DNA of 64,000 nt from Nocardiopsis sp. CC223A (GTDB lineage Bacteria; Actinomycetota; Actinomycetes; Streptosporangiales; Streptosporangiaceae): the NCBI RefSeq assembly GCF_030766825.1, contig NZ_JASFDV010000011.1, forward strand, positions 1 through 64,000. Direction: 5' to 3'. Under the pieces are notes generated by a model that saw nothing but the letters and a program-made list of their open reading frames with translations, had not been told where the DNA came from and searched no databases. The position numbers and the translations under genes were made by a program. Shown here one piece after another: positions 1-64,000 of this stretch (position 1 is the first letter of the stretch; every line of letters begins with the position of its first letter).

Positions 1-75
1 CGAGGACGGGCCCCTGTCTAGGGTGCTATGCGCAGCTCAGGGCGGGTTTCAATCCACAACCCCCACAACGTTCTC

Positions 76-897
76 TCAGGCGGGTAGGGGGCTGAGGGCA
101 GGGGGCGAAGCTGGCGTGCTGCGCTCGTCCGCGCGTGCCTCGGCGGCCTTCATGACCTGCTCGGCCCAGCGGCGGTTTGTCGTGGGAACGTCGAAGGCCT
201 CACACGACCCTCGCTCGGAGGGAAGTTCACGGGTGCCGAGGACCGCCTGCGCGTAGTACTCGACCGCTTTGTTGAAGACGCGAGGGTCACGCGCGGGAGG
301 GAGCTCGGGCGGAAGTTCGGTGCCGCCTTTGCGGGCCTGGTGCTCGGTGATGATGGTGTCCACCATGTCGGGGGCCTCCTGAACCCGGAATCCCTTCTGG
401 AGACGGACCGCGATGTGGGCGGGCACCTTCCGGGACCAGAACGGGCCGAACTCTCTACGAAGTCGCCGGATCGCTTCGAGCCGGATCATGTGGAGTTCGA
501 GGGCGTCCTCCCAGTCGGGTACGGCCCACAGTTGCATGCGTCGCGTGATTCCGGCTGACCCGATGGGGTCCCACATCCACCGTGCTCGGGGGGCCGAGGA
601 GCCGCTGTTGGTCTGGGCCTGCTTCCACGCTGCCCTGCGGGAGACGAGGAGGGTTTCGAGGAGGAGGGCGGCGATGAGGGGCATCCCCGCACGGGCGACC
701 TGCGCGGCCAGAGCGAGGTCGGCGGCGTGGATCCACTGGAACCAGGCGGATCCGGTGATGGTGAGGATGACCATGGTCCGGGGGAACAGGGCCTTACCAC
801 CGACCTGCACCCATCGGTAGGCGGTGTGGGCGAAGAACCCGGCCACGCCGTCGATGCTGAGGAACACCGCGACGGAAAGCACGGGGCCCAGGCCCAT
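76..897 (-). CDS. DUF2637-like membrane protein of integrative elements, 5' truncated
   Basis: The frame stays open up to 1008, but the part above about 898 is antisense to aldo/keto reductase sequence, so the first plausible native Met is at 897 (273 aa). Two to three hydrophobic segments lie in the first 90 residues, including a P/S-x-D-G-V motif inside the first one and an A-A-L-L-L-E-T-L stretch at the end of the last. A hydrophilic tail rich in Arg, Glu and Pro follows. This architecture resembles DUF2637 proteins carried by actinobacterial integrative elements and phages (family knowledge). DUF2637 proteins usually have one more N-terminal membrane helix, which is missing here and probably lost at the junction. 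No integrase or replication gene is visible in the window, so this is likely a remnant. The family assignment is tentative. Confidence 0.45.
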   Translation of the reverse strand: MGLGPVLSVAVFLSIDGVAGFFAHTAYRWVQVGGKALFPRTMVILTITGSAWFQWIHAADLALAAQVARAGMPLIAALLLETLLVSRRAAWKQAQTNSGSSAPRARWMWDPIGSAGITRRMQLWAVPDWEDALELHMIRLEAIRRLRREFGPFWSRKVPAHIAVRLQKGFRVQEAPDMVDTIITEHQARKGGTELPPELPPARDPRVFNKAVEYYAQAVLGTRELPSERGSCEAFDVPTTNRRWAEQVMKAAEARADERSTPASPPALSPLPA

Positions 898-931
898 CTC
901 CTCACGGGCGCATCCGATGATGCCTTCGGCC

Positions 932-1288
932 ACCGGCACCGTCGACACCTCCACCACCTTCGGCGACGGCGACATCCGCCACCGGGTCCCGCGCTTTGAG
1001 ACGGACAACCTCGCCGCGAACCAGGCCCTGGTCGACCATGTGAAGGCCCTCGCCGCTCAGAAGAGCACCACGCCGGGCCAGATCGCACTGGCCTGGCTGC
1101 TGGCCCAACAGCCGTGGATCGTGCCGATCCCCGGAACCCGCCGCACCGCCCGCATCCAAGAGAACGCCGCCGCCACCCGGGTCGCGCTGTCGGCCGACGA
1201 ACGCGCCGACCTGGACACCCTCGCCCAGCGGGTCGGTGTGCACGGTGACCGTTACAACGAGCTGCACATGGGCTACGTCAACCGCTGA
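932..1288 (+). pseudogene. Aldo/keto reductase, C-terminal remnant
   Basis: Only the last ~118 residues of an NADP-dependent aldo/keto reductase are present. Recognisable family features are a T-G-T-V-D stretch, then GDGDIR and PRF followed by NLAANQALVDHV, the helix TPGQIALAWLLAQ, and the cofactor-binding IVPIPGTRR segment. It ends in a normal stop. There is no N-terminal half: no catalytic Tyr, Asp, Lys or His region, and homology stops abruptly near 932, where the opposite-strand membrane ORF begins. A functional reductase (normally ~320-330 aa) cannot be made from this sequence. The break point is shared with the truncated gene at 76-897. Confidence 0.75.
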
Positions 1289-1499
1289 CCCGCCCGGCGT
1301 GCTGCAACGAACGTTGATCTTTTGAAGGGCCGCGGTGGCCGGCGGGGGTGCTCACCCGGCTGCTGTCGGCGCCGCCCCCGGACCGTGCGGTTCGTCCACA
1401 TCCGGGCCCTTGTCACCGGCAGGAAGGGCGCGTCCTCCGGGCGGAGCATCGACGCGGTGGCCGACACCGGTCGGTACCTGTAACGGCCAGAGGTGGCAG

Positions 1500-1534
1500 G
1501 GGCTGACCCGCGCGGGAGCCGCGCGGGTCGGCCC
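1500..1534. terminator. Strong GC hairpin upstream of dop
   Basis: A 16-bp stem (GGGCTGACCCGCGCGG pairing with its complement through one G-U) closes a 3-nt GAG loop. It lies in the 470-bp gene-free interval 1289-1759 between the aldo/keto reductase remnant and dop. No U-tract follows, as is usual for high-GC actinobacteria. It probably insulates dop from upstream transcription. I see nothing else definite in this interval apart from a small palindrome, CAACGAACGTTG, at 1301-1312. Confidence 0.5.
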
Positions 1535-1722
1535 TTCGCCGTCTTCGGGGGCCGTGCCGTGTGCGGCGCCAATCCGGGTTCGGTCGGCCGACTTTTCGCA
1601 GAAAACGGGTGAAAGGTTTTTCCCGGGTCCGGGAAAGCCCGTCCCACCTGCGATGACAACGGCGCGCCGAGGGGCCGGGAACTCCCGGGAAGACGGCGCT
1701 TGGGCCACAATCGACGCGGAAG

Positions 1723-1757
1723 CGTTCAAGACCGCCCCCCGGTGGATAATCTCTTCA
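1723..1757 (+). promoter_or_regulatory. Candidate promoter giving a leaderless dop mRNA
   Basis: A -10-like GATAAT lies at 1745-1750, only 9 nt before the dop ATG at 1760, and no purine-rich Shine-Dalgarno sequence fits between them. Transcription starting 6-9 nt after the hexamer would begin at or next to the AUG. The -35 region (CGTTCA, 1723-1728, 16-bp spacer) is weak. Confidence 0.5.
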
Positions 1758-1759
1758 GC

Positions 1760-3277
1760 ATGAGTGTGCGGCGGATTATGGGTATCGAGACCGAGTACGG
1801 GATCTCCGTGCCGGGCAACCCCGGGGCCAACGCGATGGTCACCTCAACCCAGGTGGTCAACGCCTATCTGGCCGCTTCGGCGGCCCGGGCGCGGCGGGCA
1901 CGATGGGACTTCGAGGAGGAGAACCCGCTGCGCGACGCGCGCGGCTTCGACCTGGCGCGTGAGGTGGCCGACCCCACGCAGCTCACCGACGAGGATCTGG
2001 GACTGGCCAACGTCATCCTCACCAACGGGGCGCGGCTGTACGTGGACCACGCCCACCCCGAGTACTCGGCGCCCGAGGTCACCAACCCGCTCGACGCGGT
2101 GCTGTGGGACAAGGCGGGCGAGCGGGTGATGGCGGACGCGGCCGCCCGGGCGGGGGCCACGCCGGGGATCGAACCCATCCAGCTGTACAAGAACAACACG
2201 GACAACAAGGGCGCGTCCTACGGCTGCCACGAGAACTACCTGATGCGGCGGTCGACGCCGTTCGGCGACATCGTCCGCCACCTGGTCCCGTTCTTCGTGT
2301 CCCGCCAGGTGGTGGTGGGTGCGGGCAAGGTGGGCATCGGCTCCGACGGGCAGGGGGTCGGCTTCCAGCTCTCCCAGCGCGCGGACTTCTTCGAGGTCGA
2401 GGTGGGGCTGGAGACCACCCTGAAGCGTCCCATCATCAACACGCGGGACGAACCGCACGCCGACCCGGACAAGTACCGGCGGCTGCACGTGATCATCGGC
2501 GACGCCAACATGAGCGAGATCTCCACCTACCTCAAGCTGGGGACGACGTCGCTGGTGCTGTCGATGATCGAGGACGGGTTCATCAGCGTGGACCTGTCGT
2601 TGGAGACCCCGGTCGCCGACCTGCGGGCGGTGTCCCACGACCCGACGCTGGCGCACCGCGTGAAGCTGCGCGACGGGCGCCGGATGACCGCGCTGGAGAT
2701 CCAGGGCGAGTACCTGGACCAGGCGCGCAAGTACGTGGAGGACCGGTTCGGCACGGACGTGGACCCCGACACCGTGGACGTGCTGGACCGGTGGGAGTCG
2801 GCGCTGACCCGGCTGGGCAACGACCCGATGGACCTGGCCGACGAGCTGGACTGGGTGGCCAAGCTGAAGGTGCTGGAGGGGTACCGCTCCCGGGACGGGC
2901 TGGACTGGTCGCACCCGCGGTTGCAGCTGGTGGACCTACAGTACTCGGACGTGCGGCCGGACAAGGGGATCTACAACCGGCTGGCGGCGCGCGGGCGGAT
3001 CAAGCGGCTGCTGGAGGAGTCCCGGGTGCAGCGGGCGGTCACCGAGCCGCCGGAGGACACCCGGGCGTACTTCCGCGGCCGGTGCCTGGCCAAGTACGCG
3101 GACTCGGTGGCGGCGGCGTCGTGGGACTCGGTGATCTTCGACCTGCCAGGCTACGACTCGTTGCAGCGGGTGCCCACCCTGGAGCCCCGCCGCGGGACGA
3201 AGGAGCACGTGGGGAGGCTGCTGGACGCCTCGCCCACCGCCGCCGACCTGGTGGCGGTGCTGTCGGGCAACCGCTGA
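1760..3277 (+). CDS. dop: Dop, deamidase/depupylase of the Pup system
   Basis: Dop converts the C-terminal Gln of Pup to Glu and removes Pup from tagged proteins; it is the paralogue of PafA in the glutamine synthetase-like superfamily. The start [16 protein letters not shown] matches the family, so I use the ATG at 1760 rather than the longer frame opening at 1700; this gives 505 aa, the normal length. Visible family features are the Glu pair in GIETEYG, the [20 protein letters not shown] segment, [21 protein letters not shown], and the C-terminal SWDSVIFD. The Dop-specific loop after residue ~35 is present. The Pup encoded in this window ends in Gln, so Dop activity should be needed. Unusually, the next proteasome gene (pup) is 11.8 kb away and no arc/mpa ATPase gene is in the window. 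Confidence 0.97.
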
Positions 3278-3284
3278 CCCGCCC

Positions 3285-3315
3285 GGCGGGGGCGCGGGCG
3301 CCCGGCGCCCCCGCC
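3285..3315. terminator. Terminator after dop
   Basis: A perfect 11-bp stem (GGCGGGGGCGC / GCGCCCCCGCC) with a 9-nt loop begins 8 nt after the dop stop codon. No U-run follows. It supports dop being transcribed alone here. Confidence 0.6.
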
Positions 3316-3428
3316 CGGCGTGCGCGGGGACGGTCCCGCGGCACCCGTGCCCGGGGGCGGTGCCCTCCGCCCCCGGGGTCCGGGCCCGCGGGACGGGCCG
3401 GACCCGTTTTCGCTGAGGAGAGAGGCCC

Positions 3429-3905
3429 ATGAGTCCTTCGATCGCGACCAACACGACCGTCGACCTGGCCGGACTGCTGGAGTTCGTGCGGCCCCGGCAC
3501 AACGCGCTGCTCATCACCCGCCGCGGTGACGGCGGGCCGCAGGCCTCGCCGGTGACCTGCGGGGTGGACGGGCAGGGGCGGATCGTCGTGTCCACGTACC
3601 CGGAGCGGGCCAAGGCCCGCAACGCCGCGCGCGATCCGCGGGTGAGCGTGCTGGTGCTGTCGGACGACTTCGGCGGCCCCTGGGTGCAGGTGGACGGGGA
3701 GGCCGAGGTCCTGGCCGGTGAGGAGGCGGTCGAGCCGCTGGTGGAGTACTTCCGGGTGATCGCGGGCGAGCACCCGGACTGGGCGGAGTACCGGGAGGCG
3801 ATGCGCCGCCAGGGCAAGGCGCTGGTCCGGGTGAGGCCGAAGCGTTGGGGGCCGATCGCCACCGGCGGCTTCCCCGCCGACCGCGTCCCCCCGTCCGCCG
3901 GCTGA
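3429..3905 (+). CDS. PPOX-class, probably F420-dependent, oxidoreductase
   Basis: This 158-residue protein has the pyridoxamine-5'-phosphate-oxidase-like split-barrel fold of actinobacterial F420/FMN-binding enzymes (Rv1155-like). Evidence is the N-terminal R-P-R-H-N-A-L-L-I-T-R strand, S-P-V-T-C-G-V-D, S-T-Y-P-E-R-A-K-A-R-N-A-A-R-D-P-R-V-S-V-L-V, and the W-V-Q-V-D-G-E-A strand. These match the family phosphate-binding R-x-K-x-x-N-l pattern. Such enzymes reduce or bind small organic substrates with deazaflavin; the substrate here cannot be inferred. A good GAGGAGAGA Shine-Dalgarno sequence lies 7 nt before the ATG. The gene stands alone between the dop terminator and the SDR promoter. Confidence 0.8.
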   Translation: MSPSIATNTTVDLAGLLEFVRPRHNALLITRRGDGGPQASPVTCGVDGQGRIVVSTYPERAKARNAARDPRVSVLVLSDDFGGPWVQVDGEAEVLAGEEAVEPLVEYFRVIAGEHPDWAEYREAMRRQGKALVRVRPKRWGPIATGGFPADRVPPSAG

Positions 3906-3949
3906 TCCGCCCGGGAGGGGAGGCGGGGCGACGCGCCGGTTAGGTGCTC

Positions 3950-3976
3950 TTGCGTTTAGTGCGCGTGTGCAACTAT
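3950..3976 (+). promoter_or_regulatory. Candidate promoter of the SDR gene
   Basis: TTGCGT (3950-3955) and AACTAT (3971-3976), 15 bp apart, precede the ATG at 4008. A GAAGG ribosome-binding site lies at about 3995. The spacer is short, so confidence is modest. Confidence 0.35.
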
Positions 3977-4007
3977 CTTCGTTCCCGACTCCGACGAAGG
4001 GCGCACC

Positions 4008-4802
4008 ATGCAGATCGACCTCTCCGGTAAGACGGCCCTGGTGACCGGCTCCACCCAGGGCATCGGCGCGGCGATCGCGACCGCTCTGGCCCGCGCCGGG
4101 GCGCGGGTCGCGGTCAACGGGCGCAGCCCGGAGTCGGTGGACCGCGCGCTGGAGCGCATCGCCGCCGACCACCCCCGCGCCGACCTGGTCGCCGCCCCCG
4201 GCGACCTGGCCGACGACGACGGCCTGCGGCGCGTCCTGGGCGCGGTCCCCGCCGTGGACGTCCTGGTCAACAACCTCGGCATCTTCGGCGTCCGCCCGGC
4301 GCTGGAGATCACCGACGCGGAGTGGCGCCACTACTTCGAGGTCAACGTCCTGACCGCGGTGCGCACGACCCGCGCCTACCTGCCCGGCATGGTCGAGCGC
4401 TCCTGGGGGCGCGTCCTCGCCATCGCCAGCGACTCGGCGGTGGCGGTCCCCGCCGAGATGATCCACTACGGCATGACCAAGACCGCCCTGCTCTCGGTCA
4501 CCCGCGGTTTCGCCAAGGAGGCCGCCGGGACCGGCGTCACCGTCAACTCCGTCATCGCCGGGCCCACGCACACCGGCGGGGTCGAGGACTTCGTCTACGA
4601 GCTGGTGGACGGGGACCTGCCCTGGGAGGAGGCGCAACGGGTGTTCATGCGCGAGCACCGCCCGATGTCCCTGATCCAGCGGCTCATCGAGCCCGACGAG
4701 ATCGCGAACATGGTCGTCTACCTCGCCTCGCCGCTGGCCTCGGCCACCACGGGCGGCGCCCTGCGGGTGGACGGCGGCTACGTGGACTCGATCCTGCCCT
4801 GA
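4008..4802 (+). CDS. Classical short-chain dehydrogenase/reductase
   Basis: This 264-aa Rossmann enzyme carries the cofactor motif TGSTQGIG (residues 13-20), a D-L-A-D-D segment, NNLG at 88-91, and a catalytic Ser141-Tyr154-Lys158 set in the pattern S-x12-Y-x3-K. Arg-Ser after the second beta strand (NGRSPES) suggests NADP(H) preference. It ends with the usual G-G-x-x-x-V-D-G-G-Y block. The product resembles 3-ketoacyl reductase-like SDRs of unknown substrate. It is convergent with the tetR gene, with only 3 bp between the stop codons. Its own promoter candidate is just upstream. Confidence 0.85.
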   Translation: MQIDLSGKTALVTGSTQGIGAAIATALARAGARVAVNGRSPESVDRALERIAADHPRADLVAAPGDLADDDGLRRVLGAVPAVDVLVNNLGIFGVRPALEITDAEWRHYFEVNVLTAVRTTRAYLPGMVERSWGRVLAIASDSAVAVPAEMIHYGMTKTALLSVTRGFAKEAAGTGVTVNSVIAGPTHTGGVEDFVYELVDGDLPWEEAQRVFMREHRPMSLIQRLIEPDEIANMVVYLASPLASATTGGALRVDGGYVDSILP

Positions 4803-4805
4803 CCG

Positions 4806-5402
4806 TCAGGCCGGTGCGGCCCCGCCCGACGGGGCGGTGTCCCGGCGGCACAGGCCCACGCAGACGAGTTCGAGGATGCGCTTGGCGCGCGGCTCCCAGT
4901 CGCCCGCGGGGTCGAGCTGGTACAGCCCGGCGATGGCCAGCAGCACGTCGTCGGGTTCCAGGTCCGGGCGCAGGGTCCCGGCGGCGCGGTTGGCGTCGAG
5001 CAGCCGCTGGAGCGCGGCGGTGAGCGGCCCCCGGGCCTCCTGGGCGAACCGGCCCCGGCTGGTGGCGCTCTGGAGCGCCCCGATGAGCCCGGCCTTGGTC
5101 ATGGCGTAGCGGGCGAACCGGGCGAGCCACAGCCGGAAGGCGTCCAGCGGCGGGTGCTCGTCGAGCAGGTCGTCGGCGGCCTGCGCCATCTGCTGCACCT
5201 CGGCGCGGTACAGCTCGAAGACCAGGTCCTCGCGGGTGGGGAAGTGCCGGTACAGGGTACCGATGCCCACTCCGGCCTTCTTGGCGATGGAGTTCAGGGA
5301 GGCGTCACTGCACGTGGAGAACGCCTCGCGGGCGGTCTCCAGCAGGTGGGCGCGCGTGCGGACGCCTTGGGCGTGCAGCTGCTCGACGCGCTTGGTCGAC
5401 AC
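4806..5402 (-). CDS. TetR-family repressor
   Basis: This 198-residue regulator has an N-terminal helix-turn-helix (about residues 15-60): T-R-A-H-L-L-E-T-A-R-E-A-F, then S-L-N-S-I-A-K-K-A-G-V-G-I-G-T-L-Y-R-H-F. The helical C-terminal ligand domain is of the SBD-like type found in many actinobacterial TetR proteins. It is divergent from the small NAD(P)-binding protein at 5665. The 262-bp spacer contains three copies of one palindrome, the first 14 bp from this gene's start codon, which implies autoregulation and control of the divergent gene. The effector is unknown. Confidence 0.9.
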   Translation of the reverse strand: MSTKRVEQLHAQGVRTRAHLLETAREAFSTCSDASLNSIAKKAGVGIGTLYRHFPTREDLVFELYRAEVQQMAQAADDLLDEHPPLDAFRLWLARFARYAMTKAGLIGALQSATSRGRFAQEARGPLTAALQRLLDANRAAGTLRPDLEPDDVLLAIAGLYQLDPAGDWEPRAKRILELVCVGLCRRDTAPSGGAAPA

Positions 5403-5415
5403 GGTCGTTCCTTCG

Positions 5416-5437
5416 TTGGCGGAGATCTCTCCGCCAA
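5416..5437. promoter_or_regulatory. TetR operator, copy 1 (perfect palindrome)
   Basis: Perfect 10-bp half sites TTGGCGGAGA / TCTCCGCCAA flank a 2-nt centre. The site is 14 bp upstream of the TetR start codon, so binding would block its promoter. Confidence 0.75.
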
Positions 5438-5527
5438 GATTAGCCGATATTTCGATTTCTTGTCATCCCAGTTCAGGCGGCGTTTCCCGAGGATGCTGCG
5501 GTCCGCGTCACAGGGTTTCGGGATTGC

Positions 5528-5549
5528 TTGGCGGAGACCTCTCCGGTAA
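5528..5549. promoter_or_regulatory. TetR operator, copy 2
   Basis: The left half TTGGCGGAGA is identical to copy 1. The right half, TCTCCGGTAA, has two mismatches. It lies between the TetR gene and the NAD(P)-binding gene. Confidence 0.65.
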
Positions 5550-5560
5550 GTTCTGTGTAC

Positions 5561-5582
5561 GTGGCGGAGACCTCTCCGTCAC
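5561..5582. promoter_or_regulatory. TetR operator, copy 3
   Basis: Half sites GTGGCGGAGA / TCTCCGTCAC form a near-perfect palindrome whose start is exactly 33 bp (about three helical turns) after that of copy 2. This places two dimers on the same DNA face upstream of the gene at 5665. Confidence 0.65.
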
Positions 5583-5664
5583 TTCATTCTCTTTGGTGGG
5601 GGCCGTCCCTTTCCGGTTCGACGGCCCCGCACCAGGTCCCAGCACCAGTCCCTAAGGACCCGCC

Positions 5665-6270
5665 ATGCAAGACAACGCCACTCCCATGCGGATCGGTGTC
5701 ATCGGCGCGACCACGGGCATCGGAGCGCTCATCGCCGCCGAAGCCCGCCAGCGAGGGCACGACGTGTGCGACATCCGCCGCAACCCCATGGAGATCGACT
5801 ACGGCGACCTCGACGGCCTGGATGTCCTCGTCAACGCCCACCAGGCCCAGGTGGGCCGCGAACGCGACCACCTGGAGGTCGACCGCCACCTGATCTCCCT
5901 GCTCACCGGCACCTCCGTGCGGCTCCTCGTGGCCGGCAGCCCCGGCCACCTGTACGCCGACGAATCCAGGACCGCCACCTACTGGCAGAGCAGGATGGCC
6001 CGCGGCCCCCTGCGCGACCTGGCGCGCTCCCTGGAACGCGCCTACTTCCTCTACCAGATCAGCCTCGACCTGCGGTGGACCTACCTGGCCCCGCCGGTCG
6101 AACTCGTCAGCCAGGGCGAGCGCACCGGCCGCTACCGGACCGGCGGCGACGTCGTCCTCACCGACGAGCACGGGCGCAGCCGGCTCAGCGACGCCGACTA
6201 CGCCGTCGCCCTCGTGGACGAGATCGAGACCGACGCCCACTCCGGACGGCTCTACACCGTCGCCGCCTGA
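5665..6270 (+). CDS. Small NAD(P)-binding Rossmann protein (atypical SDR)
   Basis: A 201-residue protein starting with a Rossmann motif near residue 10 (R-I-G-V-I-G-A-T-T-G-I-G-A-L-I-A-A-E-A). It continues with a short D-Y-G-D-L-D-G-L-D-V-L-V-N-A segment and a V-R-L-L-V-A-G-S-P-G strand. This is the layout of the YwnB/NmrA-like NAD(P)H-binding proteins often found as targets of a divergent TetR regulator. It has no clear catalytic Ser-Tyr-Lys triad, so it may be a redox sensor or a reductase acting on an electrophile. Two operator palindromes 85-137 bp upstream suggest repression by the TetR at 4806-5402. Confidence 0.75.
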   Translation: MQDNATPMRIGVIGATTGIGALIAAEARQRGHDVCDIRRNPMEIDYGDLDGLDVLVNAHQAQVGRERDHLEVDRHLISLLTGTSVRLLVAGSPGHLYADESRTATYWQSRMARGPLRDLARSLERAYFLYQISLDLRWTYLAPPVELVSQGERTGRYRTGGDVVLTDEHGRSRLSDADYAVALVDEIETDAHSGRLYTVAA

Positions 6271-6342
6271 CCACCGGCGGTCCTCCCCACGTGCGGCGGG
6301 GAGGACCGCCGGTACCCCGCAGGACCGCCGGTACCCCGCGGC

Positions 6343-7911
6343 TCAGTCGTGCCAGGTGCCGTCCGTGCAGCGCAGGGGGTGCAGGCTCAGTGCCGTCCAC
6401 AGCTCCAGCCGGGTCCGCGGATCGGACAGCGGACGGCCCAGCACCCGTTCGGCGGTGCGCAGCCGCGCCCGCAGCGTGTTGCGGTGCACCCCCAGGTCCC
6501 GGGCGGCCCCCTCCACGTGCGCCCCGCCGTCCAGGTAGTGACGCAGGGTGTGCGCCAGCTCCGTGCCGTTGCGGCCGTCGTGTTCCAGCAGCGGCCCCAG
6601 CACGGCCTCGGTGAACGCCCGCGACCCGCTCTCGGGGACCGCCGCCCGCAGCAGCGCCCAGGCGTCCGCCTCGTCCACGTGCCGGTACCCCCGCGGGGGC
6701 ACCGCATCGCGCGCCCGGGACACCGCCGAGGCCAGGTCGACCGGCCCGCGCGCCCGGCAGGCCCCCGCCGCGGGCACCCCCGGCAACAGCGCGAGCAGGC
6801 GCTCCCCGGCGTGTGGACGCCCCGTGTCGGGCAGCACCGCCACCAGGACCCCGTCCAGCGGGCACAGCCCCGCGCTCTGCGCGGCGCCGGTGTCCCCGAG
6901 CACGTCCACCAGGGCGTCGGCCGCGGCGTCCAGTGCGTCCGGCGCCCCCGGAGCGGGTTCCCCCTCCCCGCCGAGCCGGTAGCAGACGACCTCCCACGGC
7001 GGGGGCGGCAGCGTCAGTGGAACGCCCGTCGGCCCGCCCAGCGCGGCGGCCCGCAGCAGCGGGGCGCGTTCGCGGAAGACCGCCCGCCGCGCGTCGCGCG
7101 AGTGCAGCAGGTCCACCGCCAACAGCGACGCCGCGTGGTTGGCCAGCACCCGCACGCTCGCGGAGGGCTCGGCGCAGCGCAGCGCCAGCCACCCCAGGGT
7201 GCGGCCGGTGGTGCCCAGGGTCTGTAGCAGGATCACCCCGCCCCCTCCGCCGTCCGCGCCCTCCGCGGCGCCCCGGCCGTCCCCGGCCAGGACCCGCATG
7301 CCCGGCGTGCGGCCCGGCCCGGCCGCCGCGGCGCGCACCGGCGCGTGCCAGGCCGGCTCGGCATTCGGGACGGCCCGGCTGGTCATCCCGTTGCGGTCCA
7401 GCAGCAGGCACTCCCCGGACGTCGCCGACGCCAACTCGTGCATCACCCCCGCCGGACCCGAACGCAGCGCCGCCCGCGCCATCGCGTCCTGGGCGGCCAG
7501 CACCCGGCCCTGTTCCCGGCTCCGCTCGGCGGCGTAGTGGTCGGCGACGGCCTCCACCACGGCGATGAACGGCGTCTCGCCCTCCACCCGCAGCACCGGG
7601 AACCCCAGCCGGTCGCCCTCCTCCAGCACCTCCGGCGGGATCGTCCCGCCCAGCCACACGTCGATGGCGAAGGCCAGGGCGGCGCACCCCGCCTCGTGCA
7701 GCCGCCGGACATAGGCGCGCCGCTCCTCCTCGCCGGTCCCCAGCCCCAGTCCCACGGTCAGCACCAGCTCGCCGCCGCGCAGCCAGCGCACCGGGTCGGG
7801 CAGTTCGGTGACGTGCGCCCAGCGCACCGCCCGGTCCAGGCCCGGGAACCCGGCCGAGGCGTACACCTCCAGGTGCGGTGCCGCGGTGATGTCGCGGACG
7901 GTGATGCTCAC
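6343..7911 (-). CDS. PucR-family transcriptional regulator
   Basis: A 522-aa protein when started at the GTG at 7911, which has a GGGGAG ribosome site; the frame is open to 7953. The N-terminal purine-catabolism (PucR) domain begins S-I-T-V-R-D-I and includes W-L-R-G-G-E-L-V-L-T. The C-terminal PucR-type helix-turn-helix (residues about 455-510) reads L-A-H-T-L-R-H-Y-L-D-G-G, then L-G-V-H-R-N-T-L-R-A-R-L. Such regulators control catabolic genes. It is divergent from the MFS transporter at 8076, and the spacer holds a GGTGCGCACC palindrome (7945-7954) and an imperfect CGGGA-CA-TCCCG (7981-7992) that could be its sites. It probably controls the transporter plus amidohydrolase. Confidence 0.9.
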   Translation of the reverse strand: MSITVRDITAAPHLEVYASAGFPGLDRAVRWAHVTELPDPVRWLRGGELVLTVGLGLGTGEEERRAYVRRLHEAGCAALAFAIDVWLGGTIPPEVLEEGDRLGFPVLRVEGETPFIAVVEAVADHYAAERSREQGRVLAAQDAMARAALRSGPAGVMHELASATSGECLLLDRNGMTSRAVPNAEPAWHAPVRAAAAGPGRTPGMRVLAGDGRGAAEGADGGGGGVILLQTLGTTGRTLGWLALRCAEPSASVRVLANHAASLLAVDLLHSRDARRAVFRERAPLLRAAALGGPTGVPLTLPPPPWEVVCYRLGGEGEPAPGAPDALDAAADALVDVLGDTGAAQSAGLCPLDGVLVAVLPDTGRPHAGERLLALLPGVPAAGACRARGPVDLASAVSRARDAVPPRGYRHVDEADAWALLRAAVPESGSRAFTEAVLGPLLEHDGRNGTELAHTLRHYLDGGAHVEGAARDLGVHRNTLRARLRTAERVLGRPLSDPRTRLELWTALSLHPLRCTDGTWHD

Positions 7912-8075
7912 AACTGCTCCCCGATCCCGGTCGTGCGTTCCGGCGGTGCGCACCGCACTTTTGTCACGGTACGTCCTGTGCGGGACATCCCGTCGCCGGT
8001 GGCGGTCGGGTGTCTACGGTCACAACAACACCTGAGCAGCACCCGACGACCACGTCACGCGCAATCGGAGTTCCC

Positions 8076-9380
8076 ATGTCAGAGCGGACCGCCCCCACGT
8101 CCACGCACCCCGCGCGTGCGGCCGTGGCGGCCTTCGTCGGAACCACCATCGAGTGGTTCGACTTCTACGTCTACGCCACGGCCGCGGCCCTGGTGTTCGC
8201 CACCCAGTTCTTCCCCGCCGGGACGGACCCGGTCGTCGGCCTCATGGCCTCCTTCGCGACCTTCTCCGTCGGATTCTTCGCCCGGCCGCTGGGCGGCCTG
8301 GTCTTCGGCCACTACGGCGACCGGCTCGGCCGCAAGTCGGCGCTGGTCACCACCCTGCTCATGATGGGTGTGGCCACCTTCTGCGTCGGCCTGCTGCCCA
8401 CCTACGAGCAGATCGGGTTCTTCGCCCCGCTGCTCCTGGTGGTGCTGCGGTTCGTGCAGGGCATCGCCGTGGGCGGCGAGTGGGGCGGAGCCGTCCTCAT
8501 GGCGGTCGAGCACGCGCCCGAGGAGCACAAGACCTTCTACGGCTCCTTCGCCCAACTGGGCAACCCCGCCGGCGCGCTGCTGGCCACCGGCTCGTTCGGC
8601 CTCATCGCCGCCTGGAACGCCGACGCCCTCCACGACTGGGCCTGGCGCCTGCCGTTCCTGGCGTCGGTGCTGCTGGTCCTGGTCGGCCTGGTCATCCGGC
8701 TCAAGGTCGAGGAGTCCCCGGTCTTCGAGGCCGTGCGGGAGCAGGGCGCGCCCGCCGAGCCGCCCGTGCGCGAGGCGCTGCGCACCTCCTGGCGGCCGCT
8801 GCTGCTGGGCATCGGCATCCTGCCGGTCGCGGTCGGCGGCTACTACATCGTCACCACCTTCCTCCAGGGGTACGGGGTCACCGAGGTCGGCATCAGCGAA
8901 CAGGTCATCCTCAACGGCCTGAGCCTGGCCGCGTTCGTGGAGCTCGTCGCCACCCTGGCGGTGTCCTGGCTGGGCGACCGCTTCGGCACCGTCCGCGTGG
9001 TCACCATCGGCCTGGTCGGCGTCATCGTCCTGGCGATCCCGCAGTTCCTGGTCCTGGAGACCGGCAGCGTCGGCCTGATCCTCCTGGCGCTGTGCGTGAT
9101 GCGCCTGGCCATGGCCGCGGTCTACGGTCCGATCGCCCGGGTGCTCGCCCAGATGTACCCGCCGCGGGCCCGCTACACCAGCATCTCCATCGCCTACCAG
9201 GTCGCCGGTGCGATCTTCGGTGGCCTGTCGCCGCTGGTCAGCACCGCACTGTACGCGGCGACCGGCAGCATCCTGCCGGTGGCGGGCCTGCTGATGGCGA
9301 TGGCGGTGGTGAGCATCGTCTGCCTGGCCTACGCGCCCCGGCACCGCGACGCCGACCTGCCGGTGCCCGCGTCGGCCTGA
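8076..9380 (+). CDS. MFS metabolite:H+ symporter (MHS family)
   Basis: A 434-aa, 12-helix transporter. It starts at the ATG at 8076 with a CGGAG ribosome site; an in-frame upstream start at 8010 would add residues without family character. Diagnostic metabolite:H+ symporter motifs are T-T-I-E-W-F-D-F-Y-V-Y in helix 1, G-D-R-L-G-R-K in loop 2-3, R-F-V-Q-G-I-A-V-G-G-E-W-G-G in helix 4, and E-E-S-P-V-F after helix 6. Relatives import dicarboxylates, shikimate or aromatic acids. The neighbouring amidohydrolase and divergent PucR regulator suggest uptake of an amide- or ring-containing carbon/nitrogen source. Confidence 0.9.
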   Translation: MSERTAPTSTHPARAAVAAFVGTTIEWFDFYVYATAAALVFATQFFPAGTDPVVGLMASFATFSVGFFARPLGGLVFGHYGDRLGRKSALVTTLLMMGVATFCVGLLPTYEQIGFFAPLLLVVLRFVQGIAVGGEWGGAVLMAVEHAPEEHKTFYGSFAQLGNPAGALLATGSFGLIAAWNADALHDWAWRLPFLASVLLVLVGLVIRLKVEESPVFEAVREQGAPAEPPVREALRTSWRPLLLGIGILPVAVGGYYIVTTFLQGYGVTEVGISEQVILNGLSLAAFVELVATLAVSWLGDRFGTVRVVTIGLVGVIVLAIPQFLVLETGSVGLILLALCVMRLAMAAVYGPIARVLAQMYPPRARYTSISIAYQVAGAIFGGLSPLVSTALYAATGSILPVAGLLMAMAVVSIVCLAYAPRHRDADLPVPASA

Positions 9381-9514
9381 TCCGGGCCGCGCCCACCGCC
9401 CGGCACTCCCGGGAGGACCACCGGTCCCCGTTGCCCCGCCTCCCCTCCCCGGGCGGGCCGGCCGTCCTCCGGCCCGCCCCGGGACCCCACCCGTACCCGA
9501 ACCAGGAGGAAGCC

Positions 9515-11125
9515 GTGCCCGGCCTGCTCATCCACAACGCCGCCGTCCTGACCATGGACGACTCCCACCCCCGTGCCCGGGCCCTGGCCGTGCGCGACGG
9601 GCGCGTGCTCCTGGCCGGAACGGCCGGGCAGGCCCGCGCCGCCGCCGGACCCGGCGCCACCGAGATCGACGCGGGCGGACGCACGGTCCTGCCCGGGTTC
9701 ATCGACCCGCACAACCACCTGCTGTCCACCGCCGAATCCCTGGCCGCCGTCGACGCCCGCTACCCCCGGGTGGGCAGCGCCGCCGACCTGGTCGCCGCCC
9801 TCGCCGCCGAGGCCGCCCGCACCCCGGCCGGGCAGTGGATCCGCGCCTTCTCCATGGACGACGCCAAGTACCCCGAGGGCCGTCCCACCCGCCGCGACCT
9901 GGACACGGCCACCACCGAACACCCCGTCATCGTCTACCACGTGTCCGGGCACCAGGCCGTCGTCAACTCCGCGGCCCTGGCCTGGAGCGGCATCGGCGAG
10001 GACGTGCCGGACCCGGCGGGTGGCTCGTTCGTGCGCGACGAGGGCGGCCGCCTCACCGGCATGGTCACCGACGCCGCGATGGAGCTGCTGCTGCCGTTGG
10101 CCGTCGACATCGGCTGCCACGGGCCCAACTTCCACACCGACCTGCCCACCGAACACCTCCTGGGCTGGCTGGCCGACGCCGCCCGCCCCTACCTCTCCGC
10201 CGGTGTGACCACCGTGTGCGACCCGCAGGTGTCGGCGCGCGAACTGCGCGTGTACCGGGCCGCCCGGGCCGCCGGAACGCTGCCGCTGCGCACTTTCGGC
10301 ATGCCGCTGTCCCACCAGCTCGACGCCCTCACCCGGGCCGGTCTGGCCTCGCCGTTCGGCGACGACCGGCTGCGGCTGACCGGCATGAAGTTCTACTCCG
10401 ACGGCACCCTGCTGGGCGGCACCGCCAAGTTCACCGTCCCCTACGGCGAGCGCGGCCAGTTCGCCGGGAGCCTGTACCACCACCCCGACCGGCTGGTGGA
10501 CCTGGTGACCCGGGCCGCCCGCGAGGGCTGGCAGGTGGCGATCCACACCCAGGGCGACGCCGCAATGGAGCACACCCTGGCCGCGATCGCGTCGGCGGCG
10601 AAGGTGTCGGGGCCCGACCCGCGCCCGCGGGTGGAGCACTGCGGGTACCCGACGGTGGAGCAGACCAAGCGGTTCACCGAGTACGGGGTCATCCCGGTCA
10701 ACCAGCCCAACTTCCTCTACGACAGCGGGCGCGACTTCCTGCGCCGCCTGGGGGAGCGGGCCCACCGGCTCCAGCCGATGCGGGAGGAGATCGACCTGGG
10801 GCTGCGCCCGGCGCTGTCCAGCGACTCGTTCGTCTCCAGCCTGCGCCCGATGGACACCATCGCCAACGCGGTGGGGCGCACCACCCGGGAGGGCGACGAG
10901 ATCGGCACGGACCAGGCGGTCACCCTGCACGAGGCGCTGCGGGCGCACACGCTGGACGCCGCCCACGCGCTGGGGATGGAGGACCGGCTCGGTGCCCTCA
11001 AGCCGGGGTACCTGGCCGACATCGTGGTCCTGGACCGCGCGGTCGAGGGGCTGGGCCCGGACGAGCTGCGTTCGGTGGACGCCTGGTTGACCGTCCTGGA
11101 CGGGAAGGTCGTCCACCGCTCCTGA
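9515..11125 (+). CDS. YtcJ-like amidohydrolase
   Basis: This 536-residue metal-dependent hydrolase starts at the GTG at 9515 preceded by AGGAGGA. Metal-binding family motifs are G-F-I-D-P-H-N-H-L near residue 70, the H-T-Q-G-D-A-A-M-E-H segment, E-H-C-G-Y, and S-S-D-S-F-V near the C-terminus. A terminal composite beta domain has the typical K-P-G-Y-L-A-D-I-V-V-L-D. YtcJ-like enzymes cleave amides or formamides; the substrate is not predictable from sequence. It follows the MFS gene by 134 bp in the same direction and probably acts on the imported compound in the cytoplasm, since no signal peptide is present. Confidence 0.88.
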   Translation: MPGLLIHNAAVLTMDDSHPRARALAVRDGRVLLAGTAGQARAAAGPGATEIDAGGRTVLPGFIDPHNHLLSTAESLAAVDARYPRVGSAADLVAALAAEAARTPAGQWIRAFSMDDAKYPEGRPTRRDLDTATTEHPVIVYHVSGHQAVVNSAALAWSGIGEDVPDPAGGSFVRDEGGRLTGMVTDAAMELLLPLAVDIGCHGPNFHTDLPTEHLLGWLADAARPYLSAGVTTVCDPQVSARELRVYRAARAAGTLPLRTFGMPLSHQLDALTRAGLASPFGDDRLRLTGMKFYSDGTLLGGTAKFTVPYGERGQFAGSLYHHPDRLVDLVTRAAREGWQVAIHTQGDAAMEHTLAAIASAAKVSGPDPRPRVEHCGYPTVEQTKRFTEYGVIPVNQPNFLYDSGRDFLRRLGERAHRLQPMREEIDLGLRPALSSDSFVSSLRPMDTIANAVGRTTREGDEIGTDQAVTLHEALRAHTLDAAHALGMEDRLGALKPGYLADIVVLDRAVEGLGPDELRSVDAWLTVLDGKVVHRS

Positions 11126-11198
11126 AGGCCCGCGCATCCCCGCGTCCGGGAAAGGGGCGGGCCCTCCCGGCCGGGGACCCGCGGGGGAACGGGGGCGC

Positions 11199-11227
11199 CC
11201 CCGCCCGCGCACGCGGCGCGGGCGGGG
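11199..11227. terminator. Bidirectional terminator between convergent genes
   Basis: A perfect 12-bp stem (CCCCGCCCGCGC / GCGCGGGCGGGG) with a 5-nt loop lies between the amidohydrolase stop (11125) and the protease stop (11255). Confidence 0.6.
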
Positions 11228-11254
11228 ACACCGGGGGAGGGGGTGGGGGAACGA

Positions 11255-12394
11255 CTAGCTGGTGCGGATCCGCACGCCCCAGGAGTTGATCATCGGCTGG
11301 ACCTCCTGGTAGTAGGTGGTCCCGCCCCAGGTGCAGTTGCCGGAGCCGCCGGAGGTGACGCCCTGCGCCTGCGAACCGGAGATGAACGAACCGCCGGAGT
11401 CGCCGGGCTCGGCGCACACGTTGGTCCGGGTGAGGTAGTACACCGTGCCCTGCGGGTAGCGCACCGTCTGGTTGCGGGCCTGGATGGTGCCGCAGTGCCA
11501 GCCGGTGGTGGAGCCGGAGCGGCAGATCGCCGACCCGATGGGCGCCTGGGAGGTGCCGGTGACGGACTGGTAGGTGCCGTTGTAGCGGCTGACCAGGTTG
11601 TGCAGGGTGAAGTTCGAGGTGCCCCGCACGAACGCGGCGTCGTTGCCCGGGAAGACCGAGCGCTCGAAGGTGCCGCGGCCGTTGCCGATGGTCACGCCGG
11701 TGCCCACGGTGCCGCAGTGGCCCGCGGTGACGAAGCCCGGCTGGCCGGAGCTGTTGGTGGCGGGGAAGCCGACCGAGCAGCGGCCGCCCATGTAGTAGGC
11801 CAGGCCGCCGATGATGTCCGCGTACAGCTGCGGCGCCTCGTCGGTGGTGACCACCTCGACGGCGGAGGCGTCCACGTCGGCGTCGGCCAGCAGCGCGTCG
11901 ACGTCGGTGCCCTCCAGGACCTCCAGGACGACGGTGTCGCCCTCGACGTCCGGGTACCAGCCGGTGACGCCGTCGGGGGCGTCGGCGGCGTCGAGGGCCT
12001 CGACGACCTCGGTCAGGCCCTCGGTGCCGTACTCGACGACCTCGGCCTGCGCGCCGGTCGCCTCGACCGCTTCGACGGCGTCGGCGTCGGTGACCAGGAC
12101 GGTGAGGTCCTGGGTCTCGATGTCGTAGAGGGAGCCGCCGTAGGCGTCGCCGGCGGCCTCGGTCGCCTCGGCGTCGACGTCCAGGGCGTCCTCTTGGGCC
12201 TCCAGGAGGTCGGTGGCCTCGGCCTGGGTCAGGTCGAGGTCACGGGCCAGGGCCTCCTGCATGGTGGAGGCGCTGTCGTCGGCGACGGGGCCCTGTGGTG
12301 CGGGTGCCGCGTAGGCGCCGGGGGACATGGCGAGCACCAGGCCGAAGGCCAGGGCTCCCGTTCCGACGGCGGAGATAACGGGGGAGGGTCGCAT
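11255..12394 (-). CDS. Secreted S1E serine protease (NAPase/streptogrisin type)
   Basis: A 379-aa preproprotein. The signal peptide (1-~30) ends A-Y-A-A. An acidic pro-domain (about 31-191) chaperones folding. The predicted mature enzyme starts at Ala192 (A-D-I-I-G-G) and is 188 residues long, as in the Nocardiopsis alkaline protease NAPase, which it closely resembles. The catalytic triad is His226 (TAGHCG), Asp252 (NDAAF) and Ser333 (GDSGGS). Six cysteines are placed for three disulfides (206-227, 291-301, 327-354). The mature part has many Thr, Ser, Gly and Asn and few Lys, fitting the acid-stable, kinetically stable alpha-lytic-like family. A GGAGAG ribosome site precedes the ATG. It probably digests extracellular protein; no dedicated inhibitor gene is adjacent. 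Confidence 0.95.
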   Translation of the reverse strand: MRPSPVISAVGTGALAFGLVLAMSPGAYAAPAPQGPVADDSASTMQEALARDLDLTQAEATDLLEAQEDALDVDAEATEAAGDAYGGSLYDIETQDLTVLVTDADAVEAVEATGAQAEVVEYGTEGLTEVVEALDAADAPDGVTGWYPDVEGDTVVLEVLEGTDVDALLADADVDASAVEVVTTDEAPQLYADIIGGLAYYMGGRCSVGFPATNSSGQPGFVTAGHCGTVGTGVTIGNGRGTFERSVFPGNDAAFVRGTSNFTLHNLVSRYNGTYQSVTGTSQAPIGSAICRSGSTTGWHCGTIQARNQTVRYPQGTVYYLTRTNVCAEPGDSGGSFISGSQAQGVTSGGSGNCTWGGTTYYQEVQPMINSWGVRIRTS

Positions 12395-13099
12395 GATCCC
12401 TACTCTCCAGGGGGATTGACGGGGGAATGGGTTTCCGCTCCGGTGGGGGCGGACGTCCCTTCCGCGGTGTGGGATTGGTCCACTCCGCGAAGCTCACCGA
12501 GACGCTCGGTAAACGATTCCAAACCATAAGTGGACACTTTGGCGAGGGAAAGACCCGCTTTCTCGGGAAAGCGCCCAAGCAGCAAAGGGATCATCCGATG
12601 AAACCGGGTGCCGTGGTGGCTGTTGGTAGTCGAATGTTGAACGACCTTGTCTTTTTCCGCAGTCGTCCGGTTACCCTGCGAGTAAAGCCACACATTTCAA
12701 GGGGTGCGGTGTGGCCGGATTCGGCCACGGGACGCCGTTCCCTTCGTGACCGCGTGGCTACACGGCGGTAACAACCGAGGTCACAGTGCCACCGCCCACG
12801 GGATCGCGGACCTTTCGCAACAAGGTCCCCCTGTTGCCCGGAAGCGCTCCCAAGACGAACGGTCGGAATAAGGGGCCGGACGGCCGCCCGATATCGGACA
12901 GCCGCCCGGCCCTACGGGGGAGGGTTCTTACCGGCGGGTAGCGGGAGGCCGTGCGACCGGGGCCGACCCGGAGGGCATCGCGCGCCCTCGGCCGCGAGGG
13001 CCGACCAGCTTGTGCGCCACCCGTGTCCTCTCAACGCTGTGTGGGGTGACGGGCGCGCTGTTCGGGGCCCGGCCACGGCCGGTGGGAGGATCGTCTCCT
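12395..13099. other. Upstream region of the protease, no gene seen
   Basis: Roughly 700 bp without a convincing coding frame. 12480-12700 is noticeably less GC-rich than its surroundings and should hold the protease promoter on the minus strand, though I cannot point to clear -35/-10 boxes. A perfect hairpin, CGCTTTC-TCGG-GAAAGCG, lies at 12556-12573. From about 13100 the sequence begins to resemble the repeat units of the inverted repeat that follows. Confidence 0.5.
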
Positions 13100-13199
13100 T
13101 CGACCCCAGGGGGCCCGGGCGGGCGTTCTCCCGCTCCCGGGCACGGGGGGTGCGGGCCGCAGCCGTCTGGCCGCCATGGCCGGTAGGAGAACCGCGGGG

Positions 13200-13800
13200 C
13201 CTGGGCCTCGGGGGGGTTGCCCACCTGCCCGGAGTGCCTGGCCACAGCCGGAGGGTGTCGCGCCGCCCCCGCCCCCGGGGGGGTGTTCACCCGCCCGGGA
13301 ACCTCAGCCCCATCCGGGAGGAGAACCGGAGTCCTGCACCCCAGGGGGGTTGTTCACCCGCCCGGGAACCCCGGCCCCATCCGGGAGGAGAACCGGAGTC
13401 CTGCACCCCGGGGGGTTGTTCACCCGACCGGAATGCTCAGCCCGAGCCGTGTCAGGCCAGTGGGGTGCCCGGCCATAGGGGGTCTTCGCGACAGAGGTGA
13501 AGGTTTCCAAAAGCCCGGCCGCTTGGAAACGGACGGGGCGCTACGCGTGGGCCCGGCCCCGGCCGCAGTCGGCGTACCGGCAGCTTTGCAGACCGGTGCG
13601 TTGGGCGCTCGTGCGGGGTGGTGGGGGTGTGACTGCCGGAGCCGGGTGCACGTGGAGCGTGCACACCCGCACCGCTTGGGGCGGGAGGCAATGGTCCGCC
13701 TGCAAACAGAGGAGCGCTCCACGCTCGTTTGAAAGCCCGACCACAGGTGGGGTGACCTTGGCGGTGCCCGCCCTCCGCCACCGAAGGGGGGTTGAGGGAG
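13200..13800 (+). repeat. Left arm of a ~600-bp inverted repeat
   Basis: This arm is matched in reverse complement by 14228-14830. The best-conserved core is 13499-13745; its partner is 14279-14525, and I count only two isolated substitutions plus one short divergent cluster over ~247 bp. Outside the core, the arm is built from ~66-bp tandem units. The core contains several self-complementary segments: GTTTCCAA/TTGGAAAC at 13503-13529, GTGCACG/CGTGCAC at about 13645-13664, and GAGCG/CGCTC nested in CAAAC/GTTTG at about 13703-13732. Open frames run through it on both strands but look like high-GC artefacts. Function unknown. Confidence 0.8.
13284..13426 (+). repeat. Tandem ~66-bp units in the left arm
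   Basis: The marker TGTTCACCCG recurs at 13284, 13351 and 13417, a period of 66-67 bp. Between the markers are the shared strings CCATCCGGGAGGAGAACC and GGAGTCCTGCACCCC. Two further copies, inverted, occur in the right arm at about 14617-14680 and 14755-14817. A more diverged unit is seen at about 13212-13260 and in 14681-14754. Confidence 0.75.
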
Positions 13801-14227
13801 GCGTTCCCGCGACCTGTACCCCAGGGGGTGGACCGGAGTGTTCCCGCGGCCTGCGCCCCGGGCCGGAGGAAGGACCGCACACCCCGGCTGCCCGGGGGAA
13901 GGCAGAACACGTCCGCGGCCCCGGCCCCAGGGGGGCGGACCCGGGCGTGCTCGCGACCTCGCCGCAGAGGGGTCGGGGGGAAGGACTGTTCGCTTTCACC
14001 CCAGGGGGCGGGACCCGCGCCCGGCCTCCCGTCCCGGTCCGAGCCCCCGGTCCCGGGCAGACCGGCAAGCGGACACGGCCAGGCCTCACCCCCTGTGGTG
14101 GGGACCGCGAGCACATGCGGGTTCACCCGGGGGGTGTAGGTCGCGGTTCTCCTTCCGGTCTGGGGCCGGGGCCCGCGGACACGCTCCGGTCCACCCCCCG
14201 TGTGGTGGGGGTCTCAGTCCTTCCTTC
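13801..14227. repeat. Spacer between the inverted-repeat arms, with CCCCAGGGGG-type repeats
   Basis: No gene. Short C-run/G-run motifs recur: ACCCCAGGGGG at 13818-13828 and 13998-14008, CCCCAGGGGGGCGGACC at about 13925, and CCCTGTGGTGGGG at about 14091-14103 with variants at 14194-14210 and 14235-14247. Each can form a small G/C-rich stem. The motifs give the whole block a repetitive, highly structured character rather than a coding one. Confidence 0.55.
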
Positions 14228-14830
14228 CCTTCACCCCCCTGTGGTGGCGGAGGGCGGGCACCGCCGGGTTACAGCATCTGTGGTCGGGCTTTCAAACGAG
14301 CGTGGAGCATCCCGCCCTTTGCAGGCGGACCATTGCCTCCCGCCCCGAGCGGTGCGGGTGTGCACGCTCCACGTGCACCCGGCTCCGGCAGTCACACCCC
14401 CACCACCCCGCACGAGCGCCCAACGCACCGGTCTGCAAAGCTGCCGGTACGCCGACTGCGGCCGGGGCCGGGCCCACGCGTAGCGCCCCGTCCGTTTCCA
14501 AGCGGCTGGGCTTTTGGAAACCTTCACCTCTGTCGCGAAGACCCCCTGGGGCCGGGCACCCCACTGGCGTGACACGGCTCGGGCTGAGCATTCCGGTCGG
14601 GTGGGCAACCCCCCGAGGTGCAGGACTCCGGTTCTCCTCCCGGATGGGGCCGGGGTTCCCGGGCGGGTGGACAACCCCCCGGGGGCGGGGGCGGCGCGAT
14701 GCCCTCCGGCTGTGGCCGGGGTTCCCGGTCGGGTGGGCAACTGAGGTGCCCCGAGGTGCAGGACTCCGGTTCTCCTCCCGGATGGGGCCGGGCACCCCGG
14801 GCGGGTGGACAACCCCCGGGCTGGGCGGCC
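14228..14830 (-). repeat. Right arm of the ~600-bp inverted repeat
   Basis: The reverse complement of this arm aligns with 13200-13800. It has the same ~247-bp core (14279-14525) and outer ~66-bp units, with the units partly reordered: the left arm has one extra exact tandem copy. It ends in degenerate C-rich sequence about 300 bp before pup. Confidence 0.8.
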
Positions 14831-15065
14831 CACCGCGGCCTTCGCCTCCCGCCCCCTCCACCCCCGCGCATAGCGCCCGGGAACCCACGGTGACCATCTC
14901 CCTACGCAACCGTAACGCGCCAGGTCAGCGCCTCGAATGATCGGCGATCCCTACCCCGGGCCGTGCGCGACGCGCCCGGGAGCGGGGGTGGCCGGTGCGG
15001 ATTCCGGTCGCGGGTACGCCCCGTGGTTCGAGGTAACCAGCCGGTATCGGGCTTCGGGAAGTGGG

Positions 15066-15094
15066 TTGAGGTGCCCGGTGTTGGGCCAAGATAA
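15066..15094 (+). promoter_or_regulatory. Candidate promoter of pup-prcBA
   Basis: TTGAGG (15066-15071) and AGATAA (15089-15094) are 17 bp apart. They lie 32 bp before the pup ATG at 15126, with GGGAGGTAG as the ribosome site. In most actinobacteria pup is transcribed from upstream of or within dop; here a dedicated promoter is required because dop is 11.8 kb away. Confidence 0.5.
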
Positions 15095-15125
15095 GGGCGA
15101 GAGCCCCGAACGGGAGGTAGCGAAT

Positions 15126-15326
15126 ATGGCGAAGGACACCGGCGGCCAGAAGCACGCGTCGCGCCGCGACGAGGAGGTCGAAGAGGTCGAGGCATCCGCC
15201 GACGTTCAGGAGCGCAAGGACCAGCTGGACGAGGACGTCGACGACATCCTGGACGAGATCGACGACGTGCTGGAGAGCAACGCCGAGGACTTCGTTCGGC
15301 AGTTCGTGCAGAAGGGCGGCCAGTAG
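15126..15326 (+). CDS. pup: Prokaryotic ubiquitin-like protein Pup
   Basis: A 66-residue, highly acidic, intrinsically disordered protein ending in Gly-Gly-Gln. The Gln must be deamidated by Dop before PafA can link it to substrate lysines. Family features are the D-Q-L-D-E-D-V-D-D-I-L-D-E-I-D-D-V-L coiled region that docks on the proteasome ATPase and the N-A-E-D-F-V-R-Q-F-V-Q-K-G-G-Q tail. The ATG at 15126 follows CGGGAGGTAGCG; a longer frame from 14937 is not native. It begins the pup-prcB-prcA-pafA run. Confidence 0.98.
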   Translation: MAKDTGGQKHASRRDEEVEEVEASADVQERKDQLDEDVDDILDEIDDVLESNAEDFVRQFVQKGGQ

Positions 15327-15463
15327 GCCCCGCGGCGGTTCGCTGACAGCGCACCGACGATGCCGTCGGCACCGCCGCGGACCCGGCTAGGGTCGGCTTT
15401 GACAGGACTTAAGGACGAGGCGTCCCGCCCGCGTCGGGGCGGGGCGCGAGTGGAGGGAGTCGC

Positions 15464-16309
15464 GTGTTCGAAGGGTTCGAGGGCAAGGGGTTGCCCGCCG
15501 CTTTCATGAGTGCGGGGACCTCGTCCTTCACCGAGTTTCTCCGAGAGGTCAGGCCCGAACTGATGCCCGGCCACGGACTGCCGGCGCAGGGGATCGCCGC
15601 CGAGCACCTCGCCCCCGACGCGACGACGATCGTCGCGCTGACCTTCCCCGGGGGCGTTCTGATCGCGGGCGACCGGCGTGCCACCCAGGGCAACGTGATC
15701 GCCAATCGCGACATGGAAAAAGTTTATCGAACGGACGAATACTCCGCGGTGGCCATTGCCGGCTCCGCCGGGTTCGGTATCGAATTGGCCCGCCTCTACC
15801 AGGTGGAATTGGAGCACTACGAGAAGATGGAGGGCCGTTCGCTCTCCCTCGAAGGTAAGGCGAACAAGCTCGCCCAGATGGTCCGCGGGCACCTCGGCCT
15901 GGCCATGCAGGGCTTCGTCGTGGTCCCCCTCTTCGTCGGCTACGACGAGAACGAGGGCAAGGGCCGCGTCTTCAGCTACGACGCGACCGGCGGTCGCTAC
16001 GAGGAGCAGCGCTACTACTCCATCGGCTCCGGCTCGGTCTTCGCCAAGGGCTCCATCAAGAAGCTCTACCGCGACGACCTCGGTGAGACCGATGCCGTCA
16101 AGGTCGCCCTGGAATCCCTCTACGACGCGGCCGACGACGACTCCGCCACCGGCGGACCCGACCTGCACCGCAAGATCTTCCCCCTGGTCGACGTGATCAC
16201 CGAGGACGGCCACCGCCGCCTGCCCGCCGACGACGTCGCCCGCCTGGCGACGGAGGTGGTCGAGGGGCGTGCCGCCCACCCGGACGGCCCCACCGCCCCG
16301 CTGGCCTGA
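15464..16309 (+). CDS. prcB: 20S proteasome beta subunit
   Basis: A 281-aa precursor with a ~53-residue propeptide. Autocleavage before Thr54 (A-T-T-I-V-A-L) exposes the catalytic N-terminal threonine. The G-D-R-R-A-T-Q-G segment, the catalytic-support Asp/Lys region (A-N-R-D-M-E-K-V-Y), G-S-G-S-V-F-A and [11 protein letters not shown] are typical of actinobacterial PrcB. The start is the GTG at 15464 after GGAGGGA. It forms the inner rings of the 20S core with PrcA. A degenerate AT-rich stretch around 15712-15732 (GACATGGAAAAAGTTTATCG) departs from the local codon preference but keeps the frame. Confidence 0.97.
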
Positions 16310-16362
16310 ACAGCCGGCCCCGCCTCGCCCCATTGGACTTCTAGGTAAGGAAACGATCCGCG

Positions 16363-17100
16363 GTGTCGATGCCGTTCTACGTCGCCCCCGAACAGCAGAT
16401 GAAGGACAAGGCGGACTACGCGCGCAAGGGCATCGCGCGCGGCCGCAGCGCCGTCGTTCTGCAATACGAGGGCGGCATCCTGCTGGTGGCGGACAACGTC
16501 TCCCGCACGCTCCACAAGATCAGTGAACTCTACGACCGCATCGCCTTCGCCGCGGTCGGCCGCTACCCCGAGTTCGAGAACCTGCGCCTGATGGGCGTGC
16601 GTTTCGCGGACGTGCGCGGGTACCAGTACGACCGCCGCGACGTCAGCGGCCGCCAGCTCGCCAACATCTACGCCCAGACCCTGGGCACCGTGTTCAGCGA
16701 GAGCCTCAAGCCCTGGGAGGTGGAGATCGTCGTCGCCGAGGTCGGCGACACCGTCGACGGCGACGAGATCTACCGCATCACCTTCGACGGCTCCATCGTC
16801 GACGAGCAGGGCTTCGTCGCGGTGGGCGGGTCCTCCGAGCACGTCTCCCAGGCGCTCAAGGACCGGTTCGCCGCCGACGCCTCCCTCGCGGCCGCGCTCA
16901 ACGCCGCCACCCACGCCCTGGCCAGGGAGAACGGTGAGGAGCGCGAATTGGAGGCGGCCAACCTGGAGGTCGCCGTCCTGGAACGGTCCAGGGAGCACCG
17001 CAAGTTCCGCCGCATCCAGGGGCCGCGCCTGGTCTCCCTCCTGGAGGAGGGGCGCGGCGGGTCCGCCTCCGGCGGTACCACCACCGAGGACGACGCATAG
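16363..17100 (+). CDS. prcA: 20S proteasome alpha subunit
   Basis: A 245-aa subunit forming the outer gating rings of the proteasome. It begins V-S-M-P-F-Y-V-A-P-E-Q-Q-M-K-D-K-A-D-Y-A-R-K-G-I-A-R-G-R-S, the usual gate peptide and first helix. I take the GTG at 16363, preceded by TAAGGAAAC, though the ATG at 16369 is possible. Other hallmarks are I-S-E-L-Y-D-R-I-A-F-A, R-G-Y-Q-Y-D-R-R-D-V and L-A-N-I-Y-A-Q-T-L-G. It follows prcB by 53 bp in the same operon. The C-terminus lacks strong conservation, as is normal for the family. Confidence 0.97.
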   Translation: MSMPFYVAPEQQMKDKADYARKGIARGRSAVVLQYEGGILLVADNVSRTLHKISELYDRIAFAAVGRYPEFENLRLMGVRFADVRGYQYDRRDVSGRQLANIYAQTLGTVFSESLKPWEVEIVVAEVGDTVDGDEIYRITFDGSIVDEQGFVAVGGSSEHVSQALKDRFAADASLAAALNAATHALARENGEERELEAANLEVAVLERSREHRKFRRIQGPRLVSLLEEGRGGSASGGTTTEDDA

Positions 17101-17198
17101 CAGAAACGGTGCGGCGCCCCCGAGGCGCCGCACCGGCCGGCGGACGACGCGGCCCCGTCGTCTGGGGCCGGACGGTGACGGGAAGTTGGTGAGGCCGC

Positions 17199-18557
17199 GT
17201 GGAACGACGGATCTTCGGGCTGGAGAACGAGTACGGGGTCACGTGCACCTTCCGGGGGCAGCGCCGGCTGTCGCCGGACGAGGTCGCCCGCTACCTCTTC
17301 CGGAGGGTGGTCTCCTGGGGACGCAGCAGCAACGTGTTCCTGCGCAACGGTGCCCGCCTCTACCTGGACGTGGGCAGCCACCCCGAGTACGCCACCCCCG
17401 AGTGCGACAGCCTCGTGGACCTGGTGGCGCACGACAAGGCCGGTGAGCGCATCCTGGAGGGGTTGCAGGTCGACGCCGAGCAGCGCCTGCACGAGGAGGG
17501 CATCGCCGGGGACATCTACCTGTTCAAGAACAACACCGACTCCGCCGGCAACTCCTACGGCTGCCACGAGAACTACCTCGTGGGCCGGCACGGGGAGTTC
17601 GGGCGGCTGGCCGACGTGCTCATCCCCTTCCTGGTCACCCGGCAGATCATCTGCGGGGCCGGAAAGGTCCTACAGACCCCCCGCGGCGCCCTGTACTGCG
17701 TCAGCCAGCGGGCCGAGCACATCTGGGAGGGCGTCTCCTCCGCCACCACCCGGTCCCGGCCGATCATCAACACCCGCGATGAGCCGCACGCGGACGCCGA
17801 GCGCTTCCGCCGCCTGCACGTCATCGTCGGCGACTCCAACATGAGCGAGACCACCACCCTGCTCAAACTGGGCTCCACCGACCTGGTGCTGCGGATGATC
17901 GAGGCGGGCGTGGTCATGCGCGACTACACCCTGGAGAACCCGATCCGGGCGATCCGCGAGGTCAGCCACGACATGACCGGCCGCCGCAAGGTGCGCCTGG
18001 CCAACGGGCGCGAGGCGGGGGCGCTGGAGATCCAGCGCGAGTACCTGGAGAAGGTGCAGAGCTACGTCGACCGGCACGGCACCGACGCGACCGGCAAGCG
18101 GGTCCTGGAGCTGTGGCAGCGCACCCTGGAGGCGGTCGAGTCCCAGAACTTGGAGTCGGTCTCCCGGGAGATCGACTGGGTCGCCAAGTACATGCTGCTG
18201 GAGCGCTACCGCGCCAAGCACGACCTGTCCCTGTCCTCGCCCCGGATCGCCCAGCTCGACCTGACCTACCACGACATCCACCGCGACCGCGGCCTGTTCT
18301 ACCTGCTCCAGAACCGCGGCCAGATGGAGCGGGTGGTCGGCGACCTGAAGATCTTCGAGGCCAAGTCGGTGCCCCCGCAGACCACGCGGGCCCGGCTGCG
18401 CGGCGAGTTCATCCGCCGCGCCCAGGAGCAGCGCCGCGACTTCACGGTCGACTGGGTGCACCTCAAGCTCAACGACCAGGCGCAGCGCACCGTGCTGTGC
18501 AAGGACCCCTTCAAGTCGGTGGACGAGCGGGTGGAGAAGCTCATCGCCGGGATGTGA
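17199..18557 (+). CDS. pafA: PafA, Pup-protein ligase
   Basis: A 452-residue glutamine synthetase-like ligase that uses ATP to activate the C-terminal Glu of Pup and join it to substrate lysines. The start [15 protein letters not shown] has the conserved Mg-binding Glu residues; [27 protein letters not shown] and N-T-R-D-E-P-H follow. The start codon is the GTG at 17199. Length and spacing (98 bp after prcA) are normal. Together with dop, pup and prcBA, all core Pup genes except the ring ATPase Arc/Mpa are in this window. Confidence 0.97.
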
Positions 18558-18748
18558 CCGGCGGCACCAGCGGCCCCGGTGGCGGTCCTCCGCCGCCGGG
18601 GCCGCGGCGCTTCCCGGCGCCCCGGACGGGGACGTCCGGGGGGCGGTGACCTTTTGTTACCGATGTTCCGCCTCGGGGGGAGGTGGTGGCGGTCGCGCTT
18701 TTCGGTAGTGTGACCCTGTCCCGAGCCGGAAAACAGAGGTAGTGACCC

Positions 18749-19861
18749 ATGCACCGACGTGCCGCCGCCCTCGCGGTGCCCCTGACCGTCATCGCTTTGA
18801 CGGTCTCAAGCTGCGGAAACATCCCCGAGGAGTGGCGCACTCCCGCCTTCATGCGGATGGACGGTGACCAGCTCGACTCGCGGCTGCCCACCGTCACGGG
18901 TGATGTCGGCGAGGCGCCCGAGGTCACCTTCCCCGACATGGAGCCCCCCGAGGAGGAGCTCTCCGGTGTCGTGGACCAGGGCCCGGGCGAGGAGGAGCTG
19001 GTCCGCGCCGACGACCTCGTCGTCGCCAACGTCGCCCAGTTCCAGTGGACCGGCGCCGGCGAGGGCGAGCCGGTCGAGGGCCAGTCCAGCTACGAGACCG
19101 GTGCCCCGGACCTGATCCGCATGGCCGACATGCCCGAGCAGATCAGCTCGGTCCTGGTCAACCAGGCCGTCGGCAGCCGCGCGGTGTACGTCTTCCCGCC
19201 GCTGACCGAGGACGAGCAGGCCCAGGCCGAGGCCATGGGCCAGGAGCCCCAGGTGGGCGCCAGCGTCCTGGTCGTCGACATCCTGGACCGTTTCGGCATG
19301 GGCTCGGTGGTGCCGGGCGAGCAGACCACCGACGGCGGTGACGGCCTGCCGACCGTGGTCCAGGAGGGCCACAGCGAACCCACGATCGAGGTCCCCGAGG
19401 GCGATGCGCCCGAGGAGCTGGAGGTCGTTCCCCTGATCGAGGGGACGGGCGGCGAGGTCGAGGAGGGCCAGCAGGTCATCGTCCAGTACACCGGTGTGCG
19501 CTGGGAGGCCGACGAGAACGGCGACCACCCCGTGTTCGACTCCACCTGGACCCGCGGTGGCGCCCCCTTCGACACCACCATCGGCGCGGGCTCGGTGATC
19601 GAGGGCTGGGACGAGGGCATCGTCGGCCAGAAGGCCGGCAGCCGCCTGCTCCTGGTCGTGCCCGGCGACATGGCCTACGGCGAGACCGAGGAGGAGGCGA
19701 TGGGCGCCCCGGCGGGCACCCTGGTCTTCGTGGTCGATGTCCTGGGCTCCTTCGACAACCCGCCGCCGGTCGAACCCGAGGAGGAGCCCTCCGAGGGTGC
19801 CGAGGACGAAGAGGCGTCCGAGGCCGGCGATGAGGAGGACTCCGAGGAGGAGACCGAGTAG
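18749..19861 (+). CDS. Lipoprotein with two FKBP-type peptidyl-prolyl isomerase domains
   Basis: A 370-aa predicted lipoprotein: the signal peptide ends in the lipobox V-S-S-C with the lipidated cysteine at residue 22. The first FKBP-like domain (about 55-195) is degenerate. The second (about 225-335) keeps the core: V-I-V-Q-Y-T-G-V, F-D-S-T-W, I-G-A-G-S-V-I-E-G-W-D-E-G-I-V-G, G-S-R-L-L-L-V-V-P, Y-G, and G-T-L-V-F-V-V-D-V. A strongly acidic tail follows. It probably assists folding of exported proteins at the membrane. FKBP genes are common just downstream of pafA in actinobacteria. The 190-bp spacer after pafA and the TTTTCGGTAGTGT stretch at about 18699-18711 suggest its own promoter. Confidence 0.9.
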   Translation: MHRRAAALAVPLTVIALTVSSCGNIPEEWRTPAFMRMDGDQLDSRLPTVTGDVGEAPEVTFPDMEPPEEELSGVVDQGPGEEELVRADDLVVANVAQFQWTGAGEGEPVEGQSSYETGAPDLIRMADMPEQISSVLVNQAVGSRAVYVFPPLTEDEQAQAEAMGQEPQVGASVLVVDILDRFGMGSVVPGEQTTDGGDGLPTVVQEGHSEPTIEVPEGDAPEELEVVPLIEGTGGEVEEGQQVIVQYTGVRWEADENGDHPVFDSTWTRGGAPFDTTIGAGSVIEGWDEGIVGQKAGSRLLLVVPGDMAYGETEEEAMGAPAGTLVFVVDVLGSFDNPPPVEPEEEPSEGAEDEEASEAGDEEDSEEETE

Positions 19862-20017
19862 CGCCTTCGCGCGGGCTTCTTGAGCCAGGGGGCTTTCCGG
19901 CGGTCGCCGGAAGGCCCCTCGGCGTTGCGGACACGCAGAGCGACCGCCGCCTCCGGCGGCCCCGCCGCCCCGCTGCGTAGAGTCGTGCCAACGGTGGGCC
20001 GAGCGGAGGGGGCCGTG

Positions 20018-21031
20018 GTGGACCGGGTGCGCTACTGCTACGTGTCGGGACTGGGCCTGGGGGTTCCCGCCCTGAGGGAACTGTGCGCCCAGGGGCGCTC
20101 GCCGGCCCTGGTGGTCTCCTATCCCGCCGAACTCGCCCACCGCTCCGGCTACGTCGACTACGAGGCCGTCACCCGCCGCCACGACCTGGAGCACCTGCGC
20201 GCCGCCGACCTGGGCTCGGACGAGGTGCGCGACGCGATCGCGGCCCGCGACATCTCCCTGCTGGTCGCCGCCGGGTGGTCCGGCCCCGTTCCCGAACACC
20301 TGCTGGCGGCGCTGCCGCGGGGCGGGGTCGGCCTGCACCCGGCGCCGCTGCCGGTCGGCCGGGGCCGCGCCCCCATCCCGTGGACGATCCTGCGCGACAT
20401 GCGGGCCAGCGCCGTCACCCTGCTGCACCTGGACGGCGGCGACACCGGCGACATCATCGACCAGGCGTGGTTCGACGTCGAGCCCGACATCACCGCCACC
20501 GGCCTGTACGACCGGGTGGCCCGCCGCCAGGCCGAGATGCTGACGGCCCGCATCGACGACCTGCTGGCGGGCACCGCGCCCCGGCGGCCCCAGCGCGGGC
20601 ACGCGTCGGTGTGGCCGCGCCGCCGCCCCAGCGACGGGCGCATCGACTTCACCTCCTCGGGCCGCGACGTGGACCGCCTGGTGCGGGCCCTGGCCGACCC
20701 CTACCCGGGTGCCTTCGCGATGTTCGGCGGCAGCCGCATCACCCTGTGCGCGGGGGCGCTGGACGCAGCGGTCCGGGGCGGCGCCCCGGGCGAGGTGGTG
20801 TCGGCGGGGCCGGGCCGTGTGTGGGGTGTGACCTGCGGGGACGGTGCGGTGTTCGTGCCCGAGGTGATCCGCGTGGACGAGGGGGTCCGCGCCGACCCGG
20901 CGTCCCTGGCGATGTTCCGCGCGGGGGCGTTCTTCGACGAGCCCTCGCCGCACTCGCTCAGCCCGGCCCGCCCCGTTCCGGTGCCGGGGCAGGCCGCCGA
21001 CCCGGACACGCTCCTGCGCACCGGCGGGTGA
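20018..21031 (+). CDS. Formyltransferase-like protein (methionyl-tRNA formyltransferase fold)
   Basis: 337 aa when started at the GTG at 20018, which has GGAGGGGG 6 nt upstream (the frame is open from 19880). The N-terminal formyltransferase domain includes G-V-G-L-H-P-A-P-L-P-V-G-R-G-R-A-P-I-P-W and the D-x-G-D-I-I-D-Q segment; the canonical N-H-S or N-x-H triad is changed to L-H-P. The C-terminal part (R-I-D-F, V-D-R-L-V-R-A-L-A-D-P-Y-P-G-A-F) matches the Fmt C-terminal barrel. It more likely formylates an amino sugar or secondary metabolite than initiator tRNA, since a second fmt gene usually exists elsewhere. Convergent with the DUF3866 gene. Confidence 0.75.
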   Translation: MDRVRYCYVSGLGLGVPALRELCAQGRSPALVVSYPAELAHRSGYVDYEAVTRRHDLEHLRAADLGSDEVRDAIAARDISLLVAAGWSGPVPEHLLAALPRGGVGLHPAPLPVGRGRAPIPWTILRDMRASAVTLLHLDGGDTGDIIDQAWFDVEPDITATGLYDRVARRQAEMLTARIDDLLAGTAPRRPQRGHASVWPRRRPSDGRIDFTSSGRDVDRLVRALADPYPGAFAMFGGSRITLCAGALDAAVRGGAPGEVVSAGPGRVWGVTCGDGAVFVPEVIRVDEGVRADPASLAMFRAGAFFDEPSPHSLSPARPVPVPGQAADPDTLLRTGG

Positions 21032-21124
21032 CGACCCGCGGGATCGCCCCGCGCAGGCGTGGCCGCACCCCAGGCATGGGGCCGCACCACGGCAGCGGCG
21101 TGCCGAGGTCCCCGACGGACGGGA

Positions 21125-22204
21125 TCACACGAGTGCGGCGGCGTGGCGGCCCGCGGCGGCCGCGCTCAGGAACGCCGCCCGGTCCTCCTCCAGGCTCCGG
21201 CCCATGGTGGACGGCTTCACCGGCAACGCCAGCAGCGCCTCCTCCAGGCCCTCCACACCCACGTCCACCAGCGTGTGCCGGGCGCCCAGCGGTGCCGCCT
21301 GGACGCGCACCCGCTCCCCGAACACCCCGGGCAGCAGCGGCACCACCACGTCGGCGCGGGCCAGCGCCACCCGCCCGTAGGCCGTCAGGCTGTGGTGGGA
21401 CACTCCACGGTGCCGGGGGCGGGGGTCGGCCTCGCTGACCCGCAGCGCCGCCACCGGGTGCCCGTCCAGCACCGCCGCCGCGTTGACCGCCTCACCGCAG
21501 GACACCCCGGAGAACCCCCAGGGCGTCCCCGTGCCCAGGTTGCCCGGCCCCTGGCAGACCACCGCCACGTCCGCGCCCAGCACGTGCCGGGCGGCCAGCA
21601 GCCCGGAGTGGACCGTCACCGCCTCCAGGTCACCGCCGAACGACTGCCCGGTGGTCACGCACCCCGCCAGCAGCCCCTCCTCGCGCAGCGCACCCAGCGT
21701 CCGCGAGAACGCGGCGGGCAGCGCCCCGCCGTCGGTCATGACGTTGACCACCCGCGCCGCGGGCCGCTCGTGCAGGATCCCGGCCAGTACCGCGGGCAGC
21801 GACGAGTGCAGGTCGGCGACCACCACCGGCATGCCCGCCAGCCCGGCCGCGTCGCGCAGCGTCGCGTGGTGCGGGGAGTCCTGCTCGTCGGCGCCCTCCA
21901 CCAGCGTCTGCAACGGCGTGTACCGCGCCTTGACCAGGTGTCCGGGCCCCTCCCGGTCGGGCGGCAGCCGCTCGGGCAGGGCCACCACCATCGCGTACCC
22001 GCCGGTGCCCAGCCCCAGGTCCAGGGCCCCGGTGTTGAGCAGCACCGCGTCCCCGGGGCGGGGGTCGCCCACCAGGGCCGGGTAGGCGATCGCCCGACAG
22101 GTCGCCTCCCCGCCCGCACCGTCCGCGACGGCGGCCAGGCACACGCTCACCCCGGGCCAGGACGGCAGGAGTTCACGGACTTCACCACGGCGCCACCGGA
22201 TCAT
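21125..22204 (-). CDS. DUF3866 family protein
   Basis: A 359-residue protein from the ATG at 22204 (M-I-R-W-R-R-G-E-V); an upstream in-frame start at 22273 would overlap the pafBC promoter region. The family, known in actinobacteria and Firmicutes, has no assigned function. Visible features are a small N-terminal beta domain, L-L-N-T-G-A-L-D-L-G-L-G-T-G-G-Y, a M-P-V-V-V-A-D-L-H-S-S-L stretch, Y-V-M/V-N-V-M-T-D-G-G-A-L-P, C-Q-G-P-G-N-L-G-T-G-T-P-W-G, and S-H-H-S-L-T-A-Y-G. These glycine-rich motifs suggest a nucleotide- or metabolite-binding enzyme. It is divergent from pafBC, a common neighbourhood. Confidence 0.8.
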   Translation of the reverse strand: MIRWRRGEVRELLPSWPGVSVCLAAVADGAGGEATCRAIAYPALVGDPRPGDAVLLNTGALDLGLGTGGYAMVVALPERLPPDREGPGHLVKARYTPLQTLVEGADEQDSPHHATLRDAAGLAGMPVVVADLHSSLPAVLAGILHERPAARVVNVMTDGGALPAAFSRTLGALREEGLLAGCVTTGQSFGGDLEAVTVHSGLLAARHVLGADVAVVCQGPGNLGTGTPWGFSGVSCGEAVNAAAVLDGHPVAALRVSEADPRPRHRGVSHHSLTAYGRVALARADVVVPLLPGVFGERVRVQAAPLGARHTLVDVGVEGLEEALLALPVKPSTMGRSLEEDRAAFLSAAAAGRHAAALV

Positions 22205-22299
22205 GGAAGGCACGGTACCTTCGTTGCTGAGTCGGCACGGGGACGACGCGCCCCGCCGCCGACGGCATTCCACACGCGGGCGAGAAGAGGGTGCAGGCG

Positions 22300-24315
22300 A
22301 TGTCGCGCAGGAAGACGGAACGGCAGTTGAACCTGGTCATCTGCCTGTTGTCCACGCGCCGCCACCTGACGGCCCAGGAGATCCGCCGTACGGTGTACGG
22401 CTACGCCGAGGCCGACAGCGAGCAGGCGTTCAAGCGCATGTTCGAGCGGGACAAGCGGGAGCTGCGCGACAGCGGCATCCCCATCCAGGTGGGCACCGGC
22501 GACGCGATCAGCGGTGAGGAGGGGTACCGCATCTCCCGGGCCGACTACGAGCTGCCCGAGATCGAACTGCTGCCCGACGAGGCCGTGGTGCTGGGCCTGG
22601 CCGCCCGCGCCTGGCGGCACGCCTCCCTGGGCGAGGCCGCGGCCAACGCCCTGTTCAAGCTGCGTTCGGCCGGGGTGCCGGTGGACACCGAGGCCGCCCC
22701 GGGGCTGACCCCCGCCATGCGCACCGACGAGTCCGCGTTCGGGCCGGTCTGGCAGGCGGTGCGCGACCGGCGGCCGATCGCCTTCGACTACCGCAAGCCC
22801 GGCCAGTCCGAGCCCGAGCGGCGCGAGGTCGAGCCGTGGGGCATCGTCAACCTGCGCGGACACTGGTACGTGGTGGGCCACGACCGGCTGCGCGACGCCC
22901 GCCGCGTGTTCCGCCTGGGCCGCATCCGCGGCGAGGTGGAGGTCCTGCGCGGCGGCCCCGACGTGGTCGTGCCCGAGGGCGTCGACCTGCGGTCGGTGGC
23001 GGCCGGGCACCGCGCCGAGCCGGAGGCGACCGCCACCGTGCGGGTGCGCACCGACACCGCCCACGCCCTGCGCCGCGGGGCGCTGCGCGTGGTCCCGGGC
23101 GAACGCGAGGGCCCCGACGGCGGCTGGGACGCCCTCACCGTCCCCTACACCGACGTCCCCGACCTGGTCGAGCACGTCGCGTCCTACGGCGCCAACGCCG
23201 TCATCGTCGAACCCGCCGAGGCCCGTGCTGCCGTGGTCGAGCACCTGTCGGCGACGGCCGACGCCGACGTGCCCGCCCACGACCCGGTCCCGGCCGAGGC
23301 GGCGGCCCCGGGCGGCGGTCCGGCGCGCGGGCCGCGTTCGGCCGACCAGCTGCGCCGCCTGCTGATGCTCGTGCCCTACGCCCTGGGCCGCGACGTGCGG
23401 GTGCCGGAGGTGGCGGAGCACTTCGGCCTGACCGAGAAGCAGGTGGTCGCCGACCTGAGCCTGCTGTGGATGTGCGGCCTGCCCGGGTACACCCCCGGCG
23501 ACCTCATCGACGTGGACCTGGACGCGGCCAGGGAGACCGGCGAGATCATCATCGGCAACGCCGACACGCTGGCCCAGCCGCTGCGGCTGACCGCCGACGA
23601 GGCCGCCAGCCTGGTCGTGGGCCTGTCCCTGCTGGAGGCGCTGCCCGAGGCCGAGGGACTGGAGTCGGGCGCCCTCAAACGGGTCTCGGAGAAGCTGCGC
23701 ACCGCCGCGGGCACCGCCCTGGGCTCCCTGGCCGACTCGGTGCAGGTCCGCCTGGAGGACTCCGGCGACGAACAGGTCGAGCAGACGCGGCGGCGCTGCG
23801 CCGAGGCCCTGGAGTCGGGTCAGCGCCTGCACCTGCGCTACCTGTCCGGGTACCTGGACCAGGTCACCGAGCGCGACGTGGACCCCATGGGCCTGGTCGT
23901 CCAGGACGGCCACACCTTCCTGGAGGGGTACTGCCGGCTGCGCGAGGACGTGCGCCTGTTCCGGCTGGACCGTGTGCTGGACCTCACCGTGCTGCCCTAC
24001 CCGGCCGAGGTCCCCGAGGGGGTGGGCCGCCGTGACCTGTCCGGAGGGCTGCTCCAGCTCTCCGACCGCGACGCGCTGGTCACCCTGGACCTGGAGTCCT
24101 CGGCCCGGTGGGTCACCGAGGACTACGTGTGCGAGTCGACGGCGGAGCTGCCCGGGGGCGGGGTCCGCGCCGTGCTGCGCACCCCCGCGCCCGCCTGGGT
24201 GGTGCGGCTGGCCCTGCGGCTGGGCCCGCGGGGGCGGATCACGGCACCGCCGGCGCTGGCGGAGCAGGCGCGGGCCGAGGCGCACAGGACGCTGGAGCTC
24301 TACCGCTCCGCGTGA
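22300..24315 (+). CDS. pafBC: PafBC, fused WYL-domain DNA-damage activator
   Basis: One 671-aa chain holds both halves that many actinobacteria encode separately as pafB and pafC. Each half has a winged helix-turn-helix, a WYL domain and a WCX extension. In the first half the HTH is R-Q-L-N-L-V-I-C-L-L-S-T-R-R-H-L-T-A-Q-E-I and the WYL core contains E-P-W-G-I-V-N-L-R-G-H-W-Y-V-V-G. In the second, the HTH starts near residue 350 (D-Q-L-R-R-L-L-M-L-V-P-Y) and the WYL core has D-P-M-G-L-V-V-Q-D-G-H-T-F-L-E-G-Y-C. PafBC activates the recA-independent DNA damage response. I prefer the ATG at 22300 over the GTG at 22291, given GAGAAGAGGG 9 nt before it. Confidence 0.95.
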   Translation: MSRRKTERQLNLVICLLSTRRHLTAQEIRRTVYGYAEADSEQAFKRMFERDKRELRDSGIPIQVGTGDAISGEEGYRISRADYELPEIELLPDEAVVLGLAARAWRHASLGEAAANALFKLRSAGVPVDTEAAPGLTPAMRTDESAFGPVWQAVRDRRPIAFDYRKPGQSEPERREVEPWGIVNLRGHWYVVGHDRLRDARRVFRLGRIRGEVEVLRGGPDVVVPEGVDLRSVAAGHRAEPEATATVRVRTDTAHALRRGALRVVPGEREGPDGGWDALTVPYTDVPDLVEHVASYGANAVIVEPAEARAAVVEHLSATADADVPAHDPVPAEAAAPGGGPARGPRSADQLRRLLMLVPYALGRDVRVPEVAEHFGLTEKQVVADLSLLWMCGLPGYTPGDLIDVDLDAARETGEIIIGNADTLAQPLRLTADEAASLVVGLSLLEALPEAEGLESGALKRVSEKLRTAAGTALGSLADSVQVRLEDSGDEQVEQTRRRCAEALESGQRLHLRYLSGYLDQVTERDVDPMGLVVQDGHTFLEGYCRLREDVRLFRLDRVLDLTVLPYPAEVPEGVGRRDLSGGLLQLSDRDALVTLDLESSARWVTEDYVCESTAELPGGGVRAVLRTPAPAWVVRLALRLGPRGRITAPPALAEQARAEAHRTLELYRSA

Positions 24316-24435
24316 GCCCGCGGGGAACGCGGACCGGTGACGCGGACCCGTACGGAACGGGCCGAGACCGATTCGTCGCCCGAGCGAGCCTCGGTTGTTC
24401 ACTCGGGGGCCGAGTGTAGGTCGGAGCGAAAGGGA

Positions 24436-24448
24436 TAAGGTACAAGCG
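24436..24448 (+). promoter_or_regulatory. -10 element of a possibly leaderless small gene
   Basis: TAAGGT (24436-24441) ends 6 nt before the GTG at 24448. No -35 consensus is obvious. Transcription starting at the G of GTG would give a leaderless message for the small membrane protein and might continue into tatA. Confidence 0.35.
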
Positions 24449-24627
24449 TGATCGTCCTGACTGTCCTGTTCGGTGCGTTCGTGGTGGGAGGTGTCCTCAT
24501 CGGCGCCCTCGTACTGCGCGTGCGCCGGGCGGCGGACGCGCTGGCCCGACAGGTGGCGCGGGCGTCGGGCGAGCACCGGACCGAGGGGGCGCACGCGCTC
24601 CCCCTCCGCCGTGGCGGGGACGGGTGA
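24448..24627 (+). CDS. Small single-pass membrane protein (59 aa)
   Basis: Not recognised by name. The first ~24 residues form one hydrophobic helix (I-V-L-T-V-L-F-G-A-F-V-V-G-G-V-L-I-G-A-L-V-L), followed by a basic, Arg/Ala-rich cytoplasmic tail with R-V-R-R-A-A-D-A-L-A-R-Q-V. It lies between pafBC and tatA, where short bitopic proteins occur in other actinobacteria. Codon third positions are GC-rich like the neighbouring genes, supporting a real gene. It may be part of the tatAC transcription unit. Confidence 0.6.
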   Translation: MIVLTVLFGAFVVGGVLIGALVLRVRRAADALARQVARASGEHRTEGAHALPLRRGGDG

Positions 24628-24693
24628 CGCCTCCGTGTCCGGTGCGCGTACCATCGAAGGCGCCTGATCGCGCCGCGAAAGGAAGTGAGAAGG

Positions 24694-25038
24694 ATGGGTA
24701 TCGGGGCACGTGAGATCCTGATCCTCCTGGTCATCGCACTGCTGCTGTTCGGGGCCAAGAAGCTCCCGGACCTGGCCCGCAACCTGGGCCGCAGCGCCCG
24801 TATCCTCAAGGCCGAGGGCAAGGGCCTGGTGGACAACGAGGACGAGCAGAACGAGACGCAGGCCCAGCAGACGCAGCCGCAGGCCCCGGCGCAGCCGCAG
24901 CAGCCGCAGCAGCAGCCGCAGGCCGCCCCCCAGGCGCAGCCGCAGCAGCCGCAGGCCCAGTCCTACCCGCAGCTGCCGCCCGGCCAGCGCATCGTCAACG
25001 AGGCCGGCGAGCCCCAGCCTTACAACAACCAGCAGTGA
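24694..25038 (+). CDS. tatA: TatA, twin-arginine translocase subunit
   Basis: A 114-aa protein with the TatA pattern: a short N-terminal membrane helix (residues ~6-20, E-I-L-I-L-L-V-I-A-L-L-L-F-G), then the conserved F-G-A-K-K-L-P-D-L-A-R-N-L-G-R-S hinge and an amphipathic helix. The tail (about 55-100) is a low-complexity Q-P-Q/A-Q-P repeat, a common but extreme form here. It oligomerises to form the passage for folded, RR-signal proteins and works with TatC 122 bp downstream. The start is the ATG at 24694, after GAGAAGG. Confidence 0.96.
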   Translation: MGIGAREILILLVIALLLFGAKKLPDLARNLGRSARILKAEGKGLVDNEDEQNETQAQQTQPQAPAQPQQPQQQPQAAPQAQPQQPQAQSYPQLPPGQRIVNEAGEPQPYNNQQ

Positions 25039-25160
25039 CGGCGGGCTCGCGCGGCCCCGGTGGGCCGCGGTGACGGGTGCGGCGCCGAGGGCGCGTCGTG
25101 CCCGGGCAGGCGGTCCCACGACGGGTGCGCGGCCCCGAGGGAGAGAAGAGTGACCACAGG

Positions 25161-26030
25161 ATGAGGGCTCGACGCCGGGCGGCCGACCCGGAAGCCCGGA
25201 TGCCGCTCATGGAGCACCTGCGCGAGCTGCGCAACCGCGTGGTGAAGGCGGGGATCGCGCTCGCCCTGGGGTGCGTGGTCGGTTATTTCGCCTACGACTA
25301 CGTGTGGGAGTTCCTCAAGGAGCCCTACTGCTCGCTGCCGGAGTCGAAGGTCGCGGCGCAGGACGGCTGCTCCCTCATCGTCACCGGCCCCTTCGACGCG
25401 TTCTTCGTCGCGTTCAAGGTGTGGCTGTTCGTCGGCGCGATCGCCTCGGCGCCCTTCTGGCTGTACCAGCTGTGGGCGTTCGTCGCCCCGGCGCTGCACA
25501 CCCGGGAGAAGCGCTACGCCTACGTCTTCGCCCCGCTGGCCGCGGTGCTGTTCCTCGCGGGTGCCACGCTGGCGTACTTCATCACGTCCTACGCGCTGGA
25601 GGTGCTGTTCAGCTTCCTGCCCGACGACGCCGAGCCCTTCCTCACCATCGGCGAGTACCTGAGCTACATGCTCATCATGATGACCATGTTCGGCCTGGGC
25701 TTCGTACTGCCGCTGCTGGTGGCCCTGCTGAACATCATCGGCATCCTGCCGCACGCCGCCATCGCCAAGTGGCGCCGGGTCATCATCTTCTCCGCGGTCG
25801 TCCTGGCCGCCGTCGTCACCCCGGCCGAGCCGATCTCCATGCTGGCCCTGGCGGTCCCGCTGGTGCTGCTGTTCGAGATCGCCGAGCTGTTCGCGTTCCT
25901 CAACGACCGCCGCAGGAAGCGGCACGACCCCTACGGCGACCTGTCCGACGACGAGGCCTCCGAACTGGACGAGACCCCCTCCTCCCTGGACGATCCGGAC
26001 CTGGAGGAGGAAGCGGGCAAGCGCTCCTGA
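25161..26030 (+). CDS. tatC: TatC, twin-arginine translocase receptor subunit
   Basis: 289 aa from the ATG at 25161, with six predicted membrane helices. Family motifs are M-P-L-M-E-H-L-R-E-L-R-N-R near the N-terminus, the F-W-L-Y-Q-L-W-A-F-V-A-P-A-L-H-T-R-E-K-R first loop, and the F-G-L-G-F-V-L-P-L segment with A-V-V-T-P-A-E-P-I-S-M. The acidic C-terminal tail (S-D-D-E-A-S-E-L-D-E-T) is longer than in E. coli TatC. It binds RR signal peptides and recruits TatA. The pafBC-tatA-tatC-helY order matches other actinobacteria. Confidence 0.96.
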   Translation: MRARRRAADPEARMPLMEHLRELRNRVVKAGIALALGCVVGYFAYDYVWEFLKEPYCSLPESKVAAQDGCSLIVTGPFDAFFVAFKVWLFVGAIASAPFWLYQLWAFVAPALHTREKRYAYVFAPLAAVLFLAGATLAYFITSYALEVLFSFLPDDAEPFLTIGEYLSYMLIMMTMFGLGFVLPLLVALLNIIGILPHAAIAKWRRVIIFSAVVLAAVVTPAEPISMLALAVPLVLLFEIAELFAFLNDRRRKRHDPYGDLSDDEASELDETPSSLDDPDLEEEAGKRS

Positions 26031-26138
26031 GCGCCTCCCGTACACGCTAGGGTCGGCGTCGGGGGTCGTCGGGCCCCCGGCGCCGACCGCTTTCTCCGCC
26101 CCCGGGCGGCGTCCCCGGCAGTATGAAGAGGACATCCG

Positions 26139-26567
26139 ATGAGCGAGCAGACACAGACCGGGCGGGAGCTCCCGCCCGAGGCCATGGGCAACGAGAAGTG
26201 GCACGACACCACCGACGCGGTGTGGATGCGCTCCTCCCTGTCCGACCCCGAATCGGCGGCGATCGTGGAGGTCGCCACCTTCGACGACGGCTTCCGCGCG
26301 GTCCGCGACGGCAAGTCCCCCGAGAAGGGCACCCTGTTCTTCACCCCCGCGGAGTGGGAGGCGTTCGTCCTGGGGGCCCGGGACGGCGAGTTCGACATCC
26401 CCGAGGAGTACCTCACCGAGGAGGAGGCCAGGATCCAGCGCGGCGAGGTGGACGTCGAGGTCGGATGGGTCCCCTCCCCGCTGAACAGCCCCAAGGCGAT
26501 GGAGGAGTACCATCGCCGTCAGCGTGAGGAAGCCGCCGCGGCCGCACGGGAGACCGACGCCTCCTGA
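26139..26567 (+). CDS. DUF397-domain protein
   Basis: A 142-residue soluble protein whose middle carries the DUF397 pattern: W-M-R-S-S-L-S-D, V-E-V-A-x-F-D-D-G-F-R-A-V-R-D-G-K-S-P, then L-F-F-T-P-A-E-W-E-A-F. Many DUF397 proteins pair with XRE-type regulators in streptomycete development, but no such regulator is adjacent here. It sits between tatC and the lipid kinase, with 108 and 88 bp spacers and GAAGAGGAC before its ATG. Function unknown. Confidence 0.7.
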   Translation: MSEQTQTGRELPPEAMGNEKWHDTTDAVWMRSSLSDPESAAIVEVATFDDGFRAVRDGKSPEKGTLFFTPAEWEAFVLGARDGEFDIPEEYLTEEEARIQRGEVDVEVGWVPSPLNSPKAMEEYHRRQREEAAAAARETDAS

Positions 26568-26655
26568 GCCGTCCGCGCACACCCGGGCGCGAGGGTGTGC
26601 GGCGTCCCCGCGCCGTCCGTACACCCTCCCCGCCCCCGGGTAGCGAAGGACCCCC

Positions 26656-27555
26656 ATGCCGTCCCCTCACATCGCCCTGCTGGTCAACCCCAAGTCGGGC
26701 CGACGCCGCGCCGCCGTCACCGCCGTCCGCCTCAAGGAGGCGCTGCGGGAGGCCGGGGCGCACGTCCACGTCTACAGCGGCGGGTCGGCCGCCGACAGCC
26801 GACGCCTGGCCCGCCTGGCCGCCGCCGACGCCCCGCACGCCCTGGTCGCCGTGGGCGGTGACGGGCTGGTCCACCAGGCCCTACAGGGGCTGGTCGGCAC
26901 CGGGGTCCCCCTGGCCGTGGTGCCCGCCGGGACCGGCAACGACATCGCCCGCGCCTTCGGCCGCCCGCGCGGGTCGATGCGCGACGTGGCCGCCGCCGTC
27001 CTGCGCGGGCGCACCCGCTCGGTCGACTGCGTGCGGGTGGAGCTGGCCGACGGGACCCGCCGCCACTTCCTCAGCGTGCTGGCCTGCGGGTTCGACGCCC
27101 GCGTCAACGAACGTGTCAACGGGTTCCGGTTCAGGGCCGGCCGGGCCGGATACCTCGCGGGCGTCATCGCCGAACTCGGGTCCTTCAAGGCCGTCCGCTA
27201 CGAGATCGACGTGGACGGCCGGGTCATCGACGAGCCCGGCATGCTCGTCGCCGTGGGCAACACCACCTCCTACGGCGGCGGCATGAAGGTGTGCGCCGCC
27301 GCCGAACCCGACGACGGCCTCATCGACGTGGTCTTCGGCCGCGAGACGCCGACGGCCCGCTTCCTGCGGCTGTTCCCGCTGGTCTTCACCGGCGGCCACC
27401 TCGCCCGGCCCGAGATCATCGCCGAACGCGGGCGCACCGTCACCATCCGGGCCGAGGGCGTGCCCGTCTACGCCGACGGGGAACGCCTGGGGGTGCCGCC
27501 GCTGGTGTGCGAGGTGGTGCCGAAGTCGGTCGAGATGTTGGAGCTGACCTCATAG
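26656..27555 (+). CDS. Diacylglycerol kinase-family lipid kinase
   Basis: A 299-residue YegS/DgkB-type lipid kinase. The N-terminal ATP-binding domain shows L-L-V-N-P-K-S-G-R-R, V-A-V-G-G-D-G (the diagnostic G-G-D-G at about residues 77-80) and V-P-A-G-T-G-N-D-I-A-R. The C-terminal beta-sandwich has V-A-V-G-N-T-T-S-Y-G-G-G-M and D-G-L-I-D-V-V-F. It phosphorylates diacylglycerol or a related lipid and thereby recycles membrane lipids. A lipid kinase next to tatC and helY is usual in actinobacteria. Its stop codon lies 12 bp before the helY ATG, suggesting co-transcription. Confidence 0.92.
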   Translation: MPSPHIALLVNPKSGRRRAAVTAVRLKEALREAGAHVHVYSGGSAADSRRLARLAAADAPHALVAVGGDGLVHQALQGLVGTGVPLAVVPAGTGNDIARAFGRPRGSMRDVAAAVLRGRTRSVDCVRVELADGTRRHFLSVLACGFDARVNERVNGFRFRAGRAGYLAGVIAELGSFKAVRYEIDVDGRVIDEPGMLVAVGNTTSYGGGMKVCAAAEPDDGLIDVVFGRETPTARFLRLFPLVFTGGHLARPEIIAERGRTVTIRAEGVPVYADGERLGVPPLVCEVVPKSVEMLELTS

Positions 27556-27567
27556 GCTGTGAGCCAT

Positions 27568-30444
27568 ATGAGTAGTCACGCTGAGCGGTACGCCGCCTTC
27601 CGTCGGCGCCAGGGCGCCTCCAGCCCCGCCATCGAGGCGTTCCAGGGGCTGTACGGGTTCGAGTTCGACCCCTTCCAGATCCGGGCCTGCAAAGCCCTGG
27701 AGAACGGCCACGGGGTCCTGGTGGCCGCCCCCACCGGCTCGGGCAAGACGGTGGTCGGCGAGTTCGCCGTCCACCAGGCCCTGGCCGAGGGCACCAAGTG
27801 CTTCTACACCACGCCCATCAAGGCGCTGTCCAACCAGAAGTTCAACGACCTGGTCGCGCGCTACGGCGCCGACCGGGTCGGGCTGCTGACCGGTGACAAC
27901 AGCGTCAACGGCGACGCCCCGGTGGTCGTGATGACCACCGAGGTGCTGCGCAACATGCTCTACGAGGGCTCGGCCACCCTCGGCGGCCTGGCGTACGTGG
28001 TGATGGACGAGGTCCACTACCTCGCCGACCGGTTCCGCGGCGCGGTCTGGGAGGAGGTGATCATCCACCTGCCCGAGTCGGTGCGCATGGTCGCCCTGTC
28101 CGCCACCGTGTCCAACGCCGAGGAGTTCGGCGAGTGGCTCCAGCAGGTGCGCGGCGACACCACCGTCATCGTGGACGAGAAGCGGCCCGTCCCGCTGTGG
28201 CAGCACGTCATGGTGGGCGAGCGCATCCACGACCTGTTCGTGGACCTGGACGCGGCGCAGGAGACCGGCGGCGGGGACCGCGAGGACTCCGAGGACGGCG
28301 ACGGGGAGCGCGGTCGCGACCGCGGCCGGGACCGCAGGGGCGGCCGGAAGCGCAAACGCGACCGCGGCTGGCAGCCCCGCGAGATCCACGTGGGCGGGCA
28401 GACGCTGCGGATCAACCCGCGGCTGTCGCGCATCGCCGAGGAGGACTCCCGGCTGACCCAGCTGGCCCACCGCAAGCGGCACCCGCAGTCGCGCTCACGC
28501 GGCAAGATGCGCCCGCGCAGCCGGTTCGCGCCGCCCTCGCGCCCGGCGATCATCGAGGAACTCGACGACCTGGGGCTGCTGCCGGCCATCACGTTCATCT
28601 TCAGCCGGGCCGGGTGCGACGACGCCGTCCGCCAGTGCCTGTCCTCGGGGCTGGTCCTGACCACCCCCGAGGAGGCCGAGGCCATCCGCGAGTACGCCCA
28701 GGCCCGCTGCGCCGACATCCCCGGCGCCGACCTGGCCGTCCTGGGGTTCGACCAGTGGCTGCGCGCCCTGGAGTGCGGGATCGCCGCCCACCACGCCGGG
28801 ATGCTGCCGACGTTCAAGGAGATCGTCGAGCACCTGTTCTCGCGCGGGCTCATCCGCGCCGTGTTCGCCACCGAGACCCTGGCGCTGGGCATCAACATGC
28901 CCGCCCGCACCGTGGTCATCGAGAAGATCGACAAGTGGAACGGCGAGGCCCACGTCCAGCTCACCCCCGGCGAGTACACGCAGCTCACCGGGCGGGCCGG
29001 GCGGCGCGGCATCGACGTGGAGGGGCACGCGGTCGTCGTCTGGCAGGCGGGCAGCGACCCCGAGACCATCGCCGGGCTGGCGGGCACCCGCACCTACCCG
29101 CTCAACTCCAGCTTCCAGCCCTCCTACAACATGGCCGTCAACCTCGTCGGCCAGGTGGGGCGGCGGCGCAGCCGCACGATGCTGGAGGAGTCCTTCGCCC
29201 AGTTCCAGGCCGACCGCGCGGTGGTGGGCCTGGTCAAGCAGCTGCGCAAGCACGAGGAGGCGCTGGCGGGGTACGCCGCGTCCGCCGAGTGCCACCTGGG
29301 CGACTTCATGGAGTACGCCCGGCTGCGTCGGGAGCTGAGCGACCGCGAGGCGATGCTGTCCAAGAACCGGTCGGCGCGGCGGCGGGAGGAGGCGCTGGAG
29401 AGCCTGGAGAAGCTCCGCCCCGGCGACATCATCCGCATCCCCGCGGGCCGCCACACCGGGCACGCCGTCGTGCTGGACCCGGGGCTGCGCCACGACCTGC
29501 CCGCGCCGCTGGTGCTCACCGTGGACAAGCAGGTCAAGCGGATCAACGCGGTGGACTTCCCGGTCCCGGTGCACGCGTCGGGGCGGATGCGCATCCCCAA
29601 GTCGTTCTCGGCCAAGTCGCCGCGCTCGCGCCAGGACCTGGCCTCCACGCTGCGCAACAAGCTCAGGGAGCAGGGCACCGAGCCCGTCTACGAGCGGGGG
29701 TCGCGCAACGCGGGGGAGGACTCCGAGGTGCTGCGGCTGCGCGCCGAGCTGCGCGAGCACCCCTGCCACGGCTGCGCCGAACGCGAGGACCACGCCCGCT
29801 GGGCGGAGCGCTATCACCGCCTGGAGCGCGAGACCGAGTCCCTGCGCCGCCGGGTGGAGGGCCGCTCCCACGTCATCGCCCGCACCTTCGACCGCGTGTG
29901 CGGGGTGTTGGAGGACCTGGGGTACCTGGACGGCGACGACGTCTCCGACGACGGGGCGCGCCTGGCCAAGGTGTACTCGGAGCTGGACCTGCTGGTCGCC
30001 GAGTGCCTGCGCCGGGGGCTGTGGAAGGACCTCACCCCGGTGGAGCTGGCGGCCTGCGCGGCGTCCCTGGTGTACGAGGCCCGCCGCAACGAGGAGGCCT
30101 ACCCGCGCCTGCCCGGCGGCCGGGTGGACGACACCCTGGCCGAGATGGTGCGGCTGTGGGGTGAGCTGAACGAGGTGGAGGCCCGCCACCGGGTGAGCTT
30201 CCTGCGCCGCCCCGACCTGGGGTTCGTGTGGACGGCCCACCAGTGGGCGCGCGGCGACCGGCTGGACGCGATCCTGCGCCGGTCCGACATGACCGCGGGC
30301 GACTTCGTGCGCACCGCCAAGATGCTGGTGGACATGCTCGGCCAGATCGCCGGGGCCACCGGTGACCAGAACGTGCGCTCCACCGCCCGCAAGGCCTCCG
30401 ACCTGGTCCGCCGCGGGGTGGTCGCCTACTCCTCGCTCACGTAG
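27568..30444 (+). CDS. helY: HelY, Ski2/Mtr4-like superfamily 2 helicase
   Basis: A 958-aa DExH helicase, with the start taken at the ATG at 27568; a GTG at 27559 adds three residues. Walker A APTGSGKT spans residues 54-61, and motif II DEVH 147-150. L-S-A-T is motif III. Motif VI is T-Q-L-T-G-R-A-G-R-R-G. The Mtr4/Ski2-type C-terminal winged-helix and DSHCT domain ends the protein (F-V-R-T-A-K-M-L-V-D-M-L-G-Q-I). A charged low-complexity insert at about residues 233-270 (G-D-R-E-D-S-E-D-G-D-G-E-R-G-R-D-R-G-R) is disordered. It likely unwinds structured RNA for turnover. It forms a unit with the kinase upstream. Confidence 0.93.
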   Translation: MSSHAERYAAFRRRQGASSPAIEAFQGLYGFEFDPFQIRACKALENGHGVLVAAPTGSGKTVVGEFAVHQALAEGTKCFYTTPIKALSNQKFNDLVARYGADRVGLLTGDNSVNGDAPVVVMTTEVLRNMLYEGSATLGGLAYVVMDEVHYLADRFRGAVWEEVIIHLPESVRMVALSATVSNAEEFGEWLQQVRGDTTVIVDEKRPVPLWQHVMVGERIHDLFVDLDAAQETGGGDREDSEDGDGERGRDRGRDRRGGRKRKRDRGWQPREIHVGGQTLRINPRLSRIAEEDSRLTQLAHRKRHPQSRSRGKMRPRSRFAPPSRPAIIEELDDLGLLPAITFIFSRAGCDDAVRQCLSSGLVLTTPEEAEAIREYAQARCADIPGADLAVLGFDQWLRALECGIAAHHAGMLPTFKEIVEHLFSRGLIRAVFATETLALGINMPARTVVIEKIDKWNGEAHVQLTPGEYTQLTGRAGRRGIDVEGHAVVVWQAGSDPETIAGLAGTRTYPLNSSFQPSYNMAVNLVGQVGRRRSRTMLEESFAQFQADRAVVGLVKQLRKHEEALAGYAASAECHLGDFMEYARLRRELSDREAMLSKNRSARRREEALESLEKLRPGDIIRIPAGRHTGHAVVLDPGLRHDLPAPLVLTVDKQVKRINAVDFPVPVHASGRMRIPKSFSAKSPRSRQDLASTLRNKLREQGTEPVYERGSRNAGEDSEVLRLRAELREHPCHGCAEREDHARWAERYHRLERETESLRRRVEGRSHVIARTFDRVCGVLEDLGYLDGDDVSDDGARLAKVYSELDLLVAECLRRGLWKDLTPVELAACAASLVYEARRNEEAYPRLPGGRVDDTLAEMVRLWGELNEVEARHRVSFLRRPDLGFVWTAHQWARGDRLDAILRRSDMTAGDFVRTAKMLVDMLGQIAGATGDQNVRSTARKASDLVRRGVVAYSSLT

Positions 30445-30469
30445 GGGCGCTCTCTCGGCCCCGCTCCGC

Positions 30470-30593
30470 GATGGTGTCCCGCCGAGTGGTGTGACTTCGT
30501 TCGACTCCAGGGCCACAGAGGTGACGGCGCGCTGGTCGGCGATGCGTTCTTGTCCGAACAACCGTTGTTCTCACACCGCTCCACGGGACATGA
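30470..30593. mobile_element. MITE-like element, copy A
   Basis: A 124-bp non-coding element whose ends are imperfect inverted repeats. The inner blocks TGTCCCG and GGTGTGA are shared by both ends, with ~17 of 21 terminal positions matching. It is flanked by 10-bp direct repeats, CCCGCTCCGC (30460-30469 and 30594-30603), consistent with a target-site duplication. Copy B at 40774-40899, in inverse orientation, aligns with ~16 differences over ~120 bases. It lies between the convergent helY and lacI genes and could also act as a terminator. No transposase of the family is in the window. Confidence 0.75.
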
Positions 30594-30606
30594 CCCGCTC
30601 CGCCGC

Positions 30607-31674
30607 TCAGCGGCGGGGCGGGGGGATCTCGCCGGAGCCGCGGGCGACCAGGGAGGTGGGCACCCGCTCCTCGCGGGGCGGGGAGGCGTCGCCCGCGATG
30701 CGCTCGAACAGGCGGCTCACCGCGAGCGCCCCGATGCTCATCACGTCCTGGGCGACCACCGTCACCCGGGGCATCAGCAGGTCGGCCATCGGGAAGTCGT
30801 CGAACCCCACCACCGCGACCTCCCGGTGCAGGCCACGGGCCTGGAGGGCCTGGATGGCGCCGATCGTCACCAGGTTCTGCGCGGTGAACAGGGCCGTGGG
30901 CGGGTCGTCGGAGTCCAGCATCGCGCCCACCGCCCTGGCCGCGCTCTGCGGGTCGGGCAGGTCCCAGACCACACGGCCGGGCCGTTCGGGCAGGCCCCGC
31001 TCGGCCAGTGCCGCCCGGTACCCGGCCAGCCGCTCGACCGCGGTGCTGATCCGGTGCTCGTCGCCCAGGAACGCGATCTCGGTGTGCCCGTGGTCGGCCA
31101 GGTGCAGCACCGCCTCCCGCGCCCCCTCGGCGTTGGTGGCCAGCACCGCGTCGGCGGCCAGGCCGCGCGGGGGCCGGTCGGCGAACACCACCGGTGTCCC
31201 GTTGCGGATCTCCCGGTGCAGGTACCCGTGGTCCAGGCCGGCCGGGACCAGCACGATGCCGTCCACCCGGTGCAGGGTGGCCGCGCGCACCAGCTCCATC
31301 TCCCGCTGCGGGTCCTCGTCCAGGCTGCCCGCCAGCACCAGCGTCCCGTGTTCGCGGGCCGCGTCCTCCACGGCCCGGCTCAGCGTGGCCGAGAACGGGT
31401 TGGCGACGTCCTCCAGCAGTAGGGCGATCTGGCGGGTGGCCCCGTCGGTGCGGCGCAGGCTGCTGGCCGCCAGGTTGGGCTGGAAGTCCAGCTGGACGAT
31501 GGCGCGGGTGACGCGGTCGCGCAGCTCCTCGGAGACCGAGGGCACGCCGTTGATGACGCGCGAGACGGTCTTGATGCTCACCCCGGACAGGGCGGCGACG
31601 TCGCGCATGGTGGCCCTGCGCACCGGTTCGGAGGCGGCCCCGGGGCCCTCGCTGTGATTCACCGACACCCGCAT
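30607..31674 (-). CDS. LacI-family repressor of the levan locus
   Basis: A 355-aa regulator. The N-terminal helix-turn-helix and hinge (residues ~22-75) read T-M-R-D-V-A-A-L-S-G-V-S-I-K-T-V-S-R-V-I-N-G. The periplasmic-binding-protein-like sensor domain has the usual G-I-V-L-V-P-A, H-I-A-F-L-G and V-G-F-D-D-F-P-M-A-D segments. It is downstream of and parallel to the levanase gene (80 bp apart), and the divergent ABC importer lies beyond that. It probably represses both by binding the CAACGTTG palindrome in the promoter region and is released by fructose or a fructo-oligosaccharide. Confidence 0.9.
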   Translation of the reverse strand: MRVSVNHSEGPGAASEPVRRATMRDVAALSGVSIKTVSRVINGVPSVSEELRDRVTRAIVQLDFQPNLAASSLRRTDGATRQIALLLEDVANPFSATLSRAVEDAAREHGTLVLAGSLDEDPQREMELVRAATLHRVDGIVLVPAGLDHGYLHREIRNGTPVVFADRPPRGLAADAVLATNAEGAREAVLHLADHGHTEIAFLGDEHRISTAVERLAGYRAALAERGLPERPGRVVWDLPDPQSAARAVGAMLDSDDPPTALFTAQNLVTIGAIQALQARGLHREVAVVGFDDFPMADLLMPRVTVVAQDVMSIGALAVSRLFERIAGDASPPREERVPTSLVARGSGEIPPPRR

Positions 31675-31754
31675 CTTCTTCTCCGTCGACGACAGGACCG
31701 CCCCGGGCGTGGTCCGACGCCCGGGACGGTCTCATTGTTCACCATGGTCCCGGG

Positions 31755-33836
31755 TCAGTGACCGGAGCCGTCCGGTACCAGCGGGCGGACGGTCACGTCC
31801 TCCGCGATCCCGTGGCCGCCCAGGGCGTACAGGGACAGCCCCGTGTGGGCGGGGTCGGGGAAGACGAGCTCGGTGAAGGCGACCAGGCCGTCGGCGGCGT
31901 ACACCTCGACCGAGGAGGTGTCCACGACCACGCGCAGGCGCACCGCGCCGTCGGTCAGGGGCAGGCGGGCGGCGCTGCGGCTGGGGAAGGCGTGGTGGAA
32001 CCCGGTGTTCCCGCTGTTCGTGCGGTCCACGAACAACTCCTCCGTGCGGGTGTCGTAGCCGACGACCGCCGCCTGCCCGCCGCCCTCGTGCACCCGCAGA
32101 CCGAACTCCTGTGCCCGGTCCGGGCGCAGGGTGGCCTCCACCTGGTAGGCCCGGCCCTGGCCGACGGAGGGCAGCGCGTACCCCTGGTGGGGTGTGACCG
32201 GGATGCGGGGCCGGTCCAGGACGGGGTCGCCGTACACCTCGGTGAGCCGGTCGACCGGGTTCTGGAACAGGCGCGGCCGGCCGTCGACCGTGCGCAGCTC
32301 CAGCCGCCGGGGCAGCGTCATCGCCCCGCGCCAGGGCGCGGTGGGGGTGGCCTCGGCGTACTGCCAGTTGTTCATCCACGCCATGGTGATCCGCTCCCCG
32401 CCGGGGGCGTCGTTGAAGGACACCGCCGCGTAGTGGTCGCGGCCGTGGTCGAGCCAGTCGTAGGCGGCCAGGCCCGGCTGCGGGTGGTCGGACTGCACGA
32501 TGTGGTCGACCAGCACGTGGCCCCACTGCCCGGTGGCGTCGTCGTCGATCCGGATGCGCGCGGTGCGCCCGGCGAACTCGGAGACGTCCCAGGCCACCCA
32601 GTCCAGGTGCTCGGTGTTCCGCCCGGTGGCGGTGCGCACCACCTCGCCGTCCACGAGCAGGTCGACCGAGGCGTGGCCGCCGTCCCCGGTGTCGGGGTGG
32701 TGCCCGCCGCCGACCTTGAGGTTGATGTGGTCGCGCCCGACGGTGAACTCCGGCGAGGTGGCGTGGCCGCGCGGCCCGTCGCCGCCCAGGTAGGTGTTGA
32801 CCAGGCCGTCGCCGACCCGTCCCAGCACCTGCTGCTGGTGGGGCAGGGTGCCGCCGGCCGGGGCGTCCCCGAAGGGCCCCGGGCCGCCGGTGCCGTCGAG
32901 GTCGTCGACCACATCCCAGTCGCCGTAGCCGTTCTCGAAGTCGGCGATGAGGTCGCCCGGGGGCGGGCCGGGGTCCACGAGGTGGTCGGGGGTGAACGTG
33001 ATGCCGTCGAAGTCGCCGACGAAGTACTGGGCGCCCGAGCCGCCGGTGATCGCGCCCGGGCTGAGGTTGACGATCAGTACCCAGCGGGTGTCGTCGGGGT
33101 CGCCGTCGACGGGCAGTTCGAACAGGTCGGGGACCTCCCAGATGCCGTCGGCGGCGTGGGCGGGCCCGAAGTCGCTGAGGAACTCCCAGTCGCGCAGGTT
33201 CTCGGAGCGGTAGAAGTGCACGGTGTACTCGGTGGCCACGACCGCGGCCATCACCCAGTACCCGCCCTCCTCGTACCGGAACACCTTGGGGTCGCGGAAG
33301 TCGGAGCGGCCGATGTCCAGGACCGGGTTGCCCGCGTGGCGCTCCCAGGTGTACCCGCCGTCGAGGCTGTAGGCCAGGGACTGGGCCTGGACGCCGGGCC
33401 GTTCGGAGGCGGGGGTGTAGGCGCTGGTGTAGGCGGCGACCAGCGGCGGGTTCTCCGGGGTGCCCAGGCCGCTGGTGTTGTGCTCGTCGTACACGATGCT
33501 CCCGGAGAACACGTGCTCCTGCTCGGTGAACCGGATCGCGACCGGCTGTTCCGTCCAGTGGACGAGGTCGGGGCTGGTGGCGTGCCCCCAGGACATGTTG
33601 CCCCAGCGGTCGCCCTCGGGGTTGTACTGGAAGTACAGGTGGTACAGGCCGTCGTGGTGGATGAGCCCGTTGGGGTCGTTCATCCAGTTCCGGTCGGGGG
33701 AGAAGTGGATCACGGGCCGGTGCGGGTGGTCCGCGGTCGCGGCCGCGGTCGGCTGCACGGCTCCGGTGAGGGTCAGGGCCGCGGTGACGGCCAGTGCGTT
33801 GGGCACCGCCAGGGTGGCGCGCGGGCGTCGGTGCAC
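31755..33836 (-). CDS. Secreted GH32 levanase/fructanase with inserted domain
   Basis: A 693-residue exported glycosidase with a signal peptide (1-~32). The GH32 beta-propeller has nucleophile Asp54 (W-M-N-D-P-N-G), the R-D-P transition-state Asp182, and acid/base Glu234 (W-E-V-P-D). A C-terminal beta-sandwich spans about 515-690. An unusual insert of ~160 residues (about 295-455) splits the propeller; it begins A-D-F-E-N-G-Y-G-D-W and reads like a carbohydrate-binding jelly-roll module. The enzyme should release fructose from levan or inulin outside the cell for the adjacent importer. Cleavage site and linkage preference cannot be settled from sequence. Confidence 0.92.
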   Translation of the reverse strand: MHRRPRATLAVPNALAVTAALTLTGAVQPTAAATADHPHRPVIHFSPDRNWMNDPNGLIHHDGLYHLYFQYNPEGDRWGNMSWGHATSPDLVHWTEQPVAIRFTEQEHVFSGSIVYDEHNTSGLGTPENPPLVAAYTSAYTPASERPGVQAQSLAYSLDGGYTWERHAGNPVLDIGRSDFRDPKVFRYEEGGYWVMAAVVATEYTVHFYRSENLRDWEFLSDFGPAHAADGIWEVPDLFELPVDGDPDDTRWVLIVNLSPGAITGGSGAQYFVGDFDGITFTPDHLVDPGPPPGDLIADFENGYGDWDVVDDLDGTGGPGPFGDAPAGGTLPHQQQVLGRVGDGLVNTYLGGDGPRGHATSPEFTVGRDHINLKVGGGHHPDTGDGGHASVDLLVDGEVVRTATGRNTEHLDWVAWDVSEFAGRTARIRIDDDATGQWGHVLVDHIVQSDHPQPGLAAYDWLDHGRDHYAAVSFNDAPGGERITMAWMNNWQYAEATPTAPWRGAMTLPRRLELRTVDGRPRLFQNPVDRLTEVYGDPVLDRPRIPVTPHQGYALPSVGQGRAYQVEATLRPDRAQEFGLRVHEGGGQAAVVGYDTRTEELFVDRTNSGNTGFHHAFPSRSAARLPLTDGAVRLRVVVDTSSVEVYAADGLVAFTELVFPDPAHTGLSLYALGGHGIAEDVTVRPLVPDGSGH

Positions 33837-33898
33837 GGGGCTCTCCGTTCTCGCCCGTCGCGGGGGGTGGTGGGCGGCGACGAGCGGTGACGTGGCTC

Positions 33899-33927
33899 AC
33901 CTTGCCCGTCTGAGTCAACGTTGTCAA
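33899..33927 (-). promoter_or_regulatory. Levanase promoter overlapped by a LacI operator
   Basis: Read on the minus strand, TTGACA (33927-33922) and CAAGGT (33904-33899) are separated by 17 bp. The LacI-type palindrome CAACGTTG (33916-33923) overlaps the -35 box, the classic repression geometry. The ABC operon starts in the opposite direction at 34094, so one operator could serve both. Confidence 0.6.
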
Positions 33928-34093
33928 CGGTGGATCGGAAGCCTTTTCGGGCCTCTGAACTCAAGCGATAAAGGGTATTGACACGGTGGCGCAGTCTCGC
34001 GGAAACTTTCGGGACATCGTTGTCTCGGGTGGCCTCGATCACGTTCACCCGAGCCGTCCCGCCCCCACGGAACGCCTCAGAGGAGAGACCCCC

Positions 34094-35149
34094 ATGGAGC
34101 ACCGCACCCCCTGGCCCCGCCGCGCCCTGGCCGCGACCGCCGGACTCGGCCTGACCCTGTCCCTCGTGGCCTGCGCGGAGGAGGGCGGCGCCGGGGACGG
34201 CGAGATCCTGGTCGGCCTCATCACCAAGACCGACACCAACCCCTTCTTCGTCAAGATGGCCGAGGGCGCCCGGGCCGCGGCCGAGGAGAACGGCGTCACC
34301 CTCCAGACCTACGCGGGCGAGTACGACGGCGACAACGCGGGCCAGGTCGCGGCCGTCGAGAACCTCATGTCCGCCGGGGCCGACGGCATCCTCATCACCC
34401 CCAACGACTCCGCCGCGATCGTCCCGGTCCTGGACCAGGCCCGCGCCGCCGGGATCATGGTCATCGCCCTGGACACCCCCGTGGACCCCGCCGACGCGGT
34501 CGACGCCACCTTCGCCACCGACAACTTCCTCGCCGGGGAGCTCATCGGCCGGTGGGCCGCGGCGCACTTCGAGGAGCGCGGCGAGGAGCCGCGCGTGGCC
34601 ATGCTCGACCTCAACCCCAACCAGATCGCCGTTGACGTCGGCCGCGACCAGGGCTTCCTCCAGGGCCTGGGCGTGGACCTCGCCGACCCGGCGGTGATCG
34701 GCGACGAGGAGGACCCGCGCATCGTCGGCCACGAGGTCACCGAGGGCGCCGAGGAGGGCGGCCGCACCGCCATGGAGAACCTCCTCCAGCGCGACCCCGA
34801 CCTCAACCTCGTCTACACCATCAACGAACCCGCCGCCGCGGGCGCCCACGAGGCGCTCAAGGCGGCCGGGGTCGAGGAGGACGTCGTCATCGTGTCGGTC
34901 GACGGCGGCTGCCCGGGCGTGCAGAACGTCGCCGACGGCGTCATCGGCGCCACCTCCATGCAGTTCCCCCTCGACATGGCCGCCCAGGGTGTGGAGGCGG
35001 TCGCCGCGCACGCCGCCGACGGCACGACCCCCGAACCGAGCGAGGGTCTGGACTTCGTCGACACCGGCGTGCAGCTCGTCACCGACGCGCCGATGGAGGG
35101 CGTGGAGTCGCAGGACAGCGCCTGGGGCCTGGAGAACTGCTGGGGCTGA
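34094..35149 (+). CDS. Sugar ABC transporter substrate-binding lipoprotein (FrcB-like)
   Basis: A 351-residue lipoprotein of the ribose/fructose-binding type. The signal peptide ends in the lipobox L-V-A-C with Cys27 lipidated. The binding domain shows [36 protein letters not shown], and a later [27 protein letters not shown] precedes the ATG at 34094. It is the first gene of an operon with the permease and ATPase. The levanase and LacI regulator beside it make fructose or a short fructan the likely ligand. Confidence 0.88.
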
Positions 35150-35191
35150 CGACCCGCGCCGCGACCACCCCGACCACGAAGGAAGACCACC

Positions 35192-36226
35192 GTGACCACC
35201 TCCCCGCCCGCCCCCGCACCGGCGCCGCCGGTCATCGACGACGTGCGCCCGGCCGGCCCCCTCGACCGCGTGCAGCGGCTGCTGCACTCCCAGGCGACCC
35301 TGGGGCCGGCCGCCGTCCTGATCGTGGCCGTCACCGTGTTCGCCGTGATCAGCCCGGGTTTCCTGGGACCGACCAACATCTCGCTGATCCTCCAGCAGAC
35401 CGCCGTCATCGGCACCCTGGCCCTGGGGCAGACCCTCATCATCCTCACCGCGGGCATCGACCTGTCGGTGGGGTCGATCATGGTCCTGTGCTCGATGGTC
35501 ATGGGCCGGCTCTCCGCCGACCTGGGGCTGCCCGGGCCGCTCGCCCTGCTCGCCGGACTGGTGTGCGGTACCGCGTGCGGGCTGTTCAACGGCCTGCTGG
35601 TGACCCGGGTCAAGCTGCCCCCGTTCATCGTCACCCTGGGTTCGCTCAACATCTTCTTCGCCCTCAACCTGTGGATCTCGCGCAGCGAGACCGTCCGCGG
35701 CGTCGACATGTCCCCGGTCCTGCTGTGGACCGGCCGGGTCCTGGAGATCGGCGGCGCCCGCGTCACCTACGGCTCCCTGCTCATGCTGGCGCTGCTGGGC
35801 GTGCTGGTCTACGCGCTGCACGCCACCCGGTGGGGGCGCCACGTGTACGCCGTCGGCGACGACCGGGAGGCGGCCCGGCTGTCGGGGATCCGCACCGACC
35901 GGGTCCTGCTGGGCGTGTACGCGGCGGCCGGGCTCGTCTACGCGGTCGGCGCGTGGATCCTCATCGGCCGCATCGCCTCGGCCAGCCCGCAGGCCGGGAT
36001 GATGGACAACCTCGACAGCATCACCGCCGTCGTCCTGGGCGGCACCAGCCTGTTCGGCGGGCGCGGCATGATCGTCGGGACGGTCATGGGCGCGCTCATC
36101 GTCGGCGTGTGCCGCAACGGCCTGTCACTGGCCGGGGTCGACGTGCTGTGGCAGAACTTCGCGGTGGGCGTCCTGGTGATCCTCGCCGTTTCCCTCGACC
36201 AGTGGATCAGGAAGGCCCGGCGATGA
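35192..36226 (+). CDS. Sugar ABC transporter permease (FrcC-like)
   Basis: A 344-aa membrane protein with about ten helices and the RbsC/FrcC-family signatures L-A-L-G-Q-T-L-I-I-L-T-A-G-I-D-L-S-V-G and A-V-G-D-D-R-E-A-A-R-L-S-G-I. Its C-terminal G-L-S-L-A-G-V-D-V-L-W-Q-N-F-A-V-G resembles fructose permeases. It forms the membrane channel of the importer. Its stop overlaps the ATPase start (ATGA), indicating translational coupling. Confidence 0.9.
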   Translation: MTTSPPAPAPAPPVIDDVRPAGPLDRVQRLLHSQATLGPAAVLIVAVTVFAVISPGFLGPTNISLILQQTAVIGTLALGQTLIILTAGIDLSVGSIMVLCSMVMGRLSADLGLPGPLALLAGLVCGTACGLFNGLLVTRVKLPPFIVTLGSLNIFFALNLWISRSETVRGVDMSPVLLWTGRVLEIGGARVTYGSLLMLALLGVLVYALHATRWGRHVYAVGDDREAARLSGIRTDRVLLGVYAAAGLVYAVGAWILIGRIASASPQAGMMDNLDSITAVVLGGTSLFGGRGMIVGTVMGALIVGVCRNGLSLAGVDVLWQNFAVGVLVILAVSLDQWIRKARR

Positions 36227-37077
36227 ACCAGACCACCTCAGCGGAGGACACCGTGTCCGAGCAGGCCCCCGCCGCCCCGCGGGAGCCGGTCCTCCAGGCC
36301 TGCGGCCTGGTCAAGCGCTACGGCCGGGTGACCGCCCTGGCCGGGGCCGACCTGGAGCTGTACCCCGGGGAGATCCTCGCGGTCATCGGGGACAACGGCG
36401 CGGGCAAGTCCAGCCTCATCAAGGCGCTGTCCGGCGCGCTGGTCCCCGACGAGGGGGAGATCCTCGTCGACGGCGTCCCGACGCGCCTGCCCACCCCGAT
36501 CGCCGCCCGCGAGGCGGGCATCGAGACCGTTCACCAGAGCCTGGCCGTCTCGCCGTCCCTGGACATCGCCGCCAACCTGTTCCTGGGGCGGGAGCCGCGC
36601 AGGCCCGGGATCCTCGGCTCGGTGTTCCGGATGCTCGACCGCCCCCGGATGCGCGCGGAGGCCGCCCGGCACCTGGACGACCTGGGCATCATGACCATCC
36701 AGAACCCGAACCAGGCGGTGGAGACCCTCTCCGGCGGACAGCGCCAGGCGGTCGCCGTGGCCCGGGCGGCCGCGTTCGGCAACAAGGTGGTCATCATGGA
36801 CGAACCCACCGCCGCGCTGGGCGTGCGCGAGTCCCGGGCGGTGCTCGACCTGGTCCTGCGGGTCCGCGACAACGGGCTGCCCGTCATCCTGATCAGCCAC
36901 AACATGCCGCACGTCTTCGAGGTCGCCGACCGGGTGCACGTGCAGCGGCTGGGGCGGCGCGCCGCCGTCCTGGACCCGGCGGGCTGCTCCATGTCCGACG
37001 CGGTCGCGGTGATGACCGGCGCGCTGGACCCGGCCGAACTGCCCCGGGAGGCGCACGCCCCCGGGTCGGTGGGATGA
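36223..37077 (+). CDS. Sugar ABC transporter ATPase (FrcA-like)
   Basis: 284 residues with a single nucleotide-binding domain, as in FrcA and unlike the double-domain RbsA. Walker A GDNGAGKSS is at residues 56-63, the signature L-S-G-G-Q near 168, and Walker B V-V-I-M-D-E-P near 187. The start ATG overlaps the permease stop. It powers import through the 35192 permease and completes the fructose-type transporter, which lacks any kinase gene nearby; a fructokinase elsewhere would be needed. Confidence 0.9.
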   Translation: MNQTTSAEDTVSEQAPAAPREPVLQACGLVKRYGRVTALAGADLELYPGEILAVIGDNGAGKSSLIKALSGALVPDEGEILVDGVPTRLPTPIAAREAGIETVHQSLAVSPSLDIAANLFLGREPRRPGILGSVFRMLDRPRMRAEAARHLDDLGIMTIQNPNQAVETLSGGQRQAVAVARAAAFGNKVVIMDEPTAALGVRESRAVLDLVLRVRDNGLPVILISHNMPHVFEVADRVHVQRLGRRAAVLDPAGCSMSDAVAVMTGALDPAELPREAHAPGSVG

Positions 37078-37236
37078 CGGGGGCCGCGAGGCGGCGGAAC
37101 ACGCGTCCTGAAAGGGGTGTTGCGTGCGATGGGCACCCCGTGGTCGAAAGCGGTCACGGCGGAGTCCATCATGGAGGGGCACGGGACCCCGCGAGGGGCC
37201 TGTAGTCCGCAAGACACCTGAAACGAGGACCGAGCA

Positions 37237-37644
37237 GTGCTGCGCACCCTCATCAACGGCAAGATCCACCGCGCCACCGTCACCCAGGCCGACCTGCACT
37301 ACGTCGGCTCGGTGACCATCGACGCCGACCTGCTGGACGCCGCCGACATCGTCGACGGCGAACAGGTCCACATCGTCGACATCGACAACGGTGCCCGGCT
37401 CGTCACCTACGCGATCACCGGCGAGCGCGGCAGCGGCGTCATCGGGATCAACGGTGCGGCCGCCCGCCTGGTCAGCCCCGGAGACCTGGTCATCATCATC
37501 TCCTACGCGCAGATGACCGAGGCCGAGCGCGCCGAGCACGTGCCCCACATCGTGCACGTGGACCGGGACAACAGGGTGGTCGCCCTGGGCGCCGACCCGG
37601 CCGAGCCGGTCCCCGGCGACCCGGAGCTCGTCCCCGGCCGCTGA
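37237..37644 (+). CDS. panD: Aspartate 1-decarboxylase precursor
   Basis: Makes beta-alanine for pantothenate and coenzyme A. The 135-aa precursor self-cleaves between Gly24 and Ser25 (H-Y-V-G-S-V-T-I-D) to leave a pyruvoyl cofactor on the new N-terminus. The pattern R-A-T-V-T-Q-A-D-L and the later [12 protein letters not shown] are family hallmarks. The start is the GTG at 37237. No panB or panC gene is adjacent. The 37645-37779 interval downstream holds no feature I recognise. Confidence 0.96.
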
Positions 37645-37779
37645 GCGGACCGCCGTCGGCGCCCGCGCGCGGGATCGCGCGCGGGCGTCCGCACGTTCCG
37701 CAGGGGGGCGAAAACCCTTGCGGCGTGGCCGATTCCGGTCTGATCGGCGGAGTCGGGTCCGGGTACATCCCGGGGCGGA

Positions 37780-38025
37780 ATGGACGACACGCGGGACGCC
37801 GAGCAGCGTCGGATCGCTGAGCACATCCAGTGGCAGAAGCAGGGTGCCTGGGTCGTGTTCTGGGGTGTCCACACCCGCCGCTACTGGGCGTTCGCCTGCT
37901 GGCCGGTGATCCCGGTCCAGGGGGTGGTGATCAGTGCGGTCGACCCCGGCGACCTCTACTCCGGGATGCGCGAGGTCGAGCGCGAGCACGACTACCTGGG
38001 CTGGCGCCACCGCCGTCGCCGCTGA
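37780..38025 (+). CDS. Small conserved hypothetical protein (81 aa)
   Basis: An unrecognised 81-residue protein. It is aromatic-rich (I-Q-W-Q-K-Q-G-A-W-V-V-F-W-G, R-Y-W-A-F-A-C-W), with S-A-V-D-P-G-D-L in the middle and a basic tail (R-H-R-R-R-R). No membrane helix or signal is clear. The codon usage matches the neighbours and the length is typical of small actinobacterial proteins of unknown role. A ribosome site is weak. Confidence 0.5.
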   Translation: MDDTRDAEQRRIAEHIQWQKQGAWVVFWGVHTRRYWAFACWPVIPVQGVVISAVDPGDLYSGMREVEREHDYLGWRHRRRR

Positions 38026-38118
38026 GGCGTCCGGAATCGTGGGTGATACGACATGGCGGACAAAGAGTGTGCGGTAATACGATTCTTCCGTTGATCGGAT
38101 GAATCGGAAGTAGGTCGC

Positions 38119-39387
38119 GTGTCCACGCACATCGTTCCCGGCACCCTGCCGGAGGAGGCACGCCTGCGCTTGCAGCGCCGGACCGTCGCGGCGCTGATGC
38201 TCACCCAGGTGGTGGGCGGCATCGGCATGGGGGCGATGCTCGCGGTGGGCGCCCTCATCGCCCTGGAGCTCACCGGCTCCGACACCTGGTCGGGCATGGC
38301 CACCACCATGATCACCCTGGGCGCCGCCGTGTTCGCGCTGCCGCTGGCCTCGCTGGCGGCCCGCCGCGGCCGCCGCCCCGGGCTGACGCTGGGCTGGGCG
38401 CTGGGCGCGGTCGGCGGCCTCGTCGTCATCGCCGCCACGGTGTCCGGGCTGTTCCCGCTGTTCCTGCTGGGCATGGTCCTCATCGGGGCCGGGACCGCCA
38501 CCAACCTCCAGGCCCGGCACGCCGCCGCCGACCTGGCCTCGGACCGCAGCCGCGGCCGCGACCTGTCCATCGTGGTGTGGGCGACCACCGTCGGCTCGGT
38601 GCTGGGCCCCAACCTCATCGCCCCCGGCGGCCGGGTCGCCGCCCTGCTCGGCCTGCCCGAGCTGCTGGGCCCGGTGGTGTTCACCACCACCGGGTTCGTA
38701 CTGGGCGCCCTGCTCACCTTCGCGCTGCTGCGCCCCGACCCGCTGCTCACCGCCGCCCGCGCCGCCGCCTCGGCCGACCCGGCCGCCGAGGCCCCGGCCG
38801 AGCTGCCGGTGAGCGCGGTCCTGAGGGCCGTCGCGGCCTCCCCGGGCGCGCTGCTGGCCGTGGTCGGCATCGTCTCCGGGCACACGGTGATGGTCGCGGT
38901 CATGACCATGACACCCGTCCACATGTCCCACCACGGCGCCGCCCTGACCGTGATCGGCCTGACCATCTCCCTGCACATCGCGGGCATGTACGCGTTCTCC
39001 CCGGTGGTGGGCTGGCTCAGCGACCGGCTGGGCCGGGTCCCGGTCCTGTTGGCCGGGCAGGCGGTGCTGCTGGTGGCGACGGCGGTCGCGGGCACCGCCG
39101 GACACGACGAGACCCGGGTGACCGTCGGCCTGGTCCTGCTGGGCCTGGGCTGGTCGTTCAGCCTGGTGTCGGGCACGGCGCTGCTGGCCGGATCGCTGGA
39201 GGTGGGCGTGCGCACCCGCGCCCAGGGCGTCAGCGACCTGCTGATGAACCTGGGCGGGGCCGCCGCGGGCGGCCTGTCCGGTGTGGTCCTGGCCCAGGCG
39301 GGCTTCGGCGGCCTCAACCTGTTCGCCGCGCTGTTCACCGTTCCGGTGTTCGTGCTGGCGCTGCGGGCGGTGCGCACCGGGCGCTGA
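38119..39387 (+). CDS. MFS efflux transporter
   Basis: A 422-aa protein with 12 predicted helices and the usual loop 2-3 basic motif (A-A-R-R-G-R-R-P-G). Helix 4-5 includes G-M-V-L-I-G-A-G-T-A-T-N-L-Q-A-R, and the second half has G-W-L-S-D-R-L-G-R-V-P. It resembles drug:H+ antiporters of the DHA type, so efflux of a small molecule is likely but the substrate is unknown. The start is the GTG at 38119. Just upstream, TAATACGAT (38074-38082) is a possible -10 region. Confidence 0.8.
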   Translation: MSTHIVPGTLPEEARLRLQRRTVAALMLTQVVGGIGMGAMLAVGALIALELTGSDTWSGMATTMITLGAAVFALPLASLAARRGRRPGLTLGWALGAVGGLVVIAATVSGLFPLFLLGMVLIGAGTATNLQARHAAADLASDRSRGRDLSIVVWATTVGSVLGPNLIAPGGRVAALLGLPELLGPVVFTTTGFVLGALLTFALLRPDPLLTAARAAASADPAAEAPAELPVSAVLRAVAASPGALLAVVGIVSGHTVMVAVMTMTPVHMSHHGAALTVIGLTISLHIAGMYAFSPVVGWLSDRLGRVPVLLAGQAVLLVATAVAGTAGHDETRVTVGLVLLGLGWSFSLVSGTALLAGSLEVGVRTRAQGVSDLLMNLGGAAAGGLSGVVLAQAGFGGLNLFAALFTVPVFVLALRAVRTGR

Positions 39388-39515
39388 AAAACATCCGGAC
39401 CTTTACCGGAAACGCCCCGACGGCCTTCTCGGGTCCCGGACCGGCACGGTTACCGTGCAGATCTGGGGCGCCCACCGCCCTCGGTGGGCCGACGCCGCTG
39501 GAGGGGTGTTCTCAC

Positions 39516-40625
39516 GTGACCGATCGGGAACCCGAGGAAGGGCCGCAGGAGCGACCGCGGCAGACGCCGGACGACCCGGTGAACCACCACCCGCCGGAGG
39601 AGTGGCGGCCGGGGGACCCCGAGGACCCGATGCAGGGCGGACCGCAGCCGCCCGGTGAGCCCCCGCACGTCTTCCCCGGCGAGCCGCGCCGGGAGCGCCC
39701 GGGGTCACCGGAGGAGGGCGGCCACCTGCCGCCCCCGCCCGGACCGAACTGGGCGCCGCCGCCCCTGGGCGATCCGAACGCGGACACCGGCCCCGGGACG
39801 CCGCCGCCCGGCGGGTACCCGCCGGGCGGCCATCCCACGGGCGGGCCGCCCGAGCCGGTGGGCGGGGAGCTGTCGGAGGGGCCCAGCGGGCCGTCCCAGG
39901 CCGGGTACGAGCACGCCGGATACGCCCCCGGCTACGGCGAGGCGGATATGCCCGGGGCGGGCGCGGGCAGCTACCCGGCGCCCCCGCACCGGGGGGAGGC
40001 CCCGCCCGGGCCCGGGTACGGGGAGCACGCACCACCGTCCGGCGCGTACGGGGCCGGGTACGGCGCCGCGTACCCGTCCGGCGGGTACGGCGCGCCGCCG
40101 GGGTACGGTCCGCCGCAGGAGAAGCAGACCTCCTGGGGCAGGATCCTCGGCATCGGCTGCGGCGTGCTGCTGCTCCTGCTGCTGGTCGGCGGCGGCTGTA
40201 CCGCCATCGGCCTGGTCCTGGCGCAGAGCGGTACACCCATGATGGGCGCGCCCGGGACGGACGACCCCGGGCCCCTGCAACTGGAGGAGGGGCCCGGCGG
40301 GGCGGAGCTGACGGCCGGGCGCACCGACTTCGAGCCCGGGCCGCTGTACTCGTCGGGGGACTTCACCAGCGTCGACGTGTCCGTGCGCAACAACGGCCGG
40401 GAGCAACTGGACGTCAACCCGCTGTACTTCAGCGTCGTCGACGCCTCCGGAACGCTGCACAGCACCTCCGAGGGGATCGGGATGGACGTGCGCGAACTGG
40501 ATGCGAGGACCCTCGTCCCGGGGCAGAGCACGTCCGGGGTGATCACCGTCCAGGGACTGGTGGAGGCCGACCACGTCGTGTTCGAGCCGTTCTACGGCGA
40601 ACCGGTCCGGACCCCGGTCCTGTAG
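39516..40625 (+). CDS. Membrane-anchored Pro/Gly-rich protein with DUF4352-like domain
   Basis: 369 aa, start GTG at 39516 after GGAGGGGTG. The first ~200 residues are low-complexity Pro/Gly/Glu-rich, with G-Y-G-type repeats (A-Y-G-A-G-Y-G, G-G-Y-G-A-P-P-G-Y-G). One membrane helix (about 211-235) follows: I-L-G-I-G-C-G-V-L-L-L-L-L-L-V-G-G-G. The C-terminal extracellular ~120 residues look like a beta-sandwich of the DUF4352 type (V-D-V-S-V-R-N-N-G, L-V-P-G-Q-S-T-S-G-V-I). Such proteins occur near cell-wall or transport genes, but the role is unknown. Codon use stays very GC-rich. Confidence 0.65.
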   Translation: MTDREPEEGPQERPRQTPDDPVNHHPPEEWRPGDPEDPMQGGPQPPGEPPHVFPGEPRRERPGSPEEGGHLPPPPGPNWAPPPLGDPNADTGPGTPPPGGYPPGGHPTGGPPEPVGGELSEGPSGPSQAGYEHAGYAPGYGEADMPGAGAGSYPAPPHRGEAPPGPGYGEHAPPSGAYGAGYGAAYPSGGYGAPPGYGPPQEKQTSWGRILGIGCGVLLLLLLVGGGCTAIGLVLAQSGTPMMGAPGTDDPGPLQLEEGPGGAELTAGRTDFEPGPLYSSGDFTSVDVSVRNNGREQLDVNPLYFSVVDASGTLHSTSEGIGMDVRELDARTLVPGQSTSGVITVQGLVEADHVVFEPFYGEPVRTPVL

Positions 40626-40654
40626 CGCTTGTTCGGCGGTCGTGTCCGGTCGGT

Positions 40655-40670
40655 CCGGCGCTTGCGCCGG
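40655..40670. terminator. Short terminator hairpin after the 39516 gene
   Basis: A perfect CCGGCGC-TT-GCGCCGG hairpin begins 30 bp after the stop codon at 40625. No U-tract follows. Confidence 0.45.
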
Positions 40671-40773
40671 CGACACCGGTGGCCGGGTGCGGAGCGATCC
40701 GTCGGACGCGCCCCGGGGTCTGCGGGGAGCACAGGGGCCCGGCACCGCTGGAACCCGGGCAGCACCCAAGACG

Positions 40774-40899
40774 GGATCATCTCCCGTGCAGTGGTGTGAG
40801 GACAACGGTCGTCCGAACGAGAACGAATCGCCGACCAGCGCGTCGTCACCTCTGGGGCGCTGGAGTCGAACGAGGTCGCACCACTCGGTGGGACAACGT
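40774..40899. mobile_element. MITE-like element, copy B
   Basis: A 126-bp element, inverse to copy A at 30470-30593. It is bracketed by 9-bp direct repeats CCCAAGACG at 40765-40773 and 40900-40908, a likely target-site duplication. Its ends share the same inverted-repeat blocks (GTGGTGTGA and GTGGTGCGA). Like copy A, it lies between two convergent genes (39516-40625 and fhuF). No transposase gene is seen. Confidence 0.75.
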
Positions 40900-40930
40900 C
40901 CCAAGACGCGGTGCCGGGCCCCTCTCGTGG

Positions 40931-41800
40931 TCAGGGGGCCAGCGCGGGGTCGCGCAGCCACTCCGCCAGGGTGTCCCGGCGCTCGGTGTCGCACTTGAGC
41001 GGGCAGGTGGTGCAGTACCCGTGCTCGGGGTCGCCCTTGTAGTCGAAGCAGCAGGTGCCGCGCACCGCCCAGGTGCCCTGCGGGTGCCCGGGCGCGAAGG
41101 GGAACAGGCGCGGGCGCCTGCGGGTGACCGCGCCGGCCGCCACCACGGCGTCGGCCAGGCGTCCGGCCAGGTCCCAGGCGGCCTCGGCGTCCCGGGCCAG
41201 GTAGCGGGCCGGGTTGAGCATGTAGAAGTACAGGGTGTCGAGCACCCAGCCCCACAGGGTGCGCTTGCCCGCCCGCGAGTGTTCGTGCAGGGCGTCGATG
41301 AGGGGCTCGAACGTCGCGAACAGGGCCTCGGCGGCCAGCCGGACCTGTTCGTCGGCGTCGCGGGCCACCACGGCGCCGGGCAGGCGGGCGGCCGGGTCGC
41401 CGGGCAGGACCGCGAAGCGCGTGTCCGCCGAGGCCGGGGTGCCGAACCGGGCGGCGGCGGTGTCCCAGGGCAGGTACAGGCCGTCGGGGTCGAGCAGGGG
41501 TGCGCGGCCGGTCAGGTACAGCGACGCCGACACCATGAAGATCGGCTCGCGCAGGGTGACCCGCAGGAAGTTGGTGGCGGCGGGCAGCCGGTGCCCGGGC
41601 CCGTGCTCGGTGCGCAGCTTGTCGAACAGGATCGGCACCCAGCCCTCGGCCGCCAGGGCGCGGGCGGAGTACCACTGCACGGTGCCGGCCGGGCGGTCGT
41701 GCAGTTCCTCGGAGGCGGTCAGCTCGGGGAGCGGGGAGAAGCGCAGGGGCGCACAGGCGTCACGGAGGGCCTCGATCGGATCAGGGGTCACCGGAGTCAC
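40931..41800 (-). CDS. FhuF-type siderophore ferric-iron reductase
   Basis: 289 aa from the GTG at 41800. The C-terminal [2Fe-2S] motif C-C-F-D-Y-K-G-D-P-E-H-G-Y-C-T-T-C gives the Cys pattern C-C-x10-C-x2-C that defines FhuF-like reductases, which release iron from ferric siderophores in the cytoplasm. The upstream domain (W-Y-S-A-R-A-L, N-F-L-R-V-T-L-R) is the FhuF N-terminal part. An IdeR-like box ~95 bp upstream implies iron-responsive repression. It follows no siderophore-biosynthesis gene, so it probably serves xenosiderophore uptake. Confidence 0.9.
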   Translation of the reverse strand: MTPVTPDPIEALRDACAPLRFSPLPELTASEELHDRPAGTVQWYSARALAAEGWVPILFDKLRTEHGPGHRLPAATNFLRVTLREPIFMVSASLYLTGRAPLLDPDGLYLPWDTAAARFGTPASADTRFAVLPGDPAARLPGAVVARDADEQVRLAAEALFATFEPLIDALHEHSRAGKRTLWGWVLDTLYFYMLNPARYLARDAEAAWDLAGRLADAVVAAGAVTRRRPRLFPFAPGHPQGTWAVRGTCCFDYKGDPEHGYCTTCPLKCDTERRDTLAEWLRDPALAP

Positions 41801-41894
41801 CGTGTGGAACCTGCCCTTCGTCGCAGCGGAGCCGTCGTGTCCGGGGGTCGCGGTCGCAGGCCACCGGGGGGACGGGTAGAACGTCTGCGCCTCG

Positions 41895-41913
41895 TTAAGT
41901 GAGGCTACCCTAA
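41895..41913. promoter_or_regulatory. IdeR/DmdR iron box upstream of fhuF
   Basis: The 19-mer TTAAGTGAGGCTACCCTAA matches the iron-box consensus TTAGGTTAGGCTAACCTAA at 16 of 19 positions. It lies ~95 bp before the fhuF start, so iron-bound IdeR should repress transcription. Confidence 0.75.
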
Positions 41914-41934
41914 CGATCGGTGTCCCCGCAATGA

Positions 41935-42453
41935 TCACCGGGGTGATCGGAATCCTTCCCGGATCAGGGAAGAGGCAGGTCGCGGCCGTTCCAAGGTTCC
42001 GTCCGGGTTCGTCGTGCGGAGTCGGGAACGGGGTCCGCCGGGGCCGCGGGCGCACCCTCCGGGTCGGGTGGCGGCCGGGCGGCGGCGCCGACGCGGCTTA
42101 CGGTACTCGATCCACCACTCCGCGAACAGCAGCGGCACGGTCCAGGACGGGAAACCCGACGGCGCGGCGACGGCCGGGGCGATCGCCCGCTCGTCGTCCG
42201 GGACGGCCCCTGCCTGTACCCGCATGATCACGAGGGGGAGCAGCGGCAGGACGACCAGCCGGTTGAACGCGATGCCGCAGATGAGCGCGAAGCCGCGCGG
42301 CATCCGCTCGCGGTGGTCGGCGAACCTCCTGCGGCGGGCCGCCACGCATGTCGGGGTGCGGCAGGGCGGCGAGCACCCGGACGGCGGGGGCCCGGGTGCC
42401 CCCGTGCCTCTTGCGCGGTCCCTCGGTGCGGACGGCGGGGGACCGGCGATCAT
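41935..42453 (-). other. Possible short membrane protein or degraded gene
   Basis: A frame of 172 codons reads toward fhuF from the AT-rich promoter at 42469-42512. A hydrophobic stretch (F-A-L-I-C-G-I-A-F-N-R-L-V-V-L-P-L-L-P-L-V-I-M) and P-S-W-T-V-P-L-L-F-A-E-W-W suggest membrane segments, but the Arg/Pro-rich ends look like high-GC noise. I do not recognise a family. It may be the target of the TetR regulator at 42553, or a degraded remnant. The rest of 41801-42468 holds only the iron box. Confidence 0.2.
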
Positions 42454-42468
42454 GGCGCGTGCGCCATA

Positions 42469-42512
42469 AACTGTTTATATTGCATACTTATTAGTATAAG
42501 CAATACACAGTT
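42469..42512. promoter_or_regulatory. AT-rich imperfect palindrome: TetR operator and divergent promoters
   Basis: Two 20-bp arms (42469-42488 and 42493-42512) are imperfect inverse complements around TATT; outer AACTGT and inner ATACT/AGTAT match well. This is the lowest-GC segment of the region. Rightward, TTAGTA (42491) and TAGGAT (42514) are 17 bp apart. Leftward, TTGCTT (42503-42498) and ATATAA (42480-42475) are also 17 bp apart. It lies 40 bp before the TetR gene at 42553. Confidence 0.6.
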
Positions 42513-42552
42513 CTAGGATGGTGTCAACGACGACCCCGACGACTGGTGGCCC

Positions 42553-43341
42553 ATGACGACCGAGGACGAGCGCAAGAGCCGGATGGCGCGGGACGTGGAA
42601 CTGCTCTGGGGGCTGGACACGACGCCCGCCCGGCGCGGGCCCAAACCCCGCCTCAGCCGTGAGGCGGTGGTCCGCGCGGCGATCGGCGTGGCCGACGCGG
42701 AGGGCATCGAGGCGGTCTCCATGCAGCGCGTGGCCAGGGAGCTCGGCTACACCACGATGTCCCTGTACCGGCACGTGGACAGCAAGGAGGACATGCTCGT
42801 CCTCATGCTGGACACCGCCACGGACGGCGTTCCGCCCGCGCCCCGGGAGGACGGCGACTGGCGGGCAGGGCTGGAGGAGTGGTGCAACGGCGCCCTGGAG
42901 ATGCACCGCGCCCACCCCTGGTCGGTGTTCGTCGCCTTCTCCGCACCCCCCAGCGGGCCCAACGGCCTGCGCTGGATGGAGGCGGGCCTGCGCGAGCTGG
43001 TCGCCTCCGGGCTCGACGTCGGCGAGTCGCTCCAGATGCTGACGATACTCTCGGCGGTGGTGCGCGACACCGTCCGCCTGGAGATCGAGATGACCCGCGC
43101 CGCCCAGAGCACCGGCAGCACCCTGGTCGAGTCGGAGAACGACTACAGCCAGAGCCTGCGCCGGGTCGTCACCGCCGAGCGCTTCCCCACCATCGACCGC
43201 ATGCTCAGGGAGGGGGTCCTGGGGGAGGCCCCCGCCCCGGGCCGGACCGGCGGCCCTGCGGAGGAGCTCGACTTCGGCATCCGCCGCATCCTCGACGGCA
43301 TCGAGTCCTACGTGCGGGCCGAACGGGGCACCGGGGGGTGA
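42553..43341 (+). CDS. TetR/AcrR regulator with tetracycline-repressor-like C-terminus
   Basis: A 262-aa regulator. The N-terminal segment R-A-A-I-G-V-A-D-A-E-G-I-E-A-V-S-M-Q-R-V-A-R-E-L-G-Y-T-T-M-S-L-Y-R-H-V is the helix-turn-helix (about 40-75). The remaining helices, with W-R-A-G-L-E-E-W and H-P-W-S-V-F, are of the TetR_C_1 type. An extra N-terminal ~30 residues precede it. Upstream lies the palindrome at 42469-42512. It is convergent with the JmjC-peptidase operon (46 bp between the stop codons), so any control over that operon would be from a distance. The ligand is unknown. Confidence 0.88.
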   Translation: MTTEDERKSRMARDVELLWGLDTTPARRGPKPRLSREAVVRAAIGVADAEGIEAVSMQRVARELGYTTMSLYRHVDSKEDMLVLMLDTATDGVPPAPREDGDWRAGLEEWCNGALEMHRAHPWSVFVAFSAPPSGPNGLRWMEAGLRELVASGLDVGESLQMLTILSAVVRDTVRLEIEMTRAAQSTGSTLVESENDYSQSLRRVVTAERFPTIDRMLREGVLGEAPAPGRTGGPAEELDFGIRRILDGIESYVRAERGTGG

Positions 43342-43387
43342 GGGTACGGCGCCGCGCCCGCCGCGGCACCGCCCGTCGTCCCGCCGG

Positions 43388-44590
43388 TCAGCGGATCAGC
43401 ACCAGGTGGTGGCGGGCCAGGACCGACACCACCTCCGCGGCCCGCTCCGGTGCCGCGCCCGCGGCCCCGGCCAGCTCCGCCACCGTCAGCGAGCGCCGCT
43501 CGGCCAGCACGCCCAGCACGTCCCCGACCTCGGCGGGGAACGTGTACCGGCGGCCGCCCACCGACAGGGCGACCTTGTCGCCCTCGCGGGTCAGCGGCGG
43601 CGGCAGGATCGGCACGAACTCCACCCGCGCCTCCGGACCCGGTGCGCCCTCCGCCATCGGCCAGGGCAGCGAGAACGACGTGCGCCGCGGGAACCGCGCG
43701 TCCCGCTCGGCCAGGAACGCGTCCAGGTCGGCCTCCTCGGCCAGCTCCGCCAGCCGCGCCGCCAGCTCCCGCCGGTGCTTGCGCCGCACGTCCGGGTCGG
43801 CGAACCGGGGCAGGTCCCGCCGGAACGCCTCCTCCTCGAACAGCCGCCGCACCAGGGCGTCGGCCCAGTCCACCCCGGTCGCCCGGGTGAACCCGAACGT
43901 CAGGTGCAGGCTCACGTCGCCGGTCCCGGTCACCGTGTGCCACCAGCCCCGCGGCACGTGCAGCACCTGCCCGGGCCGCAGCACCCCCTCCCACACCACC
44001 TGGAGTTCGCCGTCGGCGTCCCGCGGCGGGGTGTGGTCGTGGTCCACGTCGTTCTTCATCGGGTGGGGGCGCGACCCGGGTCCGTGCACCTGCCAGTGCT
44101 TGGTCCCCTCCACCTGCACGATCACCGTGTCGTGGTCGTCCCAATGGGTGTCGAACCCGCGCGACTCGCCCCAGATCAGGTACATGTTGGCCTGCACGCG
44201 CTCGCACACCAGCCGCATCAGGTCGTCGGCGGCGGCCGCCACCGGCGGGTGCATCCGGTCCAGCCCGTCCAGCACCAGGCTCGCCCCGGCGCGCAGCTCC
44301 CGGTACAGCGCCTCGGGCCGCACCACCCGGCGGGTCACCCGGGAGGCGGTGCCCACCTCGGTGTACCGGTCCACCGGGACCGGGGAGCCGTCCCGGTGCA
44401 GCCGCAGCCGCGGCGGCTCGGGGGCGCACGCCGCCAGCAGGGCGTTGAGGTCCTCGAACGTCACCAGGGAGCGCACCGCGTCCGCGCCCAGGTCGGCGAA
44501 CACGAACTCCTCCGACAGCCGCGCGGTCAGGGCCTCCCGGCCCACGGTGCCGCACAGCCCTTCACTGAACAGGTGGCCGGGATCGGTCAC
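43388..44590 (-). CDS. JmjC/cupin-4 2-oxoglutarate oxygenase, candidate RiPP modifier
   Basis: A 400-residue JmjC oxygenase started at the GTG at 44590 (ribosome site AAAGGCGGG; a TTG at 44608 extends the frame). Fe ligands are His149 and Asp151 (T-H-W-D-D-H-D) and distal His218 (P-R-G-W-W-H-T), with Lys164 (V-E-G-T-K-H-W) likely gripping 2-oxoglutarate, as in ROX-type ribosomal oxygenases. A C-terminal winged-helix-like part follows (V-L-A-E-R-R-S-L-T-V-A-E-L). ROX enzymes hydroxylate peptide side chains. It is the last gene of an operon whose middle member is a 35-codon acidic peptide, so hydroxylation of Asp or another residue in that peptide is my inference. Confidence 0.85.
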   Translation of the reverse strand: MTDPGHLFSEGLCGTVGREALTARLSEEFVFADLGADAVRSLVTFEDLNALLAACAPEPPRLRLHRDGSPVPVDRYTEVGTASRVTRRVVRPEALYRELRAGASLVLDGLDRMHPPVAAAADDLMRLVCERVQANMYLIWGESRGFDTHWDDHDTVIVQVEGTKHWQVHGPGSRPHPMKNDVDHDHTPPRDADGELQVVWEGVLRPGQVLHVPRGWWHTVTGTGDVSLHLTFGFTRATGVDWADALVRRLFEEEAFRRDLPRFADPDVRRKHRRELAARLAELAEEADLDAFLAERDARFPRRTSFSLPWPMAEGAPGPEARVEFVPILPPPLTREGDKVALSVGGRRYTFPAEVGDVLGVLAERRSLTVAELAGAAGAAPERAAEVVSVLARHHLVLIR

Positions 44591-44619
44591 TGGGTTCCCG
44601 CCTTTCAACGGACCGGGGG

Positions 44620-44653
44620 CCCGCCCGGCCCGGACGCGGCCGGACCGGGCGGG
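44620..44653 (-). terminator. Hairpin between peptide gene and oxygenase gene
   Basis: CCCGCCCGG and CCGGGCGGG pair across a 16-nt loop, between the peptide stop (44665) and the oxygenase start (44590). A partial terminator here would raise peptide mRNA above enzyme mRNA, as seen in many RiPP operons. Confidence 0.55.
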
Positions 44654-44664
44654 TGCGGATGGGA

Positions 44665-44772
44665 TCAGATGAAGTCGGAACTGGAGTCGGTACCGTCGCT
44701 GTCGCCGCCCGCGGTGATGTCGCGGGAGGTCACCTCGGCCAGCTCCTCGACCTCGACCTCGATGGGGTCCAT
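44665..44772 (-). CDS. 35-aa acidic peptide, candidate RiPP precursor
   Basis: Starts at the ATG at 44772 with GCGAGG about 9-14 nt upstream and ends at a normal stop. The N-terminal half (M-D-P-I-E-V-E-V-E-E-L-A-E-V-T-S-R-D-I) alternates acidic and hydrophobic residues and resembles a leader. The C-terminal half (T-A-G-G-D-S-D-G-T-D-S-S-S-D-F-I) is rich in Asp, Ser, Thr and Gly, with no Lys, Cys or Pro, like a core to be modified. It sits 32 bp after the prolyl oligopeptidase stop and 74 bp before the JmjC oxygenase. I do not recognise the family; the RiPP reading rests on context and composition. Confidence 0.6.
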   Translation of the reverse strand: MDPIEVEVEELAEVTSRDITAGGDSDGTDSSSDFI

Positions 44773-44804
44773 ACGCCGTACCTCGCTTTCCGTGTCGGTT
44801 TCCT

Positions 44805-47003
44805 CTAGGACCAGGACCGGCCCCGCGCCGGGCGGCGCGGCGACAGCCCCGTTCTGTGGGCCGCGAACGCGTGCGCGTCCGCGGCCAGCCCCACCGCCCG
44901 GCCGACCGCGCGCGGGCCGTGCCCGACGTCGCGCTCGTACCGCAGCAGGGCCGGTGGCCGCCCCTCCTCGGACCGGGCGGCCGCCAGCAGCGCCGCGCAC
45001 ATCTTGCGCGGGTGGGCGGCGTCGGTCCGGGTGTCCCCGGCGAACCCGGTGAGCAGCACGCTCGGGTACCGCAGCCCCGGAGTGCGCACCGCGCCCTCCA
45101 GCACCCGGTGGTAGGGCGAGTAGGACATCAGGGCGGCGAAGTCGTCGGGGTCGGCGACGGTCCCGAACTCGCGGGTCCACATCCGCCCCAGGCCCAGCCG
45201 CTCGAACCGGGCCATGTCGGCCAGCGGGGCCGAGGCGATCACCGCCGAGCACAGGTCGGGCCGGGCCGCGGCGGCGGCCAGCACCAGCAGCCCGCCGGCG
45301 GAACCGCCGGACAGGCACAGCCCCGAGCGGGTGCACAGGTCCGCCGCGACCAGGGCGTCGGCGGCCGCGACCAGGTCCTGCACCGCGCGCGGCTTGCCGC
45401 GTCCGGCCCCGGCCAGGTGCCACTCGCGGCCGATGTCGCCGCCGCCGCGCACGTGCGCCACCGCGTAGCGCCCGCCCGAGGCCAGCCAGGCCAGCACGGT
45501 CGCGCTGAACCCGAACCGGCGCGGGCGGCCGAACCCGCCGTAGGCGTGCAGCAGTGTGGGCAGCGGCCCCGTCGGCCGCTCCGCCGCGGAATCGGGGTGC
45601 GGGGCGTCCGGGGCGGGGCCGCGCGCGGTCAGGACGGTGACCGGGACCCGGGTGCCGTCGGCCGAGCGGCACCACAGCACGGTGCGCTCCACCTCGGGGG
45701 CGGGCGGCGGGGCGGCGGCCCCGGCGGGCCAGGGCAGCGGGCGGGCCGAGCCCGGGGCCAGGCGCAGCACCCGCTGCTGGGCGGTGACGTCGGCGTAGCC
45801 CAGGTACACGGCTCCGTCGGGGGCGGTGACCGGACCGCTCACCATGCCCTCGCCGGGCAGGTCGACGGTGCGCGCCGGGGCGCCGGTGCGGGCGTCGTGC
45901 ACGGTGGCGGAGTCGATGCCCAGCCGGGTGCGCACCACCAGCAGTTCGGGGGCGTCGGCGGTGCCGCAGGGCGTGAACGCGTCCAGTGTCCCCCCTTCCT
46001 GCTGGGGGACCACCTCGCGCCAGTGCTCCGGCCCGGGCCGGTCCGGGTGCGCGGCGCAGATCCGCCGCCAGGGGGCGTCCAGGGTGGTGCGCAGGTACAG
46101 CAGCCCGTCCGGGCCCAGGGCGGCCTCGGTCTCGGCCTCCACACCCACCTGGAGCGGCCGGAAGTCCGGCGCCTGCGGGGGGCCGCCCGCCCGGTCGGCC
46201 AGCCACAGGTCGGTGCGGTGCCCGGTGCCGTGGCTCTCGGTGAACAGCAGCAGCCGCCCGCCCAGGATCGTGATCCCCGGGACGGTCCCCGGCCCCGAGC
46301 AGGCCCGCACGAACACCTCGGTGCCGTCGGCGGCCCGGCGCAGCCACACCCCGCGGGTGCCGTCCTCGTCGTCGCGCCGCACGTAGTAGAACGCGGGCGG
46401 GCCCTGCGGCGTCCAGGCCACGTGCGAGTAGCGGACCCCGCGCACCGGCGGGCCGACCGGGTGGCCGTCGGCGGTGCGCAGCACCTGGAGGACGCCCCGC
46501 TCCACCCCGCCGGTGGAGGTCTGCACCGCGACCAGGCGGCCGGTGGGGTCGGGCTCCCAGGCGTCCAGGGTGGTGCGGCCGCTGGGGTCGGCCGCCGCCG
46601 GGTCGTAGACCACCCGGGCCCGGTCGGCGCGCACCGGGGCGGGGGAGCCGCCTGCGGCGGTCCCGGTGAGGAGGTCGGCGGGGGTGTCGAAGGCGACCAG
46701 GCGCGGGTGCTCGGCCCCGGCGGGGCGCACGGTGGCCATGACGAGCCCGGGGCGGTGCACCGGGGCCGACCACAGGTCGGCGTCCAGGTGGAAGCGGATG
46801 CGTGCGGCGAGCCGGTCGCGCAGCGTCCACCCGGCGGCCTCGCGGGCGTGGTCGCGGGCCCGCTCCTCCAGCCACCGCAGCGTCCGCGGGTCGTCGGCGG
46901 ACTCCAGCCAGCGGTAGGGGTCGGGCACGGGGCGGCCGTGCAGGGTGTCCACGACGGACGAGGGTTCGCGGACGAGGGCGACTCCGGGGGCTCGGTTGCG
47001 CAC
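44805..47003 (-). CDS. S9A prolyl oligopeptidase, candidate leader peptidase
   Basis: A 732-aa cytosolic serine peptidase: an N-terminal helix (E-S-A-D-D-P-R-T-L-R-W-L-E-E), a propeller, and an alpha/beta-hydrolase domain. Catalytic residues are Ser568 (G-G-S-A-G-G), Asp657 (F-A-G-D-T-R) and His695 (V-G-H-G-P). The family lid motif G-G-G-D-I-G-R-E-W-H precedes them. Prolyl oligopeptidases remove leader peptides in some RiPP pathways (for example FlaP-type). It is the first gene of the operon with the 35-aa peptide and JmjC oxygenase. The peptide has no internal Pro beyond position 3, so cleavage specificity would have to be relaxed or act elsewhere. The start is at 47003. Confidence 0.9.
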   Translation of the reverse strand: MRNRAPGVALVREPSSVVDTLHGRPVPDPYRWLESADDPRTLRWLEERARDHAREAAGWTLRDRLAARIRFHLDADLWSAPVHRPGLVMATVRPAGAEHPRLVAFDTPADLLTGTAAGGSPAPVRADRARVVYDPAAADPSGRTTLDAWEPDPTGRLVAVQTSTGGVERGVLQVLRTADGHPVGPPVRGVRYSHVAWTPQGPPAFYYVRRDDEDGTRGVWLRRAADGTEVFVRACSGPGTVPGITILGGRLLLFTESHGTGHRTDLWLADRAGGPPQAPDFRPLQVGVEAETEAALGPDGLLYLRTTLDAPWRRICAAHPDRPGPEHWREVVPQQEGGTLDAFTPCGTADAPELLVVRTRLGIDSATVHDARTGAPARTVDLPGEGMVSGPVTAPDGAVYLGYADVTAQQRVLRLAPGSARPLPWPAGAAAPPPAPEVERTVLWCRSADGTRVPVTVLTARGPAPDAPHPDSAAERPTGPLPTLLHAYGGFGRPRRFGFSATVLAWLASGGRYAVAHVRGGGDIGREWHLAGAGRGKPRAVQDLVAAADALVAADLCTRSGLCLSGGSAGGLLVLAAAAARPDLCSAVIASAPLADMARFERLGLGRMWTREFGTVADPDDFAALMSYSPYHRVLEGAVRTPGLRYPSVLLTGFAGDTRTDAAHPRKMCAALLAAARSEEGRPPALLRYERDVGHGPRAVGRAVGLAADAHAFAAHRTGLSPRRPARGRSWS

Positions 47004-47190
47004 CTACACATCGTTCGGCCCGCCCTATCGGACGGTCAAGAAAGAACCGACTCACCCGAAGGTGATACGGACCTTGCCGAAAGGTGAGGTCCGCAGGCCG
47101 GGGTGGCGGCGGCCCGCGCCCTCCGGGATTCGGACCGCCCCTATCCTCGCGGGGACGGGGTGCCGGTATGGGAGAAAGCGTACGCAAAGG

Positions 47191-47219
47191 GCGGCGCCCC
47201 GCTCGGAGCGGGGCGCCGC
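47191..47219. terminator. Terminator after the msiK-like gene
   Basis: A near-perfect GC stem (GCGGCGCCCCGC / GCGGGGCGCCGC) with a small loop; on the minus strand a short CTTTG follows it. It lies ~84 bp past the ABC ATPase stop at 47303. Confidence 0.65.
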
Positions 47220-47302
47220 AAGGGAAGGGGGTGTCAGGTGCCGGACGGCGGTGGGGGCCGCCCGGACGCCTCGGGAGTCGACACCCCCGTCTACGCCTTC
47301 CG

Positions 47303-48523
<1,221 letters not shown>

Positions 48524-49133
48524 GTCTGTGCTCCGCTGCATCGGGTCGGGGGTGACCGGGATCTCGTGGCCGTGGACCCGGGTCACCCGGACCGGTTCGT
48601 GCTCGTGTTGATCGAACCGGACTGCTTTGCTGATCATATGAGACAGGAATTTGATCGAAAAGTCCAGAGTTGGATCATGATCGATCTGGTTGTGGTCAGA
48701 CTGAAACCCGGAGTGCTCAACTGGCATGGCGGCCCGAGGTGCGTTAGCCTGTCCGACGGTTCACCACTTCCTCCCCAACGGACACTCGGCGGGGCCGCCA
48801 CGACACGGCGGCCGGGTTGAGGCATCCGGTTGGGGAGTCTGGGTAACCTAACGACCAGTCCAGCACTGGACGGACCGGTTGTGCGGCCCCCACTCGTCCG
48901 ATCGGACGCTGCATCACGCGCCAGGTGCAGCCGGGATCGGGTGAGGGGCGGAAGTAGCGCGACCGGGCGGGGGGTTGGACCCGGAAAAGGCCCGAACATC
49001 CAGTAGACAACGGTCTTCCGAGCTCGCCGCCGACGGGACGGAGCCGGTCCGAAGGGTGGCTCGGGCCTTTTCCGCGTCCCCCCAATATGCTGACCGCACA
49101 CCCTCACCACACCTGCGGAAAGCGAGACCCCAC

Positions 49134-50771
49134 GTGGTCACCGAACACACGGAACGGGGCGAGGCCCCCGCCGTCGACCCCCAGGCGCCCACGGTGCCGG
49201 TGAAAGGCCGTGCGGCCACCGTTCTCCCCCTCGGTCACCGCTGGGGCCGGTACGACCTCCTGTGGCGTGTCCTGGCCGCCACGGGCTCGGGCCTGGCGCA
49301 GCTGCTCGCCCTGCCCCCCTACGAACTGTGGTGGCTGGGGCCGCTGAGCGCCGCCCTGCTCCTCTTCGCCGTCGCCGGGACCCGGATGCGCCGCGCCGCC
49401 TGGCTGGGCGCCCTGTCCGGGGCCGCCCTCATGATCCCGCTGGTGCAGTGGCAGGACGTGTTCGGCACCGACGTGTGGCTGCTCATCGCCGCCGCCGAGA
49501 CCGTCTACTACCTGCCCATGGCCATGGGCATCGCGCTGGCCGCCCGCCTGCCCGGCTGGCCGGTGTGGACCGCCGCCCTGTGGGTCGCCCAGGAGGCCGT
49601 GCGCGCCCGCTGGCCGCTGGGCGGCTTCCCCTGGGGCAAGCTCGCCTTCGCCCAGCCCGACACGCCCTTCGCCGGATACGCCGCCCTGGGCTCCTCCGCC
49701 CTGGTGACCTTCGCCGTCGCCCTCACCGGCGGCCTGCTGCTCTGGGCCCTGCTGCGCGTCGCCCTGCGCGGCCCGCGGGCCGGCCTGCCCACCGCGGCCC
49801 TCGCGCTGGCCGCGGCCGCCGCGGTCGTGCTCTGCGGCACCGTCGCCCCCGCCCTCGGCCGCCCCCCGGCCGGGGAGACCGTCACCCTGGGCATGGTGCA
49901 GGGCAACGTGCCCAACGTCGGCGAGATGTCCATCGCGGGCGAGCGCATGCAGGTGCTCCAGAACCACGCCGACGGCGTGCACGAGCTGGCCGCCGCCGCC
50001 CGCGCCGAGGGCACCGACCTGGACCTCGTGCTGCTGCCGGAGAACGCCAGCGACATCGACCCCTTCCGGGACCCCGCCGCCCGGGAGACCATCGACGCCG
50101 CGGCGGCCGACGCCGGGGTGCCCCTGCTGTGGGGCATGAGCCGCTTCAACGACGACGGCACCCGGTACGTGTCCAGCGTGGTGTGGGACCCCGAGACCGG
50201 GCCGGGGGAGATCTACGACAAGCGCTTCCTGGTGCCCTTCGGCGAGTACATCCCCTTCCGCGACTTCTTCACCCGGTTCGTGCAGCGCCTGGAGCAGGTC
50301 AGCTCCGACGCCATCCCCGGCACCGAGCCCGGCGCCATGGAGATCGGCGGCACCACCCTGGCCGTGGGCATCTGCTTCGACGTGGCCTTCGACGCGCCCG
50401 TGCGCGAGTCCGTGGCGGCGGGCGGCGGGATCATCGTCATCCCCACCAACAACGCCAACTACAACTTCACCGGCCAGTCCGACCAGCAGCTCGCCATCAC
50501 CCGGCTGCGCGCCGTCGAGCACGGCCGCCCCGCCGTGGTGGTGTCCACCAGCGGTATCAGCGCGGTGGTGAACGCCGACGGATCGGTCGCCTACCAGTCG
50601 CCCGAGGCCGAGGCCGACGTCCACATCGCCGAGCTCACCGCCGCCGACGGGCCCACGATCGCCACCCGCCTGGGCGCGGCCCCCGAGGCGCTGCTGGCCG
50701 CCGTCGGCCTGGCGGCGGTCGCCGCCGCGGTGGTCCTCTCCCGCAGGGGCCGGGAGGCCGACCAGGGGTGA
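49134..50771 (+). CDS. lnt: Apolipoprotein N-acyltransferase
   Basis: A 545-aa enzyme from the GTG at 49134. The N-terminal half has about six to eight membrane helices. The C-terminal nitrilase domain has catalytic Glu in L-L-P-E-N-A-S, Lys in Y-D-K-R-F-L-V-P-F-G-E-Y, and Cys in V-G-I-C-F-D. It adds the third acyl chain to lipoproteins in the membrane, which here include the FKBP and sugar-binding lipoproteins. In many actinobacteria lnt is followed by or fused to ppm1 (dolichol-phosphate mannose synthase); here fxsA is next and no ppm1 is seen. Confidence 0.95.
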   Translation: MVTEHTERGEAPAVDPQAPTVPVKGRAATVLPLGHRWGRYDLLWRVLAATGSGLAQLLALPPYELWWLGPLSAALLLFAVAGTRMRRAAWLGALSGAALMIPLVQWQDVFGTDVWLLIAAAETVYYLPMAMGIALAARLPGWPVWTAALWVAQEAVRARWPLGGFPWGKLAFAQPDTPFAGYAALGSSALVTFAVALTGGLLLWALLRVALRGPRAGLPTAALALAAAAAVVLCGTVAPALGRPPAGETVTLGMVQGNVPNVGEMSIAGERMQVLQNHADGVHELAAAARAEGTDLDLVLLPENASDIDPFRDPAARETIDAAAADAGVPLLWGMSRFNDDGTRYVSSVVWDPETGPGEIYDKRFLVPFGEYIPFRDFFTRFVQRLEQVSSDAIPGTEPGAMEIGGTTLAVGICFDVAFDAPVRESVAAGGGIIVIPTNNANYNFTGQSDQQLAITRLRAVEHGRPAVVVSTSGISAVVNADGSVAYQSPEAEADVHIAELTAADGPTIATRLGAAPEALLAAVGLAAVAAAVVLSRRGREADQG

Positions 50772-50882
50772 ACGGCGCCCGGGGGTGAACGGCGGCGGAC
50801 GGGGAACCATGCGGGGCGGTGGGGCGTTCTTCCCGGTGAGGGAGGACCTCACCGGCCCGTACGACCCCGAGGATGGTTCCGC

Positions 50883-51455
50883 ATGCCGATCCTGACAGTG
50901 CTCGCACTCATGGCGCTGCCCTTCGTCGAGGTGTGGCTCATGATCGTCGTCGGCGGCCGGATCGGCGTCCCGTGGACGCTGGCCGCGCTGGTCGCCCTCA
51001 TGGTGCTGGGCGTGGCGGTGCTGCGCCGGGCCGGGACCAAGGCCTTCCGCGACGCCGACGAGGCGCTGCGTTCGGGGCAGCAGCCGCGCGGCGGTCTGCT
51101 CGACCCCCTCATGCTGATGGCCGGCGGCGTCCTGCTGGTGATCCCGGGCTTCCTCACCGCGGTGGTGGGCCTGCTGCTGGTGCTGCCGTTCACCCGCCCC
51201 CTGCTGCGCTGGGCGTTCACCGGCTGGGCCCAGCGGCGGATGCGCCGCATGCAGGACCGCATGGAGGCGGAGCTGCTGGCCCAGGGCGTGCGGGTGCCCG
51301 GTCGGAGCCCCTTCGGTCAGAGCCCCTTCGGCCCGGGGCGGAGCCCCTCCGGCGGTGCCGGGGCCGCCCGCGAGGAGGAGCGCCCCGCGCCCTCGCGCGG
51401 CCGGGTCATCCAGGGCCGCTTCGAGCCGGACGACACCGACCGGAGCCGGAACTAG
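50883..51455 (+). CDS. fxsA: FxsA-family membrane protein
   Basis: 190 aa with 3-4 helices. The family pattern is P-F-V-E-V-W-L-M-I-V-V-G-G-R-I-G and the later G-G-V-L-L-V-I-P-G-F-L-T-A-V-V-G-L-L-L-V-L-P. FxsA overproduction in E. coli relieves F-plasmid exclusion of phage T7, but the normal role is unknown. A Ser/Pro/Gly tail (S-P-F-G-Q-S-P-F-G-P-G) with three near-repeats of SPFG follows. It follows lnt by 111 bp in the same direction and likely shares its transcription. Confidence 0.9.
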   Translation: MPILTVLALMALPFVEVWLMIVVGGRIGVPWTLAALVALMVLGVAVLRRAGTKAFRDADEALRSGQQPRGGLLDPLMLMAGGVLLVIPGFLTAVVGLLLVLPFTRPLLRWAFTGWAQRRMRRMQDRMEAELLAQGVRVPGRSPFGQSPFGPGRSPSGGAGAAREEERPAPSRGRVIQGRFEPDDTDRSRN

Positions 51456-51488
51456 CAGGACCACCCTCCCTCCCGGCCGACCGGGAGC

Positions 51489-51529
51489 GACGGGGCCCGC
51501 CGAGCGTCCGTCCCTCGGCGGGCCCCGTC
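51489..51529. terminator. Strong terminator after fxsA
   Basis: A perfect 16-bp stem (GACGGGGCCCGCCGAG / CTCGGCGGGCCCCGTC) with a 9-nt loop begins 33 bp after the stop codon. The rest of the 430-bp gap holds a small hairpin, CCGTCAC-CCACCC-GTGACGG (51781-51800), which might be an operator for the molybdenum operon. Confidence 0.75.
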
Positions 51530-51887
51530 CCGTGTCCAGGCCCCGGCCGCGGGGCCGGACGCGGACCGGAACCGGGCCTCCCCCGGCTTTTCCGGCCGGT
51601 TCCCGCCGCGCTTCGTTCTCATGGCCGCCCGGACGGCGTTCCCGGACGGCGAACGACCGGTCCGATCGGAAGCGATCACCGAGGTTGCGCGGGATCCGTG
51701 TTTTACCCGACCTTGGCGCCCCATGGGCGCGGCCGCGAACCGAACGGTGCGAGCATCCACAGAGGTCGAGAACACGGCGGCCGTCACCCACCCGTGACGG
51801 GCGGCGGCCGCCGCGTGCACATCCGCCACCCGAGGGGGGACCCATGTCCGCCGTCCGAACCCACCGAGCCGCCGCCGGGAGGGTGTC

Positions 51888-52463
51888 ATGACGCCCCGCG
51901 AACCCGGCCGCACCGGCACCGCCGTCCCCGCCGTACCCCGACAGGCCACCGGCGCCGAGGAGCACGGCGACCTGGGGCCCGGACCGGTCGACGTCCTGCT
52001 CACCGTCAACGGCACCCTTCGCCGGGTCACCGTCGAACCCCGGGTCAGCCTGTTGGACGCCCTGCGCGAGCGCATGGGCGTGACCAGCCCCAAGAAGGGC
52101 TGCAACCAGGGGGCCTGCGGCGCCTGTACCGTCCACGTCGACGGGCGCCGCGTGCTCTCCTGCCTGACACTGGCCGTGTCCTGCCAGGGCCGGGAGGTCA
52201 CCACCGTCGAGGGTCTGGCCGACGGTGACGACCTGCACCCCATGCAGCGCGCCTTCGCCGAGGAGGACGCCTTCCAGTGCGGGTACTGCACCCCCGGGCA
52301 GCTGATGTCCGCGGTGGCGCTGATGGAGGAGGGGCACACCGGCGACGACGCCGAGATCGCCGAGTGGATGAGCGGCAACCTCTGCCGCTGCGCCGCCTAC
52401 CCCAACATCCGGCAGGCCGTCCGCAACGTCCGTGACGGCGCCGCGGCGGAAGGGGAGCGGTGA
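51888..52463 (+). CDS. Aldehyde oxidoreductase [2Fe-2S] subunit (PaoA-like)
   Basis: A 191-residue electron-transfer subunit of a xanthine-dehydrogenase-family enzyme. The first plant-ferredoxin-like cluster is held by Cys72, 77, 80 and 92 (G-C-N-Q-G-A-C-G-A-C); the second by Cys131, 134, 166 and 168 (Q-C-G-Y-C-T-P-G-Q, L-C-R-C). The N-terminal ~30 residues are a Pro/Thr-rich extension without an RR signal, so unlike E. coli PaoA it should stay in the cytoplasm. It overlaps the FAD subunit gene by one base (TGATG). Confidence 0.92.
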   Translation: MTPREPGRTGTAVPAVPRQATGAEEHGDLGPGPVDVLLTVNGTLRRVTVEPRVSLLDALRERMGVTSPKKGCNQGACGACTVHVDGRRVLSCLTLAVSCQGREVTTVEGLADGDDLHPMQRAFAEEDAFQCGYCTPGQLMSAVALMEEGHTGDDAEIAEWMSGNLCRCAAYPNIRQAVRNVRDGAAAEGER

Positions 52464-53464
52464 TGCGACCCTTCGCCTACACCCGCGCCGCCGACGTGGA
52501 CACCGCCATCGCCGAGGTCGCCCGGGACTCCGGCAGCGAGTACCTGGCCGGGGGCACCACCGAGGTCGACATGATCCGCATCGGCGTGGCCCGGCCGCGC
52601 CGCGTCGTCGACATCAACGACCTGCCCATCGCCGCCATCGAGGACCTGCCCGGCGGCGGGCTGCGCCTGGGCGGGCTGGCCCGGATGAGCGACGTGGCCG
52701 CCCACCCGGCGGTCCGCGAACGCTACCCCGCGGTGGCGGAGTCCCTGGAGAAGGGCGCCTCCGCCCAGCTGCGCAACATGGCCACCATGGGCGGCAACCT
52801 CATGCAGCGGGTCCGCTGCTCCTACTTCCGCGACGGCGACCGCGCCTGCAACAAGCGCGAACCCGGCAGCGGCTGCGCCGCGATCCACGGCGTCAACCGC
52901 ACCCACGCCGTGCTGGGCACCAGCGAGCACTGCATCGCCACCCACCCCTCCGACGTGGCCGTCGCCCTCACCGCCCTGGACGCGGTGGTGCGCCTGCGCG
53001 GACCGGACGGGGAGCGCACCGTCGCGTTCGACGACTTCTTCCTGCTCCCCGGGGACACCCCGGACCGCGAGCACCCCGTCGGACACGGCGAGCTCATCAC
53101 CGGCATCGACCTGCCCGACCTGCCGATGGCCCGCACCTCCCATTACCTCAAGGTGCGCGACCGGGAGTCCTACGAGTTCGCGCTCACCTCCTGCGCCGCG
53201 GCCCTGCGCATGGACGGCGACGCCGTCGCCGAGGCCCGCATCGGCCTGGGCGGGGTCGCCACCAGGCCCTGGCGGGCCCGCCGTGCCGAGGACATCCTGA
53301 TCGGCGCCCCGGCCACCGCCGAGGCGTTCGCCCGCGCCGCCGAGGCCGAGATGGCCGACGCGGTCCCGCGCTCCATGAACGGCTTCAAGATCGAACTGGC
53401 CCAGAGGACCATGGTCCGGGCGCTGACCACCGTCGCGTCCCGCACCGGAGGAGGGGCGGCATGA
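52463..53464 (+). CDS. Aldehyde oxidoreductase FAD subunit (PaoB-like)
   Basis: 333 aa with the flavin-binding L-A-G-G-T-T and T-M-G-G-N-L-M segments of the CODH/XDH medium subunit. A loop with Cys119, 129, 138 and 157 (C-S-Y-F-R-D, A-C-N-K-R-E-P-G-S-G-C, S-E-H-C) matches the extra [4Fe-4S] site of PaoB, which sets PaoABC-type enzymes apart from ordinary xanthine dehydrogenases. The ATG at 52463 overlaps the previous stop; a GTG at 52460 is an alternative. Its end overlaps the next start (ATGA). Confidence 0.92.
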   Translation: MRPFAYTRAADVDTAIAEVARDSGSEYLAGGTTEVDMIRIGVARPRRVVDINDLPIAAIEDLPGGGLRLGGLARMSDVAAHPAVRERYPAVAESLEKGASAQLRNMATMGGNLMQRVRCSYFRDGDRACNKREPGSGCAAIHGVNRTHAVLGTSEHCIATHPSDVAVALTALDAVVRLRGPDGERTVAFDDFFLLPGDTPDREHPVGHGELITGIDLPDLPMARTSHYLKVRDRESYEFALTSCAAALRMDGDAVAEARIGLGGVATRPWRARRAEDILIGAPATAEAFARAAEAEMADAVPRSMNGFKIELAQRTMVRALTTVASRTGGGAA

Positions 53465-55710
53465 CCATTCCAGCGCAGATCGGCCGGGGCATGGACCGGG
53501 TCGACGCCCACGCCAAGGTCACCGGCGCCGCCCGCTACTCGGCGGAGCACCGGCCGCCCGGCGCCGTGCACGCGGTCCTGGTGGGCGCACGGATCCCCCG
53601 CGGCCGGATCACCGGGATCGACACGTCCGCCGCCCTGGCCGCCGAAGGGGTCATCGCGGTCCTGAGCCACCTCAACCTGCCGAAGGTGGCCCAGACCCCG
53701 CACCTCATCCCGTCACTGGCGGGCACCACCGCGCACGGGCAGAGCTTCTTCCCGATGCAGGACGACCGGATCCACTACGCGGGCCAGCCCGTGGCCGTCG
53801 TGGTCGCCGACACGCTGGAGCGCGCCGAGTACGCCGCCGGACTGGTCCGGGTCTCCTACGCGGAGGAGCCCTGGGTCACCACCATCGCCCAGGGGCGCGG
53901 GGACACCTACGAACCCGAGCGGATCTTCGGCGGGTTCGTCCCCGGCCGCATCGAGCGCGGCGACGTCGAGGCGGGCCTGGCCCGCGCCGACGTGCGGATC
54001 GAGACCACCCACCACTTCGCCGCCAACCACCACAACCCGATCGAACCGTCGGCGACCACCGCCGTGTGGGAGGACTCCAAGCTCACGCTGTACGACGCCA
54101 CCCAGGGGCCCACCGCCACCCGGCTCACCGTCGCGCAGCTGCTCGGCATCCCGCCCTCGGACGTGCGGGTGGTCAGCGAGTTCGTCGGCGGCAGCTTCGG
54201 CTCCAAGGCGATGATCTGGGCGCACCCCACCCTGGCGGCGATGGCCGCCCAGCACGTGCGGGCGCCCGTCACCCTGGCGCTGGACCGCGCCCAGACGTTC
54301 ACCAACACCGGGCACCGCGAGGAGCAGGAGCAGACGATCACCCTGGGGGCGACCCGGGACGGGGAGCTCACCGCGATCCGCTACGCCAAGACGTCGCCCA
54401 CCTCGCCCTTCGACGACTGGGCCGAACCGTCGATGGGGCCGGTCAACCGGCTGTACGCGTGCCCCGCCTTCGAGGGCGTGCACCACCTGTTCAAGGCCGC
54501 CACCATGACGCCGACGTTCATGCGGGCGCCCGGTGAGGGCACCGGCGCGTTCGTCATCGAGACCGCGATGGACGAACTCGCCCACGAGCTGGGCATGGAC
54601 CCCATCGAGCTGCGGCTGCGCAACCACGCCGACCTCGACCCCGAGAGCGGCAGGCCCTGGTCCAGCAAGGGACTGCGGGAGTGCTACGCGCTGGGCGCCG
54701 AACTCTTCGGCTGGGCCGACCGCGACCCGGCACCGGTCACCGGTGCCGCGCGCGAGGGCCACTGGGTGCTGGGCACCGGGATGGCCAGCGCCATCTACCC
54801 GGTGTACGGGGTCGTCAACCCGCAGCGGGCCCGCGCCCGCGTGTACGCCGACGGGCGCGCCGTCATCGAGACCGGCTGCTCCGACTTCGGCACCGGTGCC
54901 GGCACCGTGCTGCGGCAGGTCGCCGCCGACGCCCTGGGCATGGACGCCGAGGCCGTGACCGCACACTACGGCGACACCGAGCTGCCCACCACCGTCGCCG
55001 CCGTCGGCTCCGCGGGGGCCGGGGCGATCAGCGCGGCCGCCCACACCGCCGCCACCGCCCTGCGCGAGCGGCTCGTCGGCCAGGCCGTCACCGACCCCGG
55101 CTCGCCGCTGCACGGCGCCGACCCGGCCGCCGTCCGGGTGTCCGGCGGCCGCATGGTCCGGCCCGACACCGGAGCCGGGGAGACCTACGGGGAGATGCTC
55201 GGCCGCCACATGACCTTCGACGCCGAGGCCCTGGGCGAATGGGCCCCGCCGGGCGGGGACGAGTACGGGATGGCCACCTTCGGCGCCCAGTTCGCCGAGG
55301 TCGCCGTCGACCCCGACCTCGGACTGGTCCGGGTGCGCCGGATGCTCGGGGTGTTCGCCCCGGGCCGGGTCCTCAACCACAAGACCGCCCGCAGCCAGCT
55401 CATGGGCGGCATGCTCTGGGGGCTGGGCCAGGCACTGCTGGAGGCCACCCACATGGAACCGGACCAGGGGCGCTGGGCCAACCCGAGCCTGGGCGAGTAC
55501 CTGATCCCGGTCAACGCCGACGCCCCGGACGTGCGGGTGGAGATGATCGAGGTCGAGGACCGTGCGGTCAACCCGCTCGGCGTCAAGGGGGTCGGGGAGA
55601 TCGGCCAGGTGGGGATGGCCGCGGCCATCGCCAACGCGATCTTCCACGCCACCGGGCGCAGGTTCCGCGACCTGCCCATCACCATCGAGGCGGTGATGGC
55701 CCCGGCCTGA
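53461..55710 (+). CDS. Aldehyde oxidoreductase molybdenum subunit (PaoC-like)
   Basis: A 749-residue catalytic subunit binding the molybdopterin cofactor. Landmarks are the G-x-x-x-x-R-V-D-A start domain, G-G-S-F-G-S-K near residue 240, M-R-A-P-G-E near 357, G-V-G-E-I-G-Q-V-G near the C-terminus with the catalytic base Glu713, and A-R-S-Q-L-M-G-G-M-L-W. It likely oxidises aldehydes to acids, passing electrons through the two smaller subunits. No PaoD/XdhC-type cofactor-insertion gene lies in the operon, so one must act from elsewhere. Confidence 0.92.
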   Translation: MTIPAQIGRGMDRVDAHAKVTGAARYSAEHRPPGAVHAVLVGARIPRGRITGIDTSAALAAEGVIAVLSHLNLPKVAQTPHLIPSLAGTTAHGQSFFPMQDDRIHYAGQPVAVVVADTLERAEYAAGLVRVSYAEEPWVTTIAQGRGDTYEPERIFGGFVPGRIERGDVEAGLARADVRIETTHHFAANHHNPIEPSATTAVWEDSKLTLYDATQGPTATRLTVAQLLGIPPSDVRVVSEFVGGSFGSKAMIWAHPTLAAMAAQHVRAPVTLALDRAQTFTNTGHREEQEQTITLGATRDGELTAIRYAKTSPTSPFDDWAEPSMGPVNRLYACPAFEGVHHLFKAATMTPTFMRAPGEGTGAFVIETAMDELAHELGMDPIELRLRNHADLDPESGRPWSSKGLRECYALGAELFGWADRDPAPVTGAAREGHWVLGTGMASAIYPVYGVVNPQRARARVYADGRAVIETGCSDFGTGAGTVLRQVAADALGMDAEAVTAHYGDTELPTTVAAVGSAGAGAISAAAHTAATALRERLVGQAVTDPGSPLHGADPAAVRVSGGRMVRPDTGAGETYGEMLGRHMTFDAEALGEWAPPGGDEYGMATFGAQFAEVAVDPDLGLVRVRRMLGVFAPGRVLNHKTARSQLMGGMLWGLGQALLEATHMEPDQGRWANPSLGEYLIPVNADAPDVRVEMIEVEDRAVNPLGVKGVGEIGQVGMAAAIANAIFHATGRRFRDLPITIEAVMAPA

Positions 55711-55724
55711 ACGGGGGAGGGGGC

Positions 55725-56264
55725 ATGAGCGAACCCGTCACGACGGTCTTCACCTGGGAGGTGGAGCCCGGACGCGAGCAGGAGTTCGAGGAGTGGCTGC
55801 GCCGGGTCAACCGGGCGGCGGTCGGGTTCCCCGGCCACCAGGGCGTCACCTGGATCGCCCCGGAGCGGCCCGGCGGGCACTACCACGCGCTGCTGCGCTT
55901 CTCCGACACCGGTGCGCTCGAACGCTGGCTCGGCTCGCCCGAGCGTGACGCCGTCGTCGCCGAACTGGACGGCATCGCCACCGAGGCCGACCGGCGGGTG
56001 CACACCACCGGCATGGAGACCTGGTTCAGCCTGCCGCGCACCGCCGTGACGCCGCCGCCCAGATGGAAGATGGCGCTGGTGTCGTTCAGCGCCGTCTACC
56101 CGTGCGTGCTGGTGTTCACCGCGTTCACCGGACCGCTGCTCGCCGACTGGCCGCTGCCGCTGCGGACCGTGGTCCTGCCGGCGGTGATGGCCCCGCTGCT
56201 CACCTACGCGCTGATGCCCGCGCTGAGCAGGCTGCTGAGGAAATGGCTGTACCCGGAGCTGTGA
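55725..56264 (+). CDS. ABM-domain protein with two C-terminal membrane helices
   Basis: A 179-aa protein 14 bp after the molybdenum subunit. The N-terminal ~95 residues form an antibiotic-biosynthesis-monooxygenase-type ferredoxin fold (E-V-E-P-G-R-E-Q-E-F-E-E-W-L, G-H-Y-H-A-L-L-R-F). Two hydrophobic segments follow (about 112-133 and 145-165) and a short basic end. This ABM-plus-membrane layout is known (COG3224-like) but its reaction is not. Cotranscription with the aldehyde oxidoreductase suggests it handles the same or a related small molecule at the membrane. Confidence 0.75.
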   Translation: MSEPVTTVFTWEVEPGREQEFEEWLRRVNRAAVGFPGHQGVTWIAPERPGGHYHALLRFSDTGALERWLGSPERDAVVAELDGIATEADRRVHTTGMETWFSLPRTAVTPPPRWKMALVSFSAVYPCVLVFTAFTGPLLADWPLPLRTVVLPAVMAPLLTYALMPALSRLLRKWLYPEL

Positions 56265-56290
56265 TCGGGACCGAACACGAAGGAGACGAT

Positions 56291-56614
56291 GTGAGCACGC
56301 AGATCCCCGAGCCGGTGGCGACGTTCTTCGACCGGGTGAACGCCCACGACGAGGGCGCCCTGGACGCCTTCGCCGACGACGCCGTGGTGGACGACTGGGG
56401 GCGCGAGTTCCTGGGCCGGGAGGAGATCGCGGCCTGGAGCGCCCAGGAGTTCATCGGCTCCAAGGGGGTGCTGACCGTGGAATCGGTCGAGGACACCCCG
56501 GACGGGGTCCGGGTGGTGGGGGACTGGCGGTCCAACCACGCCAACGGGCCCAGCGCGTTCACCTTCGCCGTCGACGGCGACACCATCACCCGGATGACCA
56601 TCCGCGAGGGGTGA
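56291..56614 (+). CDS. SnoaL-like NTF2-fold protein
   Basis: A 107-residue protein from the GTG at 56291 (ribosome site AAGGAGACGAT). The sequence fits a SnoaL/NTF2 fold: P-E-P-V-A-T-F-F-D-R-V-N-A-H-D-E-G-A-L-D-A-F-A-D-D-A-V-V-D-D-W-G-R-E-F-L-G-R-E-E-I. It has an acidic cavity edge but no clear catalytic pair. These proteins are isomerases, hydrolases or binding scaffolds. It is 26 bp after the ABM gene and so part of the molybdenum operon. Confidence 0.75.
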   Translation: MSTQIPEPVATFFDRVNAHDEGALDAFADDAVVDDWGREFLGREEIAAWSAQEFIGSKGVLTVESVEDTPDGVRVVGDWRSNHANGPSAFTFAVDGDTITRMTIREG

Positions 56615-56721
56615 GGACACCGGCCGCCCCGCGCCGCCGTGCGGGGCGGCCGGTGTGACAACCGGGCCGCGGGCACGGTAGAACGGCACCGGTCCGGTGG
56701 AGCACGACGGCGGGAGCGGCG

Positions 56722-57267
56722 ATGGGCGCAGGGGCGGGGACGGCGGAGCTGGAGGAGCACCTGCGCGGGTTCTGGCCGGGACGGGAGCTGGAACCCGTCA
56801 CCTGGCGGGACGGGCCGGTCCTGGAGCGGCTCCCGGACTTCGCCTCCTACCGCGTCACCCAGGGCCCCGGGCGCGGGTGGAACTACGCCACCGTCGGCGC
56901 CTCCGCCTCCGGCGGCCTGGAGTTCGTGCTCATGGCGCCCTTCGAGACCGACGACCACGCCGAGACGCTCGCCATGGTCGCCCACTTCAACTCGTTCGAG
57001 GAGCACCGGGTCGACGTCGGCTCGGTGCTGCACATCGGCCGTCCCTGGACGGGCGACTCCCGTATGGAGCACCTGCTGGTGAGCCCGCCCTACCCCTATG
57101 GGCCGCTGCTGGAGCAGGCCCCCGGCGGCGTCCGGTACCTGTGGCTGCTGCCCGTCCACGCCGCCGAGGCCGAGGTGGTCCTCACCGAGGGCCTGGAGGC
57201 CTTCGAGGAACTCCTGGAGGCCGAGGGCGTCGACATCCTCGCCATCGACCGCCCGCCCGTCGTCTGA
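56722..57267 (+). CDS. SUFU-domain protein
   Basis: A 181-aa protein with the bacterial suppressor-of-fused fold: L-P-D-F-A-S-Y-R-V, G-W-N-Y-A-T-V-G-A-S-A, E-F-V-L-M-A-P-F, and later L-L-V-S-P-P-Y-P-Y-G-P. Bacterial SUFU proteins often act as immunity proteins to secreted toxins, but no toxin gene is adjacent, so here the role is open. It begins 107 bp after the SnoaL gene. The 57268-57516 spacer between it and the convergent ATPase holds no recognised feature. Confidence 0.75.
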   Translation: MGAGAGTAELEEHLRGFWPGRELEPVTWRDGPVLERLPDFASYRVTQGPGRGWNYATVGASASGGLEFVLMAPFETDDHAETLAMVAHFNSFEEHRVDVGSVLHIGRPWTGDSRMEHLLVSPPYPYGPLLEQAPGGVRYLWLLPVHAAEAEVVLTEGLEAFEELLEAEGVDILAIDRPPVV

Positions 57268-57516
57268 CCCTTCAGGGGCGGCCGTGGGTGCGGGCCCGGA
57301 GGGTACGGACGGCCCCGGCCGGCTCGGGGACCGGGCCCGCCACCGGCACCCCCGGGGCGACCCCGTCGACCGCCTCCGGGGCCCTCCCGGCCGGTTCCAC
57401 CGCCCGGCGCAGGTGCCGCGGAGCGGTCTCGGCCACGGGCACCTCCTCCTGTCCCACCCCGACCGTGCACACGGCGACGGCCGTGCCGCCCCGCCGGGCG
57501 ACACGGCCGTCGAACG

Positions 57517-60039
57517 TCAGACCAGGGCATCCACCCGCTCCGCCTCCTGCGCGGCCCGCGCCTCCGCACGCGCGATCGCCCGGTCGTCCACTACCCGGAT
57601 CACCGTGATCACCGCGATCGCCGCACCCGCCACCGCCAGCCCGGTCAGCACCTTGGCCGGGTCGCTCACGTCCAGGTCGAAGAACCACCGGCCCAGCGGG
57701 GTCGCCATCGCCAGGGTCAGCAGCCCCACCATCGACCCCACCAGCACGACCTTCCACCACACGTACGGCTTGGCCACCAGCAGCAGCACCCACAGCGTCG
57801 TCGTGCACAGCGTGATCACCACCGCCGTCCGGTCCGCCGGATCGGGCACCGTCCGACCGCCCAGCACCAGCAGGTAGGTGGTCACCGCCGCCAGCCCCGC
57901 CACCATGCCCGAGGGCACCGCCAGCCGCAGCGTCCGCGCCACGAACCCCGGCCGGGCGATGTCGGTGTTGGGCGCCAGCGCCAGGAAGAACGACGGGATC
58001 CCGAACGTCACCGCGTTGATCAGCGTCGCGTGCCGCGGGAAGAACGGGTACGACACCGCCAGCAGCCCCACGACCGTCGCCAGCACCATCGTGTACACGG
58101 TCTTGGTGAGGAACAGGCTCGCCACCCGCTCGATGTTGCCGATCACCCGGCGCCCCTCGGCCACCACCCGCGGCAGCACCGCGAACCGGTCGTCCAGCAG
58201 CACCAGCTGCGCCACCGAACGCGACGCCGGGCTGCCCGAGCCCATCGCCACACCGATGTCGGCCTCCTTCAGCGCCAGCACGTCGTTGACCCCGTCGCCG
58301 GTCATCGCCACCGTGTGCCCCCGGTCGCGCAGCCCCCTGACCATGTCGCGCTTGCGCTCGGGGGTGACCCGGCCGAACGCCGAGTGGCCGTCCACCCGCA
58401 GACCCAGCTCGGCCGGGTCCCCGGGCAGCTCCCGGGCGTCCACCGGCCGGTCCGCGCCGGGCAGCCCCAGGCCCCGGCCCACCGCCCCCACCGACGCGGC
58501 GTGGTCGCCGGACACGATCTTGACGTCCACCCCCTGCTCGGCGAAGTAGTCCAGGGTGGGTGCGGCGTCCGCGCGCACCTTCTGGTCCAGCACCACCAGG
58601 GCCACCGGCTCCACCTCACCGGGCGCCCGCGGGTCGTCCACCCGCAGCGAGGAGCGGCCCAGCAGCAGCACCCGCAGCCCCTGGGCGCCCAGCCGGGCCG
58701 CCTCCGAGGACGCCGCGTGCCCCGGGGCGAGCACGTCCGCCGCGCCCAGCACCCAGTTCACGTCGCCCTCCGGGGTGCGGAACCCCATGCCGCTCCACTT
58801 GCGCGCCGACGAGAACGCCGCCTGCGCCGTGGGCTCCCAGTCCGGGGCCCGGTGGCCGCCGGCCCGCATCCCCTGGGCGATCGCCGCCATGCTCGCGTTG
58901 GGGTCGGGGTCGTGGGCGGTCAGCGCCGCCAGCACCGCGGTCGGTGTCGGTCCGTCCGCCGGGCCGCCGCCCAGGTCGCGGATCTCCGCCATCTTCATGC
59001 CGACCTCGGTCAGCGTCCCGGTCTTGTCCGTGCACACCACGTCGACCCGGGCCAGCCCCTCGATCGCGGGCAGCTCCTGCACCAGGCACTGGTACCGGCC
59101 CAGCCGGATCACCCCCACCGCGAACGCGATGCTGGTGAGCAGGATGAGCCCCTCGGGGATCATCGACACCAGGGCCGCCACCATGCCGCGCAGCGCGTCC
59201 GCCAGCGGCCCGGAGACCTGCCCGCCCGCGGCGCCCTCGTCCAGGGTGACGTGGCCGCCCATGAACAGCTGGCTGTAGACCAGCAGCCCCCCGATGGGGA
59301 ACAGGGCGTAGGTGATCCAGGTGAGGATCCGGTTGATGCCCGAACGCAGCTCCGAGTGCACCAGGGAGAAGCGGCTCGCCTCCTCGGCCAGCCGCGCCGC
59401 GTACGCGTGCCGGCCCACCTTGGTGGCGCGGAACCGGCCGGTGCCCGCCACCACGAAACTGCCCGACATCACCGTGTCGCCCGGCTTCTTGACCACCGGG
59501 TCGGCCTCGCCGGTCAGCAGCGACTCGTCGACCTCCAGGCCGCCCGACCAGGTGACGGCGCCGTCGACCACGATCTGGTCGCCGACCCCCACCTCCAGGA
59601 CCTCGTCCAGGACGATCTCCTGGGCGGCCACCCGCACCACCGCGCCCCCGCGCACCACCCGGGGGCGGGCCGCGTTGACGATGGCGAGCCTGTCCAGGGT
59701 CCGCTTGGCGCGCAGCTCCTGGACGATGCCGATCAGCGTGTTGATGAGGATGACCATCGCGAACAGCCCGTCCTGGACGGGGCCGATCACGGCGATGATC
59801 GCGAACAGCACCGCGATCATCGCGTTGATCCGGGTGAACACGTTGCCGCGGATGATCTGCGCGACGGTGCGGCCGGCCCGCACCGGGACGTCGTTGGTCC
59901 GGCCCGCGGCGACCCGCTCGGCGACCTGGGACGGGGACAGTCCGGGCTCCTCCGGCGGCCGGGAGGGACCGGTCGCGAGCGGGGACGGCCGCTCCGGGGC
60001 CGCCTCCGCACCGCCGGGGCGGTCGGGGTTCTCGGGCAC
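57517..60039 (-). CDS. CtpE-like P-type cation ATPase
   Basis: An 840-aa P-type ATPase from the GTG at 60039 (ribosome site GCAGGAGC). T-G-E-A is at residues 176-179, the ion-binding helix reads S-M-I-P-E-G-L-I-L-L-T (about 292-302), phosphorylation site D-K-T-G-T-L-T starts at Asp338, and later come the G-D-G-V-N-D-V-L-A-L-K hinge and about ten helices. The P-E-G-L sequence and overall layout resemble M. tuberculosis CtpE, linked to calcium homeostasis. There is no N-terminal heavy-metal CxxC domain, which argues against copper or cadmium export. Monocistronic. Confidence 0.88.
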   Translation of the reverse strand: MPENPDRPGGAEAAPERPSPLATGPSRPPEEPGLSPSQVAERVAAGRTNDVPVRAGRTVAQIIRGNVFTRINAMIAVLFAIIAVIGPVQDGLFAMVILINTLIGIVQELRAKRTLDRLAIVNAARPRVVRGGAVVRVAAQEIVLDEVLEVGVGDQIVVDGAVTWSGGLEVDESLLTGEADPVVKKPGDTVMSGSFVVAGTGRFRATKVGRHAYAARLAEEASRFSLVHSELRSGINRILTWITYALFPIGGLLVYSQLFMGGHVTLDEGAAGGQVSGPLADALRGMVAALVSMIPEGLILLTSIAFAVGVIRLGRYQCLVQELPAIEGLARVDVVCTDKTGTLTEVGMKMAEIRDLGGGPADGPTPTAVLAALTAHDPDPNASMAAIAQGMRAGGHRAPDWEPTAQAAFSSARKWSGMGFRTPEGDVNWVLGAADVLAPGHAASSEAARLGAQGLRVLLLGRSSLRVDDPRAPGEVEPVALVVLDQKVRADAAPTLDYFAEQGVDVKIVSGDHAASVGAVGRGLGLPGADRPVDARELPGDPAELGLRVDGHSAFGRVTPERKRDMVRGLRDRGHTVAMTGDGVNDVLALKEADIGVAMGSGSPASRSVAQLVLLDDRFAVLPRVVAEGRRVIGNIERVASLFLTKTVYTMVLATVVGLLAVSYPFFPRHATLINAVTFGIPSFFLALAPNTDIARPGFVARTLRLAVPSGMVAGLAAVTTYLLVLGGRTVPDPADRTAVVITLCTTTLWVLLLVAKPYVWWKVVLVGSMVGLLTLAMATPLGRWFFDLDVSDPAKVLTGLAVAGAAIAVITVIRVVDDRAIARAEARAAQEAERVDALV

Positions 60040-60256
60040 ACGTGCTCCTGCGGAATGACATCAACGGGGTGCGTCCCGGCCGGTCGGCGGTCCCGGGACG
60101 CCTCAAGGGCGAGGCCTCAAGGGTAAGGAGGGACACAAGCCTAGAAGATCCGGGCCGCCGAACGCGGTCGTGCCCGCCCCACAGGGCCGGGTGGGGGTCG
60201 CACCACGGCGGCGCACGGGCGCCGGGGCGCCGGGTGTGGGCACCGGGCGGGCGGGG

Positions 60257-60310
60257 TACGGGTCCGGACCGGGAGCCGCGGTGTACGGGTCCGGACCGGG
60301 AGCCGCGGTG
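60257..60310 (+). repeat. Two perfect 27-bp tandem repeats
   Basis: Units at 60257-60283 and 60284-60310 are identical (beginning TACGGGTCCGGACC) and a partial third unit follows. Each contains GGTCCGGACC, a perfect 10-bp palindrome. They lie in the 356-bp spacer between the divergent ctpE-like and NRDE genes, so they could be paired regulator sites or slippage products. Confidence 0.75.
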
Positions 60311-60396
60311 TACGGCCCGGATGAGTCCGGGTACCGTGTTCCCACCTCCGAGGTCCCACCGCGGGGACCCGGAGAGACGGGTAGGTAGAGGTCCAC

Positions 60397-61188
60397 ATGT
60401 GCACCGTCATCGTCGGATTCGACCCCGACGCCGACACACCCCTGGTCATCGCCGCCATCAGGGACGAGATGCGAGACCGTCCCTGGGACGGCCCCGGGCG
60501 CCACTGGCCGGAGCGGCCCGGGCTCATCGGCGGGCGCGACCGCCTGGCCGGCGGTACCTGGCTGGCGGTGGACCCGCACCGGCCCCGCACCGCCGCACTG
60601 CTCAACGGGTGGCCCTGGGACGGCAAGATGCCCTGGGAGGGCACCTACCCGGCCAGCCGCGGCGAGCTGCCGCTGCGCGCCCTGACCCACCCCCCGCGCG
60701 ACCCGTTGCAGGGGGAGGACCCCACCCTGTACGCGCCGTTCCACCTGTTGGACGCCGACGCCCACCACGCCGACCTGTACAGCTGGGACGGGCGCTGCCT
60801 GGACACCCGGCGGATCCCGGCGGGGGTGAGCGTCGTCGTCAACACCGGCCTGGACCCGGCCGACCCGCGGGCGGCCCGGCACACGCCCGAGTTCGCACGC
60901 ACCCGCCCGGACCCGCACCTGGCGGCGGCCCGCACGCCCAAGGAGGTCTGGGGGGAGTGGCCGCGGCTGATCACCGAGGCGGCCAACGCCGCGCCGCGTT
61001 CGGCGGGCCTGGACGACGCCGGCGACCCGAGCGGCCTCATCGCCCACGCCGACCTGGGCGGCGGGAAGGTGTGGGCGACCGGGTCGGTGACGCTGCTGGC
61101 GGTGGACCGGGACACGGTCCGCTACGCCTTCACCGCCGACCCGGCCGACCCGGACGCCTGGACCATGGTGGACGCCGGCGCCGTCTGA
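60397..61188 (+). CDS. NRDE-family protein
   Basis: A 263-residue protein beginning Met-Cys-Thr; removal of Met exposes the conserved Cys2 nucleophile of the NRDE (TANGO2-related) Ntn-hydrolase-like family. Other family features are G-G-R-D-R-L-A-G-G-T-W-L-A-V and L-N-G-W-P. TANGO2-type proteins have been tied to haem or lipid trafficking, but the bacterial enzymatic role is unknown. A GTAGGTAGAGG sequence precedes the ATG. Confidence 0.85.
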   Translation: MCTVIVGFDPDADTPLVIAAIRDEMRDRPWDGPGRHWPERPGLIGGRDRLAGGTWLAVDPHRPRTAALLNGWPWDGKMPWEGTYPASRGELPLRALTHPPRDPLQGEDPTLYAPFHLLDADAHHADLYSWDGRCLDTRRIPAGVSVVVNTGLDPADPRAARHTPEFARTRPDPHLAAARTPKEVWGEWPRLITEAANAAPRSAGLDDAGDPSGLIAHADLGGGKVWATGSVTLLAVDRDTVRYAFTADPADPDAWTMVDAGAV

Positions 61189-61246
61189 CCCCGGACCCCC
61201 GCCCCGACCCGCTCGGCCGCCGTCGTCCCCGGACCCCGGTGGTGCG

Positions 61247-61261
61247 GAAGACGGCGTCTTC
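61247..61261. terminator. Small hairpin between convergent genes
   Basis: GAAGAC-GGC-GTCTTC is a perfect 6-bp stem between the NRDE stop (61188) and the MBL hydrolase stop (61267). It is weak but placed to stop both. Confidence 0.35.
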
Positions 61262-61266
61262 GGCGT

Positions 61267-61899
61267 TCAGTGGCCGCGGTCGATCCACTCCTGTAGGTGC
61301 GGGGCCTCCTCGCCGATCGTCGTGGAGTCGCCGTGCCCGGTGCGCACCACCGTCTCCGGCGGCAGCCCCGACAACCGGTCCCGGATCGAGCCGATGATCG
61401 TCGAAAAGTCCGAGAACGACCGGCCGGTCGCCCCCGGGCCGCCCCGGAACAGCGTGTCCCCGCTGAACACCGTGCCCAGACCGGGCGCGTACAGGCACAC
61501 CGCGCCCGGCGTGTGCCCCGGGGTGTGCAGCACCCGCAGCACGGTCCCCGCCACCGCGATCTCCCGCCCGTCGGCCAGCGCCCCGTCGGGCGCCCGGCCG
61601 GGGTGGACCATGTCCCACAGCACCCGGTCGTCCGGGTGCAGCAGCACCGGCGCCCCCACCGCGTCCGCCAGCGCCGGCGCCGCGTCCACGTGGTCGTTGT
61701 GGGCGTGCGTGCACACGATCGCCACCACCCGGCGCCCGCCCACCGCCTTCGCGATCGCGTCGGCGTCGTGCGGGGCGTCCACCACCAGCACCTCGGCGTC
61801 GTCGCCGACCAGCCAGACGTTGTTGTCCACCTCCCACTCGCCGCCGTCCAGGGCGAACACCCCGGAGGTGACCAGGTGCTCCACCCGTGCGCCGCTCAC
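61267..61899 (-). CDS. MBL-fold hydrolase of formaldehyde detoxification
   Basis: A 210-residue metallo-beta-lactamase-fold enzyme. The metal-binding motif T-H-A-H-N-D-H-V-D sits at residues 64-72, with further ligands in H-T-P-G-H-T, G-D-T-L-F and G-H-G. It resembles glyoxalase II-like hydrolases and is usually paired with mycothiol formaldehyde dehydrogenase, where it would release formate from S-formylmycothiol. Its GTG start overlaps the mscR stop by four bases (GTGA). Confidence 0.88.
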
Positions 61900-62981
61900 A
61901 GCACCACCACCGACCTCAGCACCTCACCGCGTTCCATCCGGGCGAACGCCTCCTCCACCTCGTCCAACCCGACCCGCTCGCTCACGAACCCGTCCAGGTC
62001 CAGCCTCCCCTGGAGGTACAGGTCCACCAGCACGGGGAAGTCCCGCGAGGGCAGGCAGTCGCCGTACCACGACGACTTCAGGGCGCCGCCCCGGCCGAAC
62101 ACGTCCAGCAGCGGCAGGTCCAGCCGCATGTCGGGGGTGGGCACCCCCACCAGTACCACGGTCCCGGCCAGATCACGGGCGTAGAACGCCTGCTCGTAGG
62201 TCCGCGGGGTGCCCACCGCCTCGATCACCACGTCCGCGCCGAACCCGCCGGTGAGGTCGCGGATCGCCTGCACCGGATCGGTCTCGGCGGCGTTCACCGT
62301 GTGGTGCGCGCCGAAGCGCCGCGCCCACCGCAGTTTGCGCTCCTCCACGTCCACGGCGATGATCCGGTGCGCCCCCACCAGGTTCGCCCCGGCGATCGCC
62401 GCGTCGCCCACGCCGCCGCAGCCGATCACCGCCACCGAGTCGCCGCGGGTGACGCCCCCGGTGTTGACGGCCGCGCCGATCCCGGCCATGACGCCGCAGC
62501 CCAGCAGCCCCACCGCCGCGGGGGCGGCCTGCGGGTCCACCTTGGTGCACTGCCCGGCCGCCACCAGGGTCTTGTCGGCGAACGCCCCGATGCCCAGGGC
62601 GGGGGACAGCTCGGTGCCGTCCTCCAGGGTCATCCTCTGCTGCGCGTTGTGGGTGTCGAAGCAGTACTGGGGGCGGCCCCGCAGGCAGGCACGGCACCGG
62701 CCGCACACCGCCCGCCAGTTCAGGACCACGAAGTCCCCGGCCTGGAGGTCGGCCACCCCCTCGCCGACCGCCTCCACCACCCCGGCGGCCTCGTGGCCGA
62801 GCAGGAACGGGAAGTCGTCGTTGATGCCGCCCTCGCGGTAGTGCAGGTCGGTGTGGCAGACCCCGCAGGTGCGGACGGCGACCACGGCCTCGCCGGGACC
62901 CGGGTCGGGTACCACCACGGTCGTCGACTCGACGGGTTGCCCCTTGGCGCGGGCCACCACGCCCCGGACTCGTTGCGACAC
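61896..62981 (-). CDS. mscR: S-(hydroxymethyl)mycothiol dehydrogenase
   Basis: A 361-aa zinc alcohol dehydrogenase from the GTG at 62981 (ribosome site AAGGAGA 9 nt before). Catalytic zinc ligands are Cys39 and His63-Glu64; structural zinc ligands are Cys93, 96, 99 and 107. The nucleotide motif [12 protein letters not shown] is in the middle. It oxidises the spontaneous formaldehyde-mycothiol adduct using NAD+, the first step of mycothiol-dependent formaldehyde detoxification. The frame is open to 63179 but the extra residues lack family character. Confidence 0.92.
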
Positions 62982-63126
62982 GGAGATCGTCTCCTTCCGA
63001 ACGGTGAGCGTCCGCGAGCGCGCTCGCGGTACCGCCACCCTCGTCCACCGGCCGGCCCGTGTCCACCACCCCACCCGTTCGGCGAGAGGGAAAAGGCCCG
63101 GCCCCACCGCCCCGGCGGCCGCCCCC

Positions 63127-64000
63127 TCACAGGGTGAGCGCCGACTCCTCCACCTCTCCGGGCTCCGCAGGCCGAACACGGTCGACCAGATGCACCATGC
63201 CGACGTCGGGGAAGGGGATCAGGGTCTCTCCGTCCTTGGCCGTCGGCACAGCGGTCCGCAGCGTGGCGGTGGCCCCCGCGGCGAAGGGGATGCGCAGCTC
63301 CTCCCACTCCGGATCACCGTGAACGTCCTCTTCCCAGGTGAACACGGCCTCTCCGTGCTCCTCGCAGAAACGGCGGCCGTTCTCCTGCTCACAGCCCTCG
63401 AACAGAGGGGAGCGGCCCCCGGGGTCCGCCGACCTCTCCGTCACCATCACCAGCCGGAACCCTGCCGGCTCGGGTCCGGGCTCAACGGGGGCGTAATAGA
63501 TCCAGGCCGTGTCCCGATCATCGGAGACCTCGATCTGTACGGGTTCCCAGTCGGGGGAGTCCAGTACGGCGATCGGCAGCGGGAATGCGGCGACCTCCCG
63601 CTCCACCTCCTCCCGCTCCCGGTTCAGCTCGGCCTCGGAGACCCACCACAAGGACCCCGCGACCAGGGCGTTGACGGCCAGTACCGCTCCGAGCGCGCTC
63701 GGCAGCCGACGGCCGGAGCGCAGGACGGCGACACCGACGAGCGCCACCAGCGGGCACAGGAGGAACAGGAGCACGGGAAGGAGGAAAGGCAGCGAGTCCA
63801 CCCGCGACCAGGCCGACAGGACCACGGGTGTGCCCGCCAGCACTGCCGTGGTCACCGCCGTGGGCGGACCCCACGGCCCGGGGACTCCCCGCGACCGCAG
63901 AAAACGGCCGCAACCCCAGTGCACCACCGCGACCAGCACCACCACGGCCACGACACCGCCGAAGGACTGGGATTCCGGGGCCTGGAGCAGCAGGACCGGT
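63127..64000 (-). CDS. Membrane protein of unknown function, cut by the window edge
   Basis: The frame continues past the right edge; the start at 63951 may be internal. About 3-4 hydrophobic helices precede a ~150-residue soluble domain with an [11 protein letters not shown] helix, S-P-D-W-E-P-V, and a Cys pair ([13 protein letters not shown]). It is not recognised. The coding pattern is less extreme in GC than that of many neighbours. The domain after the helices is probably extracellular. Confidence 0.5.

Follow-up and report, generated by a model that had tools for sequence, protein, structure and literature searches.

What does a gene for a 35-residue peptide do between the genes of a prolyl oligopeptidase and a JmjC oxygenase? 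The three genes lie in the window, the 64,000-nucleotide stretch of Nocardiopsis sp. CC223A contig NZ_JASFDV010000011.1 analysed here, and a preliminary description had read them as a minimal RiPP operon. We consider it likely that the trio forms a small RiPP-type pathway in which the oxygenase would bind the leader of the peptide and hydroxylate its core, most likely at Asp. The conservation of the peptide and its division into leader and core stood up to our analysis, in contrast to two other parts of that description, namely the maturation of the peptide by the peptidase and the restriction of the pathway to just these three genes.

Layout and conservation of the trio

As had been described, the three genes share one strand (minus) and are separated by short gaps of 32 and 74 bp (Table 1). 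We placed the start of the JmjC gene at the GTG at 44590, and not at the TTG at 44608 given by the mechanical ORF list, because AAAGGCGGG precedes it and the orthologues begin there (MTDPG.LF). TTGACC was present in all nine of the peptidase upstream regions inspected, GAAnnA in seven of them, and CCTTGACCG in 16 of 42 upstream regions; this promoter-like sequence 5′ of the peptidase probably drives all three genes. When the intergenic regions after the peptide were folded, the hairpin had a mean z of -2.45 (27 of 44 regions below -2), the window's own reaching only -1.11, and a stem of at least 9 bp was found in 45/47 loci against 90/235 mononucleotide shuffles. Such a hairpin, 3′ of the peptide, may shield the stretch of mRNA that encodes the peptide, or favour it.

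Table 1. Features of the trio and its surroundings, in window coordinates.
Feature	Coordinates	Strand	Basis and remarks
S9A prolyl oligopeptidase, trio-specific paralogue	44805..47003	(-)	732 aa, GTG start; Pfam PF00326 and PF02897
Precursor-like peptide, 35 aa	44665..44772	(-)	ATG start, GAGG upstream; leader about 1-16, Asp/Gly/Ser/Thr-rich core about 17-35 (probable boundary)
JmjC_2 (PF08007) oxygenase, ribosomal-oxygenase fold	43388..44590	(-)	Pfam, alignments, solved relatives, fold search
RRE-like C-terminal domain of the JmjC protein	43391..43639	(-)	AlphaFold2 model; hhalign against PqqD-type alignment
GC-rich hairpin directly 3′ of the peptide stop codon	44620..44653	(-)	Folding of intergenic regions; stem counts against shuffles
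Promoter-like pair TTGACC-N17-GAACGA, directly 5′ of the peptidase GTG	47011..47039	(-)	Reading of upstream regions
FhuF-like [2Fe-2S] iron-reductase-type protein, past a TetR gene	40934..41788	(-)	Limits from tblastn match; possible fourth partner

The small frame is nested in a longer open frame, so that its open state is no proof of a gene. The preliminary description had proposed a profile search for the peptide beside pairs of JmjC and S9 genes, and had held that a lack of conservation of the small frame beside the two enzymes in related genomes would speak against its reading; the search gave the opposite result. The peptide gene is real and near-identical across Nocardiopsis-like bacteria: a peptide-profile scan matched it in 68 of 298 genomes of the family, always in single copy; within the genus itself, 37 of 40 genomes had it. 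The three genomes of the genus without a match are G009, whose JmjC match begins at base 6 of its contig, G016, which is 85% complete, and G026, which is split into about 970 contigs. The peptidase was found upstream of the peptide in all 47 named loci and the JmjC gene downstream in 46 of them, the sole exception being a contig end, so that a short precursor gene is kept together with a candidate modifying enzyme, as in RiPP pathways.

Compared over one set of 37 loci, the peptide is better conserved than either enzyme, with a mean pairwise identity of 89% as against 71% (JmjC protein) and 69% (peptidase). Among 32 named copies of 35 residues (496 pairs) we counted 2890 synonymous and 1041 non-synonymous codon differences, and at the codon level the peptide is under purifying selection. 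It belongs to no curated family in Pfam (E up to 1) or NCBIfam. We also considered by eye whether the segment DSDGTDSSSD could be an EF-hand or dockerin-like calcium loop, which we rejected, its first loop position being Gly and not Asp.

The JmjC protein and its paralogous loci

The JmjC protein has the domain (PF08007), the HxD...H triad and, by fold search, the fold of ribosomal oxygenases; H149xD151...H218 is invariant in 30 aligned rows, and the solved relatives include NO66, YxbC, MINA, FIH and YcfD. Its structural model is modest (AlphaFold2; mean pLDDT 70, pTM 0.54), with Foldseek superpositions at a TM of about 0.4. The C-terminal domain resembles RiPP recognition elements, an assignment for which weaker profile-profile evidence takes the place of a PqqD Pfam match: the C-terminal region aligned with a PqqD-type alignment over 49 columns at a probability of 81% (hhalign), as against 0.6% for an N-terminal segment used as control, whereas the PqqD Pfam model matched neither the JmjC protein at an E-value of 1 nor the locus at 0.001. 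The RRE-like domain may be just the ordinary winged helix of ribosomal oxygenases.

More distant JmjC genes have peptide neighbours of their own. A small Asp-rich peptide gene, judged by eye, lies upstream of the JmjC gene in 36 of 41 paralogous loci; the peptidase was found in none of the 41. The recurring unit is JmjC plus peptide, for which a pathway of just these three genes was too narrow a description. A six-frame scan of 61 loci (717 kb) with a leader motif that was composed post hoc from those same peptides returned 66 small ORFs; the 44 whose tail is at least 20% Asp/Asn all lie just 5′ of a JmjC gene, at no more than 450 nt in 43 cases and at 507 nt in the remaining one. A search that began from the peptide, with a paralogous profile, found 26 places in 296 genomes, and at 24 of them the surrounding locus (about 3 kb) also held a JmjC gene; in genomes that had not earlier been chosen by JmjC the figure was 15 of 17 places. 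The trio peptide seems to be a single branch of a broader family of ribosomal peptides, hardly described so far, that JmjC enzymes would modify, probably on Asp.

Types I and II of these precursors have the leader motif in common and differ in their cores, as is expected of RiPPs, with a leader match between the two that is short and weak (hhalign probability 30%, P 5.5e-4); the scan found no match to the motif in type III loci. The acidic/hydrophobic half of the trio peptide, which had been described as leader-like, matches the leaders beside distant JmjC genes, and the JmjC protein carries the RRE-like domain, both in keeping with the proposed division into leader and core. In some type III precursors, that of locus L072 for one, the core consists almost solely of Gly, Ala and Asp, which leaves Asp as the remaining reactive side chain.

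The peptidase and the FhuF-like neighbour

The peptidase has the propeller and hydrolase domain, the triad and the proline pocket of S9A prolyl oligopeptidases, its closest solved chain being the prolyl endopeptidase 2bkl. The triad S568/D657/H695 and the pocket residues Y488, F491, W609 and R659, whose roles we presume from porcine numbering, are invariant in all 43 aligned peptidases (42 of the 47 named loci and the window). It is a separate paralogue: another S9 peptidase, about 40-48% identical to it, exists alongside. The preliminary description had an S9 enzyme mature the peptide; the enzyme is intact, yet none of the 44 parsed peptides offers a conserved Pro at a cleavage point near the core, the only Pro being residue 3 in 41 of them and residue 14 in two, and absent in one. 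Maturation by the peptidase is less well supported than the part of the oxygenase. PCY1, OphP and FlaP are known RiPP-associated prolyl oligopeptidases, and PCY1 and OphP, which are solved relatives, share with the trio enzyme the S9A family, an intact triad and the proline pocket; the difference lies in its presumed substrate, where no Pro is conserved close to the core. We also considered an oligopeptidase B with Arg specificity, which would cut after Arg17, and rejected it, since 2bkl matched at an E-value of 7.2e-74 against 7e-22 for oligopeptidase B and the proline pocket is kept.

A FhuF-like gene (PF11575 above and PF06276 below the cut-off) lies downstream in 41 of the 47 named trio loci, in the same orientation in all 41, hinting at iron. 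An extension of our preferred reading, compatible with it and to be held only tentatively, is that the trio and the FhuF-like protein form an iron system, in which beta-hydroxyaspartates of the DxDGxD core would chelate Fe(III) and the reductase would free the iron. A FhuF-like gene is also the neighbour of a JmjC gene that is more distant and has a different peptide (L056); however, FhuF occurs in only one of the 41 paralogous loci, it is missing from two loci (L139, over 4.7 kb, and L118, over 4.3 kb), other genes intervene before it in many loci, and synteny within a single clade can be inherited. Nor did we find an IdeR/DtxR-like iron box upstream of the operon, the best match having 8 mismatches in 19 positions. 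The gene at 47303-48727, upstream in the window, is a transport gene, but for an ABC ATPase of the UgpC/MalK type that serves sugar import, and an unsystematic look identified no exporter.

Proposed pathway and comparison with known systems

From the conservation, gene order and folds we infer the following biochemical steps. The RRE-like domain at the C-terminus of the JmjC protein would bind the leader, [FI]-E-V-E-V-E-[DE]-L-x-E-V, as suggested by the fold and by leader conservation, and the JmjC active site would oxidise the core, DITAGGDSDGTDSSSDFI. The most likely reaction is beta-hydroxylation at one Asp or several, Asp being the feature common to the paralogous precursors. The dedicated prolyl oligopeptidase might then trim the modified peptide or a leader fragment, although no Pro site is conserved. 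A near-invariant core with one copy per genome argues for a role in physiology, be it as cofactor, signal or metal ligand: the product would be a conserved, housekeeping-like molecule of the clade rather than a variable antibiotic, with binding of a metal (iron) as the leading functional guess. Such a role is rarer among RiPPs, PQQ and mycofactocin being the obvious comparison.

The oxidised residue is not fixed. Arg17 is invariant and is the sole Arg or Lys in all 44 parsed peptides, each of the 17 type II-like rows of alignment A4 has an Arg at the equivalent position, and YcfD, a structural relative of the trio JmjC protein, hydroxylates an Arg on ribosomal protein L16. In the account given of it in PMC12707348, BipG acts on ornithine derived from Arg. 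We therefore weighed whether the oxygenase hydroxylates Arg17 and so tunes cleavage at or near it, Asp serving only for charge or metal binding. We find this unlikely, given that the L072 precursor has no Arg and that type III loci show no leader-motif match, and an Arg at the end of a leader suits a role in recognition or cleavage equally well.

Slightly less probable again is that the peptide is not matured at all and acts as a small adaptor or regulator, for example a peptidase inhibitor or a JmjC activator, the JmjC substrate lying elsewhere. Near-invariance of the whole peptide, its single copy, the want of a conserved Pro and the failure of our brief look to find an exporter would all fit, but the paralogous peptides join a shared leader to very different cores, some with long repeats, as expected of substrates, and the peptidase was found in none of their 41 loci. 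That the three are ordinary neighbours, conserved but functionally unlinked, is very improbable: all trio genomes belong to one family, so that their synteny may be inherited, but JmjC genes are paired with peptides in other families too, amid differing neighbours, and the trio itself has operon-like spacing and a promoter-like sequence.

If the preferred reading, leader binding and core hydroxylation by the JmjC protein, is true, a bacterium needs no more than one oxygenase with a built-in leader-binding domain to make a conserved peptide product, and in actinobacteria this oxygenase family has branched out over several types of precursor. A bolder version, which we put forward as speculation and rather doubt, is an undescribed multi-family actinobacterial RiPP class in which JmjC enzymes with their own recognition domain would turn Asp-rich precursors (DxDGxD, GGAD repeats, GDADTTDG repeats) into poly-beta-hydroxyaspartate peptides, the Nocardiopsis-Thermobifida product being a conserved iron ligand of ribosomal origin on which a FhuF-like reductase and a prolyl oligopeptidase of its own would act.

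Our searches of the open-access literature brought up no description of the trio, and of the papers they returned only PMC12710340, PMC12707348 and PMC12257519 proved relevant to JmjC proteins in RiPPs. A JmjC enzyme at work in a RiPP pathway is itself not an entirely new idea (PMC12710340, PMC12707348). The RRE-Finder update of 2025 pointed out bacterial JmjC (PF08007) homologues that have RRE-like domains and occur in RiPP-like contexts; its section on them mentions neither a precursor or leader motif nor a peptidase or product (PMC12710340). BipG is a JmjC ornithine hydroxylase of biphenomycin biosynthesis, to which BpmG and PbsQ are related (PMC12257519), and like the trio protein, whose RiPP pathway is proposed here, it is a JmjC-type enzyme in a RiPP pathway; its cluster, as presented in PMC12707348, has radical SAM, MNIO, HExxH and TldD genes. 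We found no arginase, B12-radical SAM or MNIO when we scanned the three trio proteins together with five ORFs nearby, of which some are perhaps not genes, and the FRF core motif of the biphenomycin type is in none of the 20 rows of peptide alignment A1. The ribosomal oxygenases NO66, MINA53 and YcfD have the fold and the HxD...H metal ligands in common with the trio protein but are only about 17-22% identical to it by fold search, and the trio protein is encoded next to a small peptide gene. Beta-hydroxylation of Asp, the chemistry that we propose, is reported from other RiPPs in the parts of PMC12636437 and PMC13060819 that concern it, where it is carried out by MNIO or HExxH-type enzymes and not by JmjC proteins; the trio would, if our reading is correct, provide bacterial JmjC enzymes with a class of natural substrates.

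A conserved small peptide gene between two enzyme genes

The small peptide gene is real. As had been described in the preliminary description, genes for an S9A prolyl oligopeptidase, a 35-aa peptide (MDPIEVEVEELAEVTSRDITAGGDSDGTDSSSDFI) and a JmjC protein (the trio) share the minus strand of the window, with intergenic gaps of 32 and 74 bp.

Coordinates of the trio and of two further JmjC loci
Feature	Position	Strand	Remarks
S9A prolyl oligopeptidase gene	44805..47003	minus
35-aa peptide gene	44665..44772	minus
JmjC gene	43388..44590	minus
JmjC gene start	44590	minus	GTG; preceded by AAAGGCGGG; agrees with orthologue starts in the alignment
Second system of the window genome	L033:400-3500		contig C132
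Locus of a more distant JmjC gene	L056:5200-7436

A near-identical peptide was found in 29 of the 30 loci retrieved through JmjC matches (L003-L032, which include that of the window); it is absent from the L027 locus, which starts only 60 bases ahead of its JmjC match, and is present on a different contig of that genome. Peptide, peptidase and JmjC gene occurred together in all 20 further loci picked by JmjC orthologue (L034-L053), where some enzyme matches were split. A profile built from 20 peptides (A1) matched 68 of 298 genomes of the family, in single copy each and spanning 17 of 68 genera. The same profile matched 37/40 genomes of the genus and 23/394 genomes sampled from the class, all 23 within the same family.

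Scanning named genomes with the peptide gave 47 loci, including Nocardiopsis, Streptomonospora, Thermobifida, Marinactinospora, Murinocardiopsis, Marinitenerispora and Allosalinactinospora, as well as one record labelled Glycomyces, one Actinomycetes MAG and one Nocardiopsaceae bacterium. The search for the peptide beside a JmjC and S9 pair, proposed as a check, bore out the association: a peptidase match lies upstream, ending at most ~270 bp away, in 47/47, and JmjC follows the peptide in 46/47, the sole remaining contig (L126) stopping 15 bp past the peptide. Among 32 named 35-aa copies (496 pairs), codon differences were 2890 synonymous versus 1041 non-synonymous, and mean pairwise identity over one set of 37 loci was highest for the peptide (89%), compared with 71% for JmjC and 69% for the peptidase.

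Asp-rich peptides at paralogous JmjC loci

Besides the trio peptides and their JmjC proteins (type I), we compared 41 loci of JmjC homologues at ~30-44% identity (L033, L054-L073, L162-L181; some mutually close relatives), which carry other precursors (type II, and type III with repeat cores). By eye, 36 of them carry upstream of JmjC a small ORF that is rich in Asp and has a ribosome-binding-like site; none was seen in L067, L073, L177, L180 and L181. No trio peptidase was found in any of the 41. Aldo-keto reductase and APH-like matches, some weak, stand beside JmjC in 20 loci. Suc_Fer-like matches occur in 13, 11 of them with Asp-repeat peptides, the others being L165, with a type II-like peptide, and L177, with no peptide seen. 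Asp-containing repeat peptides (GGAD, GPADGGAEGTPGVQDGGAD, GDADTTDG, DADADST) precede JmjC in L069-L072, L171-L176, L178 and L179, each with a Suc_Fer-like match except L070. The window genome itself holds a second system (L033) comprising a peptide (...LLIAVEDIAALRSRGDQPSDGGGTGRSDTNDGFH), JmjC, an aldo-keto reductase and an APH-like protein.

A leader motif, composed after these peptides had been seen, picked out 66 small ORFs when scanned over 61 loci, with none in 17 of the 61, mostly type III. Forty-four have a tail of at least 20% Asp/Asn, all upstream of JmjC and 43 of them within 450 nt; the 44th is the type I peptide of L053, 507 nt ahead of a split JmjC match. When 296 genomes of the class were scanned with a profile (A4) built from 17 type II-like peptides, 22 gave matches, at 26 places in total, and 24 of these places have JmjC within the same ~3 kb locus; 17 of the 26 lie in genomes not previously selected by JmjC, and 15 of these have it. 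The L195 peptide is type II-like and has the reductase and APH-like matches beside it, but no JmjC match was found within the ~3 kb locus; the L203 match looks like a chance one. A tree of 73 JmjC proteins places type I in a single clade (100/99) adjoining a type II subclade (93/80), with weak support for type III (75/26). The motif DSDG[ST]D is common to type I, type II peptides (L192 and L205 among them) and one type III peptide (L179).

Flanking signals and neighbours

TTGACC precedes the peptidase GTG in all nine upstream regions read (Thermobifida fusca L142 and Marinactinospora L155 included). In seven of them GAAnnA comes 16 or 17 nt later, L122 and L142 being the exceptions. CCTTGACCG was found in 16/42 upstream regions. 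Because the GTG in the window stands only 7 nt past the second promoter-like box, leaderless transcription of the peptidase gene from this pair would fit. In 16 of the 47 named loci, taken with ~6 kb of upstream flank, the region upstream of the peptidase holds an Sfp-like phosphopantetheinyl transferase, identified by eye (L122, L136-L140, L142, L144, L145, L152, L154-L156, L159-L161; some labelled Nocardiopsis).

After the peptide stop codon there is a recurrent GC-rich hairpin, whose arms vary by genus in the twelve regions read. Folding gave a mean z of -2.45 over 44 regions (z < -2 in 27), weak for the window's own region (-1.11) and L116 (-0.23), and a stem of at least 9 bp is present in 45/47 regions versus 90/235 mononucleotide shuffles.

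A codirectional FhuF-like gene lies downstream of the trio in 41/47 named loci, at most ~200 bp after JmjC in several genera. In four of the six others (L126, L138, L145, L152) the downstream flank is shorter than 3 kb, and no such gene was found in L118 (4.3 kb) or L139 (4.7 kb). This neighbour gives a lead towards iron; it was found in only 1/41 paralogous loci and may reflect inherited synteny. The L056 locus has a JmjC gene that is more distant (44% identity), with its own peptide (MPDTEQSLLVSVEEIDSAHDRATGSLTDNDGND) and an FhuF-like protein downstream.

The two enzymes and known systems

The trio JmjC protein is assigned to PF08007, and its HxD...H ligands are invariant across 30 aligned rows. 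The solved structures nearest to it in sequence are those of NO66, YxbC (also deposited as a putative asparaginyl hydroxylase), MINA, FIH and YcfD; Foldseek with the AlphaFold2 model of the trio protein (mean pLDDT 70, pTM 0.54) ranked NO66, MINA and YcfD at the top (best E 1.7e-19, TM ~0.4, rmsd ~20). At the C-terminus the model has strands 333-336, 339-344 and 347-352 and then helices 355-365, 370-377 and 381-393, with block pLDDT of 71-94 from residue 331 onward. An hhalign comparison of the C-terminal 85 residues with PqqD-type sequences (14, drawn from related genomes) gave a probability of 81% (P 1.2e-5, 49 columns), and an N-terminal control segment 0.6%.

The trio peptidase is separate from a second S9 peptidase (~40-48% identity) of the same and related genomes. 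Among the matches listed (120 genomes), those above ~60% identity come from trio genomes and from G016, whose genome is incomplete and gave no peptide match. Catalytic triad and proline pocket are preserved in 43/43 peptidases. However, the only Pro of the peptide is residue 3 in 41/44 copies, residue 14 in two and absent in one, which counts against this enzyme as the maturase. The pair Ala21-Gly22 does not vary among the 20 peptides of A1, so that a cut after Ala may be guessed at.

The three-gene arrangement is confirmed and the idea of a minimal RiPP operon strengthened in its core, although the proposal that all three genes work together is stronger for the pairing of peptide and JmjC than for the peptidase, which may or may not be the maturase. 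The JmjC enzyme very probably modifies the peptide as its substrate. For the chemistry, Asp hydroxylation is our best guess, about evenly balanced between right and wrong. In the open-access literature we found no description of the trio or of such Asp-rich precursors. PMC12710340 reports PF08007 JmjC domains fused to folds like the RiPP recognition element (RRE), with bacterial homologues in RiPP-like contexts, and PMC12707348 describes BipG as an ornithine hydroxylase of biphenomycin biosynthesis.
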